Shown here in pieces: positions 1-64,000 of a DNA stretch of 64,000 bases (position 1 is the first letter of the stretch; each line of letters opens with the position of its first letter). The notes beneath the pieces are model-generated. The model was not told where the DNA came from. It saw nothing but the letters and a program-made list of their open reading frames with translations, and did not search any database. The stretch comes from Oscillospiraceae bacterium (GTDB lineage: Bacteria; Bacillota; Clostridia; Oscillospirales; Ruminococcaceae). The translations under genes were made by a program, and so were the position numbers. Location: the NCBI GenBank assembly GCA_009777445.1, contig WRLV01000001.1:35222-99221 (forward strand), in the 5' to 3' direction.

Positions 1-321
1 TTCGACCCGTCTTTGGTGGACTTCAGTAATATAGCCGTGATTGCCGCGCGCTCGCTGACCACCGCGCTTATGCACGGCATGACCACCGCCGTTATCGGAA
101 TAGGGCTTTTGTTCTTGAACAAGCAAAAGTTTATGCTTATCCCTTCTTTGTTCGCGCTGTTTTCACTTTCGACGAGTATCCACGCAATTTTCAACCTGCT
201 GTTGCAAACCAAATTCGCTATTTTTGCCATGCTTATGCCTATTTCGATGTTTATCGGCGGTTGGCTGTTCATAAAAAATCACAAAGGAGATTCACACATT
301 GAATTTAGAAAAAATATTTGA
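1..321 (+). CDS. C-terminal part of a polytopic membrane protein (possibly PrsW/CAAX-protease-like), truncated at window start
   Basis: ORF open from the window edge; hydrophobic segments with a His in 'TALMHGMTTAVIGIGL'; family is a guess. Confidence 0.4.
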   Translation, partial: FDPSLVDFSNIAVIAARSLTTALMHGMTTAVIGIGLLFLNKQKFMLIPSLFALFSLSTSIHAIFNLLLQTKFAIFAMLMPISMFIGGWLFIKNHKGDSHIEFRKNI

Positions 322-826
322 TGAATATTACGAACGTATTTATAGGTTTACCCTTTTACGGGTTCGGAATGTGCATGATGCCGAGGATATAACCTCAGAT
401 GTCTTTGTGAAGGTGGCACAAAACATTCATAAATATGATGAGGAAAAAGCCGCTCTTTCAACTTGGCTGTTTACAATAACACTAAATTTAATTAGAGACC
501 ATTGTCGTGCCGCCAAGCGCGGTACGGTTGAATTAGAGTTCGCAGAAAACGTTGCCTCATCCGACAATATCGAGATGAGCGTTGAAGATGATGTTATGTC
601 TGGGGAACGTGCAAAAGCGCTTTACGCCGCGCTGGAACAATTAGATGAACGACAAAAGAATATACTGCTTTTGCGATATAAAAGCAATATGTCTAATCGG
701 GAAATTGCCGACACCTTAGACATAAGCGAAAGTAATGTAGAGACTATTTTATACCGCGCAAGAAAAAAATTAAAAAAATTGCTAAAACCCTGTGAGGTTT
801 TCTCCGGTGCTCCGTATAATCTATAG
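299..826 (+). CDS. RNA polymerase sigma factor, sigma-70 ECF family
   Basis: 'EDITSDVFVKVAQNIHKYDEEKAALSTWLFTITLNLIRDHCR' (region 2) and 'NREIADTLDISESNVETILYRARKKLKKLL' (region 4). Confidence 0.92.
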   Translation: MNLEKIFDEYYERIYRFTLLRVRNVHDAEDITSDVFVKVAQNIHKYDEEKAALSTWLFTITLNLIRDHCRAAKRGTVELEFAENVASSDNIEMSVEDDVMSGERAKALYAALEQLDERQKNILLLRYKSNMSNREIADTLDISESNVETILYRARKKLKKLLKPCEVFSGAPYNL

Positions 827-862
827 AAGCTCTTATAATTACTTGAAGGGAGAAAAAAGGAA

Positions 863-1504
863 ATGAAAGAACATGATAATTTACAAGAAATTTTCGATAG
901 TGTAGAAATCACACCTAACGCCGCCGCAAAACAAAGGGCTAAAGAACGCATGTTGGCATGTGCGAGGGAAATTGCAAGTGAGAAAGAAAACGAAAATTTC
1001 ATAAAAAATAACGAAGAAACTAAATCCAAAATAAAAATCGCCCCCCGTTTCGCGCTCAACCGCTATCATTTTCAGGGGGCGGCAGCAGCCGCGCTGATTG
1101 TTTGTGCAGTCTCTTTTGCAATGCCAATGTTAAACGCGACTCCTGAATTATTGCAAGGCTCGCTGTTCAAACAAATTGAAGAAATGCGAGAAATAAGCAT
1201 AACGCTCAACCCTTCTGAAATTGAAGCAGGGCAGGAGAATATAACCTTTGAGGTTTACGGGTTGCCGAAAAATGAGCTTGAGCAAATTAAACCCGAACAC
1301 ATCTTTTTAGCCGGCTATCTCAGCAACTTTGCGGTGCAAAGCCTTGAAGTTGACAAAGACACGCTGATTATTACCGTGTCTTTGCGCGAAACGGAAAGCG
1401 GCGAATTCCCGACTTCATACAATAACGGCGTTATTATGATTATGCCTGAAACACTAAGCAACAACGAATTTTATTATTACGGAGAGGTTTTGGTGAAATA
1501 TTAG
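863..1504 (+). CDS. Putative anti-sigma factor / single-TM protein co-transcribed with the ECF sigma factor
   Basis: Directly downstream of sigma gene; cytosolic N-terminus, one TM ('GAAAAALIVCAVSFAMPML'), extracytoplasmic C-terminus. Confidence 0.5.
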   Translation: MKEHDNLQEIFDSVEITPNAAAKQRAKERMLACAREIASEKENENFIKNNEETKSKIKIAPRFALNRYHFQGAAAAALIVCAVSFAMPMLNATPELLQGSLFKQIEEMREISITLNPSEIEAGQENITFEVYGLPKNELEQIKPEHIFLAGYLSNFAVQSLEVDKDTLIITVSLRETESGEFPTSYNNGVIMIMPETLSNNEFYYYGEVLVKY

Positions 1505-1567
1505 TTTTGACTTTCTTGATTTTTTTCGCAAATCGATGAACGTTGCCAAGGCTGTATAAATTAGCTG

Positions 1568-1596
1568 TTGACTTTTTGCACTGAATATGCTAAAAT
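1568..1596 (+). promoter_or_regulatory. Putative sigma-A promoter (TTGACT-17-TAAAAT, extended -10 TGC)
   Basis: TTGACT 1568-1573, TAAAAT 1591-1596, 17-nt spacer, upstream of Rpn-like gene. Confidence 0.7.
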
Positions 1597-1622
1597 AATA
1601 TTACAGAAAGCGAGGTGTTATT

Positions 1623-2513
1623 TTGAGCAGTAGAATTATAAAGGCGATTTTGCCTGTTAAGAGCGATGTTGTATTCCGACTCTTCTTTGCAGATGAGCGC
1701 GATATGGGTGACCTTACGAGGTTTTTGAAAGCTTTTTTACTATTGTCTGATGATGATTATGACGAGATTGAAATAGCTGACCCTCATTTATTACGAGACT
1801 ATGACGGCGATAAGTTGGCGATTATAGACGTGAAACTTCGTACCAAAAGCAAAAAGACAATCCACATAGAAATTCAGCTTAGAGTAACGCCCGAGCTTAA
1901 AGAGCGTGTGATTTATTACAGTTCAAAGCTCATAACAGAACAAATGGGCAGCGGTGATAATTATGACACGATTAAGAAAGTTATAAGCATAATAATTACG
2001 GAAGAAACGCTGATTGCTGATAGCCCGGAATATCATCATCGTTTCGTAATGTTCGACCAAAAATCGAATGTTGAGTTTTCTGATTTGTTGGAAATACATA
2101 CGCTTGAGTTGAGCAAATTGCCGATTGATACGGACGGCACAGAGTTGTACGACTGGGCAAAGTTTATTAACGCCGAAACGGAGGAGGAACTAACCATGAT
2201 TGCTGAAAGAAATCCGCAGTTTCAACCGACTGTTGTCAGATTGCGTGAGTTGTCTGGCGATGAAAAGGCGCGTGATTTGTATGAACGCAGGGAAAAAGCA
2301 CGGCGTGACCATAATATGTTTGTTAGAGGGGCTAAGCAAGAGGGGATTATTGAGGGGCGTAGAGAAGGGCGTAGAGAGGGGCGTGTTGAAGGGCGTGTTG
2401 AAGAGCGTTTTGAGATTGCGATGAGACTTCTTGAACGCGGCAGACCCATTGAAGAAATCATGGAAGATACCGGTTTAACACACAGAGAAATCCAACGCTT
2501 GCAACTGCAATAA
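1623..2513 (+). CDS. Rpn family recombination-promoting nuclease / PD-(D/E)XK transposase-like protein
   Basis: 'KSDVVFRLFFADERD', 'LAIIDVKLRTKSKKTIHIEIQL' PD-(D/E)XK core and repetitive 'EGRREGRREGRVEGRVEERF' C-terminal region typical of the family. Confidence 0.88.
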   Translation: MSSRIIKAILPVKSDVVFRLFFADERDMGDLTRFLKAFLLLSDDDYDEIEIADPHLLRDYDGDKLAIIDVKLRTKSKKTIHIEIQLRVTPELKERVIYYSSKLITEQMGSGDNYDTIKKVISIIITEETLIADSPEYHHRFVMFDQKSNVEFSDLLEIHTLELSKLPIDTDGTELYDWAKFINAETEEELTMIAERNPQFQPTVVRLRELSGDEKARDLYERREKARRDHNMFVRGAKQEGIIEGRREGRREGRVEGRVEERFEIAMRLLERGRPIEEIMEDTGLTHREIQRLQLQ

Positions 2514-2528
2514 TCGTCAATCGCAATA

Positions 2529-3614
2529 GTGAGGAGATTAAATTTGAAATATATTTATGATGTTTTAGAGGGGCTTTGTGGGGCTGTTGGGGTGCCGGGG
2601 GTTGCCGGTTGTTCCGATGCGGCTTGTGTTGCGCTTGAGCTTTTGCGTAAGTACATTCCTGATGCGCAGCAGGATAAATTCGGCAATGTTTATGGTATAA
2701 TAAAAGGCGGTAATAAACTTTCAGCCGCTTTGTCGGACGAGCAGGAGACATTCCCAAAATTACCGACACTGCTGTTAGATGCGCATATTGATGAAGTTGG
2801 CATGATTGTCACCTTTATAGACGATAAAGGCTTTATTAAAGCGGGGCTCTGCGGTGGCGTTGACCCACGAATTTTATCGGCGCAACGTGTGACGGTTTGG
2901 GGTAAGAAGCCCATTAACGGCGTTGTCTGTTCCTTGCCGCCGCATTTGGTTAAAGACGAAAAGAAAGCCCTCAAAAAAGAGGATATAATTATTGACGTTG
3001 GCTTAAGCAAAGAACAACTCGCGGAGTTTGTTTCTTTGGGCGACAGAATAACCGTTGACGGCGAGTTCACGCGGCTTAAAAAAGCGCGATTGACATCAAG
3101 GGCGTTGGATAATCGCGCCGGCGTTGCCGCAATATTGTATGCTTTAGAGCTTATGCAGGGCAGAGAGTTGAAGTATGATTTAGCGGTGTTGTTCTCTTCG
3201 CTTGAAGAGGTGGGTGGAAGAGGTGCGCGCATAGGGGCATATCGACTGAAACCCGATTTCGCCGTTGTTGTCGATGTTAGCTATGGGGACTGTCCCGAGC
3301 TTTTAGTGCATGAAAGCGGAAGGATGGGCGATGGAGTAATGATTGGCATTTCACCTTATTTAGACCGCGAAATATTTGAAAACTTCAAAATTCTCGCTAA
3401 AACGCATGATGTTAAACATCAAATAGAGGTCATGTCGCGCTCTACCGGAACTAACGCCGATGAAATTACCGTGTCGCGCTGTGGTGTGAGAGGTGGGCTG
3501 TTGTCGATTCCCTTGAGGAATATGCACACCCCTGCCGAGCTTGTGGACATTGAGGATATCGAAGCAACGGGAAGACTGCTTTGCGAATTTTGTTGTGATA
3601 AATGGGGTGTTTGA
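2529..3614 (+). CDS. M42 family aminopeptidase (glutamyl aminopeptidase/endoglucanase-like)
   Basis: 'LLDAHIDEVGMIV', 'LDNRAGVAA', 'SSLEEVGGRGARIGAY', 'STGTNADEITVSRCGVRGGLLSIPLRNMHTPAE'. Confidence 0.93.
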   Translation: MRRLNLKYIYDVLEGLCGAVGVPGVAGCSDAACVALELLRKYIPDAQQDKFGNVYGIIKGGNKLSAALSDEQETFPKLPTLLLDAHIDEVGMIVTFIDDKGFIKAGLCGGVDPRILSAQRVTVWGKKPINGVVCSLPPHLVKDEKKALKKEDIIIDVGLSKEQLAEFVSLGDRITVDGEFTRLKKARLTSRALDNRAGVAAILYALELMQGRELKYDLAVLFSSLEEVGGRGARIGAYRLKPDFAVVVDVSYGDCPELLVHESGRMGDGVMIGISPYLDREIFENFKILAKTHDVKHQIEVMSRSTGTNADEITVSRCGVRGGLLSIPLRNMHTPAELVDIEDIEATGRLLCEFCCDKWGV

Positions 3615-3618
3615 TAAA

Positions 3619-4650
3619 ATGATAGACTTGCTTTCTAAGCTTTGTTCGTTGAATGGAACGTCGGGGGCAGAGCGCGATGTGCGTGATTATATCTGCTCAA
3701 AAATTAAGTCAGCGCAAAATTCCGATGGTGACTGTGAAATAAAAACTGATAATTTAGGCAATCTCATTGTCTTTAAAAAAGGAAAGAAGCGGGCGAAAAA
3801 CAAAATTATGCTTTGCGCCCATATGGATGAGGTTGGCTTTATTGTTGATTATATTACAAGTGACGGTCTCGTTAAAATAAAAAACATCGGCGGAATAAAC
3901 CCTGCCGCAATTATTGGCAGAAGACTCATGTTCGGCTCTGTTGCGGGTGTTGTGGGCGCGAAACCGATTCACAAACTTAAAAGTGATGAGAAAGAAAAGC
4001 AGCCCGGAATAGACGAATTATTCGTTGATATAGGTGTCTCGTTTCGCGAGGAGACCGTTGAGCATATTTCTCTCGGTGACAACGGCTATTTTATCGGCGA
4101 GTTTTGCGAAATGGGTGACAATCTCGTTATGGCTAAGGCTATAGACGACCGTTTGGGTTGCGCCATTTTAATTGAAATGCTCTCTAAAACGCAAGAATAT
4201 GATGCGCACTACGTATTCACAACGGCAGAAGAAGTCGGAACTCGTGGGGCGAGCGCGGCGGCGTTCGCGGTTAAACCGGACATGGCAATCGTTCTTGAAG
4301 CTACCACTGCCGCCGATATACCCGGCGTTAAAGACGGCGATATTGTCTGCAAATTGGGGGAAGGCCCCGTAGTTTCTTATATGGACTCAGGCGCGATTTA
4401 TGACAAAGAGTTATATGACACAGCCTTTTTTACAGCGCGCGAGAACGGCATTAAATGTCAAACCAAAACCAAAATTGCCGGGGGGAATGACTCGGGCGTT
4501 ATCCACAAAACTCTAAGCGGAATAAGAGTCGTTGCTCTGTCTGCCCCTTGCCGTTATCTTCACACGGCGAACTGTGTTATAAACAAGTCCGATTTGAAAG
4601 AAATGCTTTCGTTGGCTGAGAAATTGTTTGAAAAGATGGCGATATTATGA
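3619..4650 (+). CDS. M42 family aminopeptidase (second tandem copy)
   Basis: 'MLCAHMDEVGFIVDYI', 'AIDDRLGCA', 'TTAEEVGTRGASAAAF', 'GGNDSGVIHKTLSGIRVVALSAPCRYLHT'; start set to internal ATG. Confidence 0.92.
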   Translation: MIDLLSKLCSLNGTSGAERDVRDYICSKIKSAQNSDGDCEIKTDNLGNLIVFKKGKKRAKNKIMLCAHMDEVGFIVDYITSDGLVKIKNIGGINPAAIIGRRLMFGSVAGVVGAKPIHKLKSDEKEKQPGIDELFVDIGVSFREETVEHISLGDNGYFIGEFCEMGDNLVMAKAIDDRLGCAILIEMLSKTQEYDAHYVFTTAEEVGTRGASAAAFAVKPDMAIVLEATTAADIPGVKDGDIVCKLGEGPVVSYMDSGAIYDKELYDTAFFTARENGIKCQTKTKIAGGNDSGVIHKTLSGIRVVALSAPCRYLHTANCVINKSDLKEMLSLAEKLFEKMAIL

Positions 4651-5366
4651 TTACGTTAATTAATAATAAGCAAGCATTAGAAAAGCTAACCCACGGGGAT
4701 ATTTACGAAGGGAAAATCAAAACGTTAGAACGGGCATACGGGTTTAGTCAAAATTTTTGTGCCTTTTATCAACAAGCGGACTCCCTTCTGCTGTCGCGCC
4801 TTGACGGTGATTTTGTGATTAAGGTTTTGGAGGAGGACTACGATGTTCAGGAGTTGGCTTTATTTTTGAAAGCCCATAATGCAAAGAACCTGTTTTTACC
4901 GCCAAAGCTGTTGCAAGAGCTTGAACTGTTTATAGAAAACGCACAGTTGCGTTATTGCGGAATATTGGAGTATGAGGGGAAACACATTCCCCAAAAAATA
5001 TCTGACAGCCCTGACTTAACCGCCGTTTTCGACATATTAAAACAGGACTTCAACATAGAATATTCGTCATGGCTCACCGATGTTTCTCACCGCGTTCGCC
5101 ACGGAATTTCAACGGTGTATCTTTACAATAACGCATCAACTGTAACCGCTCTTTATGATGCCGACTCTCATGTGTTTTTAACTCAGGTGGGGACCGCCCC
5201 TCAAGAGCGTGGGCGAGGATTGGCGGCGGCAATGCTTAAGGAAGTTGCAGGGCGGTATAAAAAAAGCGGAAAAACAGTGAGCCTTGTAAGCCGTTATTCA
5301 CTAATGCCGTTTTACGAAAAAGTCGGATTTAAAAAAGTCGGCACGGCGGCTATTGCTTTTTTATAG
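4647..5366 (+). CDS. GNAT family N-acetyltransferase
   Basis: C-terminal 'VGTAPQERGRGLAAAMLKEVAGRYKKSGKTVSLVSRYSLMPFYEKVGFKKVGTAAI'. Confidence 0.85.
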   Translation: MITLINNKQALEKLTHGDIYEGKIKTLERAYGFSQNFCAFYQQADSLLLSRLDGDFVIKVLEEDYDVQELALFLKAHNAKNLFLPPKLLQELELFIENAQLRYCGILEYEGKHIPQKISDSPDLTAVFDILKQDFNIEYSSWLTDVSHRVRHGISTVYLYNNASTVTALYDADSHVFLTQVGTAPQERGRGLAAAMLKEVAGRYKKSGKTVSLVSRYSLMPFYEKVGFKKVGTAAIAFL

Positions 5367-5387
5367 CAGAAAGGGCATGTCTGAAAA

Positions 5388-6623
5388 ATGGATATAGAGA
5401 GACTTAGCGAGAGAGCGCAGGTGAAATGCGCTGAAATGTTTGAAGAGCTTGACAGGATTTGTCGCTTTAACAGTCAAAAAGTGTTAAACGCTTTCATTGA
5501 CTGCAAAGTTGCGGCAAACCATCTTGTCGGCACTAACGGCTATGGTTATGATGATACGGGAAGGGATAAAATCGACGAAGTCTTCGCTGCAGTTTTGGGG
5601 GCGCAGGACGCTTTAGTTCGCCACAATTTCGTCAGCGGAACTCATGCGATTTCCACCGCGCTGTTCGGGGTGTTGCGCCCCGGCGATTTGTTAGTTTCGG
5701 CAACGGGCGCGCCTTATGACACCTTGTTGGGGGTAATTTCGGCGAAAAGTGGTGGCTCTCTTCAAGAGTTCGGGGTTAAATATCGTCAAACCGAACTCTT
5801 GCCGGACGGTAGCCCCGATTTTGAGGGCATAAAAGCAAACTGCAAAAATGCCGCCGTTGTGTTTGTGCAAAGGTCGTGCGGATATTCACTAAGGCGTTCA
5901 TTGAACATTCGCGACATAGAAAACATAGTCAATGCCGTGAGAGAAGTGAATAACAATGCTGTAATATTTGTCGACAATTGCTACGGAGAGTTGTGCGAAG
6001 AAAAAGAGCCGTGCGAGGTTGGCGCGGACTTGATTGCAGGCAGTCTTATTAAAAATTTAGGTGGTGGAATTGCAGAAACGGGCGGTTATATTGCAGGGCG
6101 CGCTGATTTAATTCAACTTTGCGCACAACGGCTGACATCGGTTGGAATAGGGCGCGAGGCAGGTTGTTCACTTAACCAAAATCGCGGCATTTTATTGGGA
6201 TTGTACCACGCGCCAAGCGCGGTTTGCGGCGCGCTGAAAACATCGGTTTTCACATGCGCGCTGTTGTCGGAATTGGGCTATAAAACGTATCCCGCCTATA
6301 ACGAGCCACGCACAGACATTATCGCCGCCATTGAATTTGGGTGTCCCGAAAAGATGAAAAGTTTTTGCCGTGGGGTTCAGTCGGGAAGCCCGATTGACAG
6401 CCACGTCACCCCCGAAGCGTGGGCGATGCCCGGATATGACGAAAACGTCATAATGGCAGCAGGGGCGTTCACCATGGGCGCGTCAATAGAACTGAGCGCG
6501 GACGGCCCACTCAGAGAGCCATACGCCGTATGGCTTCAAGGAGGGGTTAACTTTGAGATGGGGAGAATCGGGGTTTTGAAGGCGGCGATGGCAATTGACG
6601 AACAGTTGACAGTTGACAATTGA
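5388..6623 (+). CDS. Methionine gamma-lyase family protein (YnbB-like, PLP-dependent 'aluminium resistance' family)
   Basis: 'NGYGYDDTGRDKIDEVFAAVLGAQDALVRHNFVSGTHAI', 'VFVDNCYGELCEEKEPCEVGADLIAGSLIKNLGGGIAETGGYIAGR'; last residues 'DEQLTVDN' come from the dispersed repeat. Confidence 0.92.
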   Translation: MDIERLSERAQVKCAEMFEELDRICRFNSQKVLNAFIDCKVAANHLVGTNGYGYDDTGRDKIDEVFAAVLGAQDALVRHNFVSGTHAISTALFGVLRPGDLLVSATGAPYDTLLGVISAKSGGSLQEFGVKYRQTELLPDGSPDFEGIKANCKNAAVVFVQRSCGYSLRRSLNIRDIENIVNAVREVNNNAVIFVDNCYGELCEEKEPCEVGADLIAGSLIKNLGGGIAETGGYIAGRADLIQLCAQRLTSVGIGREAGCSLNQNRGILLGLYHAPSAVCGALKTSVFTCALLSELGYKTYPAYNEPRTDIIAAIEFGCPEKMKSFCRGVQSGSPIDSHVTPEAWAMPGYDENVIMAAGAFTMGASIELSADGPLREPYAVWLQGGVNFEMGRIGVLKAAMAIDEQLTVDN

Positions 6624-6663
6624 GAGTTGATAGTTATGTAGGGGACGGGCTTGCCCGTCCCGA
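6597..6663. repeat. Dispersed composite repeat copy: heptad array + GGGACGGGCTTGCCCGTCCC hairpin
   Basis: 'gacgaacagttgacagttgacaattgagagttgatagttatgtaggggacgggcttgcccgtcccg'. Confidence 0.92.
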
Positions 6664-6778
6664 AATTTGACAAACAATTTGACACGCCTTTTAAAATGCG
6701 CTATACTATATAAAAAGGGGCGATTATAGCCTTTCCGTCCGAAATTTATTTCAATCTGAACTGCTTAAAAAATTTTAC

Positions 6779-6807
6779 TTGACATTTTCAGATAAATGTG
6801 TTATCAT
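6779..6807 (+). promoter_or_regulatory. Putative sigma-A promoter TTGACA-17-TATCAT
   Basis: TTGACA 6779-6784, TATCAT 6802-6807; upstream of the 6930 gene. Confidence 0.65.
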
Positions 6808-6929
6808 AAGAAAAACTTTCCTGTTCTTATGTTGACAAATCAAAAGAGGTTGAAATGGTCTATGCGAACACGAGGAGGTTCGCGTTTAAACAGCGTATAT
6901 TTATTTATGATTGATTTAGGGGGTATAAA

Positions 6930-7244
6930 ATGAACTTTTATGAATTATTAAAAGACACAAGGCAAGCACTTGAAAATTTTAATCAAGGTGCCACTGCGCA
7001 ACTAATACAAAATTTTATTGATGTCGGTGAAGATTTATACACGGCTTATATAAAATTAAGTGATGAAGAAAAAAGCAGACACAATAAAATGAGCAAATTT
7101 CGTAAAGATTATGTTGATTTTTGTGTCGTTATACAACGTGTGGTTAACAAAGGGGGTGAGTTAGATAAAAAGTCACAAGAGAGTTTAGTTTCCCTTTCAA
7201 ACAGCATGTTAAAAATAGTTTGGGAAATGTTGACGGACGATTAG
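6930..7244 (+). CDS. Hypothetical protein (small, helical)
   Basis: ORF with upstream promoter and 'gggggt' purine-rich RBS; no family recognised. Confidence 0.6.
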   Translation: MNFYELLKDTRQALENFNQGATAQLIQNFIDVGEDLYTAYIKLSDEEKSRHNKMSKFRKDYVDFCVVIQRVVNKGGELDKKSQESLVSLSNSMLKIVWEMLTDD

Positions 7245-7284
7245 TTATCATAAACAATGATGTTTAAATTTAGGAGGTGTATTT

Positions 7285-7785
7285 ATGCAAGTTGAAATCA
7301 TTTCGGCAATTATTAGTTCAGTTTCAGTTATTATCGCTGCAACTCTTATTCCGACGATTAAAATTTTGAACGAAGTACATATAAACAAACGTAGGAATAA
7401 GAGCGTTTTAGAATTTAAAACCCAACTCGAAAAAACAAAGGAGCATCTTGAAAAACTAGCTTCAGGCGATGGGACTTTTAGCGAAAAGTTTGTTAATGAA
7501 TTTACCGAAAAATACGATGAATTATGCGAAAAATATAACGTTTTAAAAGAAAACGGTTGCGGAGAACATGAAAAAATATTTAAAATTTGGATTGACCTTT
7601 ATTCTAAAGTAAGCTCATTTTTTGAGCAGTGTACGGTTTTTGGTGATGCCCTTGAAAAATCTGAATCCCAACCGCAAATTCTTGATATAGAACTCAATGA
7701 AATGATGAAGACTTCAAATAATTTGTTAGGAAGCCTTAGATATTTTTCGCATTATTATGGCGTGAATATAATACAAAAAAAATAA
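7285..7785 (+). CDS. Hypothetical protein with N-terminal TM and coiled-coil
   Basis: 'IISAIISSVSVIIAATLIPTIKIL' TM; 'aggaggtg' RBS. Confidence 0.65.
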   Translation: MQVEIISAIISSVSVIIAATLIPTIKILNEVHINKRRNKSVLEFKTQLEKTKEHLEKLASGDGTFSEKFVNEFTEKYDELCEKYNVLKENGCGEHEKIFKIWIDLYSKVSSFFEQCTVFGDALEKSESQPQILDIELNEMMKTSNNLLGSLRYFSHYYGVNIIQKK

Positions 7786-7819
7786 AATTCTCGTCAATTT
7801 ATTTTTTCAAACTATTACA

Positions 7820-7856
7820 TGTGCGAACACTCTTCAAGTGTTCGCACACGTTTTTT
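7820..7856 (+). terminator. Rho-independent terminator
   Basis: 12-bp stem TGTGCGAACACT/AGTGTTCGCACA with 5-nt loop followed by cgTTTTTT. Confidence 0.88.
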
Positions 7857-7969
7857 ATGCACGCTATTGACATTTTTTAAATTTTACATTATAATGTAAG
7901 TTAGAATATCGTGTAATAATAGTGGAATGGACAGTTGAGGGTTAAAAGCGGAGTGAGGATTAGTATATC

Positions 7970-8482
7970 GTGGCAAAAAAACACATAAAAAACTTTTTTC
8001 TAATTTCAATAATTGTTGTGGCTTTATTTTTTGTGCTTTCTATATCAATTAGCGCAATAATTAATATAGTACGATTAAAAAATCCCAAAGTTCAGTATAA
8101 TATATCTGACGAATATATAGGCTATATTCAAGAGGAGTTTGAGCTGATACTTTCCGAAAATATAAATATAGAGTATGCTTTTTCTCGCAATGAAGAACAA
8201 TACGCTATTGTAATATCATTTAAAGACGATGATATAACTTCAATAATAAAATGTTTGAAAGACACTTTAAGTTTAGAAAACAATATTAGTCATAAGATTG
8301 TTGAAGATACCTCGTATGAAATACTTATACCTAAAGCAGAAAGAAAAGAGGCAAGTTTATTATTTGCAGATAATAATAAAAGAGTATTTCTATTTAAAAT
8401 TGAAAATAAAGAGCATTTAATGATTGAAAAATATAAACGTTCGATGGATTATAAGAGGTTTGAAGAAATCATGGATTCGTAA
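7970..8482 (+). CDS. Hypothetical single-TM protein
   Basis: 'FFLISIIVVALFFVLSISISAIINIV' TM segment; no family recognised. Confidence 0.6.
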   Translation: MAKKHIKNFFLISIIVVALFFVLSISISAIINIVRLKNPKVQYNISDEYIGYIQEEFELILSENINIEYAFSRNEEQYAIVISFKDDDITSIIKCLKDTLSLENNISHKIVEDTSYEILIPKAERKEASLLFADNNKRVFLFKIENKEHLMIEKYKRSMDYKRFEEIMDS

Positions 8483-8502
8483 GAACGGTTGTCCGTCAAC
8501 TA

Positions 8503-9333
8503 TCAAAGAGTAACCATAACAGAATCCGCAACAGGTGCGGCTATGTCTAATAAACAGTCAACCCCGACCCTTATTCCATGACTGGCGAGTGTCTGAACGT
8601 GGCAGTTATGGGCTGTTCTCGGGGTGTTGTTTTGTTGGCTTAAATGCCCTAAAATTATTCTTTTAGTGCCATTGCTAACCAAAAACGCTGAAAATTCGGC
8701 ACTTTGTCGGTTTGAAAGATGCCCCACGCACGAGTCAATCCTCTTTTTAAGAAAATAAGGATAACCGCCCGTCTGTAGCATTTCAGGACAGTAGTTAGAT
8801 TCTAAAAACACGGCATCACTGCCAACCATTGTATTTTTGACTTCATCGGTGACCTGCCCTAAGTCTGTGCAGTAAGCAAGGGTATAGTCGTTATTTTCAA
8901 CGACAAAACCGACACTTTGGGCGGCGTCATGCGGTGTGTTGAAACATTTGACGTTGAGACTGCCGCCGACGGCTTCCCCCACCTGTGAAAAATCATCGCA
9001 GATGTAAGACGATAAATTGAACGCAGAAAAACCCGCCTTCGATGACTCGCTGTGGACATTCCCCCCTTGAGCAAGAGCAAGAACAGTCCCCCTTGTCGCA
9101 AAAACGGGAATGTCGGTTCTTTTTATAAAAGTATGTAACCCTTTGACGTGGTCTGTATGCTCATGCGTAATAAGCAAAGCGGATATGTCGCTCAAAGAAT
9201 AGCCAAAATTACACAAATGAGCGTTAAGTGAGCGAAAACTGCAACCGATGTCGATTAAAAGCGTTGTCGCGCCGATACAGAGCAATGTCGAATTACCCTT
9301 GCTTGAAGAGCAAAGGGGAATAATCTTAGCCAT
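8503..9333 (-). CDS. MBL-fold metallo-hydrolase, WalJ/YycJ-like
   Basis: 'IPLCSSSKGNSTLLCIGATTLLIDIGCSFRSLNAHL', 'LLITHEHTDHVKGLHTF', 'DAVFLESNYCPEML', 'ILGHLSQQNNTP'; start set at MAKII. Confidence 0.93.
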   Translation of the reverse strand: MAKIIPLCSSSKGNSTLLCIGATTLLIDIGCSFRSLNAHLCNFGYSLSDISALLITHEHTDHVKGLHTFIKRTDIPVFATRGTVLALAQGGNVHSESSKAGFSAFNLSSYICDDFSQVGEAVGGSLNVKCFNTPHDAAQSVGFVVENNDYTLAYCTDLGQVTDEVKNTMVGSDAVFLESNYCPEMLQTGGYPYFLKKRIDSCVGHLSNRQSAEFSAFLVSNGTKRIILGHLSQQNNTPRTAHNCHVQTLASHGIRVGVDCLLDIAAPVADSVMVTL

Positions 9334-9354
9334 ATATTCAGACTTCACCTTTCT

Positions 9355-9500
9355 GCACAAACGCGCTTTGAAAGTATATTTCCCATACTTACAAGGATTT
9401 ATTTTTAAACTTTAGACATGCCCTTTCCGCACAAACGCGCTTTGAAAGTATATTCCCCATATTTACGAGGATTTATTTTTAAACTTTAGACATGCCCTTT
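9355..9500. repeat. Near-perfect tandem duplication, ~74-bp unit
   Basis: 'gcacaaacgcgctttgaaagtatatt(t/c)cccata(c/t)ttac(a/g)aggatttatttttaaactttagacatgccctt' at 9355 and again at 9429. Confidence 0.92.
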
Positions 9501-9503
9501 TTG

Positions 9504-10802
9504 CTATAACGCCTTTCTCATCGGCTCTGCATCGGGGTAGGTTCTTTTAACAATGTCCGCTCCTAACAGGCTCAGTTTTTCAACCATTTTCTCATAACCG
9601 CGCTCAATGTGCTTTATATCTTCAATTTCGGTTACGCCGAGAGTGCTTAATCCTGCAATTACTAAAGCCGCCCCCGCTCTTAAATCTGCCGCCTTAACCG
9701 GTGCGCCCGTGAGTTTTGAAACGCCCTCAATGACCGCCACCTTGCCGTCAACCGAAATGTCCGCGCCCATTCTTCTCAGCTCGTCAACATATCTGAAACG
9801 ATTGTCGAAAACGCCTTCAGTAATAATGCTCGTGCCCTTTGCCATAGTTAACATTGCGGCAAATTGCGGTTGCATATCCGTAGGGAAACCGGGGTGCGGC
9901 ATGGTTTTTATATTTATTCGCTCATAAGGGCTGTCACTGCCGATTACCTGAATTGAATCATCGTTTTCGGTGACGGTAGCCCCGATTTTTCTAAGTTTCG
10001 AGGTGATATATTCAAGGTGTTTGGGAATAACCCCCATTACGGTAACATCGCCTTTTGTTGCCGCCGCCGCAACCATATAAGTCCCTGCTTCAATCTGGTC
10101 GGGAATAATCGAATAGTGTGCGCCGCCCAACCTCTTAACTCCTCTGATTTTGATTACATCAGTTCCGGCGCCCATTATGTCCGCGCCCATAGAGTTTAAG
10201 AAGTTAGCCAAATCTACGACATGGGGTTCTTTTGCCGCATTTTCGAGGATTGTCAGCCCGTTCGCCTTAACAGCTGCCAACATGGCGTTAATCGTGGCTC
10301 CGACACTCACTTTATCAAAATAAATCTGTGTGCCGACAAGGTTTTCGGCAGAAATGTCAACTATGCCGTGCTCTATGGTGTAGTTAGCCCCCAACGCCTT
10401 AAAACACTTCAAATGTTGGTCTATGGGGCGGTCGCCCAAGTCACAGCCGCCCGGCATCGAAACCTTAGCGTGATTGAACTTGCTCAATAACGTCCCCAAA
10501 AAATAATATGAAGCCCTCATAGAACGCGCCATCTCATAAGGGACAACCGCATCATTTATATGTCGCGGGTCTATTCTGATGGTGTCGCTGTTGAGCATCT
10601 TAACATCTGCGCCCATTTCTTTGAGGATTTTCAAATCAATTGAAACGTCATCAATCATCGGCAAATTCTCAAGAACACAGGGTTCTTCTGCTAAAATTGC
10701 CGCAGGAATAATAGCGACAGCCGCATTTTTCGCCCCACTGATTTTCACACTTCCGTTAAGTCTTTTGCCACCGTTTATAATAAATTTTTCCAATTTTTCC
10801 AA
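9504..10802 (-). CDS. murA: UDP-N-acetylglucosamine 1-carboxyvinyltransferase
   Basis: 'FIINGGKRLNGSVKISGAKNAAVAIIPAAIL', 'GGCDLGDRPIDQHLKCFKALGA', 'PHPGFPTDMQPQFAAMLTMAKGTS'; exact start uncertain. Confidence 0.96.
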   Translation of the reverse strand: MEKLEKFIINGGKRLNGSVKISGAKNAAVAIIPAAILAEEPCVLENLPMIDDVSIDLKILKEMGADVKMLNSDTIRIDPRHINDAVVPYEMARSMRASYYFLGTLLSKFNHAKVSMPGGCDLGDRPIDQHLKCFKALGANYTIEHGIVDISAENLVGTQIYFDKVSVGATINAMLAAVKANGLTILENAAKEPHVVDLANFLNSMGADIMGAGTDVIKIRGVKRLGGAHYSIIPDQIEAGTYMVAAAATKGDVTVMGVIPKHLEYITSKLRKIGATVTENDDSIQVIGSDSPYERINIKTMPHPGFPTDMQPQFAAMLTMAKGTSIITEGVFDNRFRYVDELRRMGADISVDGKVAVIEGVSKLTGAPVKAADLRAGAALVIAGLSTLGVTEIEDIKHIERGYEKMVEKLSLLGADIVKRTYPDAEPMRKAL

Positions 10803-10953
10803 CTGCCCTCTCTTGCCCCCAACGAGCAAAATTAGTCTACAGTAATTATAACACAAAACCAAAATAAAATAAAGCGTTTTCTGATAAATCACCATTTTCA
10901 CTATATATTATCCCAATAGACGAGTTAATTTATACTTATTGACTATAGCACTT

Positions 10954-11877
10954 CTATCCACTGCTTCCTATCGGAACAACGGCGGTGAAAGCTTCTTCCG
11001 GCCGTGTTTCGGGCGTGGTTTCCCTTTGGGTGCGCTGGGTTCTGGCCCTTGTTACGCGGGTTTCTTCGGGGATTGTCGTCGGCTCAGGCAAGGGAATCCT
11101 TATTATTTCAACCTTTTCTATTATAATCGTGTTCGCGGGCTTAGAGAAAATCTCGCGCGAATCATCGATATAATTGCCGCTCACCACCTGCGTGTTTGAA
11201 ATAGCTTCGAGAACGTCATATCCGCTGACAATTTGCCCGAAAACAGTGTTAGAGCCATCGAGAGAATACAAACCGCCTTTATCTAAATACCGCGCCTTCA
11301 CATCCTCGGGAATACTCTTTAACAGTGCTAAATTCCCCTCGTATCTTTCTCGCACTTCTTCAGAGAAAATCTTAGTCTTATCGTTAAGCTGTTCTTCAAG
11401 AATTTGAATATCGCCGTCAATATTCACCGGCTGATTGTTATTGATGATATAAAATTGACTGAAATTCTGCCCTTCTCTATTCGGGGCAAAGCACAATGCC
11501 CCGTAAAAATTTTTGGCATAGTCTGACGGTTCTGTGTCGAAAAAGGCGAAACTGTCGATATTTCCGTCCGTGCCGTCGCCATTTAAAGAGCCGCCTTGTA
11601 TAAACGAGTCACTCAACACCCTGTGGATTGTCTTGCGCTCATAAAAGCCACGCCCGGCGAGTGCCGCAAACTTCTCAACGGCAACCGGCGCGACATCGGG
11701 AAACAGTTTGACCGAAATGTCGCCGTAATCCATAATTGATATAATCGCATATATGTCGCCCGGTTCTAAAGACACCTCACGCAAGTTCCCGACGGGGGTG
11801 TCGTCCGCGTTATTGCCGTTACAAGCGACAAGAGACAAAATCATCGCTACCGACACAAGCAATTTGTTCAATTTCAT
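10954..11877 (-). CDS. Peptidyl-prolyl cis-trans isomerase (cyclophilin type), lipoprotein
   Basis: Lipobox 'LVSVAMILSLVACNG'; 'KFAALAGRGFYERKTIHRVLSDSFIQGGSLNGDGTDG', 'NTVFGQIVSGYDVLEAI'. Confidence 0.92.
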   Translation of the reverse strand: MKLNKLLVSVAMILSLVACNGNNADDTPVGNLREVSLEPGDIYAIISIMDYGDISVKLFPDVAPVAVEKFAALAGRGFYERKTIHRVLSDSFIQGGSLNGDGTDGNIDSFAFFDTEPSDYAKNFYGALCFAPNREGQNFSQFYIINNNQPVNIDGDIQILEEQLNDKTKIFSEEVRERYEGNLALLKSIPEDVKARYLDKGGLYSLDGSNTVFGQIVSGYDVLEAISNTQVVSGNYIDDSREIFSKPANTIIIEKVEIIRIPLPEPTTIPEETRVTRARTQRTQRETTPETRPEEAFTAVVPIGSSG

Positions 11878-12842
11878 AAGCTTACACATGTCCTTTCTGC
11901 ACAAATCTGCAATGCTGTGTTAACAATATTTTCAGCGCAAAGCCCATATTTTTTCAAAAGCTCTAAAGCGGGCCCTGAAACGCCGAACTCGTCTTTTATT
12001 CCTACTTGAGCGAAAGCGGGGGCAAGCTCTTTTTCTGCTAACAACTCTGCTACTGCCGAACCTAAACCACCGATGGTTGAATGTTCTTCTACTGTAATAA
12101 TTTTATTGGTTTCACGGGCGGCTCTCAAAATAATTTCTTCGTCCAACGGCTTAATTGTATGGATATTGATAATCCGCGCATTAACCCCTTTGTCCCTTAA
12201 CATTTCATATGCTTCAAGGGCTTGTGCCACCATAAGACCTGTCGCCACAATTGCCACGTCATCGCCTTCGGTTAAGGCAATCCCCTTGCCTATTTCAAAT
12301 TTATAGTCGGGGCCTTTGTTAATCACGGGGACTGCCAATCTCCCAAATCTGAAATAAACAGGGCCGTAATGGTTTTCCATTGCTAACACGGCGGCTTTAG
12401 CTTCAACCGCATCAGATGGATTTATAACGGTCATGCCGGGTATAGTGCGCATAATCGCAATATCCTCGTTGCATTGATGTGACGCGCCATCTTCACCCAC
12501 TGAAATGCCCGCGTGCGTTGCGCCGATTTTAACGTTTAAATGAGGATAACCTATGCAATTTCTGATTACCTCATAAGGGCGACCGGCGGCGAACATTGCA
12601 AACGAACTGGCGAACACCAACCTGCCGGTAGCGGCAATTCCGGCGGCAACCCCCATCATATTCGCTTCTTGTATGCCGCAGTTGAAGAAACGTTCGGGGA
12701 ATTTATTTTTAAATTTAACGGTTTTAGTCGCCTCAGCTAAATCCGCATCAAGCACAATCATGTCCGGTCTTTTTAACCCAAGCTCACACAAAGCTTCACC
12801 ATAGCTGTCTCTGGTAGCAATTCTCTCCATATTTTTAGACAT
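11874..12842 (-). CDS. Transketolase C-terminal subunit (split transketolase)
   Basis: 'DADLAEATKTVKFKNKFPERFFNCGIQEANMMGVAAGIAATGR' and C-terminal transketolase domain. Confidence 0.94.
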   Translation of the reverse strand: MSKNMERIATRDSYGEALCELGLKRPDMIVLDADLAEATKTVKFKNKFPERFFNCGIQEANMMGVAAGIAATGRLVFASSFAMFAAGRPYEVIRNCIGYPHLNVKIGATHAGISVGEDGASHQCNEDIAIMRTIPGMTVINPSDAVEAKAAVLAMENHYGPVYFRFGRLAVPVINKGPDYKFEIGKGIALTEGDDVAIVATGLMVAQALEAYEMLRDKGVNARIINIHTIKPLDEEIILRAARETNKIITVEEHSTIGGLGSAVAELLAEKELAPAFAQVGIKDEFGVSGPALELLKKYGLCAENIVNTALQICAERTCVSL

Positions 12843-12862
12843 TCCCTTTCATCACAAACTAT

Positions 12863-13702
12863 TTACATAAGTTTTTCTAATATTTTTTCTAAATCTGCCA
12901 TTGCGATTTTATATTCTGCTTCGTTAGGGGCTCGTCCGTGCCATGAGACATCGTTTTCCATGAACGAGACACCTTTGCCCTTAATACTCTTTTGTATTAG
13001 CATTGTCGGTTGCCCGACTTTGCACTCTGCTTCATTAAAAGCGTCTTCAATTTGTTCAAAGTCGTGAGCATCAATAACAATGACATTCCACCCAAAAGCC
13101 CTGAATTTTTCGTCAATTGGATAGGACGACATAACATCGCGAATGTTGCCGTCAATTTGAAGCCCGTTGTTGTCAATCACAGCGCATAGATTATCAAGCT
13201 GATAGTGAGCGGCAAACATCGCCGCTTCCCAGACTATTCCCTCTGCAATCTCGCCGTCACCCAACACCGCGTATACTCTGTAGGGGGCGTTAGAAATTTT
13301 TCCCGATAACGCCATTCCGCAAGCGGCTGAAAACCCCAAACCAAGAGAGCCTGTGCTCATATCAACACCCGGGACTTTCAGCATATCGGGGTGCCCTTGA
13401 AGTCGAGAACCGATTTTCCTCAAATTTTTAAGCTCCTCCACCGGGAAAAATCCACGTTGCGCTAATACAGAATATAACGCCGGCGCGGTATGCCCCTTTG
13501 ACAACACAAAACGGTCACGGCTTTCAAGAGCCGGATTTGTCGGCTCAACATTCATACGGTTCATATAAAGATAAGTGAGAATGTCGGCAATAGATAAAGA
13601 ACCGCCCGGATGCCCGCTTTTGGCGTTAAAAGTGGACTCGATAATTCCCATTCTCACCTTCGTGGCAGTGATTTGAAGCTGTTTTTTAATTTGCGCATCC
13701 AT
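12863..13702 (-). CDS. Transketolase N-terminal subunit (split transketolase)
   Basis: 'SGHPGGSLSIADILTYLY', 'VLSKGHTAPALYSVLA', 'GDGEIAEGIVWEAAMFAAHYQLDNLCAVIDNNGLQIDG'. Confidence 0.95.
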   Translation of the reverse strand: MDAQIKKQLQITATKVRMGIIESTFNAKSGHPGGSLSIADILTYLYMNRMNVEPTNPALESRDRFVLSKGHTAPALYSVLAQRGFFPVEELKNLRKIGSRLQGHPDMLKVPGVDMSTGSLGLGFSAACGMALSGKISNAPYRVYAVLGDGEIAEGIVWEAAMFAAHYQLDNLCAVIDNNGLQIDGNIRDVMSSYPIDEKFRAFGWNVIVIDAHDFEQIEDAFNEAECKVGQPTMLIQKSIKGKGVSFMENDVSWHGRAPNEAEYKIAMADLEKILEKLM

Positions 13703-14555
13703 AATCTTTAGTTATTTCCTCTCTTCGTTTCAAAACATTTTTGAATATATAATCTATTATCTCCGAAATTGCGTGATTATTATTATGTGTCACCACCATG
13801 TCGGCAACCGCCTTTACCGATTCCTCGGCGTTGTCCACCGCTATTCCCATATCGGCGTATTCGAGAAGCTCAATGTCGTTCATAAAATCGCCCGCGGCAA
13901 CGGTAAACAGCCCGTCACCAATAAACGGCAACATTTTTAACATTCCACTGCCCTTATTAACGTTTTCGGGCAACAGCTCATAATAAACCGGTGCCGAACG
14001 CACCCAACAAGCATTTTTACTGCAATGTTCTTGCGTAAAATCGATAAGACTGTCTATATTTTCGGGGCAATCTATGAATAAAACTTTCTGCCAATCCGTT
14101 GGCGGAATCTCATCTAACGTTGTTTCTATGGGAATGACTTTTCCGAAGCTTAGGTGTTTTTCTTCAAGCGCGTTGTTGCGCAAAAGATAAACATCGTCAC
14201 CACGCAAAATCTCAATAGCGCAGGTGGGGAATTTTTCAAACACCAACTCAATATAGTTTTTTGTCTCGGGTTTCAACGAACAACACCAAAGTTGTTTGTT
14301 TTTCTTAAAGTCATAGACGGCTGCCCCGTTAAAAATCACTGCAGGGCAGTCTATATCCAACTTTTCGGCAATAAGTCGCGCCATTGAAACACCTCTGCCT
14401 GTGGCGATGGTGAAAGCTCCCCCCGCCGCCCTCAGGGCATTTATTGCCGCTATGTTAGTGTCCGTGAGTTCGTGAAAATCATTAAGCAATGTCCCGTCCA
14501 CATCGGTTATTAACAAGACTTTACTGATTTCAATATCGCTTAATCTCTTTTTCAT
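13686..14555 (-). CDS. Cof-type HAD-IIB family hydrolase
   Basis: 'LLITDVDGTLLND', 'AAGDFMNDIELLEYADMGIAVDNAEESVKAVADMVVTHNN'. Confidence 0.93.
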   Translation of the reverse strand: MKKRLSDIEISKVLLITDVDGTLLNDFHELTDTNIAAINALRAAGGAFTIATGRGVSMARLIAEKLDIDCPAVIFNGAAVYDFKKNKQLWCCSLKPETKNYIELVFEKFPTCAIEILRGDDVYLLRNNALEEKHLSFGKVIPIETTLDEIPPTDWQKVLFIDCPENIDSLIDFTQEHCSKNACWVRSAPVYYELLPENVNKGSGMLKMLPFIGDGLFTVAAGDFMNDIELLEYADMGIAVDNAEESVKAVADMVVTHNNNHAISEIIDYIFKNVLKRREEITKDYGCAN

Positions 14556-14556
14556 A

Positions 14557-15468
14557 TCATGAACTAATACTCCGTAATAATTTTAAAAAATATTCGGGCA
14601 GTGGGGCAGAAAATTCAAGCTCTTCCCCCGTTCGCGGGTGTGAAAACCCGATTGTCCGCGAATGCAGGCACTGACCTTTAAGCCATTTCGGCTTACCGTT
14701 GCCGTACACATCGTCACCTAAAACAGGATGCCCTATATGCGCCATGTGTACGCGAATTTGGTGGGTTCGCCCTGTCGTAAGTCTCAAGCGCAAATGGGCG
14801 GCTTTGTCATATTGCTCAATAATTTTGTAATGTGTTACAGCACTTTTTGAATTTTTCGCTGTTACTGTCATCTTTTTTCTGTCACGCGTGTCTCTGCCAA
14901 TCGGGGCATCAATGGAGAAATATGTTTCTGACAGCTCACCGGGTTTTCCTGCAACAACTGCTTCATATTCTCTTTTAAGTTTTCTGTCTTTGATTTGGGC
15001 GGCAAGGGCGTTGTGGGCAAAATCGTTTTTAGCGACAACCAACAATCCGCTTGTGTTCATGTCTAAGCGATGAACGATTCCGGGGCGCAACTCGCCGTTA
15101 ATTCCCGAAAGGCTATTACCGCAATGATATAACAGCGCGTTCACCAATGTCCCGTCTTTGTGGCCGTGCGCCGGGTGAGTCACCATGCCGCGCGGCTTGT
15201 TCACGACTAACAGTTCTTTGTCCTCAAAAATTATGTCTAAGGGAATGTCTTGTGCCACTATGTCAACAGTTTCGGGTGGCGGCAAACTCACTTCAATCAA
15301 GTCATTCGCATTAATTTTATAGTTCTTTTTTACCGCTCTTTTATTTACAAGACAATTTCCGCCCTCAATCAAGATAACGGCGGCGTTTCTTGTGCTGCTT
15401 AATTCTTGCGAAATATATTTATCAATCCGCAAGCCGCTTTCAGTGGGTTTAAAAATGAATTCTCTCAT
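14557..15468 (-). CDS. RluA family pseudouridine synthase (RluD-like)
   Basis: S4 domain plus 'ELRPGIVHRLDMNTSGLLVVAKN', 'LTTGRTHQIRVHMAHIGHPVLGDDVYG'. Confidence 0.95.
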   Translation of the reverse strand: MREFIFKPTESGLRIDKYISQELSSTRNAAVILIEGGNCLVNKRAVKKNYKINANDLIEVSLPPPETVDIVAQDIPLDIIFEDKELLVVNKPRGMVTHPAHGHKDGTLVNALLYHCGNSLSGINGELRPGIVHRLDMNTSGLLVVAKNDFAHNALAAQIKDRKLKREYEAVVAGKPGELSETYFSIDAPIGRDTRDRKKMTVTAKNSKSAVTHYKIIEQYDKAAHLRLRLTTGRTHQIRVHMAHIGHPVLGDDVYGNGKPKWLKGQCLHSRTIGFSHPRTGEELEFSAPLPEYFLKLLRSISS

Positions 15469-15472
15469 ATTT

Positions 15473-16117
15473 TCAGACAGGAGCGGTGTCGTCTGTTTGC
15501 TCTGTGTCGTCTGTTTTTTCTGTGTCATCTGTTTGCTCTGCTATCGGTTTCTTTTGGAAGAAAAGTGCGCACAACATCAATGTCGCCCCGACAACGGCAC
15601 AAATGTCAGCCAAATTAAAAACAGGAAAGTTAATAATTTTAAAGTCGATAAAATCAACGACATAGCCGCTTATTACGCGGTCGATTAAATTACCTGTGCC
15701 GCCGGCGACAACCAACGCAATCGACCAAATCGTGAGTTTTGTTTTCTCGCTTTTGTTAAATAACAGCCCGAGCAAAACAATCACAAAAGCGCATGAAATC
15801 GCTATTAAGAGCAACTGTTGCCCTTGAAATATGCCAAACGCGGCACCGGTATTTTCAACATAAGTAAAGTTCAACACTTCATGACCGCCAACACTGATAA
15901 GAGGAATAGACCTCACGGGCATAAGATAAACCACCGCAAGCCATTTTGTCAACTGGTCTAAACCAATCAAAACAAGAGAAACCAAAAGTGCGACCGCCGG
16001 CGTACCGCCGGAAGAAGACCGAGAATATGTTTGTTCTTTTTTCGACAGCCCACGCGCGGGTTGAACTTCAGCTTTCGGCGTACCGCCGGTGGTAGATTTT
16101 TCTATATCCTCTGTCAT
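15473..16117 (-). CDS. lspA: Signal peptidase II
   Basis: 'YVENTGAAFGIFQGQ', 'VAGGTGNLIDRVISGYVVDFIDFKIINFPVFNLADICAVVGA'; repetitive 'TDDTEKTDDTEQTDDT' tail. Confidence 0.95.
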   Translation of the reverse strand: MTEDIEKSTTGGTPKAEVQPARGLSKKEQTYSRSSSGGTPAVALLVSLVLIGLDQLTKWLAVVYLMPVRSIPLISVGGHEVLNFTYVENTGAAFGIFQGQQLLLIAISCAFVIVLLGLLFNKSEKTKLTIWSIALVVAGGTGNLIDRVISGYVVDFIDFKIINFPVFNLADICAVVGATLMLCALFFQKKPIAEQTDDTEKTDDTEQTDDTAPV

Positions 16118-16149
16118 ATTTTCAGACTGCCCTTTCTGCACAAATGTGC

Positions 16150-17202
16150 TTAGCTTTTCGTTATAAGATTATACGGGAAGGCTTTTTTTGCCTTAATTGC
16201 TTCGGTGTCATCGCTAAAGTTTTCTGCTGAATTTTTCTTTAAGAAGAACCCGAATCCCTTGCTTTCTTTTTCGTTTTCGCCGTCAGAATCGATTTCAATT
16301 GAACTTGTTGAGGACAGTTTTTGCTTTTCGGGTTTAGCCCCAAATATTTCGGCGAGACCTTTTTCAAGGCGAAACTCACCGCTATCGGTTTCAGAGTCGT
16401 TTTCTGTTTCATTGCGCGAAACTGACTTGAAGGTTTTTGTTTTGTCAATTTCCGAATTGTCTGTTTCCGGCTCGTTGGTTTCTGTTTTGACGACTTCTGG
16501 CTTATCGGGCTCTGCTTTAGGGGCTTTTGCGACCGGCGGCTCGCTGACTGTCCTGGGGGCAGCTTCTGCCTTGGTTTTCTTTAGGGTTTCGCCGCCTGCT
16601 TTATGTTCAAACAAGGTTTTTTTAATATAATCGTTTTTGTATTTTTCGGGCATTTCGATTATGTCATCGCTGACACGTTTTAGTGCCGCAATTATTTTTT
16701 CTCTGAACTCATTGACTTCTGTTTCTGTTTGATATAGCAGTTCGCGTTGAATATCGTTTTGAACTTTAAGGTCGTCTGAGATTTGTTTTGCTTTTTCTCT
16801 TGCCGTGCTTATAAGTTCTTGTGCTGTTTCTTTCGCTTCTCTCTCTAATGTCTCGTTTTCTTGAATAAGCTGTTCTTTGTCGCTTGCTAACTTAGCTAAT
16901 ATTGTGTCTTTTTTCTCATTAGCATCGTTGACGAGTTTTTCAGCTTTTTCTTTTGCTTCGGCAACCACTTTGTTCCCTTGTTTTTGCGCGCCGAGCAGTG
17001 CATCTTTTAAAGCGTCTTCATCGTTTCTGTATTTACGAACTTCGTTCTTTAAAACCTCAAGTTTTTTCTTCAAAGTTTCATTGTCATCATTTAACTTTCT
17101 AAAGTCGTTAGCAACTTCCACTAAAAACGACTCTACCTCATCGGCATCATAGCCTTTGAAGCTCTTTTCAAACCTGCGTTCTCTAATTTCGCTCTCTCTC
17201 AT
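16150..17202 (-). CDS. DivIVA domain-containing protein
   Basis: 'IRERRFEKSFKGYDADEVESFLVEVANDF' DivIVA N-domain followed by long coiled coil. Confidence 0.9.
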   Translation of the reverse strand: MRESEIRERRFEKSFKGYDADEVESFLVEVANDFRKLNDDNETLKKKLEVLKNEVRKYRNDEDALKDALLGAQKQGNKVVAEAKEKAEKLVNDANEKKDTILAKLASDKEQLIQENETLEREAKETAQELISTAREKAKQISDDLKVQNDIQRELLYQTETEVNEFREKIIAALKRVSDDIIEMPEKYKNDYIKKTLFEHKAGGETLKKTKAEAAPRTVSEPPVAKAPKAEPDKPEVVKTETNEPETDNSEIDKTKTFKSVSRNETENDSETDSGEFRLEKGLAEIFGAKPEKQKLSSTSSIEIDSDGENEKESKGFGFFLKKNSAENFSDDTEAIKAKKAFPYNLITKS

Positions 17203-17230
17203 GTTTTTAGACTTCTCCCTTCTCGATTTA

Positions 17231-17674
17231 TTAATACATATCGGTGGTAGCGGCACTTTCAAGGTCTTCAATTATTTCACCCGAAATGTCAACATCATAT
17301 GGTGTCAGCATGTACATGGCATTGCCGATTCTTTTAAACTTTCCGCCCGTTGCATATGTCGCGCCGGCAAAAAAGTCAAGAAGGCGGCAGGTTGTTGCCT
17401 TATTTGTGCTATCAAGATTAAGCACTATCGCTTTTCTTAACTTAAAATAATCAATAATTTCACAGCCATCTTCATACTTTTGCGGCTTAAACACCACGAT
17501 TTTAAGCTGAGTCGTCACAGGGACACTCACCTCTCTGTCATAATTGCTCGGGTCAGAATCATGCCTACGCCTTTGCATTGACGAGATATCGTCAAAATAA
17601 TTTTGTTCGTCCACCACCTGCTCCTCTTCATCGGTTCCGGTGAACTTACGCATAAATTCTTTGATGCTTGCCAT
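17231..17674 (-). CDS. sepF: Cell division protein SepF
   Basis: 'IVVFKPQKYEDGCEIIDYFKLRKAIVLNLDSTNKATTCRLLDFFAGATYATGGKFKRIGNAMYMLTP'. Confidence 0.93.
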   Translation of the reverse strand: MASIKEFMRKFTGTDEEEQVVDEQNYFDDISSMQRRRHDSDPSNYDREVSVPVTTQLKIVVFKPQKYEDGCEIIDYFKLRKAIVLNLDSTNKATTCRLLDFFAGATYATGGKFKRIGNAMYMLTPYDVDISGEIIEDLESAATTDMY

Positions 17675-17701
17675 CTTAACACCATTCCTTTTCAATAAAT
17701 T

Positions 17702-18361
17702 TTAAGCATTCTGTCTAAAGAGCGCGGAGCCGAGCCTTACAATGTTCGCGCCGTGCTTTATGGCGGCTTGATAGTCGCCAGACATTCCCATAGACAATAT
17801 GTCGGCATTAAATTTTGCCTTTAATTTTTGAAACAGCCCGTTCATTCTCTCAAAATAGCGTTCACTGTTCATTGGTGGTGGGATTGTCATAATGCCTCTA
17901 ACTCTGAGGTTTTCAAAGGCGTTAAGTGTGCTTATGAATTCCTCAACTACGCTATATTCTCCCGAAATTCCGCCTTTAGTCTGCTCATTTGCGATATTTA
18001 CCTCAACGAGAACGTCCATGCTCAGGGAATGTTTCTTCGCCTGCCTGTCTATTTCGGCGGCGAGTTTTAGGCTGTCAACCGACTGAATTAAGTCTACCTT
18101 ATCAATTATATACTTTACTTTGTTAGTTTGCAAGCCCCCAATGAAGTGAATTTCGGCTTTTTTTGTATATTTTTCGCGTTTTGAGAGATATTCTTGCACT
18201 CTGTTCTCGCCTAAAAGCTCTATACCTAAAGAAAGTGCCTTATTCACCATCTCGGGTTCAACGTTTTTTGTCACCGCCATTAAGCGAACCTCGTCTTTGA
18301 TGTTATATTTGAGTTTAGTTTCGTTAATATTGTTGATAATAAGTTTATAATTCTCGTTCAT
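17702..18361 (-). CDS. YggS family pyridoxal phosphate-binding protein
   Basis: 'LMAVTKNVEPEMVNKALSLGIELLGENRVQEYLSK', 'IHFIGGLQTNKVKYI', 'LSMGMSGDYQAAIKHGANIVRLGSALF'. Confidence 0.95.
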   Translation of the reverse strand: MNENYKLIINNINETKLKYNIKDEVRLMAVTKNVEPEMVNKALSLGIELLGENRVQEYLSKREKYTKKAEIHFIGGLQTNKVKYIIDKVDLIQSVDSLKLAAEIDRQAKKHSLSMDVLVEVNIANEQTKGGISGEYSVVEEFISTLNAFENLRVRGIMTIPPPMNSERYFERMNGLFQKLKAKFNADILSMGMSGDYQAAIKHGANIVRLGSALFRQNA

Positions 18362-19652
18362 CGACGATTTTCCCCTCATATAAGTCAACTCCGCTCACCA
18401 TCACTATGTTGTAAAGAGACAGATAACCGGGCTGTTCTGTGGTGTCTTCGACAATCACAAAGTCCTCTTCGTTTAAGAGTATTTTAACTTTAACAAAGAC
18501 TAATTCAACCCCCACCCTGATAAGCACGCCCTGCTCGCCGCTGTCGTTAAACCGCAACGCACTGCGACTTATGCGAAGCCCTTTATAATTATTCATGAGC
18601 AGATTAAATTGCGCTGTGCGGCTTTGCAAAAACTCGTCAGTCAATATATCGCACTCAAAAATTATTATACTATCATCGCCATTTTGGTTAACACTTTTAA
18701 CCCTAACATCAGTGACTTTTGAGCTTGAACCCAAGCGCAACCGCATATCAAGCCCTACATAAACGCCGCGCGTTTGCGCTGAATCGAAAATGCCAACCAA
18801 TTGCCACTTATAATTATCTATCATCTTCCCGATAACGTTGTCGGGGACAGGGAGTTGTGGGTTTCTTATGACTTCTTCGAGCTGTTCTTTCGTAAAATCT
18901 TTAATGTTTTGCGTGTTTATCCTGCCCTCATAGCCGTCAACCTTGCTCACGAAATAGCCGGGGGCATCGGCTATAACATTGCTCGGCAATCTGCTTATCT
19001 GCGCTCTTAATGACGTTATATCGTTGCTAAGCTCAGCCGCTTTGCCGCCAAACGAGTTATATGTACCCCTGACTATTTCTCTTTTGCTGTTGAGAGACAA
19101 GAAGTTATTTTTGAAACTGTTTATGTCCTCAAAATTACCCACAGCCACACGGCTCATAAGTGCGGAATGATTGTTAACGAGTTGATTTGAAAGCGTGTCA
19201 ATTTGTGAGTTGTCGGTGTTTTTGAGGGTTTCGGCATCTTTTAAAATCTTTATCTGCTCTTCAATTTGCGTTATTTTGTTTTGCAACATAATGTCGTTTC
19301 TGCTGTTATAGCTCTTAGCGATAACCGAGTTTTTTGCAAGCTTTGTCCCATCGCGATGGGTATAGGCGATTTCTCCCACGTTAATAACTCTTATAATTGA
19401 CTCATCACGTGCAAAAACACCTTTAAAGGGCAAAGCTTGAGTGGTTTCATAAAGCAACGCCACCTCTGTTCTGTTGGTTGAGGTGAAGTAAGAGACCAAC
19501 CGCGACACAAGCACAACCACAACAAATAGAAAGAACAACATGGGAACGACAAACGTCAACACGCTTTTTCGTCTTGTTTTCTTTCCCTCCTGAGGTGACT
19601 GAGTTCCGACTGCGCCGGTTTTTGCTTTATTAATCCCCAATTTTTCAGACAT
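18345..19652 (-). CDS. HlyD-like membrane-fusion/adaptor protein
   Basis: N-terminal TM '[22 protein letters not shown]' and coiled-coil/barrel-sandwich arrangement; in sepF neighbourhood. Confidence 0.75.
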
Positions 19653-19893
19653 TCCCTTCTTCCTTCTCGAAAACATCGAATATTGTCAATGTTTTAAGCG
19701 GTGCTATGGTGGAAATTGCGTGTTTGTAGATGAGGTTTTGTTTTCCGTCAGAATCTAAAATGACGGTATAGTTGTCAAAGCCTCTAACAGTCCCTTTAAA
19801 CTGGAAACCGTTAGTGATGTAGATTGTGACAGGTATCTTCTCTTTACGCGCTTGGTTTAAAAAGACATCCTGAAGATTTATGTCTTTTGCCAT
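19645..19893 (-). CDS. hfq: RNA chaperone Hfq
   Basis: '[60 protein letters not shown]'. Confidence 0.96.
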
Positions 19894-19948
19894 TTTAATC
19901 CCCCCATTCAAAAGGTATTTGATTTAGTATAACATACTTTCTTAAAAA

Positions 19949-20893
19949 TTACCATAGATTTTTAGTATTTTTTATTATTTTTTTTGTTTTTTCATAAATT
20001 TCATTAAAATTTGTGTTATTATCGCTGATTAGCCAGTTGATTCTCTTGTCGCGGCGCAACCAGGTGAGTTGGCGTTTGGCATATCTTCTTGTGCTTTGTT
20101 TTAGGTTTTCGACACATTCTGAGAGGGGGGCAGTGCCATCGATATAGGGTTTTAACTCTTTATGCCCAATCGCCTGCGCCGCTGTCGGGAGTTTCATTCT
20201 TAAAAATGCACGCGCTTCTTCAACCAACCCTGTTTTTAACATTTCGTCAACCCTGCTGTTAATCCTCTCATATAAAAGCGCGCGCGGCGAATAGTCTAAC
20301 CCGATGAGCAAAGGCGCGTAAGGTGAGGGAACAGCGCGGCTTAAAAGCTTATGCTCACTCATGGCTTTCCCCGACATTTTTTGAACTTCAATGGCTCTTA
20401 TAATTCGCGAAAGATTGTTTTCGTGCAATTTTGAAGCTGTTTCGGGGTCTTTTTCTCTGAGTTGTTCCAACAAGGCGCGGTTCCCCTGCTTTTCGGCGAA
20501 CTGCCGCAACTCCTCGCGAAATTCATAGTCGGCACCCGTATCATCGAAAGTTATATTATCAACCAAACAGGAAATATAAAGCCCTGTTCCTCCTGCTATA
20601 ATCGGCAGTTTTCCTCTCAAAGCAATGTCGGCAATTTTCGCCCTCGCCGCCTTAAGATAATCGGCAACAGAAAACGCCGCTTCAGGCTCAGCAAAGCCAA
20701 TTAAGTGGTGTGGCACTTTGCTCAGCTCGTCTGCCGTGGGTTTAGCTGTGGCAATGTCCATGCCCTTATAAATTTGCATTGAGTCTGCCGAAACAACCTC
20801 GCCGTCAAATTCAGCCGCTATGCGAACAGCAAGAGAAGTTTTCCCCGAAGCCGTCGGCCCGCAAACGACAATAATTCTAAACTCGCTGTTCAA
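19949..20893 (-). CDS. miaA: tRNA dimethylallyltransferase
   Basis: 'VVCGPTASGKTSLAVRIAAEFDGEVVSADSMQIYKGMDIATAKPT', 'IIAGGTGLYI', 'RRYAKRQLTWLRRD'. Confidence 0.96.
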   Translation of the reverse strand: MNSEFRIIVVCGPTASGKTSLAVRIAAEFDGEVVSADSMQIYKGMDIATAKPTADELSKVPHHLIGFAEPEAAFSVADYLKAARAKIADIALRGKLPIIAGGTGLYISCLVDNITFDDTGADYEFREELRQFAEKQGNRALLEQLREKDPETASKLHENNLSRIIRAIEVQKMSGKAMSEHKLLSRAVPSPYAPLLIGLDYSPRALLYERINSRVDEMLKTGLVEEARAFLRMKLPTAAQAIGHKELKPYIDGTAPLSECVENLKQSTRRYAKRQLTWLRRDKRINWLISDNNTNFNEIYEKTKKIIKNTKNLW

Positions 20894-20905
20894 TACACAG
20901 CCCCC

Positions 20906-22750
20906 TTATCTCCCGAACATTTTCTCGATTTCATGTTTCTTTAAAATAAGAACGATTGGTCTTCCGTGAGGGCAAAACCTGATTGACTCGTCTGTCCAAA
21001 CGGCGTTTGCAAGAGCGGCTAAGTCATCGAGAGAGTTCTTGTCATTCGCCTTAATAGCTGATTTACAGGCAATTGAGTGAAGAACATCATCGAAAATTCC
21101 CAAAGAATTTTGCTTCATGGCGGCGTTGCCGGTTTTTAACGTTTGCGCCAATTCAGTTACTAATGCGTTCAAATCCTCACCCAAAAGAAGCGACGGCACT
21201 GCCGCCACCTGCACAGCATATTCCCCCACAACAATAATGTCAAATCCAATCTCTGACAGCAAGCTTAAATTCGCGCTTATGGTGTCAACATCGGCGTTTT
21301 CAAGCTCAATGACTGTTTCTTCCGCCAACAACTGTGACGAGTTCACCAAGCGAGATTTAAGGCTTTCAAACCTTATTCGCTCGTGGGCGGCGTGTTTGTC
21401 TATAAGTATAAAATCATCATCGTTTTGGCAGAGCAGATAGGTTTTAAACAGCTCTCCTATCAGTTTCAACTCGCTTATTTGAGACTCTTCAAGTCGTTCC
21501 TGCCGCAAAATTTCGGGCAATCTTGTTGACTTAAACTGACGTGGCGACACTTCGGGTTGCTTTATTTTTTGCGACTCTTCAATTTGAAATTGCGGCTTAT
21601 TAATTTTTTCTTGTGGAATGTCAAGCGGCGTTGCCGTATAAGCTTGTTTAGTTGAGCTAAACGTGATTTTATTAACATTTTCGCGTGACGGCAGGGTGTA
21701 CTCCCCCTCACCGCTCGTTTGCAAAGTCTCCGCGCTCCTAAAACTGACGGGCTTTTTATTGTCGGCGTTTAGTATAGCGTTTTTGACTGCAAAATATACG
21801 GTATCGAAAATCAAGTTTTCGTTAGAGAACCTAACCTCGGTTTTAGCCGGGTGTATATTAACATCAACGCAGGAAAAGTCAACCTCTATATTTATTATGC
21901 AAGCCGGAAATTTCCCCGTAGGGACAGTCCCCCTAAAACCGCTTTCAACCGCCGCCATTAACGCCAACGATTTTATGTATCGGCGGTTGACATAAAAATA
22001 CTGCATTGTGCGATTCGCGCGCGCGAAATGTGGCGATGAAACATAACCGGTAACATGAACCCCATTTTGACTATATTGCGTTTCAATAAGTCCTGCGGCA
22101 AATTGTTTGCCGAAAATCGCGTATATTGAAGAGTAGATTTGCCCGTCACCGTTTGTAATTCTCAGCGGCTTATTGTCGCGGATAAACCTAAAGCTGATTT
22201 CGGGGTGAATTACCGCCAACTTGTCAACAACCGCTTGAACGGCGTTTCCCTCAGAAACGTCCTTTTTCAAGAACTTGAGCCTTGCCGGTGTATTGAAAAA
22301 CAAATCTCTTATTATAATAGTAGTGCCGTTCGGGCAACCCGACTCATCGTGAGACAGCTCATTTAAACCCTCGATTTTATAACTGCCCCCACGATTAGCA
22401 TTTTGCACCCGCGACATTAGCTCTACTCGCGAGACCGCCGCCACAGATGCCAACGCTTCGCCGCGAAAACCCATAGTCGCTATGCTGTCTATGTCGTCTT
22501 TTCCGCTGACTTTGCTGGTTGCATGGCGCAAAAACGCTGTGGGCAGTTGCTCAAAAGCAATTCCGCAACCATTATCGGTAACACGGATAAAGCTTATCCC
22601 ACCATTCATAATTTCAATGCTTATTGAAGTAGCCCCCGAATCAATCGAATTTTCAACCAACTCTTTCACAAGCGAAGCAGGCCGGTCAATAACTTCACCG
22701 GCAGCGATTAATTCAGAAACATTTTTGCTTAAAACATTAATTACAGGCAT
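20906..22750 (-). CDS. mutL: DNA mismatch repair endonuclease MutL
   Basis: 'LSKNVSELIAAGEVIDRPASLVKELVENSIDSGATSI', 'TMGFRGEALASVAAVS', 'FCPHGRPIVLILKKHEIEKMFGR'. Confidence 0.96.
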   Translation of the reverse strand: MPVINVLSKNVSELIAAGEVIDRPASLVKELVENSIDSGATSISIEIMNGGISFIRVTDNGCGIAFEQLPTAFLRHATSKVSGKDDIDSIATMGFRGEALASVAAVSRVELMSRVQNANRGGSYKIEGLNELSHDESGCPNGTTIIIRDLFFNTPARLKFLKKDVSEGNAVQAVVDKLAVIHPEISFRFIRDNKPLRITNGDGQIYSSIYAIFGKQFAAGLIETQYSQNGVHVTGYVSSPHFARANRTMQYFYVNRRYIKSLALMAAVESGFRGTVPTGKFPACIINIEVDFSCVDVNIHPAKTEVRFSNENLIFDTVYFAVKNAILNADNKKPVSFRSAETLQTSGEGEYTLPSRENVNKITFSSTKQAYTATPLDIPQEKINKPQFQIEESQKIKQPEVSPRQFKSTRLPEILRQERLEESQISELKLIGELFKTYLLCQNDDDFILIDKHAAHERIRFESLKSRLVNSSQLLAEETVIELENADVDTISANLSLLSEIGFDIIVVGEYAVQVAAVPSLLLGEDLNALVTELAQTLKTGNAAMKQNSLGIFDDVLHSIACKSAIKANDKNSLDDLAALANAVWTDESIRFCPHGRPIVLILKKHEIEKMFGR

Positions 22751-22793
22751 TTTAGATTCCTTTTGTGGTTAATATTACCAAAGGCTTTATCTT

Positions 22794-23105
22794 TTATGAT
22801 TTTTTTGGTGTCAGCGAGAGTTCGTATCCCAAGGCATCAACGTATTTCAGCAGGGTTCTAAGGGTAGGACTTTGTTTTTGTGCAGAACCTTTTTCAATTC
22901 GACTAATTGACTGTTGTGGAAGCCCTGTGATATTATGCAACTCCTTTTGTGTAACTTTGTTAGACTTACGAGCCTCGGCTAATTTTTGCCTAAAAGCGTA
23001 CTCTCTTTCAAATTCGTCATACGCTTTACGTGCGACAGGGTCGGAATCAAGCAAAGCATTTAATTCCTTTAATTCCTCTTCAGGATTTACTTTTATAAAC
23101 GGCAT
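22794..23105 (-). CDS. HigA-like XRE-family antitoxin
   Basis: HTH 'VTQKELHNITGLPQQSISRIEKGSAQKQSPTLRTLLKYVDALGYELSL'; follows toxin-like gene. Confidence 0.85.
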   Translation of the reverse strand: MPFIKVNPEEELKELNALLDSDPVARKAYDEFEREYAFRQKLAEARKSNKVTQKELHNITGLPQQSISRIEKGSAQKQSPTLRTLLKYVDALGYELSLTPKKS

Positions 23106-23116
23106 ATAGCAACCCC

Positions 23117-23449
23117 CTATATTAAATTTCGCTCTTTTGCTCTTTGAATCGCTTTGTTAAGTTCAAATTGTTCAGCTTTCCCTTTTTGTTTTTGACAAGC
23201 GTGAAGAAAATAAACATTGTCAGCATCGGCGATAACATACATTATACGATTATCGGAAAATTTAATTTCCCATAACTTGCCTTTTAGTTGCCTTGTGTCT
23301 AATCTTTCAAATGCTTCCAACCCGTCTTCGATTATTTTATGTCTTATCCCGTAGCCTGTCGAACGCTCAGAAACAGGTAAAGCACTTAGATATTCTTTAA
23401 TTAAATTTTTGCCGCCTGTGGTTATATAATCAATGATGTTCATACGCAA
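23117..23449 (-). CDS. RelE/HigB-superfamily (Gp49-like) toxin
   Basis: 'LDTRQLKGKLWEIKFSDNRIMYVIADADNVYFLHACQKQKGKAEQFELNKAIQRAKE'. Confidence 0.87.
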   Translation of the reverse strand: MRMNIIDYITTGGKNLIKEYLSALPVSERSTGYGIRHKIIEDGLEAFERLDTRQLKGKLWEIKFSDNRIMYVIADADNVYFLHACQKQKGKAEQFELNKAIQRAKERNLI

Positions 23450-23561
23450 TCTTCCTTACAATCCTATTATACATCATATTAGCTGTATTGTCAATGGATA
23501 ATCTGTTAATTCCTAATTCACCTCGACACTGTTCTTGCCCTATGGAATAGTATAACATAAT

Positions 23562-24326
23562 TCAAAGACAACTGTCAACTCTCCACTGTCCACTGTCAAC
23601 TGCCGTCAATTGCTCCCCGTTTTCATCGCGACAGATGAGCATTGCGTTGTTGTCTACTGAAATTGCGGTTGTTTGTTTTTGTGTGCCGTCAGGCTCTTGT
23701 GTTGTTACTTTTTGCCCTATTGTTATGCAGTTGTCGATATATTCTTGCCTGTACTCTTTAAAGTCAGAGAAAATCACAGTTTCAAGCTCTTTTAAAATTT
23801 CGCACAAAAGCACGTCAGGCTCGACTCGTTTATCAAAAACGTCACAAAGCCCTGCCGCTTTATCTAAAGCGTTCTTGATAAAAAAATCCGCGTTTTCAGA
23901 GAGGTTGATGCCAATCCCCGAAATAACACTAAAGTTGTCACCAAATGAACGGCTCTCGCATAAGATACCACAGACCTTTTTCGCGCCCTCAAAATCAGGC
24001 GCGGTGAGCAAAATGTCATTCGGCCACTTTATAACCGGAAAGACGGATTTTTTCGGCGTTTCAAAAACTCGCTTGATTGCCCTTAAAACCGCAACGGCGT
24101 TAAGTGCGGTCAGCGGCAGGGGATTTTTGATGTCTTTAAGCAAATATGAAAAGGTGAGTGAGCCTGTCGCGCTGAGCCATCGCCGCTCAAATCTGCCTCT
24201 TCCGTTAGTTTGAACTCGCGCAACCACCACTGTTTTGTGCGGCAAAGAAGAAAGGTTTTCTTTCATATAGTCGTTGGTTGAGCAAAGTTGTTCAAAACGC
24301 AAAACATTAAACATATTTTCGGGCAA
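23562..24326 (-). CDS. birA: Biotin--[acetyl-CoA-carboxylase] ligase
   Basis: 'TNGRGRFERRWLSATGSLTFSYLLK', 'VIKWPNDILL', 'KKVCGILCES', 'SGIGINL'; C-terminus runs into the heptad repeat. Confidence 0.93.
   Translation of the reverse strand: MPENMFNVLRFEQLCSTNDYMKENLSSLPHKTVVVARVQTNGRGRFERRWLSATGSLTFSYLLKDIKNPLPLTALNAVAVLRAIKRVFETPKKSVFPVIKWPNDILLTAPDFEGAKKVCGILCESRSFGDNFSVISGIGINLSENADFFIKNALDKAAGLCDVFDKRVEPDVLLCEILKELETVIFSDFKEYRQEYIDNCITIGQKVTTQEPDGTQKQTTAISVDNNAMLICRDENGEQLTAVDSGQWRVDSCL
23569..23612. repeat. Degenerate heptad-array repeat copy (minus orientation)
   Basis: 'caactgtcaactctccactgtccactgtcaactgccgtcaattg'. Confidence 0.8.
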
Positions 24327-24346
24327 CCTCCGGGAACCCTTTTTAT

Positions 24347-24829
24347 TCAGGGCCTATATTCTACAATATTCATCACAATTTCACCCGCGCTTGATATTTC
24401 GATTATGCCGTATGTCGGTGGGTTTTTGCCCCTTGGGTTGTCAAGTGAGCCTGGATTCATTACATATATGCCGTCAATGAGGGCAGTCTTAAAAACGTGG
24501 GTGTGACCATACAGCGCGATTTCACAGTTGTGATACGCCGCCTTTTCTAAAAGGGTTTCTACCCCCACATCAATGTTGATGTTATAACCGTGGTTGCAAT
24601 AAATGCGGCAGGTTTCAAGGTTCGCCACCAACTCCTCGTCTAAGTCGCCGAAATCGCAATTGCCCTTCACGATTAAAAATTTTTTGTCGGAATGTGTAGC
24701 GGCGACATCGAAAAACTCGTTTTGCCCGTCACCCAAATGAATAAATAAGTCTGCATTTAAATTTTGCTCGACAACGTTATTAAACGCGCGAAAATTTCTG
24801 TGGGTATCTGAAACAACGACAATTTTCAC
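24347..24829 (-). CDS. Metallophosphoesterase, YfcE/MJ0936-like
   Basis: 'IVVVSDTHRNFRAF', 'DLFIHLGDGQNEF', 'KGNCDF', 'LYGHTHVFKTALIDGIYVMNPGSLDNPRGKNPPTYGIIE'. Confidence 0.93.
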   Translation of the reverse strand: MKIVVVSDTHRNFRAFNNVVEQNLNADLFIHLGDGQNEFFDVAATHSDKKFLIVKGNCDFGDLDEELVANLETCRIYCNHGYNINIDVGVETLLEKAAYHNCEIALYGHTHVFKTALIDGIYVMNPGSLDNPRGKNPPTYGIIEISSAGEIVMNIVEYRP

Positions 24830-24961
24830 TCATAACACCTCCGTTGAATTTCTTAAATATACTAATATAATACCAAAATAAAACCTTAATGTCAATAAAA
24901 TTTCTGAAATCAGGGTTATATTTTATTTTAACAGCAAATAAACTATAAGGAGGAAAATGCA

Positions 24962-25186
24962 ATGACCGGTATGGACAAAATGCTCGACATGCTCAGCGGA
25001 CGTTTGGGAGTGTCCGGCGACACGCTTAAGAACACTATTCAAAGCGGCAACGTCAACAATCTGCTTTCGCAGATGAAACCGAGCGATGCCGCCAAATTCA
25101 AAAGTATGATGAATAATAAAAACGGCATCGAAAAAATAGTGAAATCGCAAATGGCAAAAGACTTGATGAAACAGATGAAAACATAG
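24962..25186 (+). CDS. Conserved-looking small hypothetical protein
   Basis: Good RBS (aaggaggaaa); 'MTGMDKMLDMLSGRLGVSGDTLKNTIQSGNVNNLLSQMKPSDAAKFKSMM'. Confidence 0.7.
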   Translation: MTGMDKMLDMLSGRLGVSGDTLKNTIQSGNVNNLLSQMKPSDAAKFKSMMNNKNGIEKIVKSQMAKDLMKQMKT

Positions 25187-25209
25187 ATTGCAAAGGGGGC
25201 GCATTATTT

Positions 25210-25548
25210 ATGGACATGGAAAATATAGCGCAACTTTTACAAACGATGTTGTCGTCTGACAACACAGAAACCGACACGCCGTTTAACGGCGAGAGCGAAA
25301 ACGCCGATGGCGAAAACAACGGGTTCGGCGACTTCTTTTCGGGAATAGACCTTGATATGATAATGAAGATGGGTGAAGTTTTCTCGAAGTTGCAACAACA
25401 TGATAAAAACGTCAGTCTGCTTATCGCGCTGAAACCTCACATGCGCCCTGAAAATCAAGAGAAAATCGAAACAGCAATACGCCTTGTGAGGATTATGGGG
25501 CTAATCCCACATATAAAAGACATGGGTCTTATGGATAAAATATTCTAA
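25210..25548 (+). CDS. Small hypothetical protein, operon partner of 24962 ORF
   Basis: 'DIDLDMIMKMGEVFSKLQQHDKNVSLLIALKPHMRPENQEKIETAIRLVRIMGLIPHIKDMGLMDKIF' type sequence; adjacent, same strand. Confidence 0.7.
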   Translation: MDMENIAQLLQTMLSSDNTETDTPFNGESENADGENNGFGDFFSGIDLDMIMKMGEVFSKLQQHDKNVSLLIALKPHMRPENQEKIETAIRLVRIMGLIPHIKDMGLMDKIF

Positions 25549-25589
25549 ATTAAATAGCACGTTTGTGCAGAAAGGGCATGGTTTAATAC

Positions 25590-26834
25590 ATGGAAAAAAC
25601 GATGTGGAGCGTAGACAATATGTCTCCCGGCGAACTCGAAAAAAAGCAGGAGGCATATGCGAAACAGGCTTTAGAAATGGCAAAGCGCGGTAAAACAATG
25701 CCCGAGAGTCCAAAACCCAAAAACATAATCCCAAGCACAATGCCCGAGGTGCAAAAATCTAAAAACATAGTCTCAAGCACAATGCCTGAGGCGCAAAAAT
25801 CTAAAAACATAGTCTCAAGCACAATGCCTGAAAGTCCGAAATCCAAAAACATAATCCCAAGCACAATGCCTGAAAGTTCGAAATCTAAAAGCATAGTTGT
25901 CGATAATTCTGATAAAACCATTAATATATCCGCAGGCAAAAGTCATTTCGTTGAAAGCGAAAATGTTAACAAAGAGCTGAATAAAATGGTTGAAGAAAAA
26001 ATCATAAAAACCGAAAAACAAGAAGAACAAAATAGATTCGGCGACCTTGATGAACTGCGCACGATGATTGAAAAAGAGCTTCAAAGGTCGGCACGAAAAA
26101 GCAAGCACGCGCCATCAAAAGCCCACGGTGGAGAAAAATTAGAAGCCCTCTTTGACATCAAAACCGTGATTGAAAACGAAATCGAAATTTTAAGGCAGAA
26201 AAAGAAACCAAGACCACCGGTGATTGTTGTGGAAGAACCACAAATTAATCTAAACGCCGTTATTGTGGAAGAGCCGCAAATTAACTTAAAAGCGCAAGCG
26301 GTTGTGGTAAAAGAAGCTAAAGTTTCACCGCAAGCGGCAGTCGTTGTAGAAGAGCCGCGAATCTCTCCACAAGCGGCAGTCATTGTAGAAGAGCCGCGAA
26401 TTTCACCGCAAGCCGCCGCTGTTATTGTGGAAGAGCCGACTGCTTGTGAGATTGCGACTGAGAGTTGCAGGGGTTTTGCGGTTGCCGGTGAGACATTCCA
26501 TGAGCCGAGTGCTTGCGAGATTGCGACTGAAGCTTGCAGGGGTTTTGCGGTTGCCGGTGAGACATTCCATGAGCAAAATGCTTGTGAAGTTGCGACTGAA
26601 AGTTGCGGTGTGAGTTGTTCAGAACCGAAAATAGCCGCCGATTGCGAAGAGTTAATCGATGTGCGAAAAATAGCGGGTCGCCGCCGCGCGCAAAGGGTCA
26701 GAGAACGCCCACCTAATTTCACGGAATACATAAACAAACATAACGAAAGGGTAGACAGCCGACATGAGCGCGGCGGTGAGAGATGTTGCGAACATTCGAG
26801 AAACAGGGGCAAAAAAAACCGCCCTTCGACTTAA
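25590..26834 (+). CDS. Hypothetical repeat-rich, predicted disordered protein
   Basis: Three different internal repeat families (14-aa KNI(I/V)(P/S)STMPE; ~13-aa VIVEEPxIxxxA; 22-aa ACEIATE(S/A)CRGFAVAGETFHE); conserved leader/RBS upstream. Confidence 0.75.
   Translation: MEKTMWSVDNMSPGELEKKQEAYAKQALEMAKRGKTMPESPKPKNIIPSTMPEVQKSKNIVSSTMPEAQKSKNIVSSTMPESPKSKNIIPSTMPESSKSKSIVVDNSDKTINISAGKSHFVESENVNKELNKMVEEKIIKTEKQEEQNRFGDLDELRTMIEKELQRSARKSKHAPSKAHGGEKLEALFDIKTVIENEIEILRQKKKPRPPVIVVEEPQINLNAVIVEEPQINLKAQAVVVKEAKVSPQAAVVVEEPRISPQAAVIVEEPRISPQAAAVIVEEPTACEIATESCRGFAVAGETFHEPSACEIATEACRGFAVAGETFHEQNACEVATESCGVSCSEPKIAADCEELIDVRKIAGRRRAQRVRERPPNFTEYINKHNERVDSRHERGGERCCEHSRNRGKKNRPST
25693..25890 (+). 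repeat. Coding tandem repeat, ~42-bp unit, about 5 copies
   Basis: 'aaaacataatcccaagcacaatgcccgag...' units encoding 'xxKSKNI(I/V)(P/S)STMPE'. Confidence 0.85.
26440..26605 (+). repeat. Coding tandem repeat, 66-bp unit, about 2.5 copies
   Basis: 'gcttg(t/c)gagattgcgactgagagttgcaggggttttgcggttgccggtgagacattccatgag'. Confidence 0.88.
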
Positions 26835-26945
26835 CCGCGATTTTGGCGGACGAAGATAAGCGGTTAATCGCAATTTTAATGTTAGTTCTGTTCAACCAAA
26901 AAGCAGATATTATTACGATTATGGCTTTGGGGTACGTATTGTTCA

Positions 26946-27172
26946 GTTGACGAACAATTGACAATTGACGAACAATTGACAATTGACGAACAATTGACAA
27001 TGTACAATTGACAATTGACAATTAAGAGTTTTATAGCCTTTCCGTCTGAATTTTATTTCGGCTACGGAAAGGCTATAATAATTTGCCGGCAGCACGTTGG
27101 TTGACAAATTTTAAAAAAAGGGTTATAATATTAATGCCAATTGTCAATTGTACATTGTCAATTGTCAATTGC
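26946..27172. mobile_element. MITE-like unit: heptad/18-bp arrays as inverted terminal arms, internal 15-bp-stem hairpin and outward promoter
   Basis: Left 'gacgaacaattgacaatgtacaattgacaattgacaatt', right 'aattgtcaattgtacattgtcaattgtcaattgcc', nearly inverted; tatagcctttccgt/acggaaaggctata between them. Confidence 0.65.
27101..27129 (+). promoter_or_regulatory. Putative consensus promoter TTGACA-17-TATAAT
   Basis: TTGACA 27101-27106; TATAAT 27124-27129; upstream of 27189 gene. Confidence 0.8.
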
Positions 27173-27188
27173 CATAGGGGGGTTAATT

Positions 27189-27425
27189 ATGAAGCCAACT
27201 GAAGAAAATATACTATACACACAAATAAACATACTAACAGGATTGTTTGAGTTCACAGATATAACAAAAGAGCAATTTAAAAAAGCTGTCACAGAACACG
27301 ATGTTATAGGATTTGTCAGAAGAATGTATGGGCTTTTTCACGAAGAAGGAATAATGAGAAATATGTATGATACTTGTGAATATCTGAAAAACAGGGGGAT
27401 AACAGTAAATGTCGTTGAGGAATAA
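27189..27425 (+). CDS. DUF3791-like small protein
   Basis: Size, position before DUF3990-like gene and general pattern; start moved out of the repeat-derived leader. Confidence 0.5.
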   Translation: MKPTEENILYTQINILTGLFEFTDITKEQFKKAVTEHDVIGFVRRMYGLFHEEGIMRNMYDTCEYLKNRGITVNVVEE

Positions 27426-28014
27426 AAAACTGTTAAAAAATGGGATGGTTTTGTATCATGGCAGTAATGAGGTTGTGCAATATCCCGAAATAAGAAAAAC
27501 CATGGGCTATAAAGACTTTGGAGATGGATTTTACACCACCGTGGAAATAAAACAAGCAAAGACTTATGCCATAAGAGTGGACAAGCGGTTTAGAGAGTTA
27601 AACGGTAATGTGAGTTATGAAACATCGCACCCTGTAGTAAACATTTATAAAGTTTCTACAATAGAAGATTTAAATATAAAGCATTTCAAAGACGCAACTG
27701 TGTCTTGGTTAAGGTTTGTATGCAGAAATAGAGACATAAATATAAAAGATAAAAATAAACATGGTAAAGATATAATAATAGGAAAAATTGCAGATGATGA
27801 CACAAAGAGGGTATTAGATGAGTATATGTATGGAGATAAGAGTTTGTACAGAGAAATCGCTAAGATGAAGGGGTTAACCGTAGAACAAGAAGTAATAAGC
27901 AGACTATTGACCGATAGATTAGAAGAACAGCTTCTTTTTGCAACTCAAAAGGCGTTAAGCAGGATTATTTTTATCGGAAAGGAGAGCCTTTTAAATGGAA
28001 AATGGGTACGGTAA
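27409..28014 (+). CDS. DUF3990-like protein (ADP-ribosyltransferase-fold candidate)
   Basis: 'MVLYHGSNEVVQYPEIRKTMGYKDFGDGFYTTVEIKQAKTYAIRVDKRF' matches remembered DUF3990 N-terminal pattern. Confidence 0.75.
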   Translation: MSLRNKKLLKNGMVLYHGSNEVVQYPEIRKTMGYKDFGDGFYTTVEIKQAKTYAIRVDKRFRELNGNVSYETSHPVVNIYKVSTIEDLNIKHFKDATVSWLRFVCRNRDINIKDKNKHGKDIIIGKIADDDTKRVLDEYMYGDKSLYREIAKMKGLTVEQEVISRLLTDRLEEQLLFATQKALSRIIFIGKESLLNGKWVR

Positions 28015-28255
28015 TAGAAATAACACAGCGATATGGCATCACAAACAGCTAAAAATTAAAGCTGTAATAGAGTCTATATCAAAACAATCTAAAACAAAAA
28101 GAGAAAATGTGTTAAAAAATTTCTTATCATCTAAAACATTTGAGGTGTTTAATAGTTCAGACACAATGTATTTAGATAGCACAACATATATAGTGCAGTT
28201 GTTTTATTACGAATCTACAAAAGACTGGGAGGCTTGGAGAAATTATACTCCTTAA
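27995..28255 (+). CDS. Small hypothetical protein, third gene of DUF3990-like cassette
   Basis: Overlaps the preceding gene by 20 nt, 'ggaaaggag' RBS; no family recognised. Confidence 0.6.
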   Translation: MENGYGNRNNTAIWHHKQLKIKAVIESISKQSKTKRENVLKNFLSSKTFEVFNSSDTMYLDSTTYIVQLFYYESTKDWEAWRNYTP

Positions 28256-28285
28256 TGGCTAAAAACAGAAAAGGCGGTACACATT

Positions 28286-29611
28286 ATGAAACTTTATAAC
28301 AAACTGCGTGTTCAGCATAAGCGGTTTATTTATCATGGCTATAAAATATATGATGGTGGATTTTCTTTTCATTTCAGCATGGACGACATTGAATTTAAGC
28401 CTTCGTGGCGGCATAGCTTGCCTGTTTTCGATGTCCCCTTTTATTCAAATTTGGTTTTCAACTTAGGAATGGTTGAGCTTGTCAGCTACTGGAAAGCCGC
28501 TTGTTGCCCGACAGTTGAGGTGCGTTGCGGTTACTTAGATGACTTTCAAATTAATTGGTGGAAGAAGTTGTATAAAAATGGGCTCGGTGAATTTTTCTAT
28601 ATGAACAACATTGAGCCGGACGATGATTTCATTGACATTAAAGCTTTGAATAATTCGGGAATGTCGCCGACTGCCCCTGACATTTCTGCTTTAAGCGGCT
28701 GTTTAATCCCGGTTGGCGGCGGCAAGGACAGTGTTGTTACAATGCAAATGCTCAAAGCTTACGGTGACAATCTTTGTTATATGCTCAATCCGCGAAAGGC
28801 GGCAATTTCCACCGCTCACCTTGCAGGCTTTTCAGACAATGAAATCATTATTTTCAATCGCACTATAGATAAAGAATTGCTAAGACTGAATAAAGAAGGT
28901 TATCTTAACGGCCACACGCCTTTCTCAGCGATTATCGCGTTTTCAAGCTATATTGCGGCATATTTAACCAAGAAAAAATACATCACGCTGTCAAATGAAA
29001 GCAGTGCAAACGAAGGCAACGTAGCAGGGAGCAAAATCAATCACCAATACAGCAAAAGCACTGAATTTGAATCCGATTTCAGACATTACACCAAATATTC
29101 TTTTGGAGTTGCGCCTGAATATTTCAGCCTTTTAAGACCGCTTAACGAGTGGCAGATTACTAAAAAGTTTATGTCTTATGGGGGAATGGCACGCCAGTTT
29201 CAAAGTTGCAATGTTGGGACTAAAACCGATAGTTGGTGTGGCGTTTGTGCAAAGTGTTTGTATGTTTATATTATGCTTGCGGCTTTCTTGCAAGACGTTG
29301 AATTGGTTGAAATTTTCGGTGTTAATATGCTTAAAAACGAGGATTTGTCGGGAATGTTAGATGCCCTTGTATACGAAAGCGCGGATAAACCGTTTGAGTG
29401 TGTCGGCACAAGAGAAGAAATTAGACACGCCTTGAAAATGGCATATAAGTTGCGCGAAGGAAAAGAAATTCCTCCTATGTTGTCAAGATTTATAGAGCAA
29501 AACGGGAGTCAAACAAACAACGAAATAGACTTTTATTTCGACAAAAATAACTTTGTTCCGCAGGAGTTCCTGCATCTTTTTGATGAATGGAGGGCGAAAA
29601 ATGACGAGTAA
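28286..29611 (+). CDS. murL: UDP-N-acetyl-alpha-D-muramoyl-L-alanyl-L-glutamate epimerase (MurL-like)
   Basis: 'IPVGGGKDSVVTMQML' motif, 'LSNESSANEGNVAGSKINHQYSKSTEFE', 'WCGVCAKC'; immediately upstream of a MurD-type ligase. Confidence 0.78.
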   Translation: MKLYNKLRVQHKRFIYHGYKIYDGGFSFHFSMDDIEFKPSWRHSLPVFDVPFYSNLVFNLGMVELVSYWKAACCPTVEVRCGYLDDFQINWWKKLYKNGLGEFFYMNNIEPDDDFIDIKALNNSGMSPTAPDISALSGCLIPVGGGKDSVVTMQMLKAYGDNLCYMLNPRKAAISTAHLAGFSDNEIIIFNRTIDKELLRLNKEGYLNGHTPFSAIIAFSSYIAAYLTKKKYITLSNESSANEGNVAGSKINHQYSKSTEFESDFRHYTKYSFGVAPEYFSLLRPLNEWQITKKFMSYGGMARQFQSCNVGTKTDSWCGVCAKCLYVYIMLAAFLQDVELVEIFGVNMLKNEDLSGMLDALVYESADKPFECVGTREEIRHALKMAYKLREGKEIPPMLSRFIEQNGSQTNNEIDFYFDKNNFVPQEFLHLFDEWRAKNDE

Positions 29612-30839
29612 ATTAAGGGCTTTCTTTGAGGGTAAAAAAGTGTTAATTTTGGGGTTCGGCCTTGAAGGAAAATCAACGTATAAGCTGTTAAAAATGCTTG
29701 ATTGCGCTGCGTTGGTTGCCGTTGCCGATGCGAAACCGCTTCCCGAAGAGCTTGATTGCCTTAAATTCACGGGCGACGAATACGAACAACGTGTGAAAGA
29801 GCTTGAAAGCGAAACAGAATATGACATCATAATGAAGTCGCCGGGCATTGCCCTTTATGACAGGGTGAACGAGTCTCAAAAATCGAAAATCACCTCACAA
29901 AGCGACTTGTTCTTGCGATTTTATGAGGGGAATGTCGTGGGCGTAACCGGAACCAAAGGCAAGTCTACAGTGTCGGCACTTATTAACCACATTTTAAATA
30001 ACTGTGGCAAAAAGGCAATTTTAATCGGAAATATCGGAATACCTCCGTTAGAGAACTTGTCCCACTATGATGACAACACCATAGTTGTAATCGAGTTATC
30101 GGCGCAACAGTTAGAGTATGTCAAAGCCTCGCCGCGCATTGCTGTTTTATTGAATATATACCCTGAACACTTAGACCACTTCACCGATTTTGAGGCCTAT
30201 AAGGCGGCGAAGGAGAATATTTTTAAACAGCAAAAACCCGGTGACGTTTTAATATATGATGAAACCCTCAAAGCACCGCCGAATATAAAAACAAAGCTCA
30301 TCGGGGCGCACAACCTATATAATATAGCCGTTGCTCTTAAAGCCGCGACTTTATGTGGGGCAGGAGTAAATACAGCAATAAAAGCGGCTGAAACATTTTC
30401 ACCGCTTGCGCACAGGCTTGAGCCTTTAGGGCTTGAAAACGGCATTGAGTATGTAAATGACAGCATAAGCACAATCCCCCAATCAACAGTAAACGCGCTT
30501 AAAGCCCTCCCTGACACAGATGTTTTAATTGTCGGCGGTGTTGACAGGGGCGTTTGTTATGATGACTTGTTCGAGCATTTAGAAAAAGACGAAAATTTAA
30601 AGTTTTTAATCGCGCTACCCGGGGCAGGAAGGCGTATAGCCGCGTGTTTCGATAACGTCCACACTGCCCACCGATTTGAAATTTATTTGGCAAGCGACTT
30701 AAAAGATGCGGTAGAGTTCGCCAAAACGGTGGCGAAAAAACGCTGTTTGCTTTCCCCTGCCGCCGCGAGTTATGATGCTTATAAGAACTTTGAGGAGCGC
30801 GGAGAGCATTTTAAAAAATTGGTTAAATTGCACAAATAA
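29601..30839 (+). CDS. MurD-family ligase, probably MurD2-type UDP-MurNAc-L-alanine--L-glutamate ligase
   Basis: 'VVGVTGTKGKSTVSALINHIL', 'VIELSAQQLEYVKASPRIAVLLNIYPEHLDHF', 'VNDSISTIPQSTVNAL'; ATG overlaps MurL 3' end. Confidence 0.85.
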   Translation: MTSKLRAFFEGKKVLILGFGLEGKSTYKLLKMLDCAALVAVADAKPLPEELDCLKFTGDEYEQRVKELESETEYDIIMKSPGIALYDRVNESQKSKITSQSDLFLRFYEGNVVGVTGTKGKSTVSALINHILNNCGKKAILIGNIGIPPLENLSHYDDNTIVVIELSAQQLEYVKASPRIAVLLNIYPEHLDHFTDFEAYKAAKENIFKQQKPGDVLIYDETLKAPPNIKTKLIGAHNLYNIAVALKAATLCGAGVNTAIKAAETFSPLAHRLEPLGLENGIEYVNDSISTIPQSTVNALKALPDTDVLIVGGVDRGVCYDDLFEHLEKDENLKFLIALPGAGRRIAACFDNVHTAHRFEIYLASDLKDAVEFAKTVAKKRCLLSPAAASYDAYKNFEERGEHFKKLVKLHK

Positions 30840-30856
30840 TATGTTCCAAATTTTAC

Positions 30857-30885
30857 TTGATAAAATTTGCTATTTAATGTATAAT
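30857..30885 (+). promoter_or_regulatory. Putative promoter TTGATA-17-TATAAT for gap
   Basis: TTGATA 30857-30862; TATAAT 30880-30885. Confidence 0.8.
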
Positions 30886-30919
30886 AGTAGTGTTATTATT
30901 TTATAGGAGGAAATTAAAG

Positions 30920-31930
30920 ATGGCAGTAAAAGTGGCAATTAACGGGTTTGGGCGCATAGGGCGCTTGGCATTCAGGCAGATGTTCGGTGATGCAGGTTAT
31001 GAAATAGTCGCGATTAACGACCTTACCGAGCCTAAAATGTTGGCTCATTTGTTAAAGTATGACACAGCACAAGGGCGTTATGACGGGCACACGGTTAAAG
31101 TTAGCGATGATTCTATTGTCGTTGACGGAACTGTTGTGAAAATCTATAAAGAGGCGAACGCTGAAAACCTTCCGTGGGGCGAACTCGGCGTTGACGTTGT
31201 GTTAGAATGCACCGGCTTTTATGTGAGCAAAGAAAAATCGCAAGCGCATATTAAAGCGGGCGCGAAAAAGGTTGTCATATCCGCGCCGGCAGGCACTGAT
31301 TTGCCTACCGTGGTTTTCGGTGTTAACGAAAACATCATAAAATCAAGCGATACCATTATTTCAGCCGCATCTTGCACAACCAACTGTCTTGCCCCCATGG
31401 CGAAGGTGCTCAACGACTTTGCCCCTATTCAAACAGGCATTATGTCCACCATTCACGCTTACACGGGCGACCAAATGGTGTTAGACGGCCCACACAGAAA
31501 AGGTGATTTAAGACGTGCGCGTGCCGCCGCCGCCAACATAGTCCCGAATTCAACCGGGGCGGCTAAGGCTATAGGTTTGGTAATCCCCGAACTCAACGGG
31601 AAACTGATAGGCTCAGCACAACGCGTTCCCGTAATAACCGGTTCTTCAACTATTTTAGTTGCTGTTGTTAAAGGCAAAAACATCACTAAAGAAAGCATCA
31701 ACGCCGCCATGAAGGCAGCCGCATCGGACTCTTACGGGTATACTGAAGATGAAATAGTCTCATCAGATGTTATTGGAATTTCTTACGGCTCGCTTTTCGA
31801 TGCAACACAAACTATGGTCGCCCCAATCGGAGACGACCTCTATCAAGTTCAAGTCATCTCATGGTACGACAACGAAAACAGCTACACAGCGCAAATGGTA
31901 AGAACCATTAAATATTTCGCGGAAAAGTGA
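30920..31930 (+). CDS. gap: Type I glyceraldehyde-3-phosphate dehydrogenase
   Basis: '[16 protein letters not shown]', '[19 protein letters not shown]', '[20 protein letters not shown]'. Confidence 0.98.
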
Positions 31931-32083
31931 CGAACAATTGACAATGTACAATTAACAATTGACAATTGTGGTGTCGCCGTTGGCGACGTATTTGGATTTA
32001 TGGCAAATGTTGCCCTCTGAAATCCGTCCGCGCAAGCGGACACCATTAATTGTCAATTGTCCATTGTCAATTGTCAATTGCCA
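31930..32083. repeat. Composite repeat copy with inverted heptad arms and two GC-rich hairpins
   Basis: Left 'acgaacaattgacaatgtacaattaacaattgacaattg', modules 'gtcgccgttggcgac' and 'gtccgcgcaagcggac', right 'aattgtcaattgtccattgtcaattgtcaattgcc'. Confidence 0.92.
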
Positions 32084-32127
32084 TAAGTGTTCTTGATAAC
32101 CACTTTAAAAACAAGGAGAATTTTGTT

Positions 32128-32673
32128 ATGAAAAAGTTTTTTGATTTTAGCGGATTAAAGTCAATCGGTGGCTTTGATGTCAAAACGATGTCGCGCATTG
32201 GGGTTGTTGCCGCGCTTTATGTTGTGCTTACTATTTATATTGCCCCTATTGCTTATGGGCCTATTCAGTTCAGAATTTCTGAGGTTCTTATGCTGTTATG
32301 CTTTTTAAACCCTCAGTATATAATCTCAATGATTATCGGCTGTGCAACGGCAAATTTATTGGCATCGCCCTACGGAATGGCAGATGTTTTGTTAGGAACC
32401 ATCGCAACCGGAATAGCGGCGGTCTTAATGGCAGGGTGCAAAAACATTTGGGTTTCAAGCATATTTCCGATTATCACAAACGCGTTAATAATAGGGTTTA
32501 TGCTGTTCTTTTTATACAACGAACCGTTGGCGTTGTCAATATTAGCAGTTGGGTTCGGGCAGTTCGTTGTTATTACCGTTGCAGGCGTTCCGTTGTTCAG
32601 GTATTTATTTATGAGATACCCCGTTTTCATGAGGATTATCGGAGGGAGAGGACAATTGACAATGTACAATTGA
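32128..32673 (+). CDS. QueT transporter family protein
   Basis: 'YVVLTIYIAPIAYGPIQFRISEVLMLLCFLNPQYIISMIIGCATANLLASPYGMADVLLGTIAT'; C-term 'GQLTMYN' from repeat. Confidence 0.92.
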   Translation: MKKFFDFSGLKSIGGFDVKTMSRIGVVAALYVVLTIYIAPIAYGPIQFRISEVLMLLCFLNPQYIISMIIGCATANLLASPYGMADVLLGTIATGIAAVLMAGCKNIWVSSIFPIITNALIIGFMLFFLYNEPLALSILAVGFGQFVVITVAGVPLFRYLFMRYPVFMRIIGGRGQLTMYN

Positions 32674-32762
32674 CAATTGACAATTGTGGTGTCGCCTTGC
32701 GGCGACGGATTTAAAATTATAAAAGCTACACCGCCCGACACTAAGTGCCGGGCGGTGAAAAA
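32653..32762. repeat. Composite repeat copy: heptad array + gtcgccttgcggcgac + CCGCCCGACACTAAGTGCCGGGCGG
   Basis: Read directly. Confidence 0.92.
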
Positions 32763-32772
32763 CAAAAACCCA

Positions 32773-32801
32773 TTGACAAAACACAAAAGATATGCTAAAA
32801 T
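32773..32801 (+). promoter_or_regulatory. Putative promoter TTGACA-17-TAAAAT, extended -10
   Basis: TTGACA 32773-32778; TAAAAT 32796-32801. Confidence 0.75.
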
Positions 32802-32831
32802 TAAGATAAAGAACTAAAGGAGGTGCTTTTG

Positions 32832-33026
32832 ATGGCAACCGAAACATTTTATAAGCGAATAATTCTATCAAACGAAGCCGCCGAAAAATTAGCAGATGGC
32901 TTTGATAAACCAAGAGAACCCTATGTCCCCAAAAGCGACAGAGAGGAAATGCACAGGAGGAGCGATAGATGGTTAAAACGATACCTGTCCCCATCAGAGG
33001 GATTGTCGGAACAAAAAGAGAGCTAA
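32832..33026 (+). CDS. Small protein, candidate antitoxin
   Basis: 64 aa; aaaggaggtgc RBS; overlaps GNAT-like gene. Confidence 0.6.
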   Translation: MATETFYKRIILSNEAAEKLADGFDKPREPYVPKSDREEMHRRSDRWLKRYLSPSEGLSEQKES

Positions 33027-33520
33027 ACTTAAAATCAGCGATACAGTCCTTTTCTTGCAGGGATAATGAAGTCGAAAGTTTCTTAAAAAACAAAGCCATT
33101 GATTTTGAAGTACGGCATAAAAGCCGCACATATCTCATGCTTGACGAAGAGGAATCAGATGTAGATGAACCGATTATTTACGGCTTTTTCACCCTCACAA
33201 TGAAAACCCTTGAATTGACTCAATCGCTGTCAAAATCCACAATAAAGAAAATTGACGGTTTCTCAAAAGATGTCCGGGCAACCGAAGCTATTCTGCTCGG
33301 TCAATTGGGGAAAAATAAAGATTATCAGACTCAAATAGACGGGCAATCTATTTTAGATGAAGCTATAGAAACCGTTTATGATATTCATAAGCTCGTTGGT
33401 GGGCGCATAGTTTTCCTTGAATGTGTTGAACACCCGAAATTGATTGATTTTTATGAGCGTAATGGCTTTATCTCTCTGCAAAAAAGCGGCGATTATCTTC
33501 AAATGATTAGGTATCTATAA
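32969..33520 (+). CDS. GNAT-fold protein, candidate TacT/AtaT-like toxin
   Basis: 'IYGFFTLTMKTLEL', 'AILLGQLGKNKDYQTQIDGQSILDEAIETVYDIHKLVGGRIVFLECVEHPKLIDFYERNGFI'. Confidence 0.7.
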   Translation: MVKTIPVPIRGIVGTKRELNLKSAIQSFSCRDNEVESFLKNKAIDFEVRHKSRTYLMLDEEESDVDEPIIYGFFTLTMKTLELTQSLSKSTIKKIDGFSKDVRATEAILLGQLGKNKDYQTQIDGQSILDEAIETVYDIHKLVGGRIVFLECVEHPKLIDFYERNGFISLQKSGDYLQMIRYL

Positions 33521-33680
33521 GTTGACGAACAGTTGACGGCAGTTGACAGTTGACAATTGATAGTTGACAGTGATTGTAGGGGACGGGCTTGCCCGTCCCG
33601 AATGAACACCGAAATTATACACCGCCCGACACTTTTGTTGGGCGGTGGTTGGTTTGCGGTACGGGCAAGCCCGTCCCCTA
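33521..33680. repeat. Composite repeat copy: heptad array + GGGACGGG hairpin arms flanking CCGCCCGACACTTTTGTTGGGCGG
   Basis: 'gtaggggacgggcttgcccgtcccg' ... 'caccgcccgacacttttgttgggcggtg' ... 'acgggcaagcccgtcccctac'. Confidence 0.93.
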
Positions 33681-33778
33681 CGGCGTGTTTTCTTTGTGAA
33701 AATTTCGCAAAACTATTTACAAATATAGCAAAATATGGTATTATTAATCCATGAATAAAAATTGATGGAGGGAATGTC

Positions 33779-34018
33779 ATGTTAAAAAATACATTGAAGC
33801 TAAGATTTGTTGCCACTGTTTGTGCATTTGCTATGCTTTTTACGGTCGCTTGCGATTCAGAAAATGCTAATGTCAACAGCGAACCTGCCATTCAAACTGA
33901 ACAAACCCCGTCCGTTCAAGTTGAATCATTTACTGAATCGCCCGCACAAAGCGATGTCGGTGGTTTCCCGGTTTCCACGAAGGAAAGTGTTCACCCCGTT
34001 TTAGAAGAAAATCTTTGA
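33779..34018 (+). CDS. Lipoprotein signal-peptide ORF, probable 5' part of the beta-propeller gene
   Basis: 'MLKNTLKLRFVATVCAFAMLFTVACDSEN' lipobox; ends CTT TGA 4 nt before the next ORF start. Confidence 0.75.
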   Translation: MLKNTLKLRFVATVCAFAMLFTVACDSENANVNSEPAIQTEQTPSVQVESFTESPAQSDVGGFPVSTKESVHPVLEENL

Positions 34019-34019
34019 A

Positions 34020-35981
34020 ATGGGCAAGAGCAACTTTCCTGTTCTTGTGCCATATGTTCCAGCCCCACCCCCCGAACCCGAGAAGCAACCCATTACTAAT
34101 GTAACAGAAGAAGACGAAGAAGAAGACGAAGAAGTTTATTATGAAGATGATTTTTTTGAAGAAGATTTCTTTATCGAAGACGAAGACGAAGTTGATTTTG
34201 ACTTTGATTCTGACGATAGTTGGGACGATTACGAAGATGATTCACAAACGGAAAGCACTGATTCAAGCTCTGACTCAAACACCGCCGCGATTGATGACTT
34301 TTCAACCACTAATGTGCAGGTTGAGGAAGTTGAAGAAGGCGATATAGTTAAAACCGATGGCAAATATATCTATACGTCGTCCACTCGCACCGCAAGCGTA
34401 AATGTGGTTGAGACGAGCAACGGAAGAATGAGACGCATTGCCCATATTGAAAAAGAAAACGCAAGACCGATTGAACTTTTGCTGTATAAGGGTAGGTTAA
34501 TTGTGTTTTGGGAAAAATCCGAATACAATATATATGGCAAAAATAACGACTACCTGCGTAAATATGAACACCAAATGGTTATAGAAGTTTATAACACTAA
34601 AGGCGACTTTAAAAAGCCAATGTCAGTTTATTCTCAAATGGGCAAATACTATTCTTCACGCATGCTCAACAATAATATTTATCTTGTTACCGAGTTTTCG
34701 CCCTACTTAACCTCAAACGAGTTTGATGAGGCAGATGCACGCGGATACATTCCGTCTTTTGCTGTTAACGAAAAAAATCGTTTTATACCGTCAAGCTCTA
34801 TCGTAATTCCGCCGGAACTTAATTCGACATCTAAATACACGCTCATTTCCGGGCTTGATGTAAACAATCAAGAACTCTTGGTGTCGGCAAAGGCGACTTT
34901 AGGGCAAGCAGATGTGGTTTATTCCTCACGCCGTAATATGTACATAGCCGACCTTAGTTGGAGAGGTGGACAAAGCACAGACATATCTAAATTCTCGCTT
35001 AACAATGGGCGGGTTGGATACGTTGGCTCTTGCAGAGTTCTCGGCCATGTAAAAAATCAGTTCGGCTTAGATGAACACAACGGCGCGTTGCGCGTTTTCA
35101 GCGAGTACGTAGATTGGGATTTAGAAACAATCCTCACCACCTTTGACAGTGAACTTAATTGGCTTGCTTCAATTAGAGGAATAGGTGCCGGCGAGAATCT
35201 TAAGTCAGCGCGTTTTTATGGTGACGTTGGCTACGCTGTTACATTTATGGCGACAGACCCACTATACTCCTTTGATTTAAGCGAACCCGCAAACCCGATT
35301 ATGTTGGGTGAGCTTAAAATCCCCGGTTTCTCGCGCTATATGCACAGATGGGATGACGGTCTGCTGTTAGGGATTGGCGTTGATGCCGATGAAAACCGTG
35401 GTGGCTTAAGAACAGGATTAAAACTATCCATGTTTGATGTTTCTGATAACGAGGAGATGTCTGAACGACATGTACATATAATACCGGCGGTAAGGAGCGG
35501 AACTTGGGGGCGACATATCTTCACCCCTGCCGAGGTAGAGCACAGGTCGCTTATAATATCGCCGCAAAGAAATATAATAGCATTTCCGTATGTTAATGAT
35601 AACGTGTACAAATACGCGCTGTTTTCATATGACAAAGAGGTCGGTTTTAAGCTTATAAGTGAAATCATAGATGATGAGCCTAATTTTGAATTTACCCAAA
35701 TGTCTTTCAATGATGCTTGGATTTATGGCTATTTTGATGAAAATAATGATTGGATTTGGGAAGAAGATTGGTGGTATGATTATGAAGATTGGTGGCATGA
35801 AGATCGGGATAACCGGTGGGAAAGACAACAGTACGATAACTATATAGGTTTCAGGCGTGGGCTTTATATCGGCAACTATATATACGCCATATCCGATAAA
35901 AAAATCGTGTCTGCAAGATTAAGCGACTTAGAGATAATACAGGTGCTTTTGCTTATTGACGAACAATTGACGGACAATTGA
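34020..35981 (+). CDS. Beta-propeller domain-containing protein (Beta_propel family)
   Basis: 'FSTTNVQVEEVEEGDIVKTDGKYIYTSS' signature; acidic D/E-rich N-terminal tract; no signal peptide of its own; ends 'DEQLTDN' in repeat. Confidence 0.88.
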   Translation: MGKSNFPVLVPYVPAPPPEPEKQPITNVTEEDEEEDEEVYYEDDFFEEDFFIEDEDEVDFDFDSDDSWDDYEDDSQTESTDSSSDSNTAAIDDFSTTNVQVEEVEEGDIVKTDGKYIYTSSTRTASVNVVETSNGRMRRIAHIEKENARPIELLLYKGRLIVFWEKSEYNIYGKNNDYLRKYEHQMVIEVYNTKGDFKKPMSVYSQMGKYYSSRMLNNNIYLVTEFSPYLTSNEFDEADARGYIPSFAVNEKNRFIPSSSIVIPPELNSTSKYTLISGLDVNNQELLVSAKATLGQADVVYSSRRNMYIADLSWRGGQSTDISKFSLNNGRVGYVGSCRVLGHVKNQFGLDEHNGALRVFSEYVDWDLETILTTFDSELNWLASIRGIGAGENLKSARFYGDVGYAVTFMATDPLYSFDLSEPANPIMLGELKIPGFSRYMHRWDDGLLLGIGVDADENRGGLRTGLKLSMFDVSDNEEMSERHVHIIPAVRSGTWGRHIFTPAEVEHRSLIISPQRNIIAFPYVNDNVYKYALFSYDKEVGFKLISEIIDDEPNFEFTQMSFNDAWIYGYFDENNDWIWEEDWWYDYEDWWHEDRDNRWERQQYDNYIGFRRGLYIGNYIYAISDKKIVSARLSDLEIIQVLLLIDEQLTDN

Positions 35982-36036
35982 CAGTGGACAGTTGAGAGTT
36001 GACAGTTTATGTAGGGGACGGGCTTGCCCGTCCCGA
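35954..36036. repeat. Composite repeat copy: heptad array + GGGACGGG hairpin
   Basis: 'attgacgaacaattgacggacaattgacagtggacagttgagagttgacagtttatgtaggggacgggcttgcccgtcccg'. Confidence 0.92.
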
Positions 36037-36091
36037 ATTTGACAAACAATTTGACATTGCTTTAGAAATATGCTATACTATACAAAAAGAG

Positions 36092-37057
36092 GTGATTAAA
36101 ATTTCAGCTCATGAACAAAAACACGATGAAGGCTATAAGTCGTTGCTGTCAAAAAAAGAAAACTTTTTACACTTCCTTAAAAAATACATAGCCGCCCCAT
36201 GGACAGCAGACATATCTATCGATGATATTGAAAAAATTGACAAGAGCTTTATTACGCGCGAGTATAGAAAAACAGACTCCGATTTGATTTACAAGCTTAA
36301 CATGAACGGCTCTGAGGTCTATCTGTATGTGCTGTTAGAAATGCAGTCAACTGTTGATTTTACAATGCCGTTCAGATTGCTGAGATACATGGTTGAGCTG
36401 TTGACCGACATATTCAAAAACACCGACAAAAACATTCGTGAGCGCAAGAGCTTTAAACTCCCTGCAATTGTTCCTATTGTAATGTATAACGGCGCGGACA
36501 ATTGGACTGCCGTTAGAAATTACCGTGAATACACACACAGCCACGAAATTTTCGGTGACAGCATTGTAGATTTTCGTTATCTGCTGTTTGACTTAAATCG
36601 CGCCGATGACGAAACAATCGCTTCTACGCGCAAACTCTTAGATGCGGTATTTTCGCTTGACAAAGTAAACTCCGATGTTGATGATTATATTTTTCAAGCG
36701 TTAAATCAACTGTCTAAATGGAAACATTCATTAGGCGACGACGAAATAAATGAGTTATGGGGGTGGCTTGAGTATATTTATTTCAAGGGAAAACCCCCAC
36801 AGAATTTGGAAGGGTTTATAAAACAAATTTTTAAGAAAGATGAGGTGAGCGGTATGACACATTCATTAGAAAGATGGAGAGATAAACAGACAAATATAGG
36901 TATTCAGATAGGTCTGGAAAGGGGCATGGAAAAAGGCAGACAAGAAGGCAGACAAGAGGGAATTCAAGAAGGCATGGAAAAAGGCATACAAGAAACCATT
37001 GAAAGGTTCAGACGGGGCGGCATGTCCGATGAAGAGATTAATAAGTTTTTGCATTAA
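36092..37057 (+). CDS. Rpn family recombination-promoting nuclease / putative transposase
   Basis: 'YKLNMNGSEVYLYVLLEMQSTVDFTMPFRLLRYMVEL', 'VPIVMYNGADNWTA', C-terminal 'GMEKGRQEGRQEGIQEGMEKGIQ'; start uncertain. Confidence 0.88.
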   Translation: MIKISAHEQKHDEGYKSLLSKKENFLHFLKKYIAAPWTADISIDDIEKIDKSFITREYRKTDSDLIYKLNMNGSEVYLYVLLEMQSTVDFTMPFRLLRYMVELLTDIFKNTDKNIRERKSFKLPAIVPIVMYNGADNWTAVRNYREYTHSHEIFGDSIVDFRYLLFDLNRADDETIASTRKLLDAVFSLDKVNSDVDDYIFQALNQLSKWKHSLGDDEINELWGWLEYIYFKGKPPQNLEGFIKQIFKKDEVSGMTHSLERWRDKQTNIGIQIGLERGMEKGRQEGRQEGIQEGMEKGIQETIERFRRGGMSDEEINKFLH

Positions 37058-37080
37058 ATTCTAATTGGTTTTTGAAAAAT

Positions 37081-37230
37081 GTAGGGGACGAACAGTTGAC
37101 AATTGACAGTTGAGAGTTGACAGTTGTGGTGTCGCCTTGCGGCGACGGATTGTAGGGGACGGGCTTGCCCGTCCCGAATTTATCGCAAACCAACCCCCGC
37201 CCAACACAAAAAAGTGCAGGGCGGTGTATA
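37081..37230. repeat. Composite repeat copy with all four module types
   Basis: Heptads, gtcgccttgcggcgac, gggacgggcttgcccgtccc, cgcccaacacaaaaaagtgcagggcgg. Confidence 0.92.
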
Positions 37231-37258
37231 AAAATTTTAAACACTTGCCGATTTGCGC

Positions 37259-37287
37259 TTGACTTTTTTTGTTTATTAGTGTACAAT
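37259..37287 (+). promoter_or_regulatory. Putative promoter TTGACT-17-TACAAT for proBA
   Basis: TTGACT 37259-37264; TACAAT 37282-37287. Confidence 0.7.
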
Positions 37288-37325
37288 TTTATTGTAGACT
37301 ATAAGTAGAAAGGGTCGGGCGCATA

Positions 37326-38108
37326 ATGTATAATCTTTCGGGCAAGAAGAGAGTCGTTATAAAGGTAGGGACTTCAACGCTGTCTTATGCCAACGGTAAT
37401 GTCAATCTAAGGCGGATTGAGGAGTTGGTAAAGGTTTTGGCAGACCTCATAAATTCGGGGCGTGAACTCTTGTTAGTTACAAGTGGAGCGGTGGGAATAG
37501 GCGCGGCACGAATGGGTTTTTCTGAAAAACCCCATGAAGTCGTTCAAAAACAAGCGTGTGCGGCAATCGGGCAGAATATATTAATGCACTTTTATGATAG
37601 TGAATTTTCAAAGCACAGTCATACCGTGGCGCAAATTTTGATGACACGTGACGTGATTGCCAATAAAGAGCGTTCTCGAAATGTCAGCAACACATTCCGA
37701 CAACTATTATTAATGAAAACCGTGCCGATTATTAACGCCAATGACAGCGTTTCAATCGAGCATCTTGACTTCGATGAAAACGACACGCTCTCGGCTATGG
37801 TGGCGAAATTGTCCGATGCCGATTTGCTTGTCATTCTCACCGATGTTGACGGGCTTTATGACAAAAACCCCGATTTGCCCGATGCGAAGCTTATTCCCGT
37901 TGTGAACGATGTCACTAACGCTATGATTCATAACGCTAACGAAAAGGGTAGTGAGTTTTCAAGTGGCGGTATGCTGACTAAGCTTGAAGCGGCGATTATT
38001 GCCAAAGAGGGGAATATCCCCACCGTGATTATAAACGGCGAACACCCCGAAATTTTGTATGATTTGTTTGAAAATAATGCGGTATGCACCTTGTTTACCG
38101 TTGATTAA
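37326..38108 (+). CDS. proB: Glutamate 5-kinase
   Basis: 'RVVIKVGTSTL', 'LLVTSGAVGIGAARMG', 'LTDVDGLYDKNPDLPDAKLIPVV', 'FSSGGMLTKLEAAIIAKEGNIPTVIING'; lacks PUA domain. Confidence 0.96.
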   Translation: MYNLSGKKRVVIKVGTSTLSYANGNVNLRRIEELVKVLADLINSGRELLLVTSGAVGIGAARMGFSEKPHEVVQKQACAAIGQNILMHFYDSEFSKHSHTVAQILMTRDVIANKERSRNVSNTFRQLLLMKTVPIINANDSVSIEHLDFDENDTLSAMVAKLSDADLLVILTDVDGLYDKNPDLPDAKLIPVVNDVTNAMIHNANEKGSEFSSGGMLTKLEAAIIAKEGNIPTVIINGEHPEILYDLFENNAVCTLFTVD

Positions 38109-38127
38109 GAAAGGGAGCTTTAAAATT

Positions 38128-39372
38128 ATGGAGTATTTAGAAAAATTGGGCGTTAACGCAAAAAAAGCCGAGCGCGAAATGTGCGGAATAGGCGCGTCAG
38201 ACAAAAATAAGGCACTGAAAATTTTAGCCGAAAACCTGTTGGCAAACACCGATTCTATTATCAGCGAGAACCTAAAAGACATCGTAAATGCAAAAAAGAA
38301 CAACATGAGCGCGGCATTTGTCGACCGCTTGAGCCTTACTAAAGAGCGGGTTGCACAGATGGCAGACGGCGTTTTAGAGGTTTGTTCGCTGTCTGACCCT
38401 GTTGGTGAGGTGACCGGAGGTTGGGAGCTTTATAACGGGCTTGAAGTGACGAAAAAGCGCGTTCCTCTCGGGGTTATCGGGATTATCTTCGAGTCGCGCC
38501 CGAACGTCACGGTTGATGCCGCCACGCTTTGCCTTAAATCGGGCAACGTGTGCATTTTAAGGGGTGGGAGCGATGCAATTAACTCAAACGCACGCTTAAC
38601 CGCCATAATTCAAGATTCGCTTGAAAAGGCGGGGTTGCCGCGTTTTGCGGTTCAGTTGGTTGAGGACACCTCTCGCGAAACGGCGGCTAAATTTATGGGT
38701 CTCGGGCAATATATCGATGTGCTGATTCCGCGTGGGGGGGCCGGCTTAATTCGGGCGGTTGTTGAAAATTCGTCCGTTCCCGTAATTCGCACGGGCGAGG
38801 GTGTCTGCCATGTTTACATCGACAAATATGCCACTCTCGACATGGCGGTGAAAATCGCCGATAATGCTAAAACGCAACGCCCGTCAGTCTGCAACGCCGC
38901 CGAGACGATTTTAGTGCATAAAGACATTATTAAAGATTTTTGGGAACGTCTTTCCCCACTTTGGGAAGGCAAGGTGGTTATTTATGCCGATGAAGCAACA
39001 GCGCGCTACGTTAAATCAGAGAGAATTGCTACCGATGACGATTATGCCGCCGAGTTCAACGACAATATAATTGCCGCTAAAGCGGTTGACAGTGTCAACG
39101 AAGCGGTAGAGCATATCGCGCGTTTCGGAACTAAGCACAGCGAATGTATAGTCACCGAAAATTTAAAGAATGCCGAGTTCTTTATGAAAGTGGTGGATGC
39201 GGCGGCGGTTTACGTGAACGCCTCAACGCGTTTTACCGATGGCCAGCAATTCGGGCTTGGCGCGGAAATAGGAATCTCAAACCAAAAACTTCACGCACGC
39301 GGCCCCATGGGCTTAAGCGAACTCACCACATACAAATATCTTATACGCGGCGATGGTCAAACGAGGGAGTAG
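38128..39372 (+). CDS. proA: Glutamate-5-semialdehyde dehydrogenase
   Basis: 'VPLGVIGIIFESRPNVTVDAATLCLKSGNVCILRGGSDAI', 'GLGAEIGISNQKLHARGPMGLSELTTYKYLIRGDGQ'. Confidence 0.97.
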   Translation: MEYLEKLGVNAKKAEREMCGIGASDKNKALKILAENLLANTDSIISENLKDIVNAKKNNMSAAFVDRLSLTKERVAQMADGVLEVCSLSDPVGEVTGGWELYNGLEVTKKRVPLGVIGIIFESRPNVTVDAATLCLKSGNVCILRGGSDAINSNARLTAIIQDSLEKAGLPRFAVQLVEDTSRETAAKFMGLGQYIDVLIPRGGAGLIRAVVENSSVPVIRTGEGVCHVYIDKYATLDMAVKIADNAKTQRPSVCNAAETILVHKDIIKDFWERLSPLWEGKVVIYADEATARYVKSERIATDDDYAAEFNDNIIAAKAVDSVNEAVEHIARFGTKHSECIVTENLKNAEFFMKVVDAAAVYVNASTRFTDGQQFGLGAEIGISNQKLHARGPMGLSELTTYKYLIRGDGQTRE

Positions 39373-39381
39373 GTGTTTTAA

Positions 39382-40221
39382 ATGGCTAAGACTAAGAGGG
39401 TTAAGAAACGTGATGAGAAGAGGGATTATGAGCCGCGAGTTTTAAAACAGCTTGTGGGCACTCTTGAGACTGCCCTTGATGAGGATGCAGATGAGATTGA
39501 AGAGCTGTTCGACACGGTTGAACTGCCGGAGCAGACACCGCACGCGCCCGCCCCTAAAAGGCGGCAAAAGCGATATGTCGCCGTTGGAATAATCGCGATT
39601 TTCTTCGCGCTCATCGGAATAATTTCAGCGTTCAACTTTTCTGTCAGGGCTATTGATGATATTACCAATCAAAAGCGGCTGAAAGATGAATTCGCTAAGT
39701 TTATCTACCCTGTTGTTATTACCGACCCACCAGAATTTGAAAGCAATCGAAACATTCCACCCGTAACCGTAATATCCGCCGCAATTTGGCGAATTATCAT
39801 ATCGGGGCAAACCGATTTATACACACAAGATATGGGTATGGTAACCATTCCGGCGGTGGACGTTGAACATTCGGCGCGAAGCCTTTTCGGAACAGGGTTC
39901 GACATTGTTCACCAATCGGTTGACAACATTGAAATTGTGTTCAGATATGACAGTGAAATTAACTCATACATAATTCCGGCGCACATACGCTATATGACTT
40001 ATATGCCGCTAATTGAAGACGTTTCAAATATCGGTGAGCTTTATACTGTTAAAGTCTATTATGTGGTGCCCGGCCCTCTTTCGCTTGCAGGTCTCGAATT
40101 TGAAAACGCACCGCCCGTCAAAAGCATGGTCTATACCGTGTCGCGTTCAAGAAACGCAATGACAGTCCACTCAATAAGATTCGGCGACGACCAAGCCGAC
40201 ATAGGCAGAAGAGCATTCTAA
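39382..40221 (+). CDS. Hypothetical single-TM protein
   Basis: 'YVAVGIIAIFFALIGIISAFNFSV' TM; no family recognised. Confidence 0.7.
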   Translation: MAKTKRVKKRDEKRDYEPRVLKQLVGTLETALDEDADEIEELFDTVELPEQTPHAPAPKRRQKRYVAVGIIAIFFALIGIISAFNFSVRAIDDITNQKRLKDEFAKFIYPVVITDPPEFESNRNIPPVTVISAAIWRIIISGQTDLYTQDMGMVTIPAVDVEHSARSLFGTGFDIVHQSVDNIEIVFRYDSEINSYIIPAHIRYMTYMPLIEDVSNIGELYTVKVYYVVPGPLSLAGLEFENAPPVKSMVYTVSRSRNAMTVHSIRFGDDQADIGRRAF

Positions 40222-40333
40222 CGGCAGTTGATAGTTGACAATTGACAGTTGACAGTGATTGTAGGGGACGGGCTTGCCCGTCCCGAAATAAATATTTACA
40301 AGAAACGGGACGGGCAAGCCCGTCCCCTACTGC
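40221..40333. repeat. Composite repeat copy: heptad array + 25-bp perfect inverted repeat (40261-40285 / 40306-40330)
   Basis: gtaggggacgggcttgcccgtcccg ... cgggacgggcaagcccgtcccctac. Confidence 0.95.
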
Positions 40334-40408
40334 AAACCGACAAATATTTTTTGTGCAATGTATACAAATTATTTCCGCTTTTTTTTATTAAAACCCGACA
40401 AATTGTTA

Positions 40409-40437
40409 TTGACAAATGAGTGTTTCTGTTGTATAAT
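40409..40437 (+). promoter_or_regulatory. Consensus promoter TTGACA-17-TATAAT of pseudopilin operon
   Basis: TTGACA 40409-40414; TATAAT 40432-40437. Confidence 0.85.
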
Positions 40438-40526
40438 GTATTATATGTAGCTGTCTTTAATTGGCAGAGCTGTTTCGTACCAACCAATTATTATTTGTCG
40501 TTGATTTTTTTGGAGGAGGCTAAATT

Positions 40527-43500
40527 ATGATTATTAGGAATTTGCAAAGGCTCAAGAACAAAAAGGGTTTCACGATTTTTGAGCTTATCGTTGTTATCGC
40601 AATCGCTGCGGTGCTTGCGGCAGTTATTGTCCCTGCTTCGTCGGCGATTATCGAAAACGGGCAGAAAACAAATCGCGCGCAGATTGCCCGAACTATTTAT
40701 GTTTCAATGCAGAACTTTCTTTCAAGAAGGCAGGTTGAGGGGAATTTGAGAGCCGATTTCACCGGTAGCTTCTTCACCCCCAACTCTGATGTCTTAAACC
40801 CCGCTATGGAGTATGTTAATCTCGTTTCAGACCAACTTGCTTCTAACGGGCGACCTTTGATTGATGTGTTCCCTCCAGATGATGCCGCTCTTATGAACGA
40901 GGCGAATGTTCGCTTTGTGAGTTTGCCGCGCGGCTATGTGCATGGTGATATCGACCCCGTGCTTGGAACTGTCAATCCCGAACGAGACAGATTTTTTGAA
41001 GTGTTGAACGAGGTTGTCCTTGACCGTGATGTTTTACAAAACGCCATTCTTATGGAGTACAACATAAGAACAGGCGTTGTTTTGTCTATTTTCTACGGTG
41101 ATGCCGGGCAAGATGAGTTTAAATATATGAATAATAACGATGCCACTGAATTGGCAGACATAAACAATGTGACCGGCGCGCGTGGGTTAGGCCCCGACGG
41201 TTATACTCTCGCTGAAGAGCGACTTCAAGGTTATTACGGGGTTACTGAGACAGGTGTCCCCCCTAACATTGAAACGGCTATTGATGGTGGCATACAGCTT
41301 TTAGACGGTGAGTTGTGGGTTTCAACCACACGCTGTAAAGACAGTGTGCTTTATGCTGTGGTTCATATTGCCAAACCCAATTTCAACCCCGCAACCGGAG
41401 CGCACGACCCATTCCCCCCATATACATTTGAGTTGATTGCCGCTGTCGGAGGAAACGTTGTGGGTTCTTCGGTTACGGTTAACTTAAACACCGTTGCGAC
41501 TGATGACTTTTATGCCGCTCTCAGCATTGGTGACAGGATTTATCGCGACAACGCAACGATTACCGAACCACATTTTGAAAGATTTGTTTGGATTATCGAC
41601 TACGTTGGTGAAGACTATCACGAAAATGGCACACGCATTGACGTAAGCTCCGGCGCGACGCAAGCCACCGATGTTCGCGCGAGACTAAGAAGAAACGATG
41701 GTGCGATTCAAACTTCCGCTGAAATTGCCAACACCCACTACGGGCGGCAGTTGATACCGGGTACGTATGAAGTAAAGTCTGCAAGGCATTTACATAACAT
41801 TCGTACTCACCCCGAATTGTCGTTCAGACAGTTAGAGGATATAGATTTAGGAAAACAATTCAACAAAATTAATAATTTTGTTCCGATTGACGGGCTTTCG
41901 GGCGTGTATAATGCTGTACGCATAGACAGAAGAGACGATTGTTTCCGTGTCGGTTGTACTAACTTTGCGCGTTGTGAAGATTGCAGCAGATATAGAATAG
42001 AAAACCTCAAAATATCAGCCCCATCGCAACCAGATGTCGGGTTATTCATGAAAAACAGCGGCAGAATTCAAGGGCTCGCTTTGTTTGACACCGAGATTAT
42101 TGCTCAAAACGGTGGCATACTTGTCGGCGAGAACATCGATGAGGGCGAGATTGCCAACATCAGAATAGAAACCGCAACCGCGACATTCAGTGGCGGCACT
42201 AACGGTGGTGCAATCGCCGGAAGCAACGAAGGTTTAATCACCGACAATGTTATACGTGGGACGGTTATTTTAGGCCCCGTCACAAACCTTGGGGGAATTA
42301 CAGGCGAAAACTCCGGTAAAGTTCAAAGAAACGCACTTGAATATTCACGAGTTTTCCGTGAGACGAGCGGTGGAAATATCGGCGGAATTGTCGGCAATAA
42401 CGCCGGTGGTGAAGTCTCTGACGTTTATTTCCTTTCATATGAGAACATTAACACGTTAGAGGCCCCATTATCATACCAAGCCGGAGGAATTGTCGGGAGT
42501 AACGTGGGTGAAGTTACTCGTGCTTTGTTCATATCGCCCGCCCCTCGCGTTTGCGGAATGTGTGATGCTTCTAACAGCGCGTGGTGCAGTCATGAGGACG
42601 TTATGAAATTCTTATACCCGACTGTAAGAAGCGGTCAAAATTCGACTCTCAGCTTCTACTTAGCGGGTGACCAATACAACGCAAAAGATGTCACGGGCGG
42701 CAGAGACTATAATTTCAGCAAAGATGCTCTTATCACCGTGAGGGGAGTAACTAACAGCGAACTCGGGACAAATAATATCTACGGTCTGCCCACAGACCTG
42801 CTCACTAAACGTTGGATTGAAATTGAAAGCTCTTCTATCATGGGTACGTCTATTGTCTTTTCAAACTGGCGCGCGCCGTCAACCGAAAGCTATAAATACC
42901 CTGTTATAACACACTTTGAAGAACCCGGATTACACCCAACCACCGGTGACAAACTGGATATTGAAGAGGTGTTTGATGGTGACCCCGATTTAGCCGGACG
43001 ACTCGGCGTTAACCTTGTAAATGCTAACTTTAACGAACCTATGATTGTCCCTGAAGAAAGGGCAACAGCGGCGCACCCCGCAGGAAAAGTGTTTAATTTC
43101 ATAGGCCCGGGGGAAAGCCATTGGCTCGCCGGTAACCCCAATAATGCAGCGGGCAACCCTGCTTATCTCACATCGGGCGCAGGTCCGGGCGACTATAACT
43201 TAACTGCCAATCGCCCTACTGTAGCCGCCACTGTAGAATCCGGTTGGGGTGGATATTATCATCAAGATTATGTTCAAGGGTGGGCTGCACGCCCCACCGT
43301 TGTTTCCCAGTTGAGCCTTACAGACCTTAGATGGAGATGGAATGCCGACCACAGAGTGCCGCCCCCGGCAGGTGTCGCACTTGGTCGCGCGTGGGAACCA
43401 TTTGAGTTTAACAAACCTATCAGCGGCACCGCCGGAAACACCAACACACCTAATGGGCGCGCACGCCGAAATTACGATGGCTCAATGGATAAGGTTTATA

Positions 43501-45806
43501 TCGAGCTTAACGCGCAAATCCCATCTACCATATACTCAATCAACCGAACAGAAGATGCCCCGGCATTTACCGAACAAAAATATTATTACGCTTTTCATCA
43601 TCTGACAAGAAATGAGGTGCCTGTTGCCACAGAAATTAGGACAGACCGCATGAATTTCTATCTGACGAAGATTAACGAGGCCGGCTCTACCTTGGCCCCA
43701 AATAATCCCGATGGCAGATACCACGCCGGTTATAGTGGGCTTACAATGATAAGACCGGCACACTCTCCACGCAATCGACCTACCGGTGGCAATGACCCTG
43801 CCGGCACCGGAAACGAGTTAACGGGGGCTAACCGAAATAACCGTTTTTATAACGTATCTGCGGCGCGCACGGTTGAATATACTCATCAAGTCCGCTCACC
43901 AAACCCGACTACAGGGGCGCTTGAGAATAGAGCTTTGAGAATCTTGCTTCGTGATTATTGGGAGGGAAAGTCTCAATTTGAAGGGTATAACTGGGATAAT
44001 ACGGTTAATAACAACATATATCTTTATGATGTGTGGATAGGAAGCCAAGGCTCAGGCAACACCGGCTCTCGAACAGGTTTCGGCATCACTTTTTGGACGA
44101 ATACAGCTATCAACACTGCTAATCTTAACATGGACGGATATGCAACAATGGGTCTTTTAGCTGCCGCCGTCACTAACGCCAACCTCAATATGAATGGAAT
44201 CACACCTACCCCCGATGCCACCCAAAGGCTCGCCGAAATTGAAAAGAGAATTATAGGCTATTGGGATGTTGCTTACGGGTGGAAGAAATACTACGGTCTG
44301 TATGAAGTGGAAGACGGGCAAGCGTATACAGAATTTGCATTTCAATCCACCGGCTCGGCAACGAACAGTGAGGTTGAAGGCAACTATTTGGCAGGGATTG
44401 AATTTGATGCCGCACCATCGTTTATGACAGTAATATCCTCAATAAAAAGAGGAACTAACGAAGCGCGGTTCGTTGAACCAGGGGATGTCTTGACTATTGA
44501 ACACTTACTCGAAAATAAAGGTGAAGTTCCAACCAACAGAATTAAACTCACAGACAGAGTTCAGTATCATGTACTGCTTAACTGCGCCATTCACGATAAC
44601 CCCGAAGACCCGCTCGGCAATACCTGCAGACTGAATTCTGCTTGCAATTTTAATATCAATGCTACCGGCAGAAGAGCAGATGGTTCTACCTTCACTGTGG
44701 CACCCATTATACAGCCACCCACTGCTGATGTTGGGTATGTGTTAACAGTTGAATTCCCCTCTACGTTTGCGTTGGCACCGGGCGAGTCTATACTCATTTC
44801 ATATAACGTTCAAGTGCGATACGGTTTGATGTCTGAGCCCGGGCTATCAACTTGGTTCTATCCGATTAGGCTTCGAGGTGAACTCGAACATTATGACAGG
44901 GTGTTCCCGCTTGAACATTTAGCCCTTGAGAAGGATAACGTTTCACCTATCGCCCATGTTGACATTAGTCAAATTCAACCCAATGCAAACATAACACTTC
45001 AAAACGGAACTCCAAGCCGCATTAACGGGCCTTTCAGGGTGACACTCACCATTGAAAACGAGGGCGAACATCAAACGCGCGGATATATAACCGCCGATAT
45101 CCCGAAAGGATTCAATGTTTCAAGGGTGCGGTCGGGTTCGTTGTTCCCAAAATTCACACTTAACGAGACAATAACATCCAAGCCCTCAATTGAAATAGAC
45201 GGTGTCAACCTAAACCCTGTCGGAACAAACGGAAGTAGCCGTGTATACACCTTTGACTTAGAAGAACCGTTGGGGTTAATGCGCAATTCGATCGGTATTC
45301 TAATGGGGGCGGATGCAAGGTATTGGTTCTCAAGCAATATAGGGCGCGCCTCGCTGAAGTTCCCGCCGGAGATAATAGCCATTACAACAAAAGCCACTAA
45401 TTTGGAATTTGAAGCCACTCCGACAAGAAGAAGATTTGAGGTAATAGATGCGAACTATAACGGCTTGCCACCTGAAATAGACAGAGCCAACTCTTATGAC
45501 GTGACATTGCCGCAGCTTGTCTTAACCAATGCCAATGGAGACCCGTTGCCGTTAGCAATCGGTAATGTCTATGCAGTAATGGGGACAACACCGGCAGGAG
45601 GGCGATTCAGAATAGAGCAGGTTCAAAACGACAGCGCAATCGTCATTACCCCAAATCAAACAACAACCGATGGCATGACCTATAACACCGGCGATTTTGA
45701 TGCCACTGTCTATTACAGAATAGAGGCAACCGCTTCAAGAGGGGCAGATGTTATCGACCTAAGCTCTCAAGGAGTTAATGAAATCACCGTTAGTTATCGG
45801 CAGTAG
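40527..45806 (+). CDS. Giant prepilin-like protein (1759 aa) with N-terminal cleavage/methylation motif, GLUG-like beta-helix repeats and DUF11-like region
   Basis: 'KKGFTIFELIVVIAIAAVLAAVIVPASSAI'; 'GGAIAGSNEGLITDNVIRG...GGITGENSGKVQRNAL...GGIVGNNAGGEVSDVYFLS'. Confidence 0.9.
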   Translation: MIIRNLQRLKNKKGFTIFELIVVIAIAAVLAAVIVPASSAIIENGQKTNRAQIARTIYVSMQNFLSRRQVEGNLRADFTGSFFTPNSDVLNPAMEYVNLVSDQLASNGRPLIDVFPPDDAALMNEANVRFVSLPRGYVHGDIDPVLGTVNPERDRFFEVLNEVVLDRDVLQNAILMEYNIRTGVVLSIFYGDAGQDEFKYMNNNDATELADINNVTGARGLGPDGYTLAEERLQGYYGVTETGVPPNIETAIDGGIQLLDGELWVSTTRCKDSVLYAVVHIAKPNFNPATGAHDPFPPYTFELIAAVGGNVVGSSVTVNLNTVATDDFYAALSIGDRIYRDNATITEPHFERFVWIIDYVGEDYHENGTRIDVSSGATQATDVRARLRRNDGAIQTSAEIANTHYGRQLIPGTYEVKSARHLHNIRTHPELSFRQLEDIDLGKQFNKINNFVPIDGLSGVYNAVRIDRRDDCFRVGCTNFARCEDCSRYRIENLKISAPSQPDVGLFMKNSGRIQGLALFDTEIIAQNGGILVGENIDEGEIANIRIETATATFSGGTNGGAIAGSNEGLITDNVIRGTVILGPVTNLGGITGENSGKVQRNALEYSRVFRETSGGNIGGIVGNNAGGEVSDVYFLSYENINTLEAPLSYQAGGIVGSNVGEVTRALFISPAPRVCGMCDASNSAWCSHEDVMKFLYPTVRSGQNSTLSFYLAGDQYNAKDVTGGRDYNFSKDALITVRGVTNSELGTNNIYGLPTDLLTKRWIEIESSSIMGTSIVFSNWRAPSTESYKYPVITHFEEPGLHPTTGDKLDIEEVFDGDPDLAGRLGVNLVNANFNEPMIVPEERATAAHPAGKVFNFIGPGESHWLAGNPNNAAGNPAYLTSGAGPGDYNLTANRPTVAATVESGWGGYYHQDYVQGWAARPTVVSQLSLTDLRWRWNADHRVPPPAGVALGRAWEPFEFNKPISGTAGNTNTPNGRARRNYDGSMDKVYIELNAQIPSTIYSINRTEDAPAFTEQKYYYAFHHLTRNEVPVATEIRTDRMNFYLTKINEAGSTLAPNNPDGRYHAGYSGLTMIRPAHSPRNRPTGGNDPAGTGNELTGANRNNRFYNVSAARTVEYTHQVRSPNPTTGALENRALRILLRDYWEGKSQFEGYNWDNTVNNNIYLYDVWIGSQGSGNTGSRTGFGITFWTNTAINTANLNMDGYATMGLLAAAVTNANLNMNGITPTPDATQRLAEIEKRIIGYWDVAYGWKKYYGLYEVEDGQAYTEFAFQSTGSATNSEVEGNYLAGIEFDAAPSFMTVISSIKRGTNEARFVEPGDVLTIEHLLENKGEVPTNRIKLTDRVQYHVLLNCAIHDNPEDPLGNTCRLNSACNFNINATGRRADGSTFTVAPIIQPPTADVGYVLTVEFPSTFALAPGESILISYNVQVRYGLMSEPGLSTWFYPIRLRGELEHYDRVFPLEHLALEKDNVSPIAHVDISQIQPNANITLQNGTPSRINGPFRVTLTIENEGEHQTRGYITADIPKGFNVSRVRSGSLFPKFTLNETITSKPSIEIDGVNLNPVGTNGSSRVYTFDLEEPLGLMRNSIGILMGADARYWFSSNIGRASLKFPPEIIAITTKATNLEFEATPTRRRFEVIDANYNGLPPEIDRANSYDVTLPQLVLTNANGDPLPLAIGNVYAVMGTTPAGGRFRIEQVQNDSAIVITPNQTTTDGMTYNTGDFDATVYYRIEATASRGADVIDLSSQGVNEITVSYRQ

Positions 45807-45829
45807 TAAAGAAAAAAGGGGTGTAAGTT

Positions 45830-47191
45830 ATGTTTAAACTTCGTTCGTTTTTCAAAGTCGGCGTGAAGCGAATTCTCGACAAGAAAGGCGCGAGCTTGTT
45901 GTTTGTTATGGCGACTATGCTTTTCTTGCTTGTCATTTGCGGCTCTGTTATGACCGCCGCCATCTCAAGCATAAATTACGGTGTCGGTCAAAGTGACACC
46001 AACCGCGTTATGGCGTTAGAGAATTCGATTCACGAGACCATTATGTTCAGCCTGTTGGCTGACATTGACGACCCTAACACGTTAGCCCACCAACTTTCGG
46101 TAAGGCTTTCAAACGGAAACACCTCTCAAGTTGAGCTTGATTTCGACTTAGACAGTTTCCCCGACATTTTTGATGACAACAGAATACAGTTAGACAGCAT
46201 ATGGATTGCGTTTGTGGGGGAAAACTCAATAAATAACGACTCTCTCCCCGCGCTGTATGAGACGGTTACCCAACACAGAGTCTGCTCTGACGACACAAAC
46301 TGCACGGCAATTGTTTATTGTGGGCCTCATAATCAAATGTGCGAGTATCTTTGTTCAAACCCCGACCACCTCTTGCACGTGTGTTGCCCACCCGAGGATT
46401 GCCCTTTAGAAGGGGCCCCTGACCACATCTGTTGTTCATCCCCCTGTTTAGAGAGCTGTAACGAATGTGTGATTACCTGTAAATATGCGCACGTTTGTTG
46501 CCCACCGGAAGATTGTCCGGAACAAGACGAACCGGGGCATGTTTGTTGCACACCAGCTTGCACTTTGTTAGAAGAGCATTTTTGCGAATTTGGTTGTATT
46601 GTCATCTGCTCCTTAGACCACTGCTGTGACCCCGATTGTCTCGATGTAGAGGTGCACGGGCACGTTTGTTGTGACTTTGATTGTCCGTTTCCACCCCACC
46701 CTACTTTGAACTGTGTCTATATTTGCGAACACGCCGATGAACACCACAACTGTGAAACAGAACCGGATGGTTGCGTAAATGTGACTGACATCAGCCACCA
46801 GTGCGACAATCCCGCAACCTGCAACTTAGCAACCAACCAAACAAGAACGTTTAGCGTTTCAGAGACAACTTTAATGTCACCGCGAATACCGCGGACAATG
46901 ACGGCAATTTCAGATATGACAGTTACCGTTCAAATTGTCGTTGACGGCGGCAGAAGAGTCACCTCAAGGGCTACATATTCCTACACAGGGAACACGGTGT
47001 CGGATTGTCAGAAAATACCCGGTGTCTGCATCCCACCCCCGGAAATTGGAATGCTTCGCCCTGATGGACCGCTTGATTCGCCCTACCCTCGCTGTTGCTT
47101 AAATGATAATGTGTTAGAAACTGATTTAGGGCTGAATTTTACCGTTGCCGGTTTCGGAGAATGGAGGTTGGTTGGCTATGACAGAGTTTAA
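45830..47191 (+). CDS. Pseudopilin operon protein, PilX-like N-terminus and Cys/His-rich central region
   Basis: 'DKKGASLLFVMATMLFLLVICGSVMTAAI'; repeated 'HVCCPPEDCP' motifs. Confidence 0.82.
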   Translation: MFKLRSFFKVGVKRILDKKGASLLFVMATMLFLLVICGSVMTAAISSINYGVGQSDTNRVMALENSIHETIMFSLLADIDDPNTLAHQLSVRLSNGNTSQVELDFDLDSFPDIFDDNRIQLDSIWIAFVGENSINNDSLPALYETVTQHRVCSDDTNCTAIVYCGPHNQMCEYLCSNPDHLLHVCCPPEDCPLEGAPDHICCSSPCLESCNECVITCKYAHVCCPPEDCPEQDEPGHVCCTPACTLLEEHFCEFGCIVICSLDHCCDPDCLDVEVHGHVCCDFDCPFPPHPTLNCVYICEHADEHHNCETEPDGCVNVTDISHQCDNPATCNLATNQTRTFSVSETTLMSPRIPRTMTAISDMTVTVQIVVDGGRRVTSRATYSYTGNTVSDCQKIPGVCIPPPEIGMLRPDGPLDSPYPRCCLNDNVLETDLGLNFTVAGFGEWRLVGYDRV

Positions 47192-47528
47192 AAAGCGTAT
47201 TGTTTCAAAAAAAGGCGAGCTTTTACTCGAAACGATTATCAGTATTCTTGCTTTGGGCATTATGGTATTGGGGATTTCGCACATCATCAGCATATCGCTA
47301 AACATAACGGGCGATGCCCTCGCCGATGCAAAACATTTGCAAGAAGAAGTCATTAACCCCGTGATGGCATGGGAATATACCGACAGTGGCATAACGGTTG
47401 CTAACTTCAGATTTGAGGGAATAACAGTATCGCATGGCGTAACTATAAATGTCAGCAGTCTCGGCGATTCAGACGACCCTTATAACAGCATAATAGCGTT
47501 TACTCCGAAGGTGGTGGGTGTGTCATGA
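47178..47528 (+). CDS. Minor pseudopilin-like protein
   Basis: 'SKKGELLLETIISILALGIMVLGISHIISISL' prepilin-type N-terminus. Confidence 0.78.
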   Translation: MTEFKKRIVSKKGELLLETIISILALGIMVLGISHIISISLNITGDALADAKHLQEEVINPVMAWEYTDSGITVANFRFEGITVSHGVTINVSSLGDSDDPYNSIIAFTPKVVGVS

Positions 47529-48121
47529 CAGAACATTTAAGTAAAATAACCAACAACAAAGGGGCGACTTTGGCTGAGCTTATAGTTGGCACAGCACTGC
47601 TCACGATTGTCATGCTCATGATTTCCATGATTTTCACCCACGCTTCTCGTTCACAACAAATGATAGTCGAGATGGCTGAGTTAGGGGCAATGATTGATGA
47701 TGTTTCAAACCCGTTGATAAGAGACTTAACGAGCGCGAGCGTTCCGTTGAGATTTGATGCATCTGATTGCATTCACATTCCCGTCTGCAACCCCGACAAC
47801 CCGACAACCTGTTGGGCGAATGGTGTAAGCAAAGTCGCAATACCCCAACCGGCATCGGTATATGCGATTGAAGACGGGCTGTTAGTCAGAACTTGCACAT
47901 CGTTGGCTTGCCCCTTGACGGGCGACCACACGCACACGGTTTTTCCGAGCGAATTTTATAAAAACAAAAACGTCAATTTCACCTGTGAGCCAACAGGCAC
48001 CATCGGCAACGCCTATCTGCTAACCGTTGTAATCGCCCAAAACGACACAGACACCGAGCTGCTGAGAAGAGAGTATGTCGTAAGACCTTTGAGGGTTAAT
48101 CTTCCGGATTCAGAGACGTAA
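47525..48121 (+). CDS. Minor pseudopilin-like protein (PilW/PilV-like)
   Basis: 'TNNKGATLAELIVGTALLTIVMLMISMIFTHAS'; overlaps previous stop by 4 nt. Confidence 0.82.
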   Translation: MTEHLSKITNNKGATLAELIVGTALLTIVMLMISMIFTHASRSQQMIVEMAELGAMIDDVSNPLIRDLTSASVPLRFDASDCIHIPVCNPDNPTTCWANGVSKVAIPQPASVYAIEDGLLVRTCTSLACPLTGDHTHTVFPSEFYKNKNVNFTCEPTGTIGNAYLLTVVIAQNDTDTELLRREYVVRPLRVNLPDSET

Positions 48122-48201
48122 TATATAGTTAGCAACTATCCACGCCCAATTGTTATATTTACAACCCACCCCCCATATATTTATACGGGGGGGGTGGTAT
48201 T

Positions 48202-48615
48202 TTGTCCGGAAAAAGGAGAGCCGAATATAAAAAGGGAGCTAAGAAAACCTTTAAAATATACATAATATCGGTGGTCTTGGGCGCATTAGGCAGTATTGTC
48301 ATGCTCTTGCTTTGCTCACTTATAATGTGGCTGTTAAAGCTTCCCCCTGAAACTGGAGAGACTTTTGGAATGGTCTCGTTCGGAGCGGGCTGTCTCATCG
48401 CCGGAATGATTTCTGCAAAAATCATTCATCGCGCCGGAATGTTATGCGGCATAAAAGCCGCCTTATTGCTGTTATTACCCGTTATGGCGGTGTCAATCGT
48501 AACGGCACTATTCTCAACGACCTCAACCAATCTAATAGAACTTCTGTTAGGACGAGCCATAAACGCCATAATCTGCGGGGCCGTTGGTGGAGTGATTGGG
48601 GTGAATGACAACTGA
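48202..48615 (+). CDS. TIGR04086 family membrane protein
   Basis: Four TM segments, 'GCLIAGMISAKIIHRAGMLCGIKAALLLLL'; C-term 'GVNDN' abuts repeat. Confidence 0.85.
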   Translation: MSGKRRAEYKKGAKKTFKIYIISVVLGALGSIVMLLLCSLIMWLLKLPPETGETFGMVSFGAGCLIAGMISAKIIHRAGMLCGIKAALLLLLPVMAVSIVTALFSTTSTNLIELLLGRAINAIICGAVGGVIGVNDN

Positions 48616-48759
48616 CGAAGAATTGACAATGTACAATTGACAATTGACAATGAAGGAGTCGCCGTTGGCGACTGATTTGAAATTATAACAGCTACACCGC
48701 CCGGCAGTTTCTGTTGGGGGGTGTTTGGTTTGCGGGACGGGCAAGCCCGTCCCCTACAA
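48607..48759. repeat. Composite repeat copy (heptad + three hairpin modules)
   Basis: 'actgacgaagaattgacaatgtacaattgacaattg', gtcgccgttggcgac, cgcccggcagtttctgttggggg, gggacgggcaagcccgtcccctac. Confidence 0.9.
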
Positions 48760-48999
48760 AAAGCACTATCAAAAGGCGTAGCATATTTCAAAAATAAATT
48801 AAAATCCTGTCCCAAAATGTCCGTTTTATTATGTTATAATATTTACATGATTATTTAATGCAGAAAGGAGGGGATTGAAAATGAGAGCTAAAAATCAAAA
48901 TTATTTTTATATTTTTCGTCAAAACAAACAAAGCCCATACGTAAAATTTGTGAGAAGTTACAAAATTCATAAAACGCAAAATTATTTTGCATTTTGGGG

Positions 49000-49152
49000 T
49001 TGACGAACAGTTGACAGTTGACAATTGAGAGTTGACAGTTATGCTGTCCGCTTGCGCGGACGTTTTTATTTGGCGCATTTGTTGCAACTTCAAACTCAGT
49101 CGCCGCAAGGCGACACCACCATTGTCAATTGTCAACTGTCAATTGTCAATTG
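49000..49152. repeat. Composite repeat copy with inverted heptad arms and two hairpins
   Basis: ttgacgaacagttgacagttgacaattgagagttgacag ... tccgcttgcgcgga ... gtcgccgcaaggcgac ... attgtcaattgtcaactgtcaattgtcaattg. Confidence 0.93.
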
Positions 49153-49635
49153 AAAAAGTGGGGACCGCTTCAAAAAATTGAGCATTTGCGCGAGCATGAG
49201 AATGGCGATGCGAAGGCGCAGGCACTGTTAGCGCGGTATAATTCGCCGCTTGAGGAATTGAAAGTTAAGTGTTTTGGCGACATTTGCGTTAGGGCAGGGA
49301 GTCGGGTTCCGGTTGATTTGCCGCATGTCGGGCGCAAGTTCATGATTGCCGAATCTTGCATTCACACATTTTCAGGAAATTCTCACATGATGGAGCTTGA
49401 CTTAGTGAACGAAAACAAGTATAATATAAGGACGGCGTTTATGCCTGTTGTTGAGGGTGATGAGGTGCTTGAGAGTGAGGGGATTGAGAAGGGGATTACT
49501 TATTTTTCTACTATGGGGAAGGAACATAGGGGCGGTGATTTGCGTGATGATGAGCTCATAACGTTCGATAAGTGGGATGTAACCCGTGTTAATCCGCAAA
49601 ACAGCAAGGAAGGGGTGACGGTTGTAGAATGGTAA
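49129..49635 (+). pseudogene. Possible 5'-truncated phage/tail-like protein whose open frame begins inside the repeat arm
   Basis: Translation starts 'STVNCQLKKWG' with TTG in the repeat; body 'AESCIHTFSGNSHMMELDLV' is vaguely XkdQ-like; tentative. Confidence 0.4.
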
Positions 49636-50336
49636 AAAGAAACTATACGCTTTGTCGAACTAAACGCAAAGATGTAATTGCTTATAGCGAGCCTATACTT
49701 GAAAGCAAATATCGCTTTAGAAGGTCGAAAGAAAGAGTAGACCTTGAAGCTTACAGAATTTTCTATGAAAATCGCAATTTTTGGGTAGAAGTAGAAATTT
49801 TAAAAAATGCCGCATACATTTTGTATAAAGATGTGGAGTTTGGTCTCGAAGAGCAAGAGAAGTTTGACCGAATGGTGAAGGAGCATGAGAGACGGTTGGT
49901 GGAGTATGAGAGAAACAATCCTTCGAGAGCTAATCCTACAGCCAGCAATATAAACACAGGACATTTGTTTAGGTGTACTTGTGATGTTCATAATGGTAGC
50001 CATAGTGGTGTGGATTACGCAGGTGTTAGGGGAGACCCAATTTATTCAGCCATAAGTGGCAACGCTGTAATCATAAAGAGTGGGGCAGTAAACAACAAAA
50101 ACAACACAAGCGACCCGGGAAATTACGTACAAGTTATATCCGAAGACAATACAACAGTTACGCAATATCTGCATTTAAACACAATAACTATTCAAAACAA
50201 CCAAAAAGTTCAAGCCGGAACACAAATAGGGACAATGGGAGATACCGGTTATTCATTTGGTGTTCATCTTCATTTTGGAGTGATGATTAAGGGTGTTGCC
50301 GTTGACCCAATAAAATTTTTGGAGGGAACTCTATGA
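49629..50336 (+). CDS. M23 family metallopeptidase
   Basis: 'HSGVDYAGVRGDPIYSAISGNAVII', 'GNYVQVISEDNTTVTQYLHLNTI', 'GDTGYSFGVHLHFGV'. Confidence 0.92.
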   Translation: MVKRNYTLCRTKRKDVIAYSEPILESKYRFRRSKERVDLEAYRIFYENRNFWVEVEILKNAAYILYKDVEFGLEEQEKFDRMVKEHERRLVEYERNNPSRANPTASNINTGHLFRCTCDVHNGSHSGVDYAGVRGDPIYSAISGNAVIIKSGAVNNKNNTSDPGNYVQVISEDNTTVTQYLHLNTITIQNNQKVQAGTQIGTMGDTGYSFGVHLHFGVMIKGVAVDPIKFLEGTL

Positions 50337-50773
50337 AAAAATTAATACTATTAGTTGCAACCATTGCGTTAATTTCATCGTGTAATCTTCATTCAAACGA
50401 CATCGCCCAAAAAGAAAACATAATCGTGCGAGAGCCTAAGATGAATGAAGTTACGTATGAAATAAGCGAAAAGTTAATTGGAAAGTATGTTGTCGAGAAT
50501 GACCCTGAAATGTATTTTGAAATTAAGCCCGATGGAAAATTTGACATCTCACTTAATGCCAATTCGGGATATGCAAGGTATAATGAGGAAACCGTTCAAT
50601 TTACCGCACTCTATTCAGACATAAGGACAATCATCAGCTTTAACATAACAAGCGGTCTGCATTCATTTGGTAATGTCTTATCAATTAGTTTTATGGGCAA
50701 TCCTGAATGCACCTCTTTTCTATCAACAACATACTGGTCTTATTTAAACTTAGAATTTATAAAGCAACCTTAA
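50333..50773 (+). CDS. Hypothetical lipoprotein
   Basis: 'MKKLILLVATIALISSCN' lipobox; overlaps M23 gene stop by 4 nt. Confidence 0.75.
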   Translation: MKKLILLVATIALISSCNLHSNDIAQKENIIVREPKMNEVTYEISEKLIGKYVVENDPEMYFEIKPDGKFDISLNANSGYARYNEETVQFTALYSDIRTIISFNITSGLHSFGNVLSISFMGNPECTSFLSTTYWSYLNLEFIKQP

Positions 50774-50789
50774 CATTCAAAGGAGATTC

Positions 50790-51890
50790 ATGGTGAAAAA
50801 GATTGTAACTATAATTTTAATAGCTTTAATCTTTACTTCTTGCGGCTTTCAAAAGTCGCAAGAAGTTGAGGATTATGCAAAGGAAACTCAACACATTCCC
50901 AAAACAACGCAAGCAACCCAACCCACTGAAACTCTGACAGAAATAGATGACAACCCTGTTTTAGCTTTTGTGACGATTGGTGGGACAGAATATGACACAT
51001 CTCTTGTTGAATTAGATTTGAACTGGAAAGATTTAGGCAACGAGGACATTGCACCATTGAAACATTTTGCAAATTTAGAACACTTAATTTTGAGCGGCAA
51101 TGAAATCAGCGACCTAACCCCATTGTCCACGCTCGCAAACTTAGAGCGATTAGATTTATCAAGAAATAAGATTAGCGACTTAACCCCATTGTCAGAGCTT
51201 GTGAATTTAAAGCATTTGGATTTTTGGTGGAACAAAGTCAGCGACCTAACCCCATTGTCAAAGCTTGTGAATTTGGAGGATTTGATTTTTAGGGAAAACG
51301 AAGTCAGCGACCTAACCCCGTTGTCAAGGCTTGTGAATTTGAAGCGTTTAGATTTTGGTGACAACAAAATCAATGATTTAACTACATTGTCAGAGCTTGC
51401 AAATTTGGAGCATTTAGGTTTTTGGGACAATAAAGTCAGTGACATAACCCCATTATCGAGACTTGTAAAGTTAGACGTTTTAATCTTTGATGGAAATGAG
51501 GTTAGCAACCTGTTACCTTTATCCGAGCTTACAAGTTTAACAATTTTGTATATGCAGTTCAATGAAATCAGCGATTTAACGCCATTGTCAGAGCTTGTAA
51601 ATTTGGAACGTTTAGGTTTTGAGAACAATAAAGTCAGCGACTTGTCGCCGCTGTCTGAACTTACAAATTTGAAAACTTTAAACGCTGCTAACAATCAGCT
51701 CGTTGACTTAACATCATTGTCTGCCCACAACAACTTAGAGTATTTGTTTTTGCAAGGCAATCAGATTGAGGATTTAAGCCCGTTGCTTAACATTGAAAGT
51801 TTGAATACTTTGTTTTGGCACAACAATCCGATTGACGATTTGTCACTTTTAGAACAGTTTGAAGAAAAAGGCGTTAACTTCACGTTTTGA
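50790..51890 (+). CDS. Leucine-rich repeat lipoprotein (internalin-like)
   Basis: 'MVKKIVTIILIALIFTSCG' lipobox; about eleven 22-aa 'LTPLSELVNLxxLxFxxNxVSD' repeats. Confidence 0.93.
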   Translation: MVKKIVTIILIALIFTSCGFQKSQEVEDYAKETQHIPKTTQATQPTETLTEIDDNPVLAFVTIGGTEYDTSLVELDLNWKDLGNEDIAPLKHFANLEHLILSGNEISDLTPLSTLANLERLDLSRNKISDLTPLSELVNLKHLDFWWNKVSDLTPLSKLVNLEDLIFRENEVSDLTPLSRLVNLKRLDFGDNKINDLTTLSELANLEHLGFWDNKVSDITPLSRLVKLDVLIFDGNEVSNLLPLSELTSLTILYMQFNEISDLTPLSELVNLERLGFENNKVSDLSPLSELTNLKTLNAANNQLVDLTSLSAHNNLEYLFLQGNQIEDLSPLLNIESLNTLFWHNNPIDDLSLLEQFEEKGVNFTF

Positions 51891-51938
51891 TAGCATTGAC
51901 ATTGCTAAACGACAACGAAGAAGAGCAGTGAGTTTGAA

Positions 51939-51976
51939 ACAGAACGGCGGTTCTCACGCCGCCGTTCTGTCTTGTT
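51939..51976 (+). terminator. Rho-independent terminator after LRR gene
   Basis: 12-bp stem ACAGAACGGCGG/CCGCCGTTCTGT, loop ttctcacg, followed by cttgtttt. Confidence 0.82.
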
Positions 51977-52096
51977 TTAGCAAGACATTCCAACAAAAAA
52001 TAACCCAATATCACACACCGTAGGTAGAGGGTATGGTCTATAAAAGAAAATCGGTGAAATAAAAACCGTTATAGAAGCATTAGGAGGGACATTAGA

Positions 52097-52681
52097 GTGA
52101 AAAAGCTTTTAAAAATAGTGCTTATACTATTCTGCATAGCAACGAACATAATACAGTCAATTGTTTTTGTATTTGTGATTGGGTATCTTTTCGCAATTAG
52201 CGGTGCGTACACCGTTGTATATCTTTTTAAACCTAACCCACCAAGCCCCGAAATCAAATACGGCGAGTTTCCGCTTCATATAGTTTACGAATTGAATGGT
52301 GAAATTATAGTGCTAAGAGATGTGATGATTTGTGAGTTTGATGGGTTTGAATATTACGGAACTCCGGGTAACAAACGCCGCGTTTGGAAAACGCGTCTTA
52401 GGAGCGGAAACGAGAGATTGACCTTGTTAAAAATTGATGAAGACACAGAACTTTATTGTTGGTATGGCTCGCCTAACTATTATATGGGTGATTTGCGTTA
52501 TGGAGAAACACCGGAAGAATATGAACAAGACCTAAGGGATAGTTTTGAATGGGGGTTTATAAGTATTAGAAGAGAGGGATTTAGCAACGCAGCGGTTCAT
52601 GCTGATAAGGCGTGGGAAGATTATAATTTAAGGGTTCTTGATTATTATTTTTCAAAGCCTATAGTAAATAGTTTTGAGTAA
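52097..52681 (+). CDS. Hypothetical membrane-anchored protein
   Basis: N-terminal TM 'IVLILFCIATNIIQSIVFVFVIGYLFAISGAYTVVYLF'; ttaggaggg RBS. Confidence 0.7.
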   Translation: MKKLLKIVLILFCIATNIIQSIVFVFVIGYLFAISGAYTVVYLFKPNPPSPEIKYGEFPLHIVYELNGEIIVLRDVMICEFDGFEYYGTPGNKRRVWKTRLRSGNERLTLLKIDEDTELYCWYGSPNYYMGDLRYGETPEEYEQDLRDSFEWGFISIRREGFSNAAVHADKAWEDYNLRVLDYYFSKPIVNSFE

Positions 52682-52692
52682 AAGAGTTTTTC

Positions 52693-52938
52693 AGGCTGCC
52701 GCCCGATGCTAATAAGTGTCGGGCGGTGGGTTGTTTTTGGTTTTTTGGGGGTGGTTGTGTTTTAAATAGAGTGATGGGTCTTACGCTGTCGCTCTCACCC
52801 ATTTTTGCAAGACATTCCAACCAAAAACACCACCGCCCAACACAAAACTGCCGGGCGGTGTAACTGTTATAATTTCAAATCCGTCGCCGCAAGGCGACAC
52901 AATAACTGTCAACTCTCAATTGTCAACTGTCAACTGTT
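52693..52938. repeat. Composite repeat copies: two CCGCCC hairpins, gtcgccgcaaggcgac, heptad arm
   Basis: 'ccgcccgatgctaataagtgtcgggcgg', 'caccgcccaacacaaaactgccgggcggtg', 'aactgtcaactctcaattgtcaactgtcaactg'. Confidence 0.9.
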
Positions 52939-54739
52939 TAGCCGTTTTCTCACTGATTTTCGCGACTTTCATCAGTTCTTCAAGGGTGGCTTCTTTTAGC
53001 CTTTGCTTGGTTTTGAAGTGTTTCATTAACGCCGCCGCCTTTTGTGGGCCTATTCCTTTTATTTTGGTTAAGCTGGTCTCAAATGTCTTTTTCTTGTGTG
53101 ATTTGCGTTGGAATTCAATTGAAAAGCGATGCACCTCGTTTTGTATTTGAGTAACAAGTGCAAACACTTGTTTGTTCGCGTTAATTTGAATTTCACCATC
53201 TTCATGCGATATTGCTTTCGTGCGGTGTTTTTCATCTTTCACCATGCCGAAAAGGGCGATGTCAGACATTCCCACCTCTTCTAACACAGCTTTTATTGCA
53301 CTTACGTGACCTTTGCCCCCGTCAACAAGAATGAGGTTTGGCTTTTGGTTGAACTTTACGTCGCCGTCAAGCAATCTTAAAAATCGCCGCCTGACAACGT
53401 CACTCATGCAGGCATAATCATCTCGCCCGTCAACGTCTTTGATTGTGAACTTGCGGTAGCCCGCCTTGAAAGGCTTTCCGTCGCGGTAAGTTACCATGCC
53501 ACCGACTTTGATGCTCTCGCCTAAATTCGATATGTCATAGCTCTCGATATAAAGCGGCGTTTCTTTAAGCCCTAACAGCGTTTTAAGCCCTTCAAGCGCG
53601 CGAATTTCTTTTGGCACTCTTCCTGTCTTAACTGCAATATATTCGTTTGCGTTACTTTGCGCCAACGTGATTTGAGTCAAAAACTCACCACGCTTAGGGT
53701 TGATTACGGTGACTTTCTTTTTAGCGTGTTGACTGAAATATTGCTCGATTAAATCTTTGTCGGCGGCGGCTAAAGGGCAATCTATATAAATCTCACGCGG
53801 CAAACTGTCGGGGTTTTCGTAATATTCGCGCATGAATTCTCGTTGGCGTTGGGGCGGCTCGCAATGCTCTTCTATAATAAAATTCACTTTATCGGTAATT
53901 CTGCCGTCACGATATTTTATTACAACGGCGCAAATTTTCCCGGATTCTGTCGGCTCTGAAAATCCGATAACGTCATAAGGTGTGGTTTTAGATGTCTCTA
54001 TTTTTTGGATTGTCCTTGCTTTCTCGATGGCTTTTATTTGGTCGCGAAGCCTTGCGGCGCGCTCAAAGCGTAGTTCTTCAGCAGCTGACAACATCGCGCG
54101 GTTAAGTTCTTCAACGCTTTTTTTACTGCCCGTTTTAATATATTCAACGGCGTTGTTAACCATTGCTTGATATTCATCGGGGCTTATACCGCCGGCGCAA
54201 ACGCCGATACACTTTTTAATGTGGAAATTCAAACACGGCCGTTCTTTCCCAAATTCTTGCGGAAACTTCTTGTTACAAACGGGTAACATAAATATTTTAT
54301 TAGCCTCATCTACTGCCGTTTTAACTATATGGCTACTGCTGAAAGGCCCGATGTAGAGGGCGTTTTTGTCGTTAGTGTCAAAACTGTGAGTAAGTTTCGG
54401 ATATTGCGTACCCGAAATTTTAAAATAGTTAAGCCCTTTGTCATCTTTGAGTAAGATATTATATTTAGGGCGGTGCATTTTTATAAATCGTGCTTCAAGA
54501 ATAAGCGCATCAAGCTCGCTGTCAGTCACTATAAAATCAAAGTCGTCAATATTTTCAACCAACTTAAAAGTTTTTTGCCCTAATTTAAAAATATTTTGAA
54601 AATAACTTGAAACCCTGTTTTTGAGGGCTTTAGCTTTTCCGATATAAATAATCTTACCCGACGAGTCTTTCATAAGATAGATTCCCGGTTTTAACGGAAG
54701 TCTCGCCGCCTTATCGCTCAAAAAAGAAATTTTTTCCAT
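52916..54739 (-). CDS. uvrC: Excinuclease ABC subunit C
   Basis: 'LPLKPGIYLMKDSSGKIIYIGKAKALKNRVSSYF', 'ALYIGPFSSSHIVKTAVDEANKIFMLPVCN', 'PNLILVDGGKGHVSAIKAVL'; C-term 'KQLTVDN' from repeat. Confidence 0.97.
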   Translation of the reverse strand: MEKISFLSDKAARLPLKPGIYLMKDSSGKIIYIGKAKALKNRVSSYFQNIFKLGQKTFKLVENIDDFDFIVTDSELDALILEARFIKMHRPKYNILLKDDKGLNYFKISGTQYPKLTHSFDTNDKNALYIGPFSSSHIVKTAVDEANKIFMLPVCNKKFPQEFGKERPCLNFHIKKCIGVCAGGISPDEYQAMVNNAVEYIKTGSKKSVEELNRAMLSAAEELRFERAARLRDQIKAIEKARTIQKIETSKTTPYDVIGFSEPTESGKICAVVIKYRDGRITDKVNFIIEEHCEPPQRQREFMREYYENPDSLPREIYIDCPLAAADKDLIEQYFSQHAKKKVTVINPKRGEFLTQITLAQSNANEYIAVKTGRVPKEIRALEGLKTLLGLKETPLYIESYDISNLGESIKVGGMVTYRDGKPFKAGYRKFTIKDVDGRDDYACMSDVVRRRFLRLLDGDVKFNQKPNLILVDGGKGHVSAIKAVLEEVGMSDIALFGMVKDEKHRTKAISHEDGEIQINANKQVFALVTQIQNEVHRFSIEFQRKSHKKKTFETSLTKIKGIGPQKAAALMKHFKTKQRLKEATLEELMKVAKISEKTAKQLTVDN

Positions 54740-56058
54740 AACATTACCGCAACAACAATCACCAACCCCGCCAAAACAGCGGCTATAACATAATATATAA
54801 GCAACTCTTCATCTTCGTTTTCGTGGAATGTCTCGCCGCCTTCTTCATCTGCTGTTTCAAAGTCAGAGCCGTGCAAGGGTTCATGTATCCGTTCTTCTGA
54901 AATCTCATCTCTTTGTTCTTGCAAAACCTCATCGCTTCGCTCTTCAGCCGTTTCTTGCGGCGTGGGTGGTTCTTCTAAAACCTCATCGTTTTGTTCTTGC
55001 AAAACCTCAAAATACTTTCTCGACTGCGCGCTGTCTATTCGGTGGTCGAAAGAGAAGGCAAGTGGCGTAATATCAAAATACTTAATCGTTCGGTTGTTTT
55101 TAATATAATTGCCGCCGCTATAAGAGTTATCGCTATTCCACCCGACATCATCATATACCCATCTGTTCTCTTTGTCATACCAAAATGCATTAAATTCGTG
55201 CGCCAAAGTAATAAATGGCAGTTCTTCATAAGAGCAAGTTTGCCCTGCCACGCCGTTGTTTGAGACAACGCCGCCATTTAAAACCAACGCATTTATTCCA
55301 ACGGCTTCAAGCAAAGCCGCATACAATCCCGCATAGCCGCCGCAGACTGTCCGCTTGGTTTTCAACACTTCAACCAAAGAAGTGTTCGCCCCGGACAAAA
55401 CCCCCTCACTTGCGTCTTCGTCATAATAAATATTCTCAGACACCCAGCTTGAAAGGGCCTTCGCTTTTTGATAATCATCGGTAATTCCTTCGGTTATAGT
55501 TTGGGCAATGTCTCTAACCTCGTTTAATGTGTCGCGAATCACGTCAACATCTGAATTATAGTCTATATACACCGCCGTAATTTCAGGTGGAATGTCCAAC
55601 GCGCTTTCTAAAGCCCTTTCTCCTTTTTCAGCCAACGAGTTGTCACCGAAAAACCAACCATTGTTATACTCTATTCTATAAAGAAGATACTCGTCTAAAG
55701 CTTGCGGCTCTGTTGACGGCAACCTTATGGCGATTCGTGTGTTTCCGTCAACGAGAACCCCCGAAAGGGTTGCGGTGAAACTTCCATCAAGTTTGGCATT
55801 AAGAGACTTTTGATAACCTGTCATGGTGCCGCCCGAAAAATAAACATCAAGCGGCGCACTGACGGCATATTTGCCGACAGCGTAAATAACATTGTCGCGG
55901 ATTGTAAATTCGGTGTAATTCTCTTTGTCATAAGACGTTAACAGAAAGTTTCTTCTCCCTAAGGTGTTTTGGTATTGAGCATGCGCATTGTTATTGGCTG
56001 TAGACATTCCAAAAACAACCACGGTAATAAGGCTTAAAAATATTAATGTTTTTTTCAA
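54718..56058 (-). CDS. Transglutaminase-like domain protein with C-terminal TM
   Basis: 'KTKRTVCGGYAGLYAALLEAVGINALVLNG', 'HEFNAFWYDKENRWVYDDVGWN' catalytic C/H/D. Confidence 0.9.
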   Translation of the reverse strand: MKKTLIFLSLITVVVFGMSTANNNAHAQYQNTLGRRNFLLTSYDKENYTEFTIRDNVIYAVGKYAVSAPLDVYFSGGTMTGYQKSLNAKLDGSFTATLSGVLVDGNTRIAIRLPSTEPQALDEYLLYRIEYNNGWFFGDNSLAEKGERALESALDIPPEITAVYIDYNSDVDVIRDTLNEVRDIAQTITEGITDDYQKAKALSSWVSENIYYDEDASEGVLSGANTSLVEVLKTKRTVCGGYAGLYAALLEAVGINALVLNGGVVSNNGVAGQTCSYEELPFITLAHEFNAFWYDKENRWVYDDVGWNSDNSYSGGNYIKNNRTIKYFDITPLAFSFDHRIDSAQSRKYFEVLQEQNDEVLEEPPTPQETAEERSDEVLQEQRDEISEERIHEPLHGSDFETADEEGGETFHENEDEELLIYYVIAAVLAGLVIVVAVMLWKKFLF

Positions 56059-57170
56059 ATTCCCACTACGCTTTCCTCACAATATTCACAAAAGTATATA
56101 TCACCCGACTCCCCGACAGATTTTTTGAAGCTTTTCGGAAGATAAGTTTCGGCGCGCGTGATACACTTCATGTTTCGGCACTCTAAATCGTCACGAAGCT
56201 CACCAATTAAGACGGGCGAGTTGTTAAGCTCATAGTTAATCGTTTGCAGAATGAGTGCCATTCGGATATACATTCCGTAATTAGCCTGCTTAAAATAAAG
56301 GGCGCGCGGGTCGTCGTCAACCTCTATGGCTATTTCGTTTACCCGCGGCAATGGGTGAAGAACAAGCATTTTTTCGGGTGCTTTCTTCATTTTTTCAGTA
56401 TCAAGAATAAACTTGTCCGCCTGACTTCTATACTCCCATACGTTCTCAAATCGCTCTCTTTGAATTCGGGTCATATACAGCATATCAAGTGCGTGTTCTT
56501 CAAACGCATCTTCAAGGGAAGAAATCTCATAGTATTCTGCCCCCTTAGCCTTAAGCGGCTCTTGTATATAATCGGGCAGTCTCAACGACTCAGTGGAGAT
56601 AAGTACAAATTTGTTGTTCTTGTAACAGCTTAACGCTTTAATCAAAGAGTGGACGGTTCTGCCGTTTTTTAGGTCACCGCAAAGCCCGACAGTCAAGCCT
56701 GAAAGAGAGCCGGTCTCTTCTTTTAGTGTCATAAGGTCGGTTAGGGTTTGCGTGGGGTGAAGATGACCGCCGTCCCCGGCATTTATAACGGGGCAATCGG
56801 CATTAACCGCCGCCGCTAAGGCGGCCCCCTCTAAGTTATGCCGCAAAACGACAACATCACAATATCCGCTGACCACCTTTGTAGTGTCTTTCAAGTTTTC
56901 GCCTTTGGCAACGCTGGAATTAGTTTGCGGGTTCACAAAACCGATTGTGCCGCCACCAAGCCGCAACATAGCACTTTGAAAGCTCATTTGAGTGCGTGTA
57001 CTCGGTTCATAAAACATTGTCCCCATGATTTTCCCGATGCACGAATTTTCATAAATTCGGGGATTGCGCTTTATGTCCGCCGCTAATCTGAGCATATCGT
57101 CCCACTGCTCAACGCTGTATTGGTTGAGGTCGATTAAGTGGTTATAGTTTTCATAAATTTCATTCATCAT
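56055..57170 (-). CDS. pyrB: Aspartate carbamoyltransferase catalytic chain with C-terminal PyrI-like zinc tail
   Basis: 'MFYEPSTRTQMSFQSAMLRLGG', 'INAGDGGHLHPTQTLTDLMTL', 'VLHPLPRVNEI'; tail 'CRNMKCITRAETYLPKSFKKSVGESGDIYFCEYC'. Confidence 0.95.
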   Translation of the reverse strand: MMNEIYENYNHLIDLNQYSVEQWDDMLRLAADIKRNPRIYENSCIGKIMGTMFYEPSTRTQMSFQSAMLRLGGGTIGFVNPQTNSSVAKGENLKDTTKVVSGYCDVVVLRHNLEGAALAAAVNADCPVINAGDGGHLHPTQTLTDLMTLKEETGSLSGLTVGLCGDLKNGRTVHSLIKALSCYKNNKFVLISTESLRLPDYIQEPLKAKGAEYYEISSLEDAFEEHALDMLYMTRIQRERFENVWEYRSQADKFILDTEKMKKAPEKMLVLHPLPRVNEIAIEVDDDPRALYFKQANYGMYIRMALILQTINYELNNSPVLIGELRDDLECRNMKCITRAETYLPKSFKKSVGESGDIYFCEYCEESVVGI

Positions 57171-58183
57171 CTATACCTGTAAAGTGATATTTGTTGAAAG
57201 CCGTCTAAAAGTTCATCTGAATATTTAAACGCTTGTTCTATTCCCCTTGCCACACTTTCTATTGCGTTTTCAGCGACATAACACGGCGCGCCCACACATG
57301 AAGAAATAAGGCGGTCAAGCCCACCTAACATTCCGCCGCCACCCGTTAAGATAATGCCGCTTGACAAGATGTCGCCCGACAACTCAGGCGGTGTGCGTTC
57401 AAACACCTCTTTGATTTTTGCTATGATTTCATCTACAGAGTCTTGAAGGGCCTCTTTGAGTTCATAATCGGTGATGACAATTTTCTCGGGCAACCCCCTC
57501 AACAAGTTTCTGCCTTTAACCTCAAGTGTTCTGCCGGACGGCGAAAAGACGTTTGCTAACTTTATTTTAACATGCTCTGCCGTTCTCTCTCCGATTAGAA
57601 CTTTATGCTTTTGTTGAATGTATTTTATTATTGCCGCATCAAGTTTGTTTCCTGCCATCTTAATTGAGGTGGACTCGACTATACCGTTAAATGATACCAC
57701 CGCGATGTCGGCTGTGCCGCCACCGATGTCCACAACCATTGTGCCTGTGGGCTTTGAAATGTCAATCCCTGCCCCGATAAGCGCGGCAATAGGCTCTTCA
57801 ATCAAGCAGACTTTTCGCGCCCCGGCAGAAATTGCCGCTTCAATCAGCGCGCGATTTTCAATGTCTGTAACCATGCTCGGAACGCAGATAATAACCCTCG
57901 GCTTCACTAAAGCGTTGCGGGTCACTTTTTTTATAAACTCTTTTATCATCAGCTCAACCATTGTGTTGTCAGAAATTACACCGTCTTTAAGCGGTTTAAT
58001 TGCCACGATATATTCCGGAGTTCGCCCCAACATTTTATATGCCTCTTCGCCTATAGCAACAACTAAGTTTTTCTTTCGGTCATAAGCAACAACGCTGGGT
58101 TCGTTGATGACTATGCCTTTCCCATTAAGGGTTATAATGGAATTTGCTGTGCCTAAATCAATCCCGATATCAACGGACGCCAT
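57167..58183 (-). CDS. mreB: Rod shape-determining protein MreB/Mbl
   Basis: 'DIGIDLGTANSIITLNGKGIVINEPSVVAYD', 'MVVDIGGGTADIAVVSFNGIV', 'GIILTGGGGMLGGLDRLI'. Confidence 0.96.
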   Translation of the reverse strand: MASVDIGIDLGTANSIITLNGKGIVINEPSVVAYDRKKNLVVAIGEEAYKMLGRTPEYIVAIKPLKDGVISDNTMVELMIKEFIKKVTRNALVKPRVIICVPSMVTDIENRALIEAAISAGARKVCLIEEPIAALIGAGIDISKPTGTMVVDIGGGTADIAVVSFNGIVESTSIKMAGNKLDAAIIKYIQQKHKVLIGERTAEHVKIKLANVFSPSGRTLEVKGRNLLRGLPEKIVITDYELKEALQDSVDEIIAKIKEVFERTPPELSGDILSSGIILTGGGGMLGGLDRLISSCVGAPCYVAENAIESVARGIEQAFKYSDELLDGFQQISLYRYR

Positions 58184-58225
58184 TTTGCTCCCCCTTTATA
58201 CGTTTTTATTTTCACTAATCTCATT

Positions 58226-59545
58226 TTACCATAAATTTCTGTTAATATCAATAAATTTTAATAAAAGATTTTTTTTATTTTCCAAATTATTTTCAACAAT
58301 CTCGAAAAGCAGGCGTTTTTTAATATGACCAACGGTTTTTCCGCTGTAACCGCACGCGATAATATCATGACCGTTAATCGCTAAATCGTCAATACTTAAG
58401 CACTCACCGTCGGCGACTATAACCCTTGCTATTTCCAATGCTCTTTCATAGACCCATACCCTATCTTTAATCGAGTCGGCTTTCGCCATATCGTCTGCCG
58501 CATGAACCTCACAGAGCAACGCAAACTTCTCATATGTGAATTTCGACAACATGCGCCGCACTGATTTCTTGTTAAGCTGTTCGGGAGTTATTCTTGTGTC
58601 GTGTTCTTTAATCAAAAACAAAACTAAAGCGGTTGTCGCATTATCGAAACACAACTGTTTCAACACCCGTGCGGCAATATCACGGCTACGCGCGGCGTGC
58701 CCTTTGAAGTGTCTGCGCTCACCCTCTTCTTGAAATGAAAACGGCTTTCCTATATCGTGGAAGAACATGGTGAGCCTTAACACCTTGTCATTTCGTATAG
58801 CATCTATTGAGTGGCAGATGTGTTCAAGCACATCGTATTTATGATATTCGGATTTTTGTAAGAAGCCTTGACATTCCAAAATTTCAGGGACGAATTGAGC
58901 TAATATTTCGCTGTATTCTAAAATTACCGCCCCTGCTTTTTCACCGCATACTATTCGTGAAAACTCATCTGCTATTCTCTCACGGGCGATTTTTTTCAGC
59001 AGTTCTTTTTGAGAAAACAATGCTTTCTTTGTTTCGCCCTCTATTTCAAAGCCGAGTTGCGAGGCAAAACGCAAAGCGCGTAAAATTCTCAAAGCATCCT
59101 CTTTAAAGCGCGTTTCGGGGTTCCCCACTGCTCTTATGATTTTGTTTTTTATATCGGCGGCACCATCAAAATAATCAATCGGAACACCGTTTTTGTCAAG
59201 TGCTAAAGCATTCATGGTGAAGTCGCGGCGTTCTAAATCTGTTTTAAGCTCTCTCGTAAAGCAAACGCTGTCAGGGCGGCGAAAGTCTGAATATTCACCG
59301 TCAGAGCGCATAGTAGTAACCTCGATTTTTTGCCCACCCGACAAAACCGCAATCGTCCCGTGCGCCTTGCCAACGGTATAAAGTCGCTCACCCTCAAATG
59401 CCGCGAGCATCTCATCGGGCGTGGCAGTGGTAGTAATGTCATAATCGTGAGGCTCAACCCCCATCAACATATTTCTAACCGCGCCCCCAACAAGATAACC
59501 CTCATGCCCGACACTATTTAACTTTTCTATTACATCATTTATCAA
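58226..59545 (-). CDS. cca: CCA tRNA nucleotidyltransferase with HD domain
   Basis: 'YLVGGAVRNMLMGVEPHDYDITTTATPDEM', 'RRDFTMNALALDKNG', 'RILRALRFASQLGFEIE', 'FHDIGKP'. Confidence 0.95.
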   Translation of the reverse strand: MINDVIEKLNSVGHEGYLVGGAVRNMLMGVEPHDYDITTTATPDEMLAAFEGERLYTVGKAHGTIAVLSGGQKIEVTTMRSDGEYSDFRRPDSVCFTRELKTDLERRDFTMNALALDKNGVPIDYFDGAADIKNKIIRAVGNPETRFKEDALRILRALRFASQLGFEIEGETKKALFSQKELLKKIARERIADEFSRIVCGEKAGAVILEYSEILAQFVPEILECQGFLQKSEYHKYDVLEHICHSIDAIRNDKVLRLTMFFHDIGKPFSFQEEGERRHFKGHAARSRDIAARVLKQLCFDNATTALVLFLIKEHDTRITPEQLNKKSVRRMLSKFTYEKFALLCEVHAADDMAKADSIKDRVWVYERALEIARVIVADGECLSIDDLAINGHDIIACGYSGKTVGHIKKRLLFEIVENNLENKKNLLLKFIDINRNLW

Positions 59546-59560
59546 TTCCTCACCCTATTT

Positions 59561-59691
59561 CACAGTTGACAGTTGACAATGGATAGTTGACAGTTGTGGT
59601 GTCCGCTTACGCGGACGTTTTTAAAATTTTAAAATCCGTCGCCAACGGCGACTCCACAATTGTCAATTGTCAACTGTCAATTGTCAATTGA
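59561..59691. repeat. Composite repeat copy with inverted heptad arms and two hairpins
   Basis: cacagttgacagttgacaatggatagttgacagttgtggtgtccgcttacgcggac ... gtcgccaacggcgac ... attgtcaattgtcaactgtcaattgtcaattgac. Confidence 0.92.
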
Positions 59692-60966
59692 CTTTATCAT
59701 TGTGTTGACTTTCTCATAGAGAATCTCCGGGCTTTCGCCCACAAAGAATTCGCCGTTGTGGTAGAGTTTTCTTCCAGCAATCATGGTTAGAAGAACGTTT
59801 GAATCAGAGCCGCTGTATACTAAGTTGTTTACTATATTGTTTAGCGGTTGCATGTTTGGTTTGTTTAAGTCTATGATGATTAGGTCTGCCTGTTTGCCAA
59901 CAGCAAGACAGTCGCAATTTTTAAGCCCGATAGCAAGGGCTGAACTTTTTGTTGCCGCCATAAGAGCGGTGGTAGCAGGCATTGCGGCGGCATTTTCGCA
60001 AAGGTGTTTTTGAAGCGTGCTGAGTAAAAACATCTCCCTCCAAAGAGACAGGGCGTTGTTGCTGGCGGGGCCGTCTGTGCCTATTGCGAATTTCAGCCCG
60101 ATTTTGTCATAAACCGAAACGGGGCAAATGCCGCTTGCTAATTTCAAGTTAGAGCAAGGGTTAATAACCGCGTAAACATCTCTGCGCTTCATCATCTCAA
60201 TGTCGCCCTTAGTGAGATGAACGCAATGAAAACCACCACCGCCATAGTCATAAATCCCCAACTCGGCAAAAAGGGCAGTGGGCGTTTTCCCGTATCGCTC
60301 AAGACAATCCGAAACCTCTCTTTTTGTCTCTGAATTGTGGGTATAGACCGGGAGTTTCTTCTGTTTAGCAAGGGCGGCTATTTCTTTGAGACTGTGCAAG
60401 GGGGTGGTGTATTCCGCATGGAAGCCCAACTGATAGCTCACTAAGGGGTCCATGCTGTTGAGTTGGGTGTGAAGGTTTTGAAGCGCGGACACATCGTCCC
60501 CCGAAACCGCCCCGCACACAGCATACCTAAAGCCGTATTCCCTTGCGGCGTGCGCGCTTGCAAAGGGGTGAAAATACATGTCGAACACTGCCGTTGTCCC
60601 CGATGCTATGTATTCTAACAGGGCGAGTTTGGTGAACTCATAAACATGGTCATATCCGATTTTAGCTTCCATCGGAAAGATTTTGTCAAACAGCCACTCT
60701 TTAAGCGGAAGGTCGTCTGAATAAGAGCGCAAAAACGTCATCGCGGAATGTGTATGAGCGTTTTTGAGGCCGGGCATAATTAAATTACCCTTAACATCTA
60801 TTTCCTCATCAAATTTTGACTGCCCGTTTTCAGGTGAACCAAACCCACCCGAAAACGCACCTCCGATATAGCTGATTTTGTCGTCGTTGGTGTGAAGTTC
60901 ACCCTCTATAATTGAAAAATCATCATCAAGGCATAAGACCTTGGCATTATAAAATCTTGTATTCAT
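59677..60966 (-). CDS. Amidohydrolase, probable S-adenosylhomocysteine/5'-methylthioadenosine deaminase-like
   Basis: 'LIMPGLKNAHTHSAMTFLRSYSDDLPLKEWLFDKIFPMEAKI', 'FAIGTDGPASNNALSLWREMFLLSTLQK'. Confidence 0.9.
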   Translation of the reverse strand: MNTRFYNAKVLCLDDDFSIIEGELHTNDDKISYIGGAFSGGFGSPENGQSKFDEEIDVKGNLIMPGLKNAHTHSAMTFLRSYSDDLPLKEWLFDKIFPMEAKIGYDHVYEFTKLALLEYIASGTTAVFDMYFHPFASAHAAREYGFRYAVCGAVSGDDVSALQNLHTQLNSMDPLVSYQLGFHAEYTTPLHSLKEIAALAKQKKLPVYTHNSETKREVSDCLERYGKTPTALFAELGIYDYGGGGFHCVHLTKGDIEMMKRRDVYAVINPCSNLKLASGICPVSVYDKIGLKFAIGTDGPASNNALSLWREMFLLSTLQKHLCENAAAMPATTALMAATKSSALAIGLKNCDCLAVGKQADLIIIDLNKPNMQPLNNIVNNLVYSGSDSNVLLTMIAGRKLYHNGEFFVGESPEILYEKVNTMIKSIDN

Positions 60967-61811
60967 TTTTTATAAAACCCTTCTGCTCCAATATTAATTA
61001 CTATATTTGTTATAAGCTCTTTGAATTTCGGTGCGACTGACTGCATTTTTTTCATCACCTCTTGATGGTCAAGCGGTTGTTCAATAATGCCGCAGCCTAA
61101 ATTAGACACGCAACTTATTCCGCAAATTTTAAAGCCGGCATGATTCGCCGCGATTGCTTCACAGCAGGTACTCATGCCCACCACGTCTGCCCCTAAAAGG
61201 CGGCACATTCTGACTTCGGCAGGGCTTTCATAATTAGGGCCGCTAAGCTGAATATAAACGCCCTCTCTAAGTCTTATATCAAGATTATTGGCAGTTTCTC
61301 TAATCATATTACGCAAGTCTCTGTCGTAAATGTTCGACATATCGGGGAAACGCGGCCCAAACTCATCTAAATTTTCACCAATCAAAGGGCAAGGAACAAA
61401 ATTAGCAATTTGGTCGCTGATTAACATGAAGTCGCCCGGTTCAAAGTCGATGTTAACACTTCCGCTTGCGTTTGTGAGAAGCAAAACTTTTGCCCCCATA
61501 AGTCGCATAAGCCGAACCGGAAGCACAACGTCATCCATAGAATACCCCTCATAAAAATGCACCCTGCCCTGCATAATAACCACCGGAGTTTTGCCGATAT
61601 AACCGAACACAAAACGCCCTTTATGCCCCTGCACGGTTGAACGCGGGAACTCTTCGATTTCTTCATATGGAACGACATATGCCTGTTCTATTTCGTCTGC
61701 CAAAGCCCCAAGCCCTGAGCCTAACACAATGGCAACATGAGGGTTAAAGTCAATTTTTTCACTCAAACTCTCAAAGCATTTTTTTAATTTCTCGTTTAAT
61801 TTCTCACTCAT
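60963..61811 (-). CDS. Purine-nucleoside phosphorylase
   Basis: 'VAIVLGSGLGALADEIEQAYVVPYEEIEEFPRSTVQGHKGRFVFGYIGKTPVVIMQGRVHFYEGYSMDDVVLPVRLM', 'LTNASGSVN'. Confidence 0.96.
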   Translation of the reverse strand: MSEKLNEKLKKCFESLSEKIDFNPHVAIVLGSGLGALADEIEQAYVVPYEEIEEFPRSTVQGHKGRFVFGYIGKTPVVIMQGRVHFYEGYSMDDVVLPVRLMRLMGAKVLLLTNASGSVNIDFEPGDFMLISDQIANFVPCPLIGENLDEFGPRFPDMSNIYDRDLRNMIRETANNLDIRLREGVYIQLSGPNYESPAEVRMCRLLGADVVGMSTCCEAIAANHAGFKICGISCVSNLGCGIIEQPLDHQEVMKKMQSVAPKFKELITNIVINIGAEGFYKK

Positions 61812-61839
61812 TTTTCAGAAACTCCCCTTCATATGAATA

Positions 61840-61866
61840 AAAGGGCGGATTTATTATCCGCCCTTT
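61840..61866 (-). terminator. Rho-independent terminator of the minus-strand ABC ATPase gene
   Basis: 11-bp stem AAAGGGCGGAT/ATCCGCCCTTT, loop TTATT, T-rich on minus strand. Confidence 0.82.
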
Positions 61867-61880
61867 GTTTAAATTAGAGC

Positions 61881-63026
61881 CTACACAGAGAGAATTGAGT
61901 GTTCGTCTCTCGTGTCAAACAGATGAATGTGATTAGGGTCAATCGCCAACTTAACAATATCTTGCGGACGGGCGGAAGAACGACTTGAAACGCGAACAGT
62001 AAGAGGCGTTCCCTCACAATTGAGATAAAGGTATGTCTCAGCCCCCATCATTTCAGACACTTCAACGTTAGCTTCAATAATCCCGGTAATAGCCGCCGAG
62101 AGATACATGTCTTCATCGTGAATGTTTTCGGGACGAATCCCCAACACAACCGCCTTGTCAACATATCTTTCAAGCGTTGTGCTGTCAGCTTTAGCGGTGG
62201 GAACTTCAACGTAAAACTTACGTCCTCTGCCCGTGGGCGAGTCTTCAGAGCCAAACTCAACGGTATATCTGCCTTCGAGTTTGATAAGTTTGGCGTTGAT
62301 GAAGTTCATTTGAGGTGAGCCGATAAACCCTGCAACGAATTTGTTGACGGGGTTTGAGTAGAGGTTTAAGGGGCTGTCGATTTGTTGTATGTAGCCGTCT
62401 TTCATAACAACAATGCGGTCGCCCATTGTCATAGCTTCGATTTGGTCGTGGGTAACGTAGATAAACGTTGTCCCCAATTTTCTGTGGAGCTTAGAAAGCT
62501 CGGTTCTCATTTGTGCGCGCAGTTTCGCGTCAAGGTTAGAAAGCGGTTCGTCAAGCAAGAACACTTGCGGGTCGCGCACGATTGCGCGCCCTAACGCGAC
62601 ACGCTGTCTTTGGCCGCCGGAGAGTGCTTTTGGTTTTCTGTCTAACAAATGCTGAATGTCAAGAATTTGCGCTGCTTCTTCAACTAAGTTTCTGATTTCG
62701 TCTTTTGGAACTTTACGCAGTTTAAGCCCGAACGCCATGTTATCAAAAACAGACATATGCGGATAAAGCGCGTAGTTTTGGAACACCATTGCTATGTCGC
62801 GGTCTTTCGGCGCGACATCGTTAACCAAACGGTCGCCGATATAAAGCTCGCCTTCGGATATGTCCTCAAGACCGGCAATCATACGAAGAGTGGTTGACTT
62901 ACCACAACCGGAAGGCCCGACAAGGATAATAAACTCCTTGTCCTTGATATTCATGGTGAAGTCGGAAACCGCGACAACATTCCCGGGGTAGCGTTTATAA
63001 ATCCCCCTGCATGATAAACTCGCCAT
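61881..63026 (-). CDS. Sugar ABC transporter ATP-binding protein, UgpC/MsmK-like
   Basis: Walker A '[23 protein letters not shown]', '[36 protein letters not shown]', C-terminal TOBE region. Confidence 0.97.
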
Positions 63027-63329
63027 TATAAATCCTCCTAAAATCTATTTAATATCTTATACTCTATATAATATCAAAAATTCCGCAAAATTAATAGTAG
63101 TTAAATAGCTAATTTTTTTAGTGAAGTTTTATATATATTTACTAACACAAACAAACTATTTAACAATTAAACCTTAATTTATTGTAACTAATTAACAAAA
63201 AACTCTGGTAACTTACATCTTTCCAACCCCCAAATCGAAAAGTTTGGTAAAAATGACAATTTTATATGCTAATTTTTGTGTAACCTTCATCATATAATTG
63301 AAAGAATATAATAAACAGGGGGCAAAATT

Positions 63330-63767
63330 ATGAAAAGAGCGGCAGTTTTATCCGGAAAAAAGGTATTATTGGTTTCATTCATCGTTATTGTGGGAATATT
63401 AATATTAAGAATGGTTATTGGGGGATTGTCTTCCGGCGGTAATATAAAGGAGCCGCGAGATGTGGTCGAATACTTAAGCAACTTGGGTTGGGAGGTTAAC
63501 CCCGAACCCACCGAGGTGAAATTTGTTGAAATCCCCGGGGTTTTCTCTGAGGTCTATGAGAATTATAACGAGATTCAAAAAACCAACGGCTATGATTTAA
63601 GCCGACACAAAGCAAAAACAGCCGAACGCTATACCTTTGAGGTGTTAAACTTCCCCGGGAAAACAGGGGTGTTCGCAAATGTGTTAGTGATAAACGAAAA
63701 AGTAGTGGGCGGCGACATCTGTTCATATGCTTTAGATGGGTTTATGGTGGGGTTGACGAACAGTTGA
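63330..63767 (+). CDS. DUF4830-like hypothetical protein with N-terminal TM
   Basis: 'VVEYLSNLGWEVNPEPTEVKFVEIPGVFSEVYENYNEIQKTNGYDLSRHKAKTAERYTFEVLNFP'; C-term 'GLTNS' ends at the repeat. Confidence 0.75.
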   Translation: MKRAAVLSGKKVLLVSFIVIVGILILRMVIGGLSSGGNIKEPRDVVEYLSNLGWEVNPEPTEVKFVEIPGVFSEVYENYNEIQKTNGYDLSRHKAKTAERYTFEVLNFPGKTGVFANVLVINEKVVGGDICSYALDGFMVGLTNS

Positions 63768-63888
63768 CAATGTACAATTGACAATTGACAATTGACAATT
63801 AATGAATCCGCTTGCGCGGACGGATTTGAAATTATAACAGCTACACCGCCCGGCAGTTTTGTGTTGGGCGGTGGTTTTTTGTTGGAAT
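63753..63888. repeat. Composite repeat copy: heptad array + tccgcttgcgcgga + CCGCCCGGCAGTTTTGTGTTGGGCGG
   Basis: Read directly. Confidence 0.93.
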
Positions 63889-64000
63889 GTCTTGGGAACT
63901 ATAAACCGTTAAGTGTAAATGGAATAATCTTCCAAAAATAACCAATACTTTTATTGCGGCAAAACAGGTCAACGCTGAAGAGCGGCCCGACGCGTCCGCG

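What the first reader, a model, noticed from the sequence alone, without database searches (positions are those of the whole stretch)
40409..48121. Pseudopilin operon headed by a 1759-aa giant prepilin
Four consecutive + genes, all with prepilin-type N-termini (KKG(F/A/E)-x-(hydrophobic)), are driven by a consensus promoter. The first is about ten times larger than a typical pilin and appears to carry GLUG-like beta-helix repeats and DUF11-like domains that usually belong to wall-anchored adhesins. It has no evident LPXTG. No assembly ATPase, platform protein or prepilin peptidase is present in the window, so the machinery must be elsewhere or absent. This could be a surface appendage with a very large tip adhesin presented by minor pilins.
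Basis: partly seen in the sequence, partly recalled or inferred. Interest (0 to 1): 0.8.

Follow-up and report, generated by a model that had tools for sequence, protein, structure and literature searches.

The report
Giant pilus-tip adhesin gene cassette
A gut clostridium carries a four-gene cassette for what is probably the tip of its retractable hair-like pili, in which one pilus subunit has grown into a giant sticky protein; relatives of the cassette recur in termite-gut bacteria, often inside the operon that builds the pilus.

Summary
A perfect TTGACA-N17-TATAAT promoter precedes four co-directional prepilin genes: a 1759-aa giant, then K-like (no Glu5), I-like and J-like prepilins. The cassette is not a curiosity of one genome. 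Relatives of the giant (1665-4121 aa where complete) occur in Oscillospiraceae, Lachnospiraceae and Defluviitaleaceae genomes, nearly all apparently from termite guts, and in the isolate Proteocatella sphenisci. In 19 of 21 loci K, I and J follow in the same order. In 13 of 23 loci type IV pilus (T4P) assembly genes lie nearby. The giant has one long pilin helix, a GLUG-type beta-solenoid related to 3n6z, a head module also found on a sortase-anchored protein, and Ig-like (partly DUF11) domains; no LPXTG. Most likely it is a modular minor pilin that sits with K-I-J at the T4P tip in the H position and acts as adhesin, a monoderm counterpart of PilC/PilY1. Tip location and ligand are inferred. 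Modular pilins are known; this size, the fixed giant-K-I-J cassette and a Cys-rich K make it a new variant. In this genus it is accessory.

The parts
40409..40437 (+). Consensus sigma-70-type promoter TTGACA-N17-TATAAT
   Evidence: 12 of 12 match; sequence
40512..40519 (+). Ribosome binding site GGAGGAGG, 7 nt before ATG
   Evidence: read directly
40527..45806 (+). Giant modular prepilin, 1759 aa, probable H-position minor pilin and adhesin
   Evidence: N_methyl over cut-off; full-length homologues
40527..40736 (+). Leader peptide (residues 1-14, cleavage predicted G14|F15, Glu5 = E19) and pilin helix alpha-1 (17-70)
   Evidence: profile matches mature pilins from their residue 1; one helix 17-70 in the AF2 model
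40737..41726 (+). Pilin head and an additional beta domain (residues 71-400); contains the most conserved stretch of the family (ILMEYNIRTGVVLSIFYGDAGQDEF)
41748..42536 (+). GLUG-type parallel beta-solenoid (residues about 408-670)
   Evidence: pLDDT mostly over 90 for 490-600; 3n6z by profile E 7.8e-5 and by Foldseek E 1.7e-5
43011..44396 (+). Head module (residues about 829-1290), of the kind found at the N-terminus of Sec-secreted proteins, one of them sortase-anchored
   Evidence: hhalign 96.5%, E 7e-10 over 81 columns; L088 carries SpaA and LPMAGG
44424..45803 (+). Tandem Ig-like domains (residues about 1300-1759), partly DUF11-like
   Evidence: DUF11 in 3 of 7 homologues; Foldseek matches to PrgB and SdrD Ig domains
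45830..47191 (+). K-like (GspK/PilX-type) prepilin, 453 aa, lacks Glu5
   Evidence: 4 of 15 family members hit NCBIfam GspK, best 4.5e-5; K lacks Glu5 in 15 of 15
46310..46810 (+). Cys/His-rich insert in K with HxCCPPEDCP repeats; the whole protein has 40 Cys
47178..47528 (+). I-like (PilV/GspI-type) prepilin, 116 aa
   Evidence: G|ELLLE motif; cassette alignment A5
47525..48121 (+). J-like (PilW/GspJ-type) prepilin, 198 aa
   Evidence: G|ATLAE motif; N_methyl 17.9 bits; alignment A6
48166..48197 (+). Stem-loop (9 bp) with U-rich tail; possible terminator, weak
   Evidence: no more stable than shuffles (z -0.32)

Best explanation
The operon encodes a complete minor-pilin tip set for a type IVa-like pilus of a monoderm clostridium: a giant modular pilin in the H position plus K, I and J. 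PilD would remove the leader of each prepilin. The Glu5-less K caps the complex with I and J; the giant joins through its alpha-1 helix and connects the complex to the major pilin. PilB/PilC/PilM-O, encoded on another contig, would then extend the filament beneath it and PilT retract it. The giant's beta-solenoid acts as a stalk that carries a head module and Ig-like domains beyond the tip as the adhesive end, doing the job PilC/PilY1 does in diderms. Shown here: gene content, order and conservation, presence of the machinery in the genome, operon linkage to that machinery in relatives, domain homologies. Inferred: processing, assembly, tip position, adhesion, and that this cassette shares the C35 machinery.
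For: Giant-K-I-J order in 19 of 21 loci, and in a 20th cut off by the contig end after I. T4P assembly genes near the giant in 13 of 23 loci. In L066 (Proteocatella) the order is PilB-PilT-pilin-PilC-PilM-PilO-PilD-giant-K-I-J. In G040 the giant lies in PilB-pilin-PilD-PilC-PilM-PilO-giant-K-I-J with the only PilB found in that genome. Own genome: PilB, PilT, PilC, PilD, PilM and PilO-like on C35. N-terminus matches mature pilins exactly from the cleavage point, best E 1.9e-11; Glu5 invariant in 20 aligned giants. K lacks Glu5 in 15 of 15 and the K family hits GspK. Solenoid matches 3n6z. Head module shared with Sec-secreted proteins, one sortase-anchored. Literature: HIJK form a tip complex capped by a Glu5-less subunit (PMC10191384); PilC/PilY1 is absent in monoderms and modular pilins are the tip effectors of S. 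sanguinis (PMC9934059).
Against: No experiment. H is assigned by elimination: GspH and GspG models score equally weakly on the helix alone. AF2 confidence is moderate (pLDDT 73 and 62) and Foldseek did not return a pilin for the N-terminal model. In this genus the cassette is not beside the machinery (except PilT in G012), and the main operon has its own K-I-J. One giant locus, L062, has no K-I-J. The ligand is unknown.
Confidence: 0.75

Rival explanations
1. The giant is a membrane-anchored surface adhesin that uses the prepilin helix only as a signal anchor; K-I-J are incidental.
For: The head module occurs on non-pilus surface proteins; standalone location in most congeners.
Against: Gly/Ala at -1 and Glu5 kept across divergent giants; fixed K-I-J partners in 19 of 21 loci; embedded in T4P operons; a PilD is present.
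Confidence: 0.1
2. The cassette caps a short pseudopilus-like or secretion/DNA-uptake filament (T2SS- or competence-like) rather than an adhesive retractile pilus.
For: H-I-J-K sets also prime T2SS pseudopili; ComZ is a beta-solenoid pilin that binds DNA (PMC6561018).
Against: PilT is present in the own genome and in many giant operons; no outer membrane expected in Clostridia; the extra domains resemble adhesin domains.
Confidence: 0.1
3. The cassette is a decaying or unexpressed remnant without function in this genome.
For: Present in only 6 of 36 members of the genus, in differing flanks.
Against: All four frames open over 7.6 kb, perfect promoter, ribosome binding site, tight junctions; homologues at roughly 25-47% identity keep open frames of 1.7-4.1 kaa.
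Confidence: 0.05

Closest known systems
PilB and PilC modular pilins of Streptococcus sanguinis T4P (PMC8179133, PMC9934059)
   Same: Class III signal peptide and Glu5, pilin module with grafted adhesion or lectin and Ig-like domains, monoderm host, proposed tip complex with a Glu5-less pilin
   Different: Those are about 50 kDa; here 1759 aa (1665-4121 aa in the family), with solenoid and other domains, and with separate K, I and J partners instead of PilA
PilHIJK (GspHIJK) tip complex plus PilC/PilY1 of diderm T4aP
   Same: Four minor pilins encoded together, K without Glu5, a very large adhesive effector at the tip
   Different: Here the effector is fused to a pilin rather than being a separate beta-propeller protein; K, I and J show little sequence similarity to the known ones
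ComZ of Thermus thermophilus (PMC6561018)
   Same: Pilin with a large beta-solenoid, proposed tip location
   Different: Solenoid inserted within the pilin fold, about 380 residues, DNA-binding; here the solenoid follows the pilin module and further domains follow it
Sortase-anchored surface protein with SpaA domain (L088)
   Same: Same type of head module at the exposed end
   Different: Sec signal and LPXTG-type anchor instead of a prepilin N-terminus

Membership tests
Type IV pilins (prepilins) | Short basic leader ending in Gly/Ala, hydrophobic alpha-1, Glu5 | tested here: met
   Giant G14|FTIFE, N_methyl 25 bits over cut-off 21.2; profile aligns to mature pilins from residue 1
Type IV pilins (prepilins) | Cleavage by PilD and incorporation in a filament | not testable with these tools
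   PilD gene present; needs biochemistry
Modular pilins | Pilin module fused to extra domains not specific to T4P biology | tested here: met
   Solenoid related to 3n6z, head module shared with a sortase-anchored protein, Ig-like domains
H-I-J-K minor pilin tip set | Four minor pilins encoded together, one (K) without Glu5 | tested here: met
   19 of 21 loci; K lacks Glu5 in 15 of 15
H-I-J-K minor pilin tip set | Homology of each subunit to GspH/I/J/K | tested here: inconclusive
   GspK model hit in 4 of 15 K members; giant to GspH 18.5 bits, below cut-off; I to PilV E 0.27; no J-type model for gene 4
H-I-J-K minor pilin tip set | Location at the filament tip | not testable with these tools
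   inferred from PMC10191384 and PMC9934059
Monoderm T4aP machinery | PilB, PilC, PilD, PilM, PilN/O (and PilT) in the genome | tested here: met
   C35; a separate PilN was not identified and PilO is assigned by position and homologues
GLUG motif (PF07581) | Pfam gathering score | tested here: not met
   no hit on this protein; one of seven homologues at E 0.81; the fold resembles 3n6z
DUF11 (PF01345) | Pfam match | tested here: inconclusive
   none on this protein, 3 of 7 homologues, best 2.2e-5
PilC/PilY1 | C-terminal beta-propeller (IPR008707), not a pilin | tested here: not met
   It is a pilin and no propeller family was called; works-like claim only
LPXTG wall-anchored adhesins | C-terminal LPXTG, hydrophobic segment and basic tail | tested here: not met

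The most novel reading that the evidence does not exclude
Giant-K-I-J is an exchangeable pilus-tip cassette: among termite-gut Clostridia it moves between genomes and lets one T4P machine display either its standard tip (K-I-J of the main operon) or a giant adhesin tip, so that a single pilin fusion replaces both PilH and PilC/PilY1.
Probability: 0.35. Interest if true: 0.75.

Novelty: new variant of a known kind. Interest (0 to 1): 0.62.

Why it matters
How monoderm bacteria present adhesins on T4P without PilC/PilY1 is an open question, answered so far mainly in S. sanguinis. This family offers an answer for gut Clostridia: an H-position pilin enlarged to 1.7-4.1 thousand residues within a fixed four-gene tip set. 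It raises a testable assembly question, how a pilin whose body is many times the size of a normal subunit passes the wall and primes a filament. A cultured organism, Proteocatella sphenisci, carries a version inside its pil operon. The reuse of a head module from a sortase-type surface protein points to domain traffic between two display systems.

Tried and rejected
Pfam and NCBIfam on the giant gave only the N-terminus. The solved-structure search with the C-terminal profile found nothing, likewise for K. The I profile gave only chance-level hits. No phage relative was found. A search of 388 genomes of the class with the C-terminal profile gave only weak partial hits outside the own genome, which led to the Sec and sortase proteins. 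The Foldseek integrin hits of the C-terminal model were rejected as generic beta-sandwich matches (TM 0.1-0.14). L077 and L078 were set aside: solenoid-region matches without prepilin N-termini. The terminator stem-loop is no better than shuffles. The Cys-rich insert has no second copy in the genome. Coupling to a second PilB was considered: G012, G023 and G027 have two PilB-type genes but the own genome, G017 and G020 have one, so no rule.

Full report
Observation. The first gene encodes 1759 aa with leader MIIRNLQRLKNKKG|FTIFE. The second, 453 aa, starts KKG|ASLLF and lacks Glu5; the third (116 aa from the ATG at 47178) and fourth (198 aa) have Glu5. Genes 2-3 and 3-4 overlap, which suggests translational coupling.

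Machinery. The window is bases 35222-99221 of contig C1 of a 1.98-Mb draft genome of 91 contigs, 91.6% complete. Contig C35 carries PilT, PilB, PilD, three prepilins (J-like, I-like and a 1205-aa K-like), a PilO-like protein, PilM and PilC. PilB is single in this assembly: the third T2SSE hit (C50) is a weak partial one.

Family. Among 60 genomes searched (the own genome, 35 congeners and 24 others of the order), five congeners and one genome of another family have long matches beyond the pilin helix, in open frames of about 1.9-2.3 thousand codons. All 35 congeners have T2SSE-type ATPases including PilB, so the giant is accessory in the genus. A scan of 85,462 species genomes returned 24 loci, nearly all metagenome-assembled genomes labelled Oscillospiraceae, Lachnospiraceae or Defluviitaleaceae (their isolate codes look like termite hosts; that reading is from my own knowledge, not a tool result), plus the isolate Proteocatella sphenisci DSM 23131. 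Complete giants run from 1665 to 4121 aa. The N-terminal 430 residues and the 820-1300 block are the constant parts; solenoid-like stretches in between vary in number.

Cassette. HMMs of K, I and J, run on six-frame translations, place K, I and J directly after the giant in that order in 19 of 21 loci; L072 is cut off after I and L062 lacks them. Several of these loci were not used to build the HMMs (for example L065, L067, L071, L076) and score between about 1e-17 and 1e-46. Sequence comparison with the C35 proteins finds T4P assembly genes in 13 of 23 loci. In Proteocatella (L066) and G040 (L050) the cassette closes a full pil operon, and G040 has no other PilB.

Structure of the giant. A profile of the N-terminal 800 residues matches mature type IV pilins from their first residue (best 1.9e-11) and 3n6z, a Bacteroides ovatus protein (annotated as a putative IgA1 protease; GLUG-type by my own knowledge), over 411-637 (7.8e-5). 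AlphaFold2 (20 sequences, pLDDT 73) gives one helix 17-70, mixed sheets, then a beta-solenoid from about 488 to 670, mostly at high confidence; Foldseek returns 3n6z first. The C-terminal 959 residues (pLDDT 62) are beta-sandwich domains resembling Ig domains of PrgB and SdrD; 3 of 7 homologues have DUF11. The head block (829-1290) is related by profile comparison (96.5%, E 7e-10, 81 columns) to the N-terminal region of three Sec-secreted proteins, one with a SpaA domain and an LPMAGG wall anchor. One homologue (L063) has F5/8 type C domains.

Mechanism. In T4P the H, I, J and K minor pilins form a tip complex capped by the Glu5-less subunit, and assembly starts from it (PMC10191384). In diderms PilC/PilY1 sits on that complex; it is absent in monoderms, where S. 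sanguinis uses modular pilins (PMC9934059). The cassette fits this scheme with the giant in the H slot. That assignment is by elimination (Glu5 present, three other subunits typed K, I and J, a single further pilin in the G040 operon), since sequence models do not separate GspH from GspG here. K lacks Glu5 in all 15 members and matches GspK in four.

Accessory status and exchange. In this genus the cassette stands apart from the main pil operon, which in the own genome and in three sampled congeners has its own K-I-J with a large K (720-1205 aa). Flanking genes differ between congeners. In a tree of the N-terminal region the window groups with three congeners and then with a Lachnospiraceae sequence (96/92), while two other congeners group elsewhere. 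Horizontal exchange would explain this, but branches are long and several forks are weak, so it is a suggestion only.

Novelty. Raynaud et al. (PMC8179133) counted over 1,200 modular pilins with 264 architectures and named an 860-residue protein with 12 repeat copies as the most extreme case of multiple domains. The proteins here are two to nearly five times longer, and the fixed giant-K-I-J set was not found in the papers searched (open-access library only). I file it as a new variant of modular minor pilins.

Noticed in passing
window 46310-46810: The K subunit carries a Cys/His-rich insert with HxCCPPEDCP repeats (40 Cys in 453 aa). K proteins of the five congeners have 11-22 Cys; K proteins outside the genus have 0-3. 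Possibly a disulfide knot or metal-binding cap.
   Followed up: partly
L004 (G000 contig C35) 9298-12915: The main pil operon has a 1205-aa K-like prepilin followed by I and J but no H next to it; three congeners (L089-L091) have the same arrangement with K of 723-800 aa.
   Followed up: partly
window 40267-40324 and six further sites: Palindrome GACGGGCAAGCCCGTC occurs 8 times in the window (expected 0), including a facing pair just upstream of the operon promoter.
   Followed up: no
L088 170-3094 (-), L086, L087: Sec-secreted Clostridia proteins, one with SpaA domain and LPMAGG anchor, share the head module of the giant; Pfam and NCBIfam returned no family over that module.
   Followed up: partly
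L062 5125-15342: A 3405-aa giant prepilin without K-I-J genes after it, in 2.9 kb of downstream sequence.
   Followed up: no
L065, L067, L069: In L065 and L067 a gene with MTLYDELKARGLI (tyrosyl-tRNA synthetase-like by eye) lies just upstream of the giant; in L069 a cut-off ORF of similar kind does.
   Followed up: no
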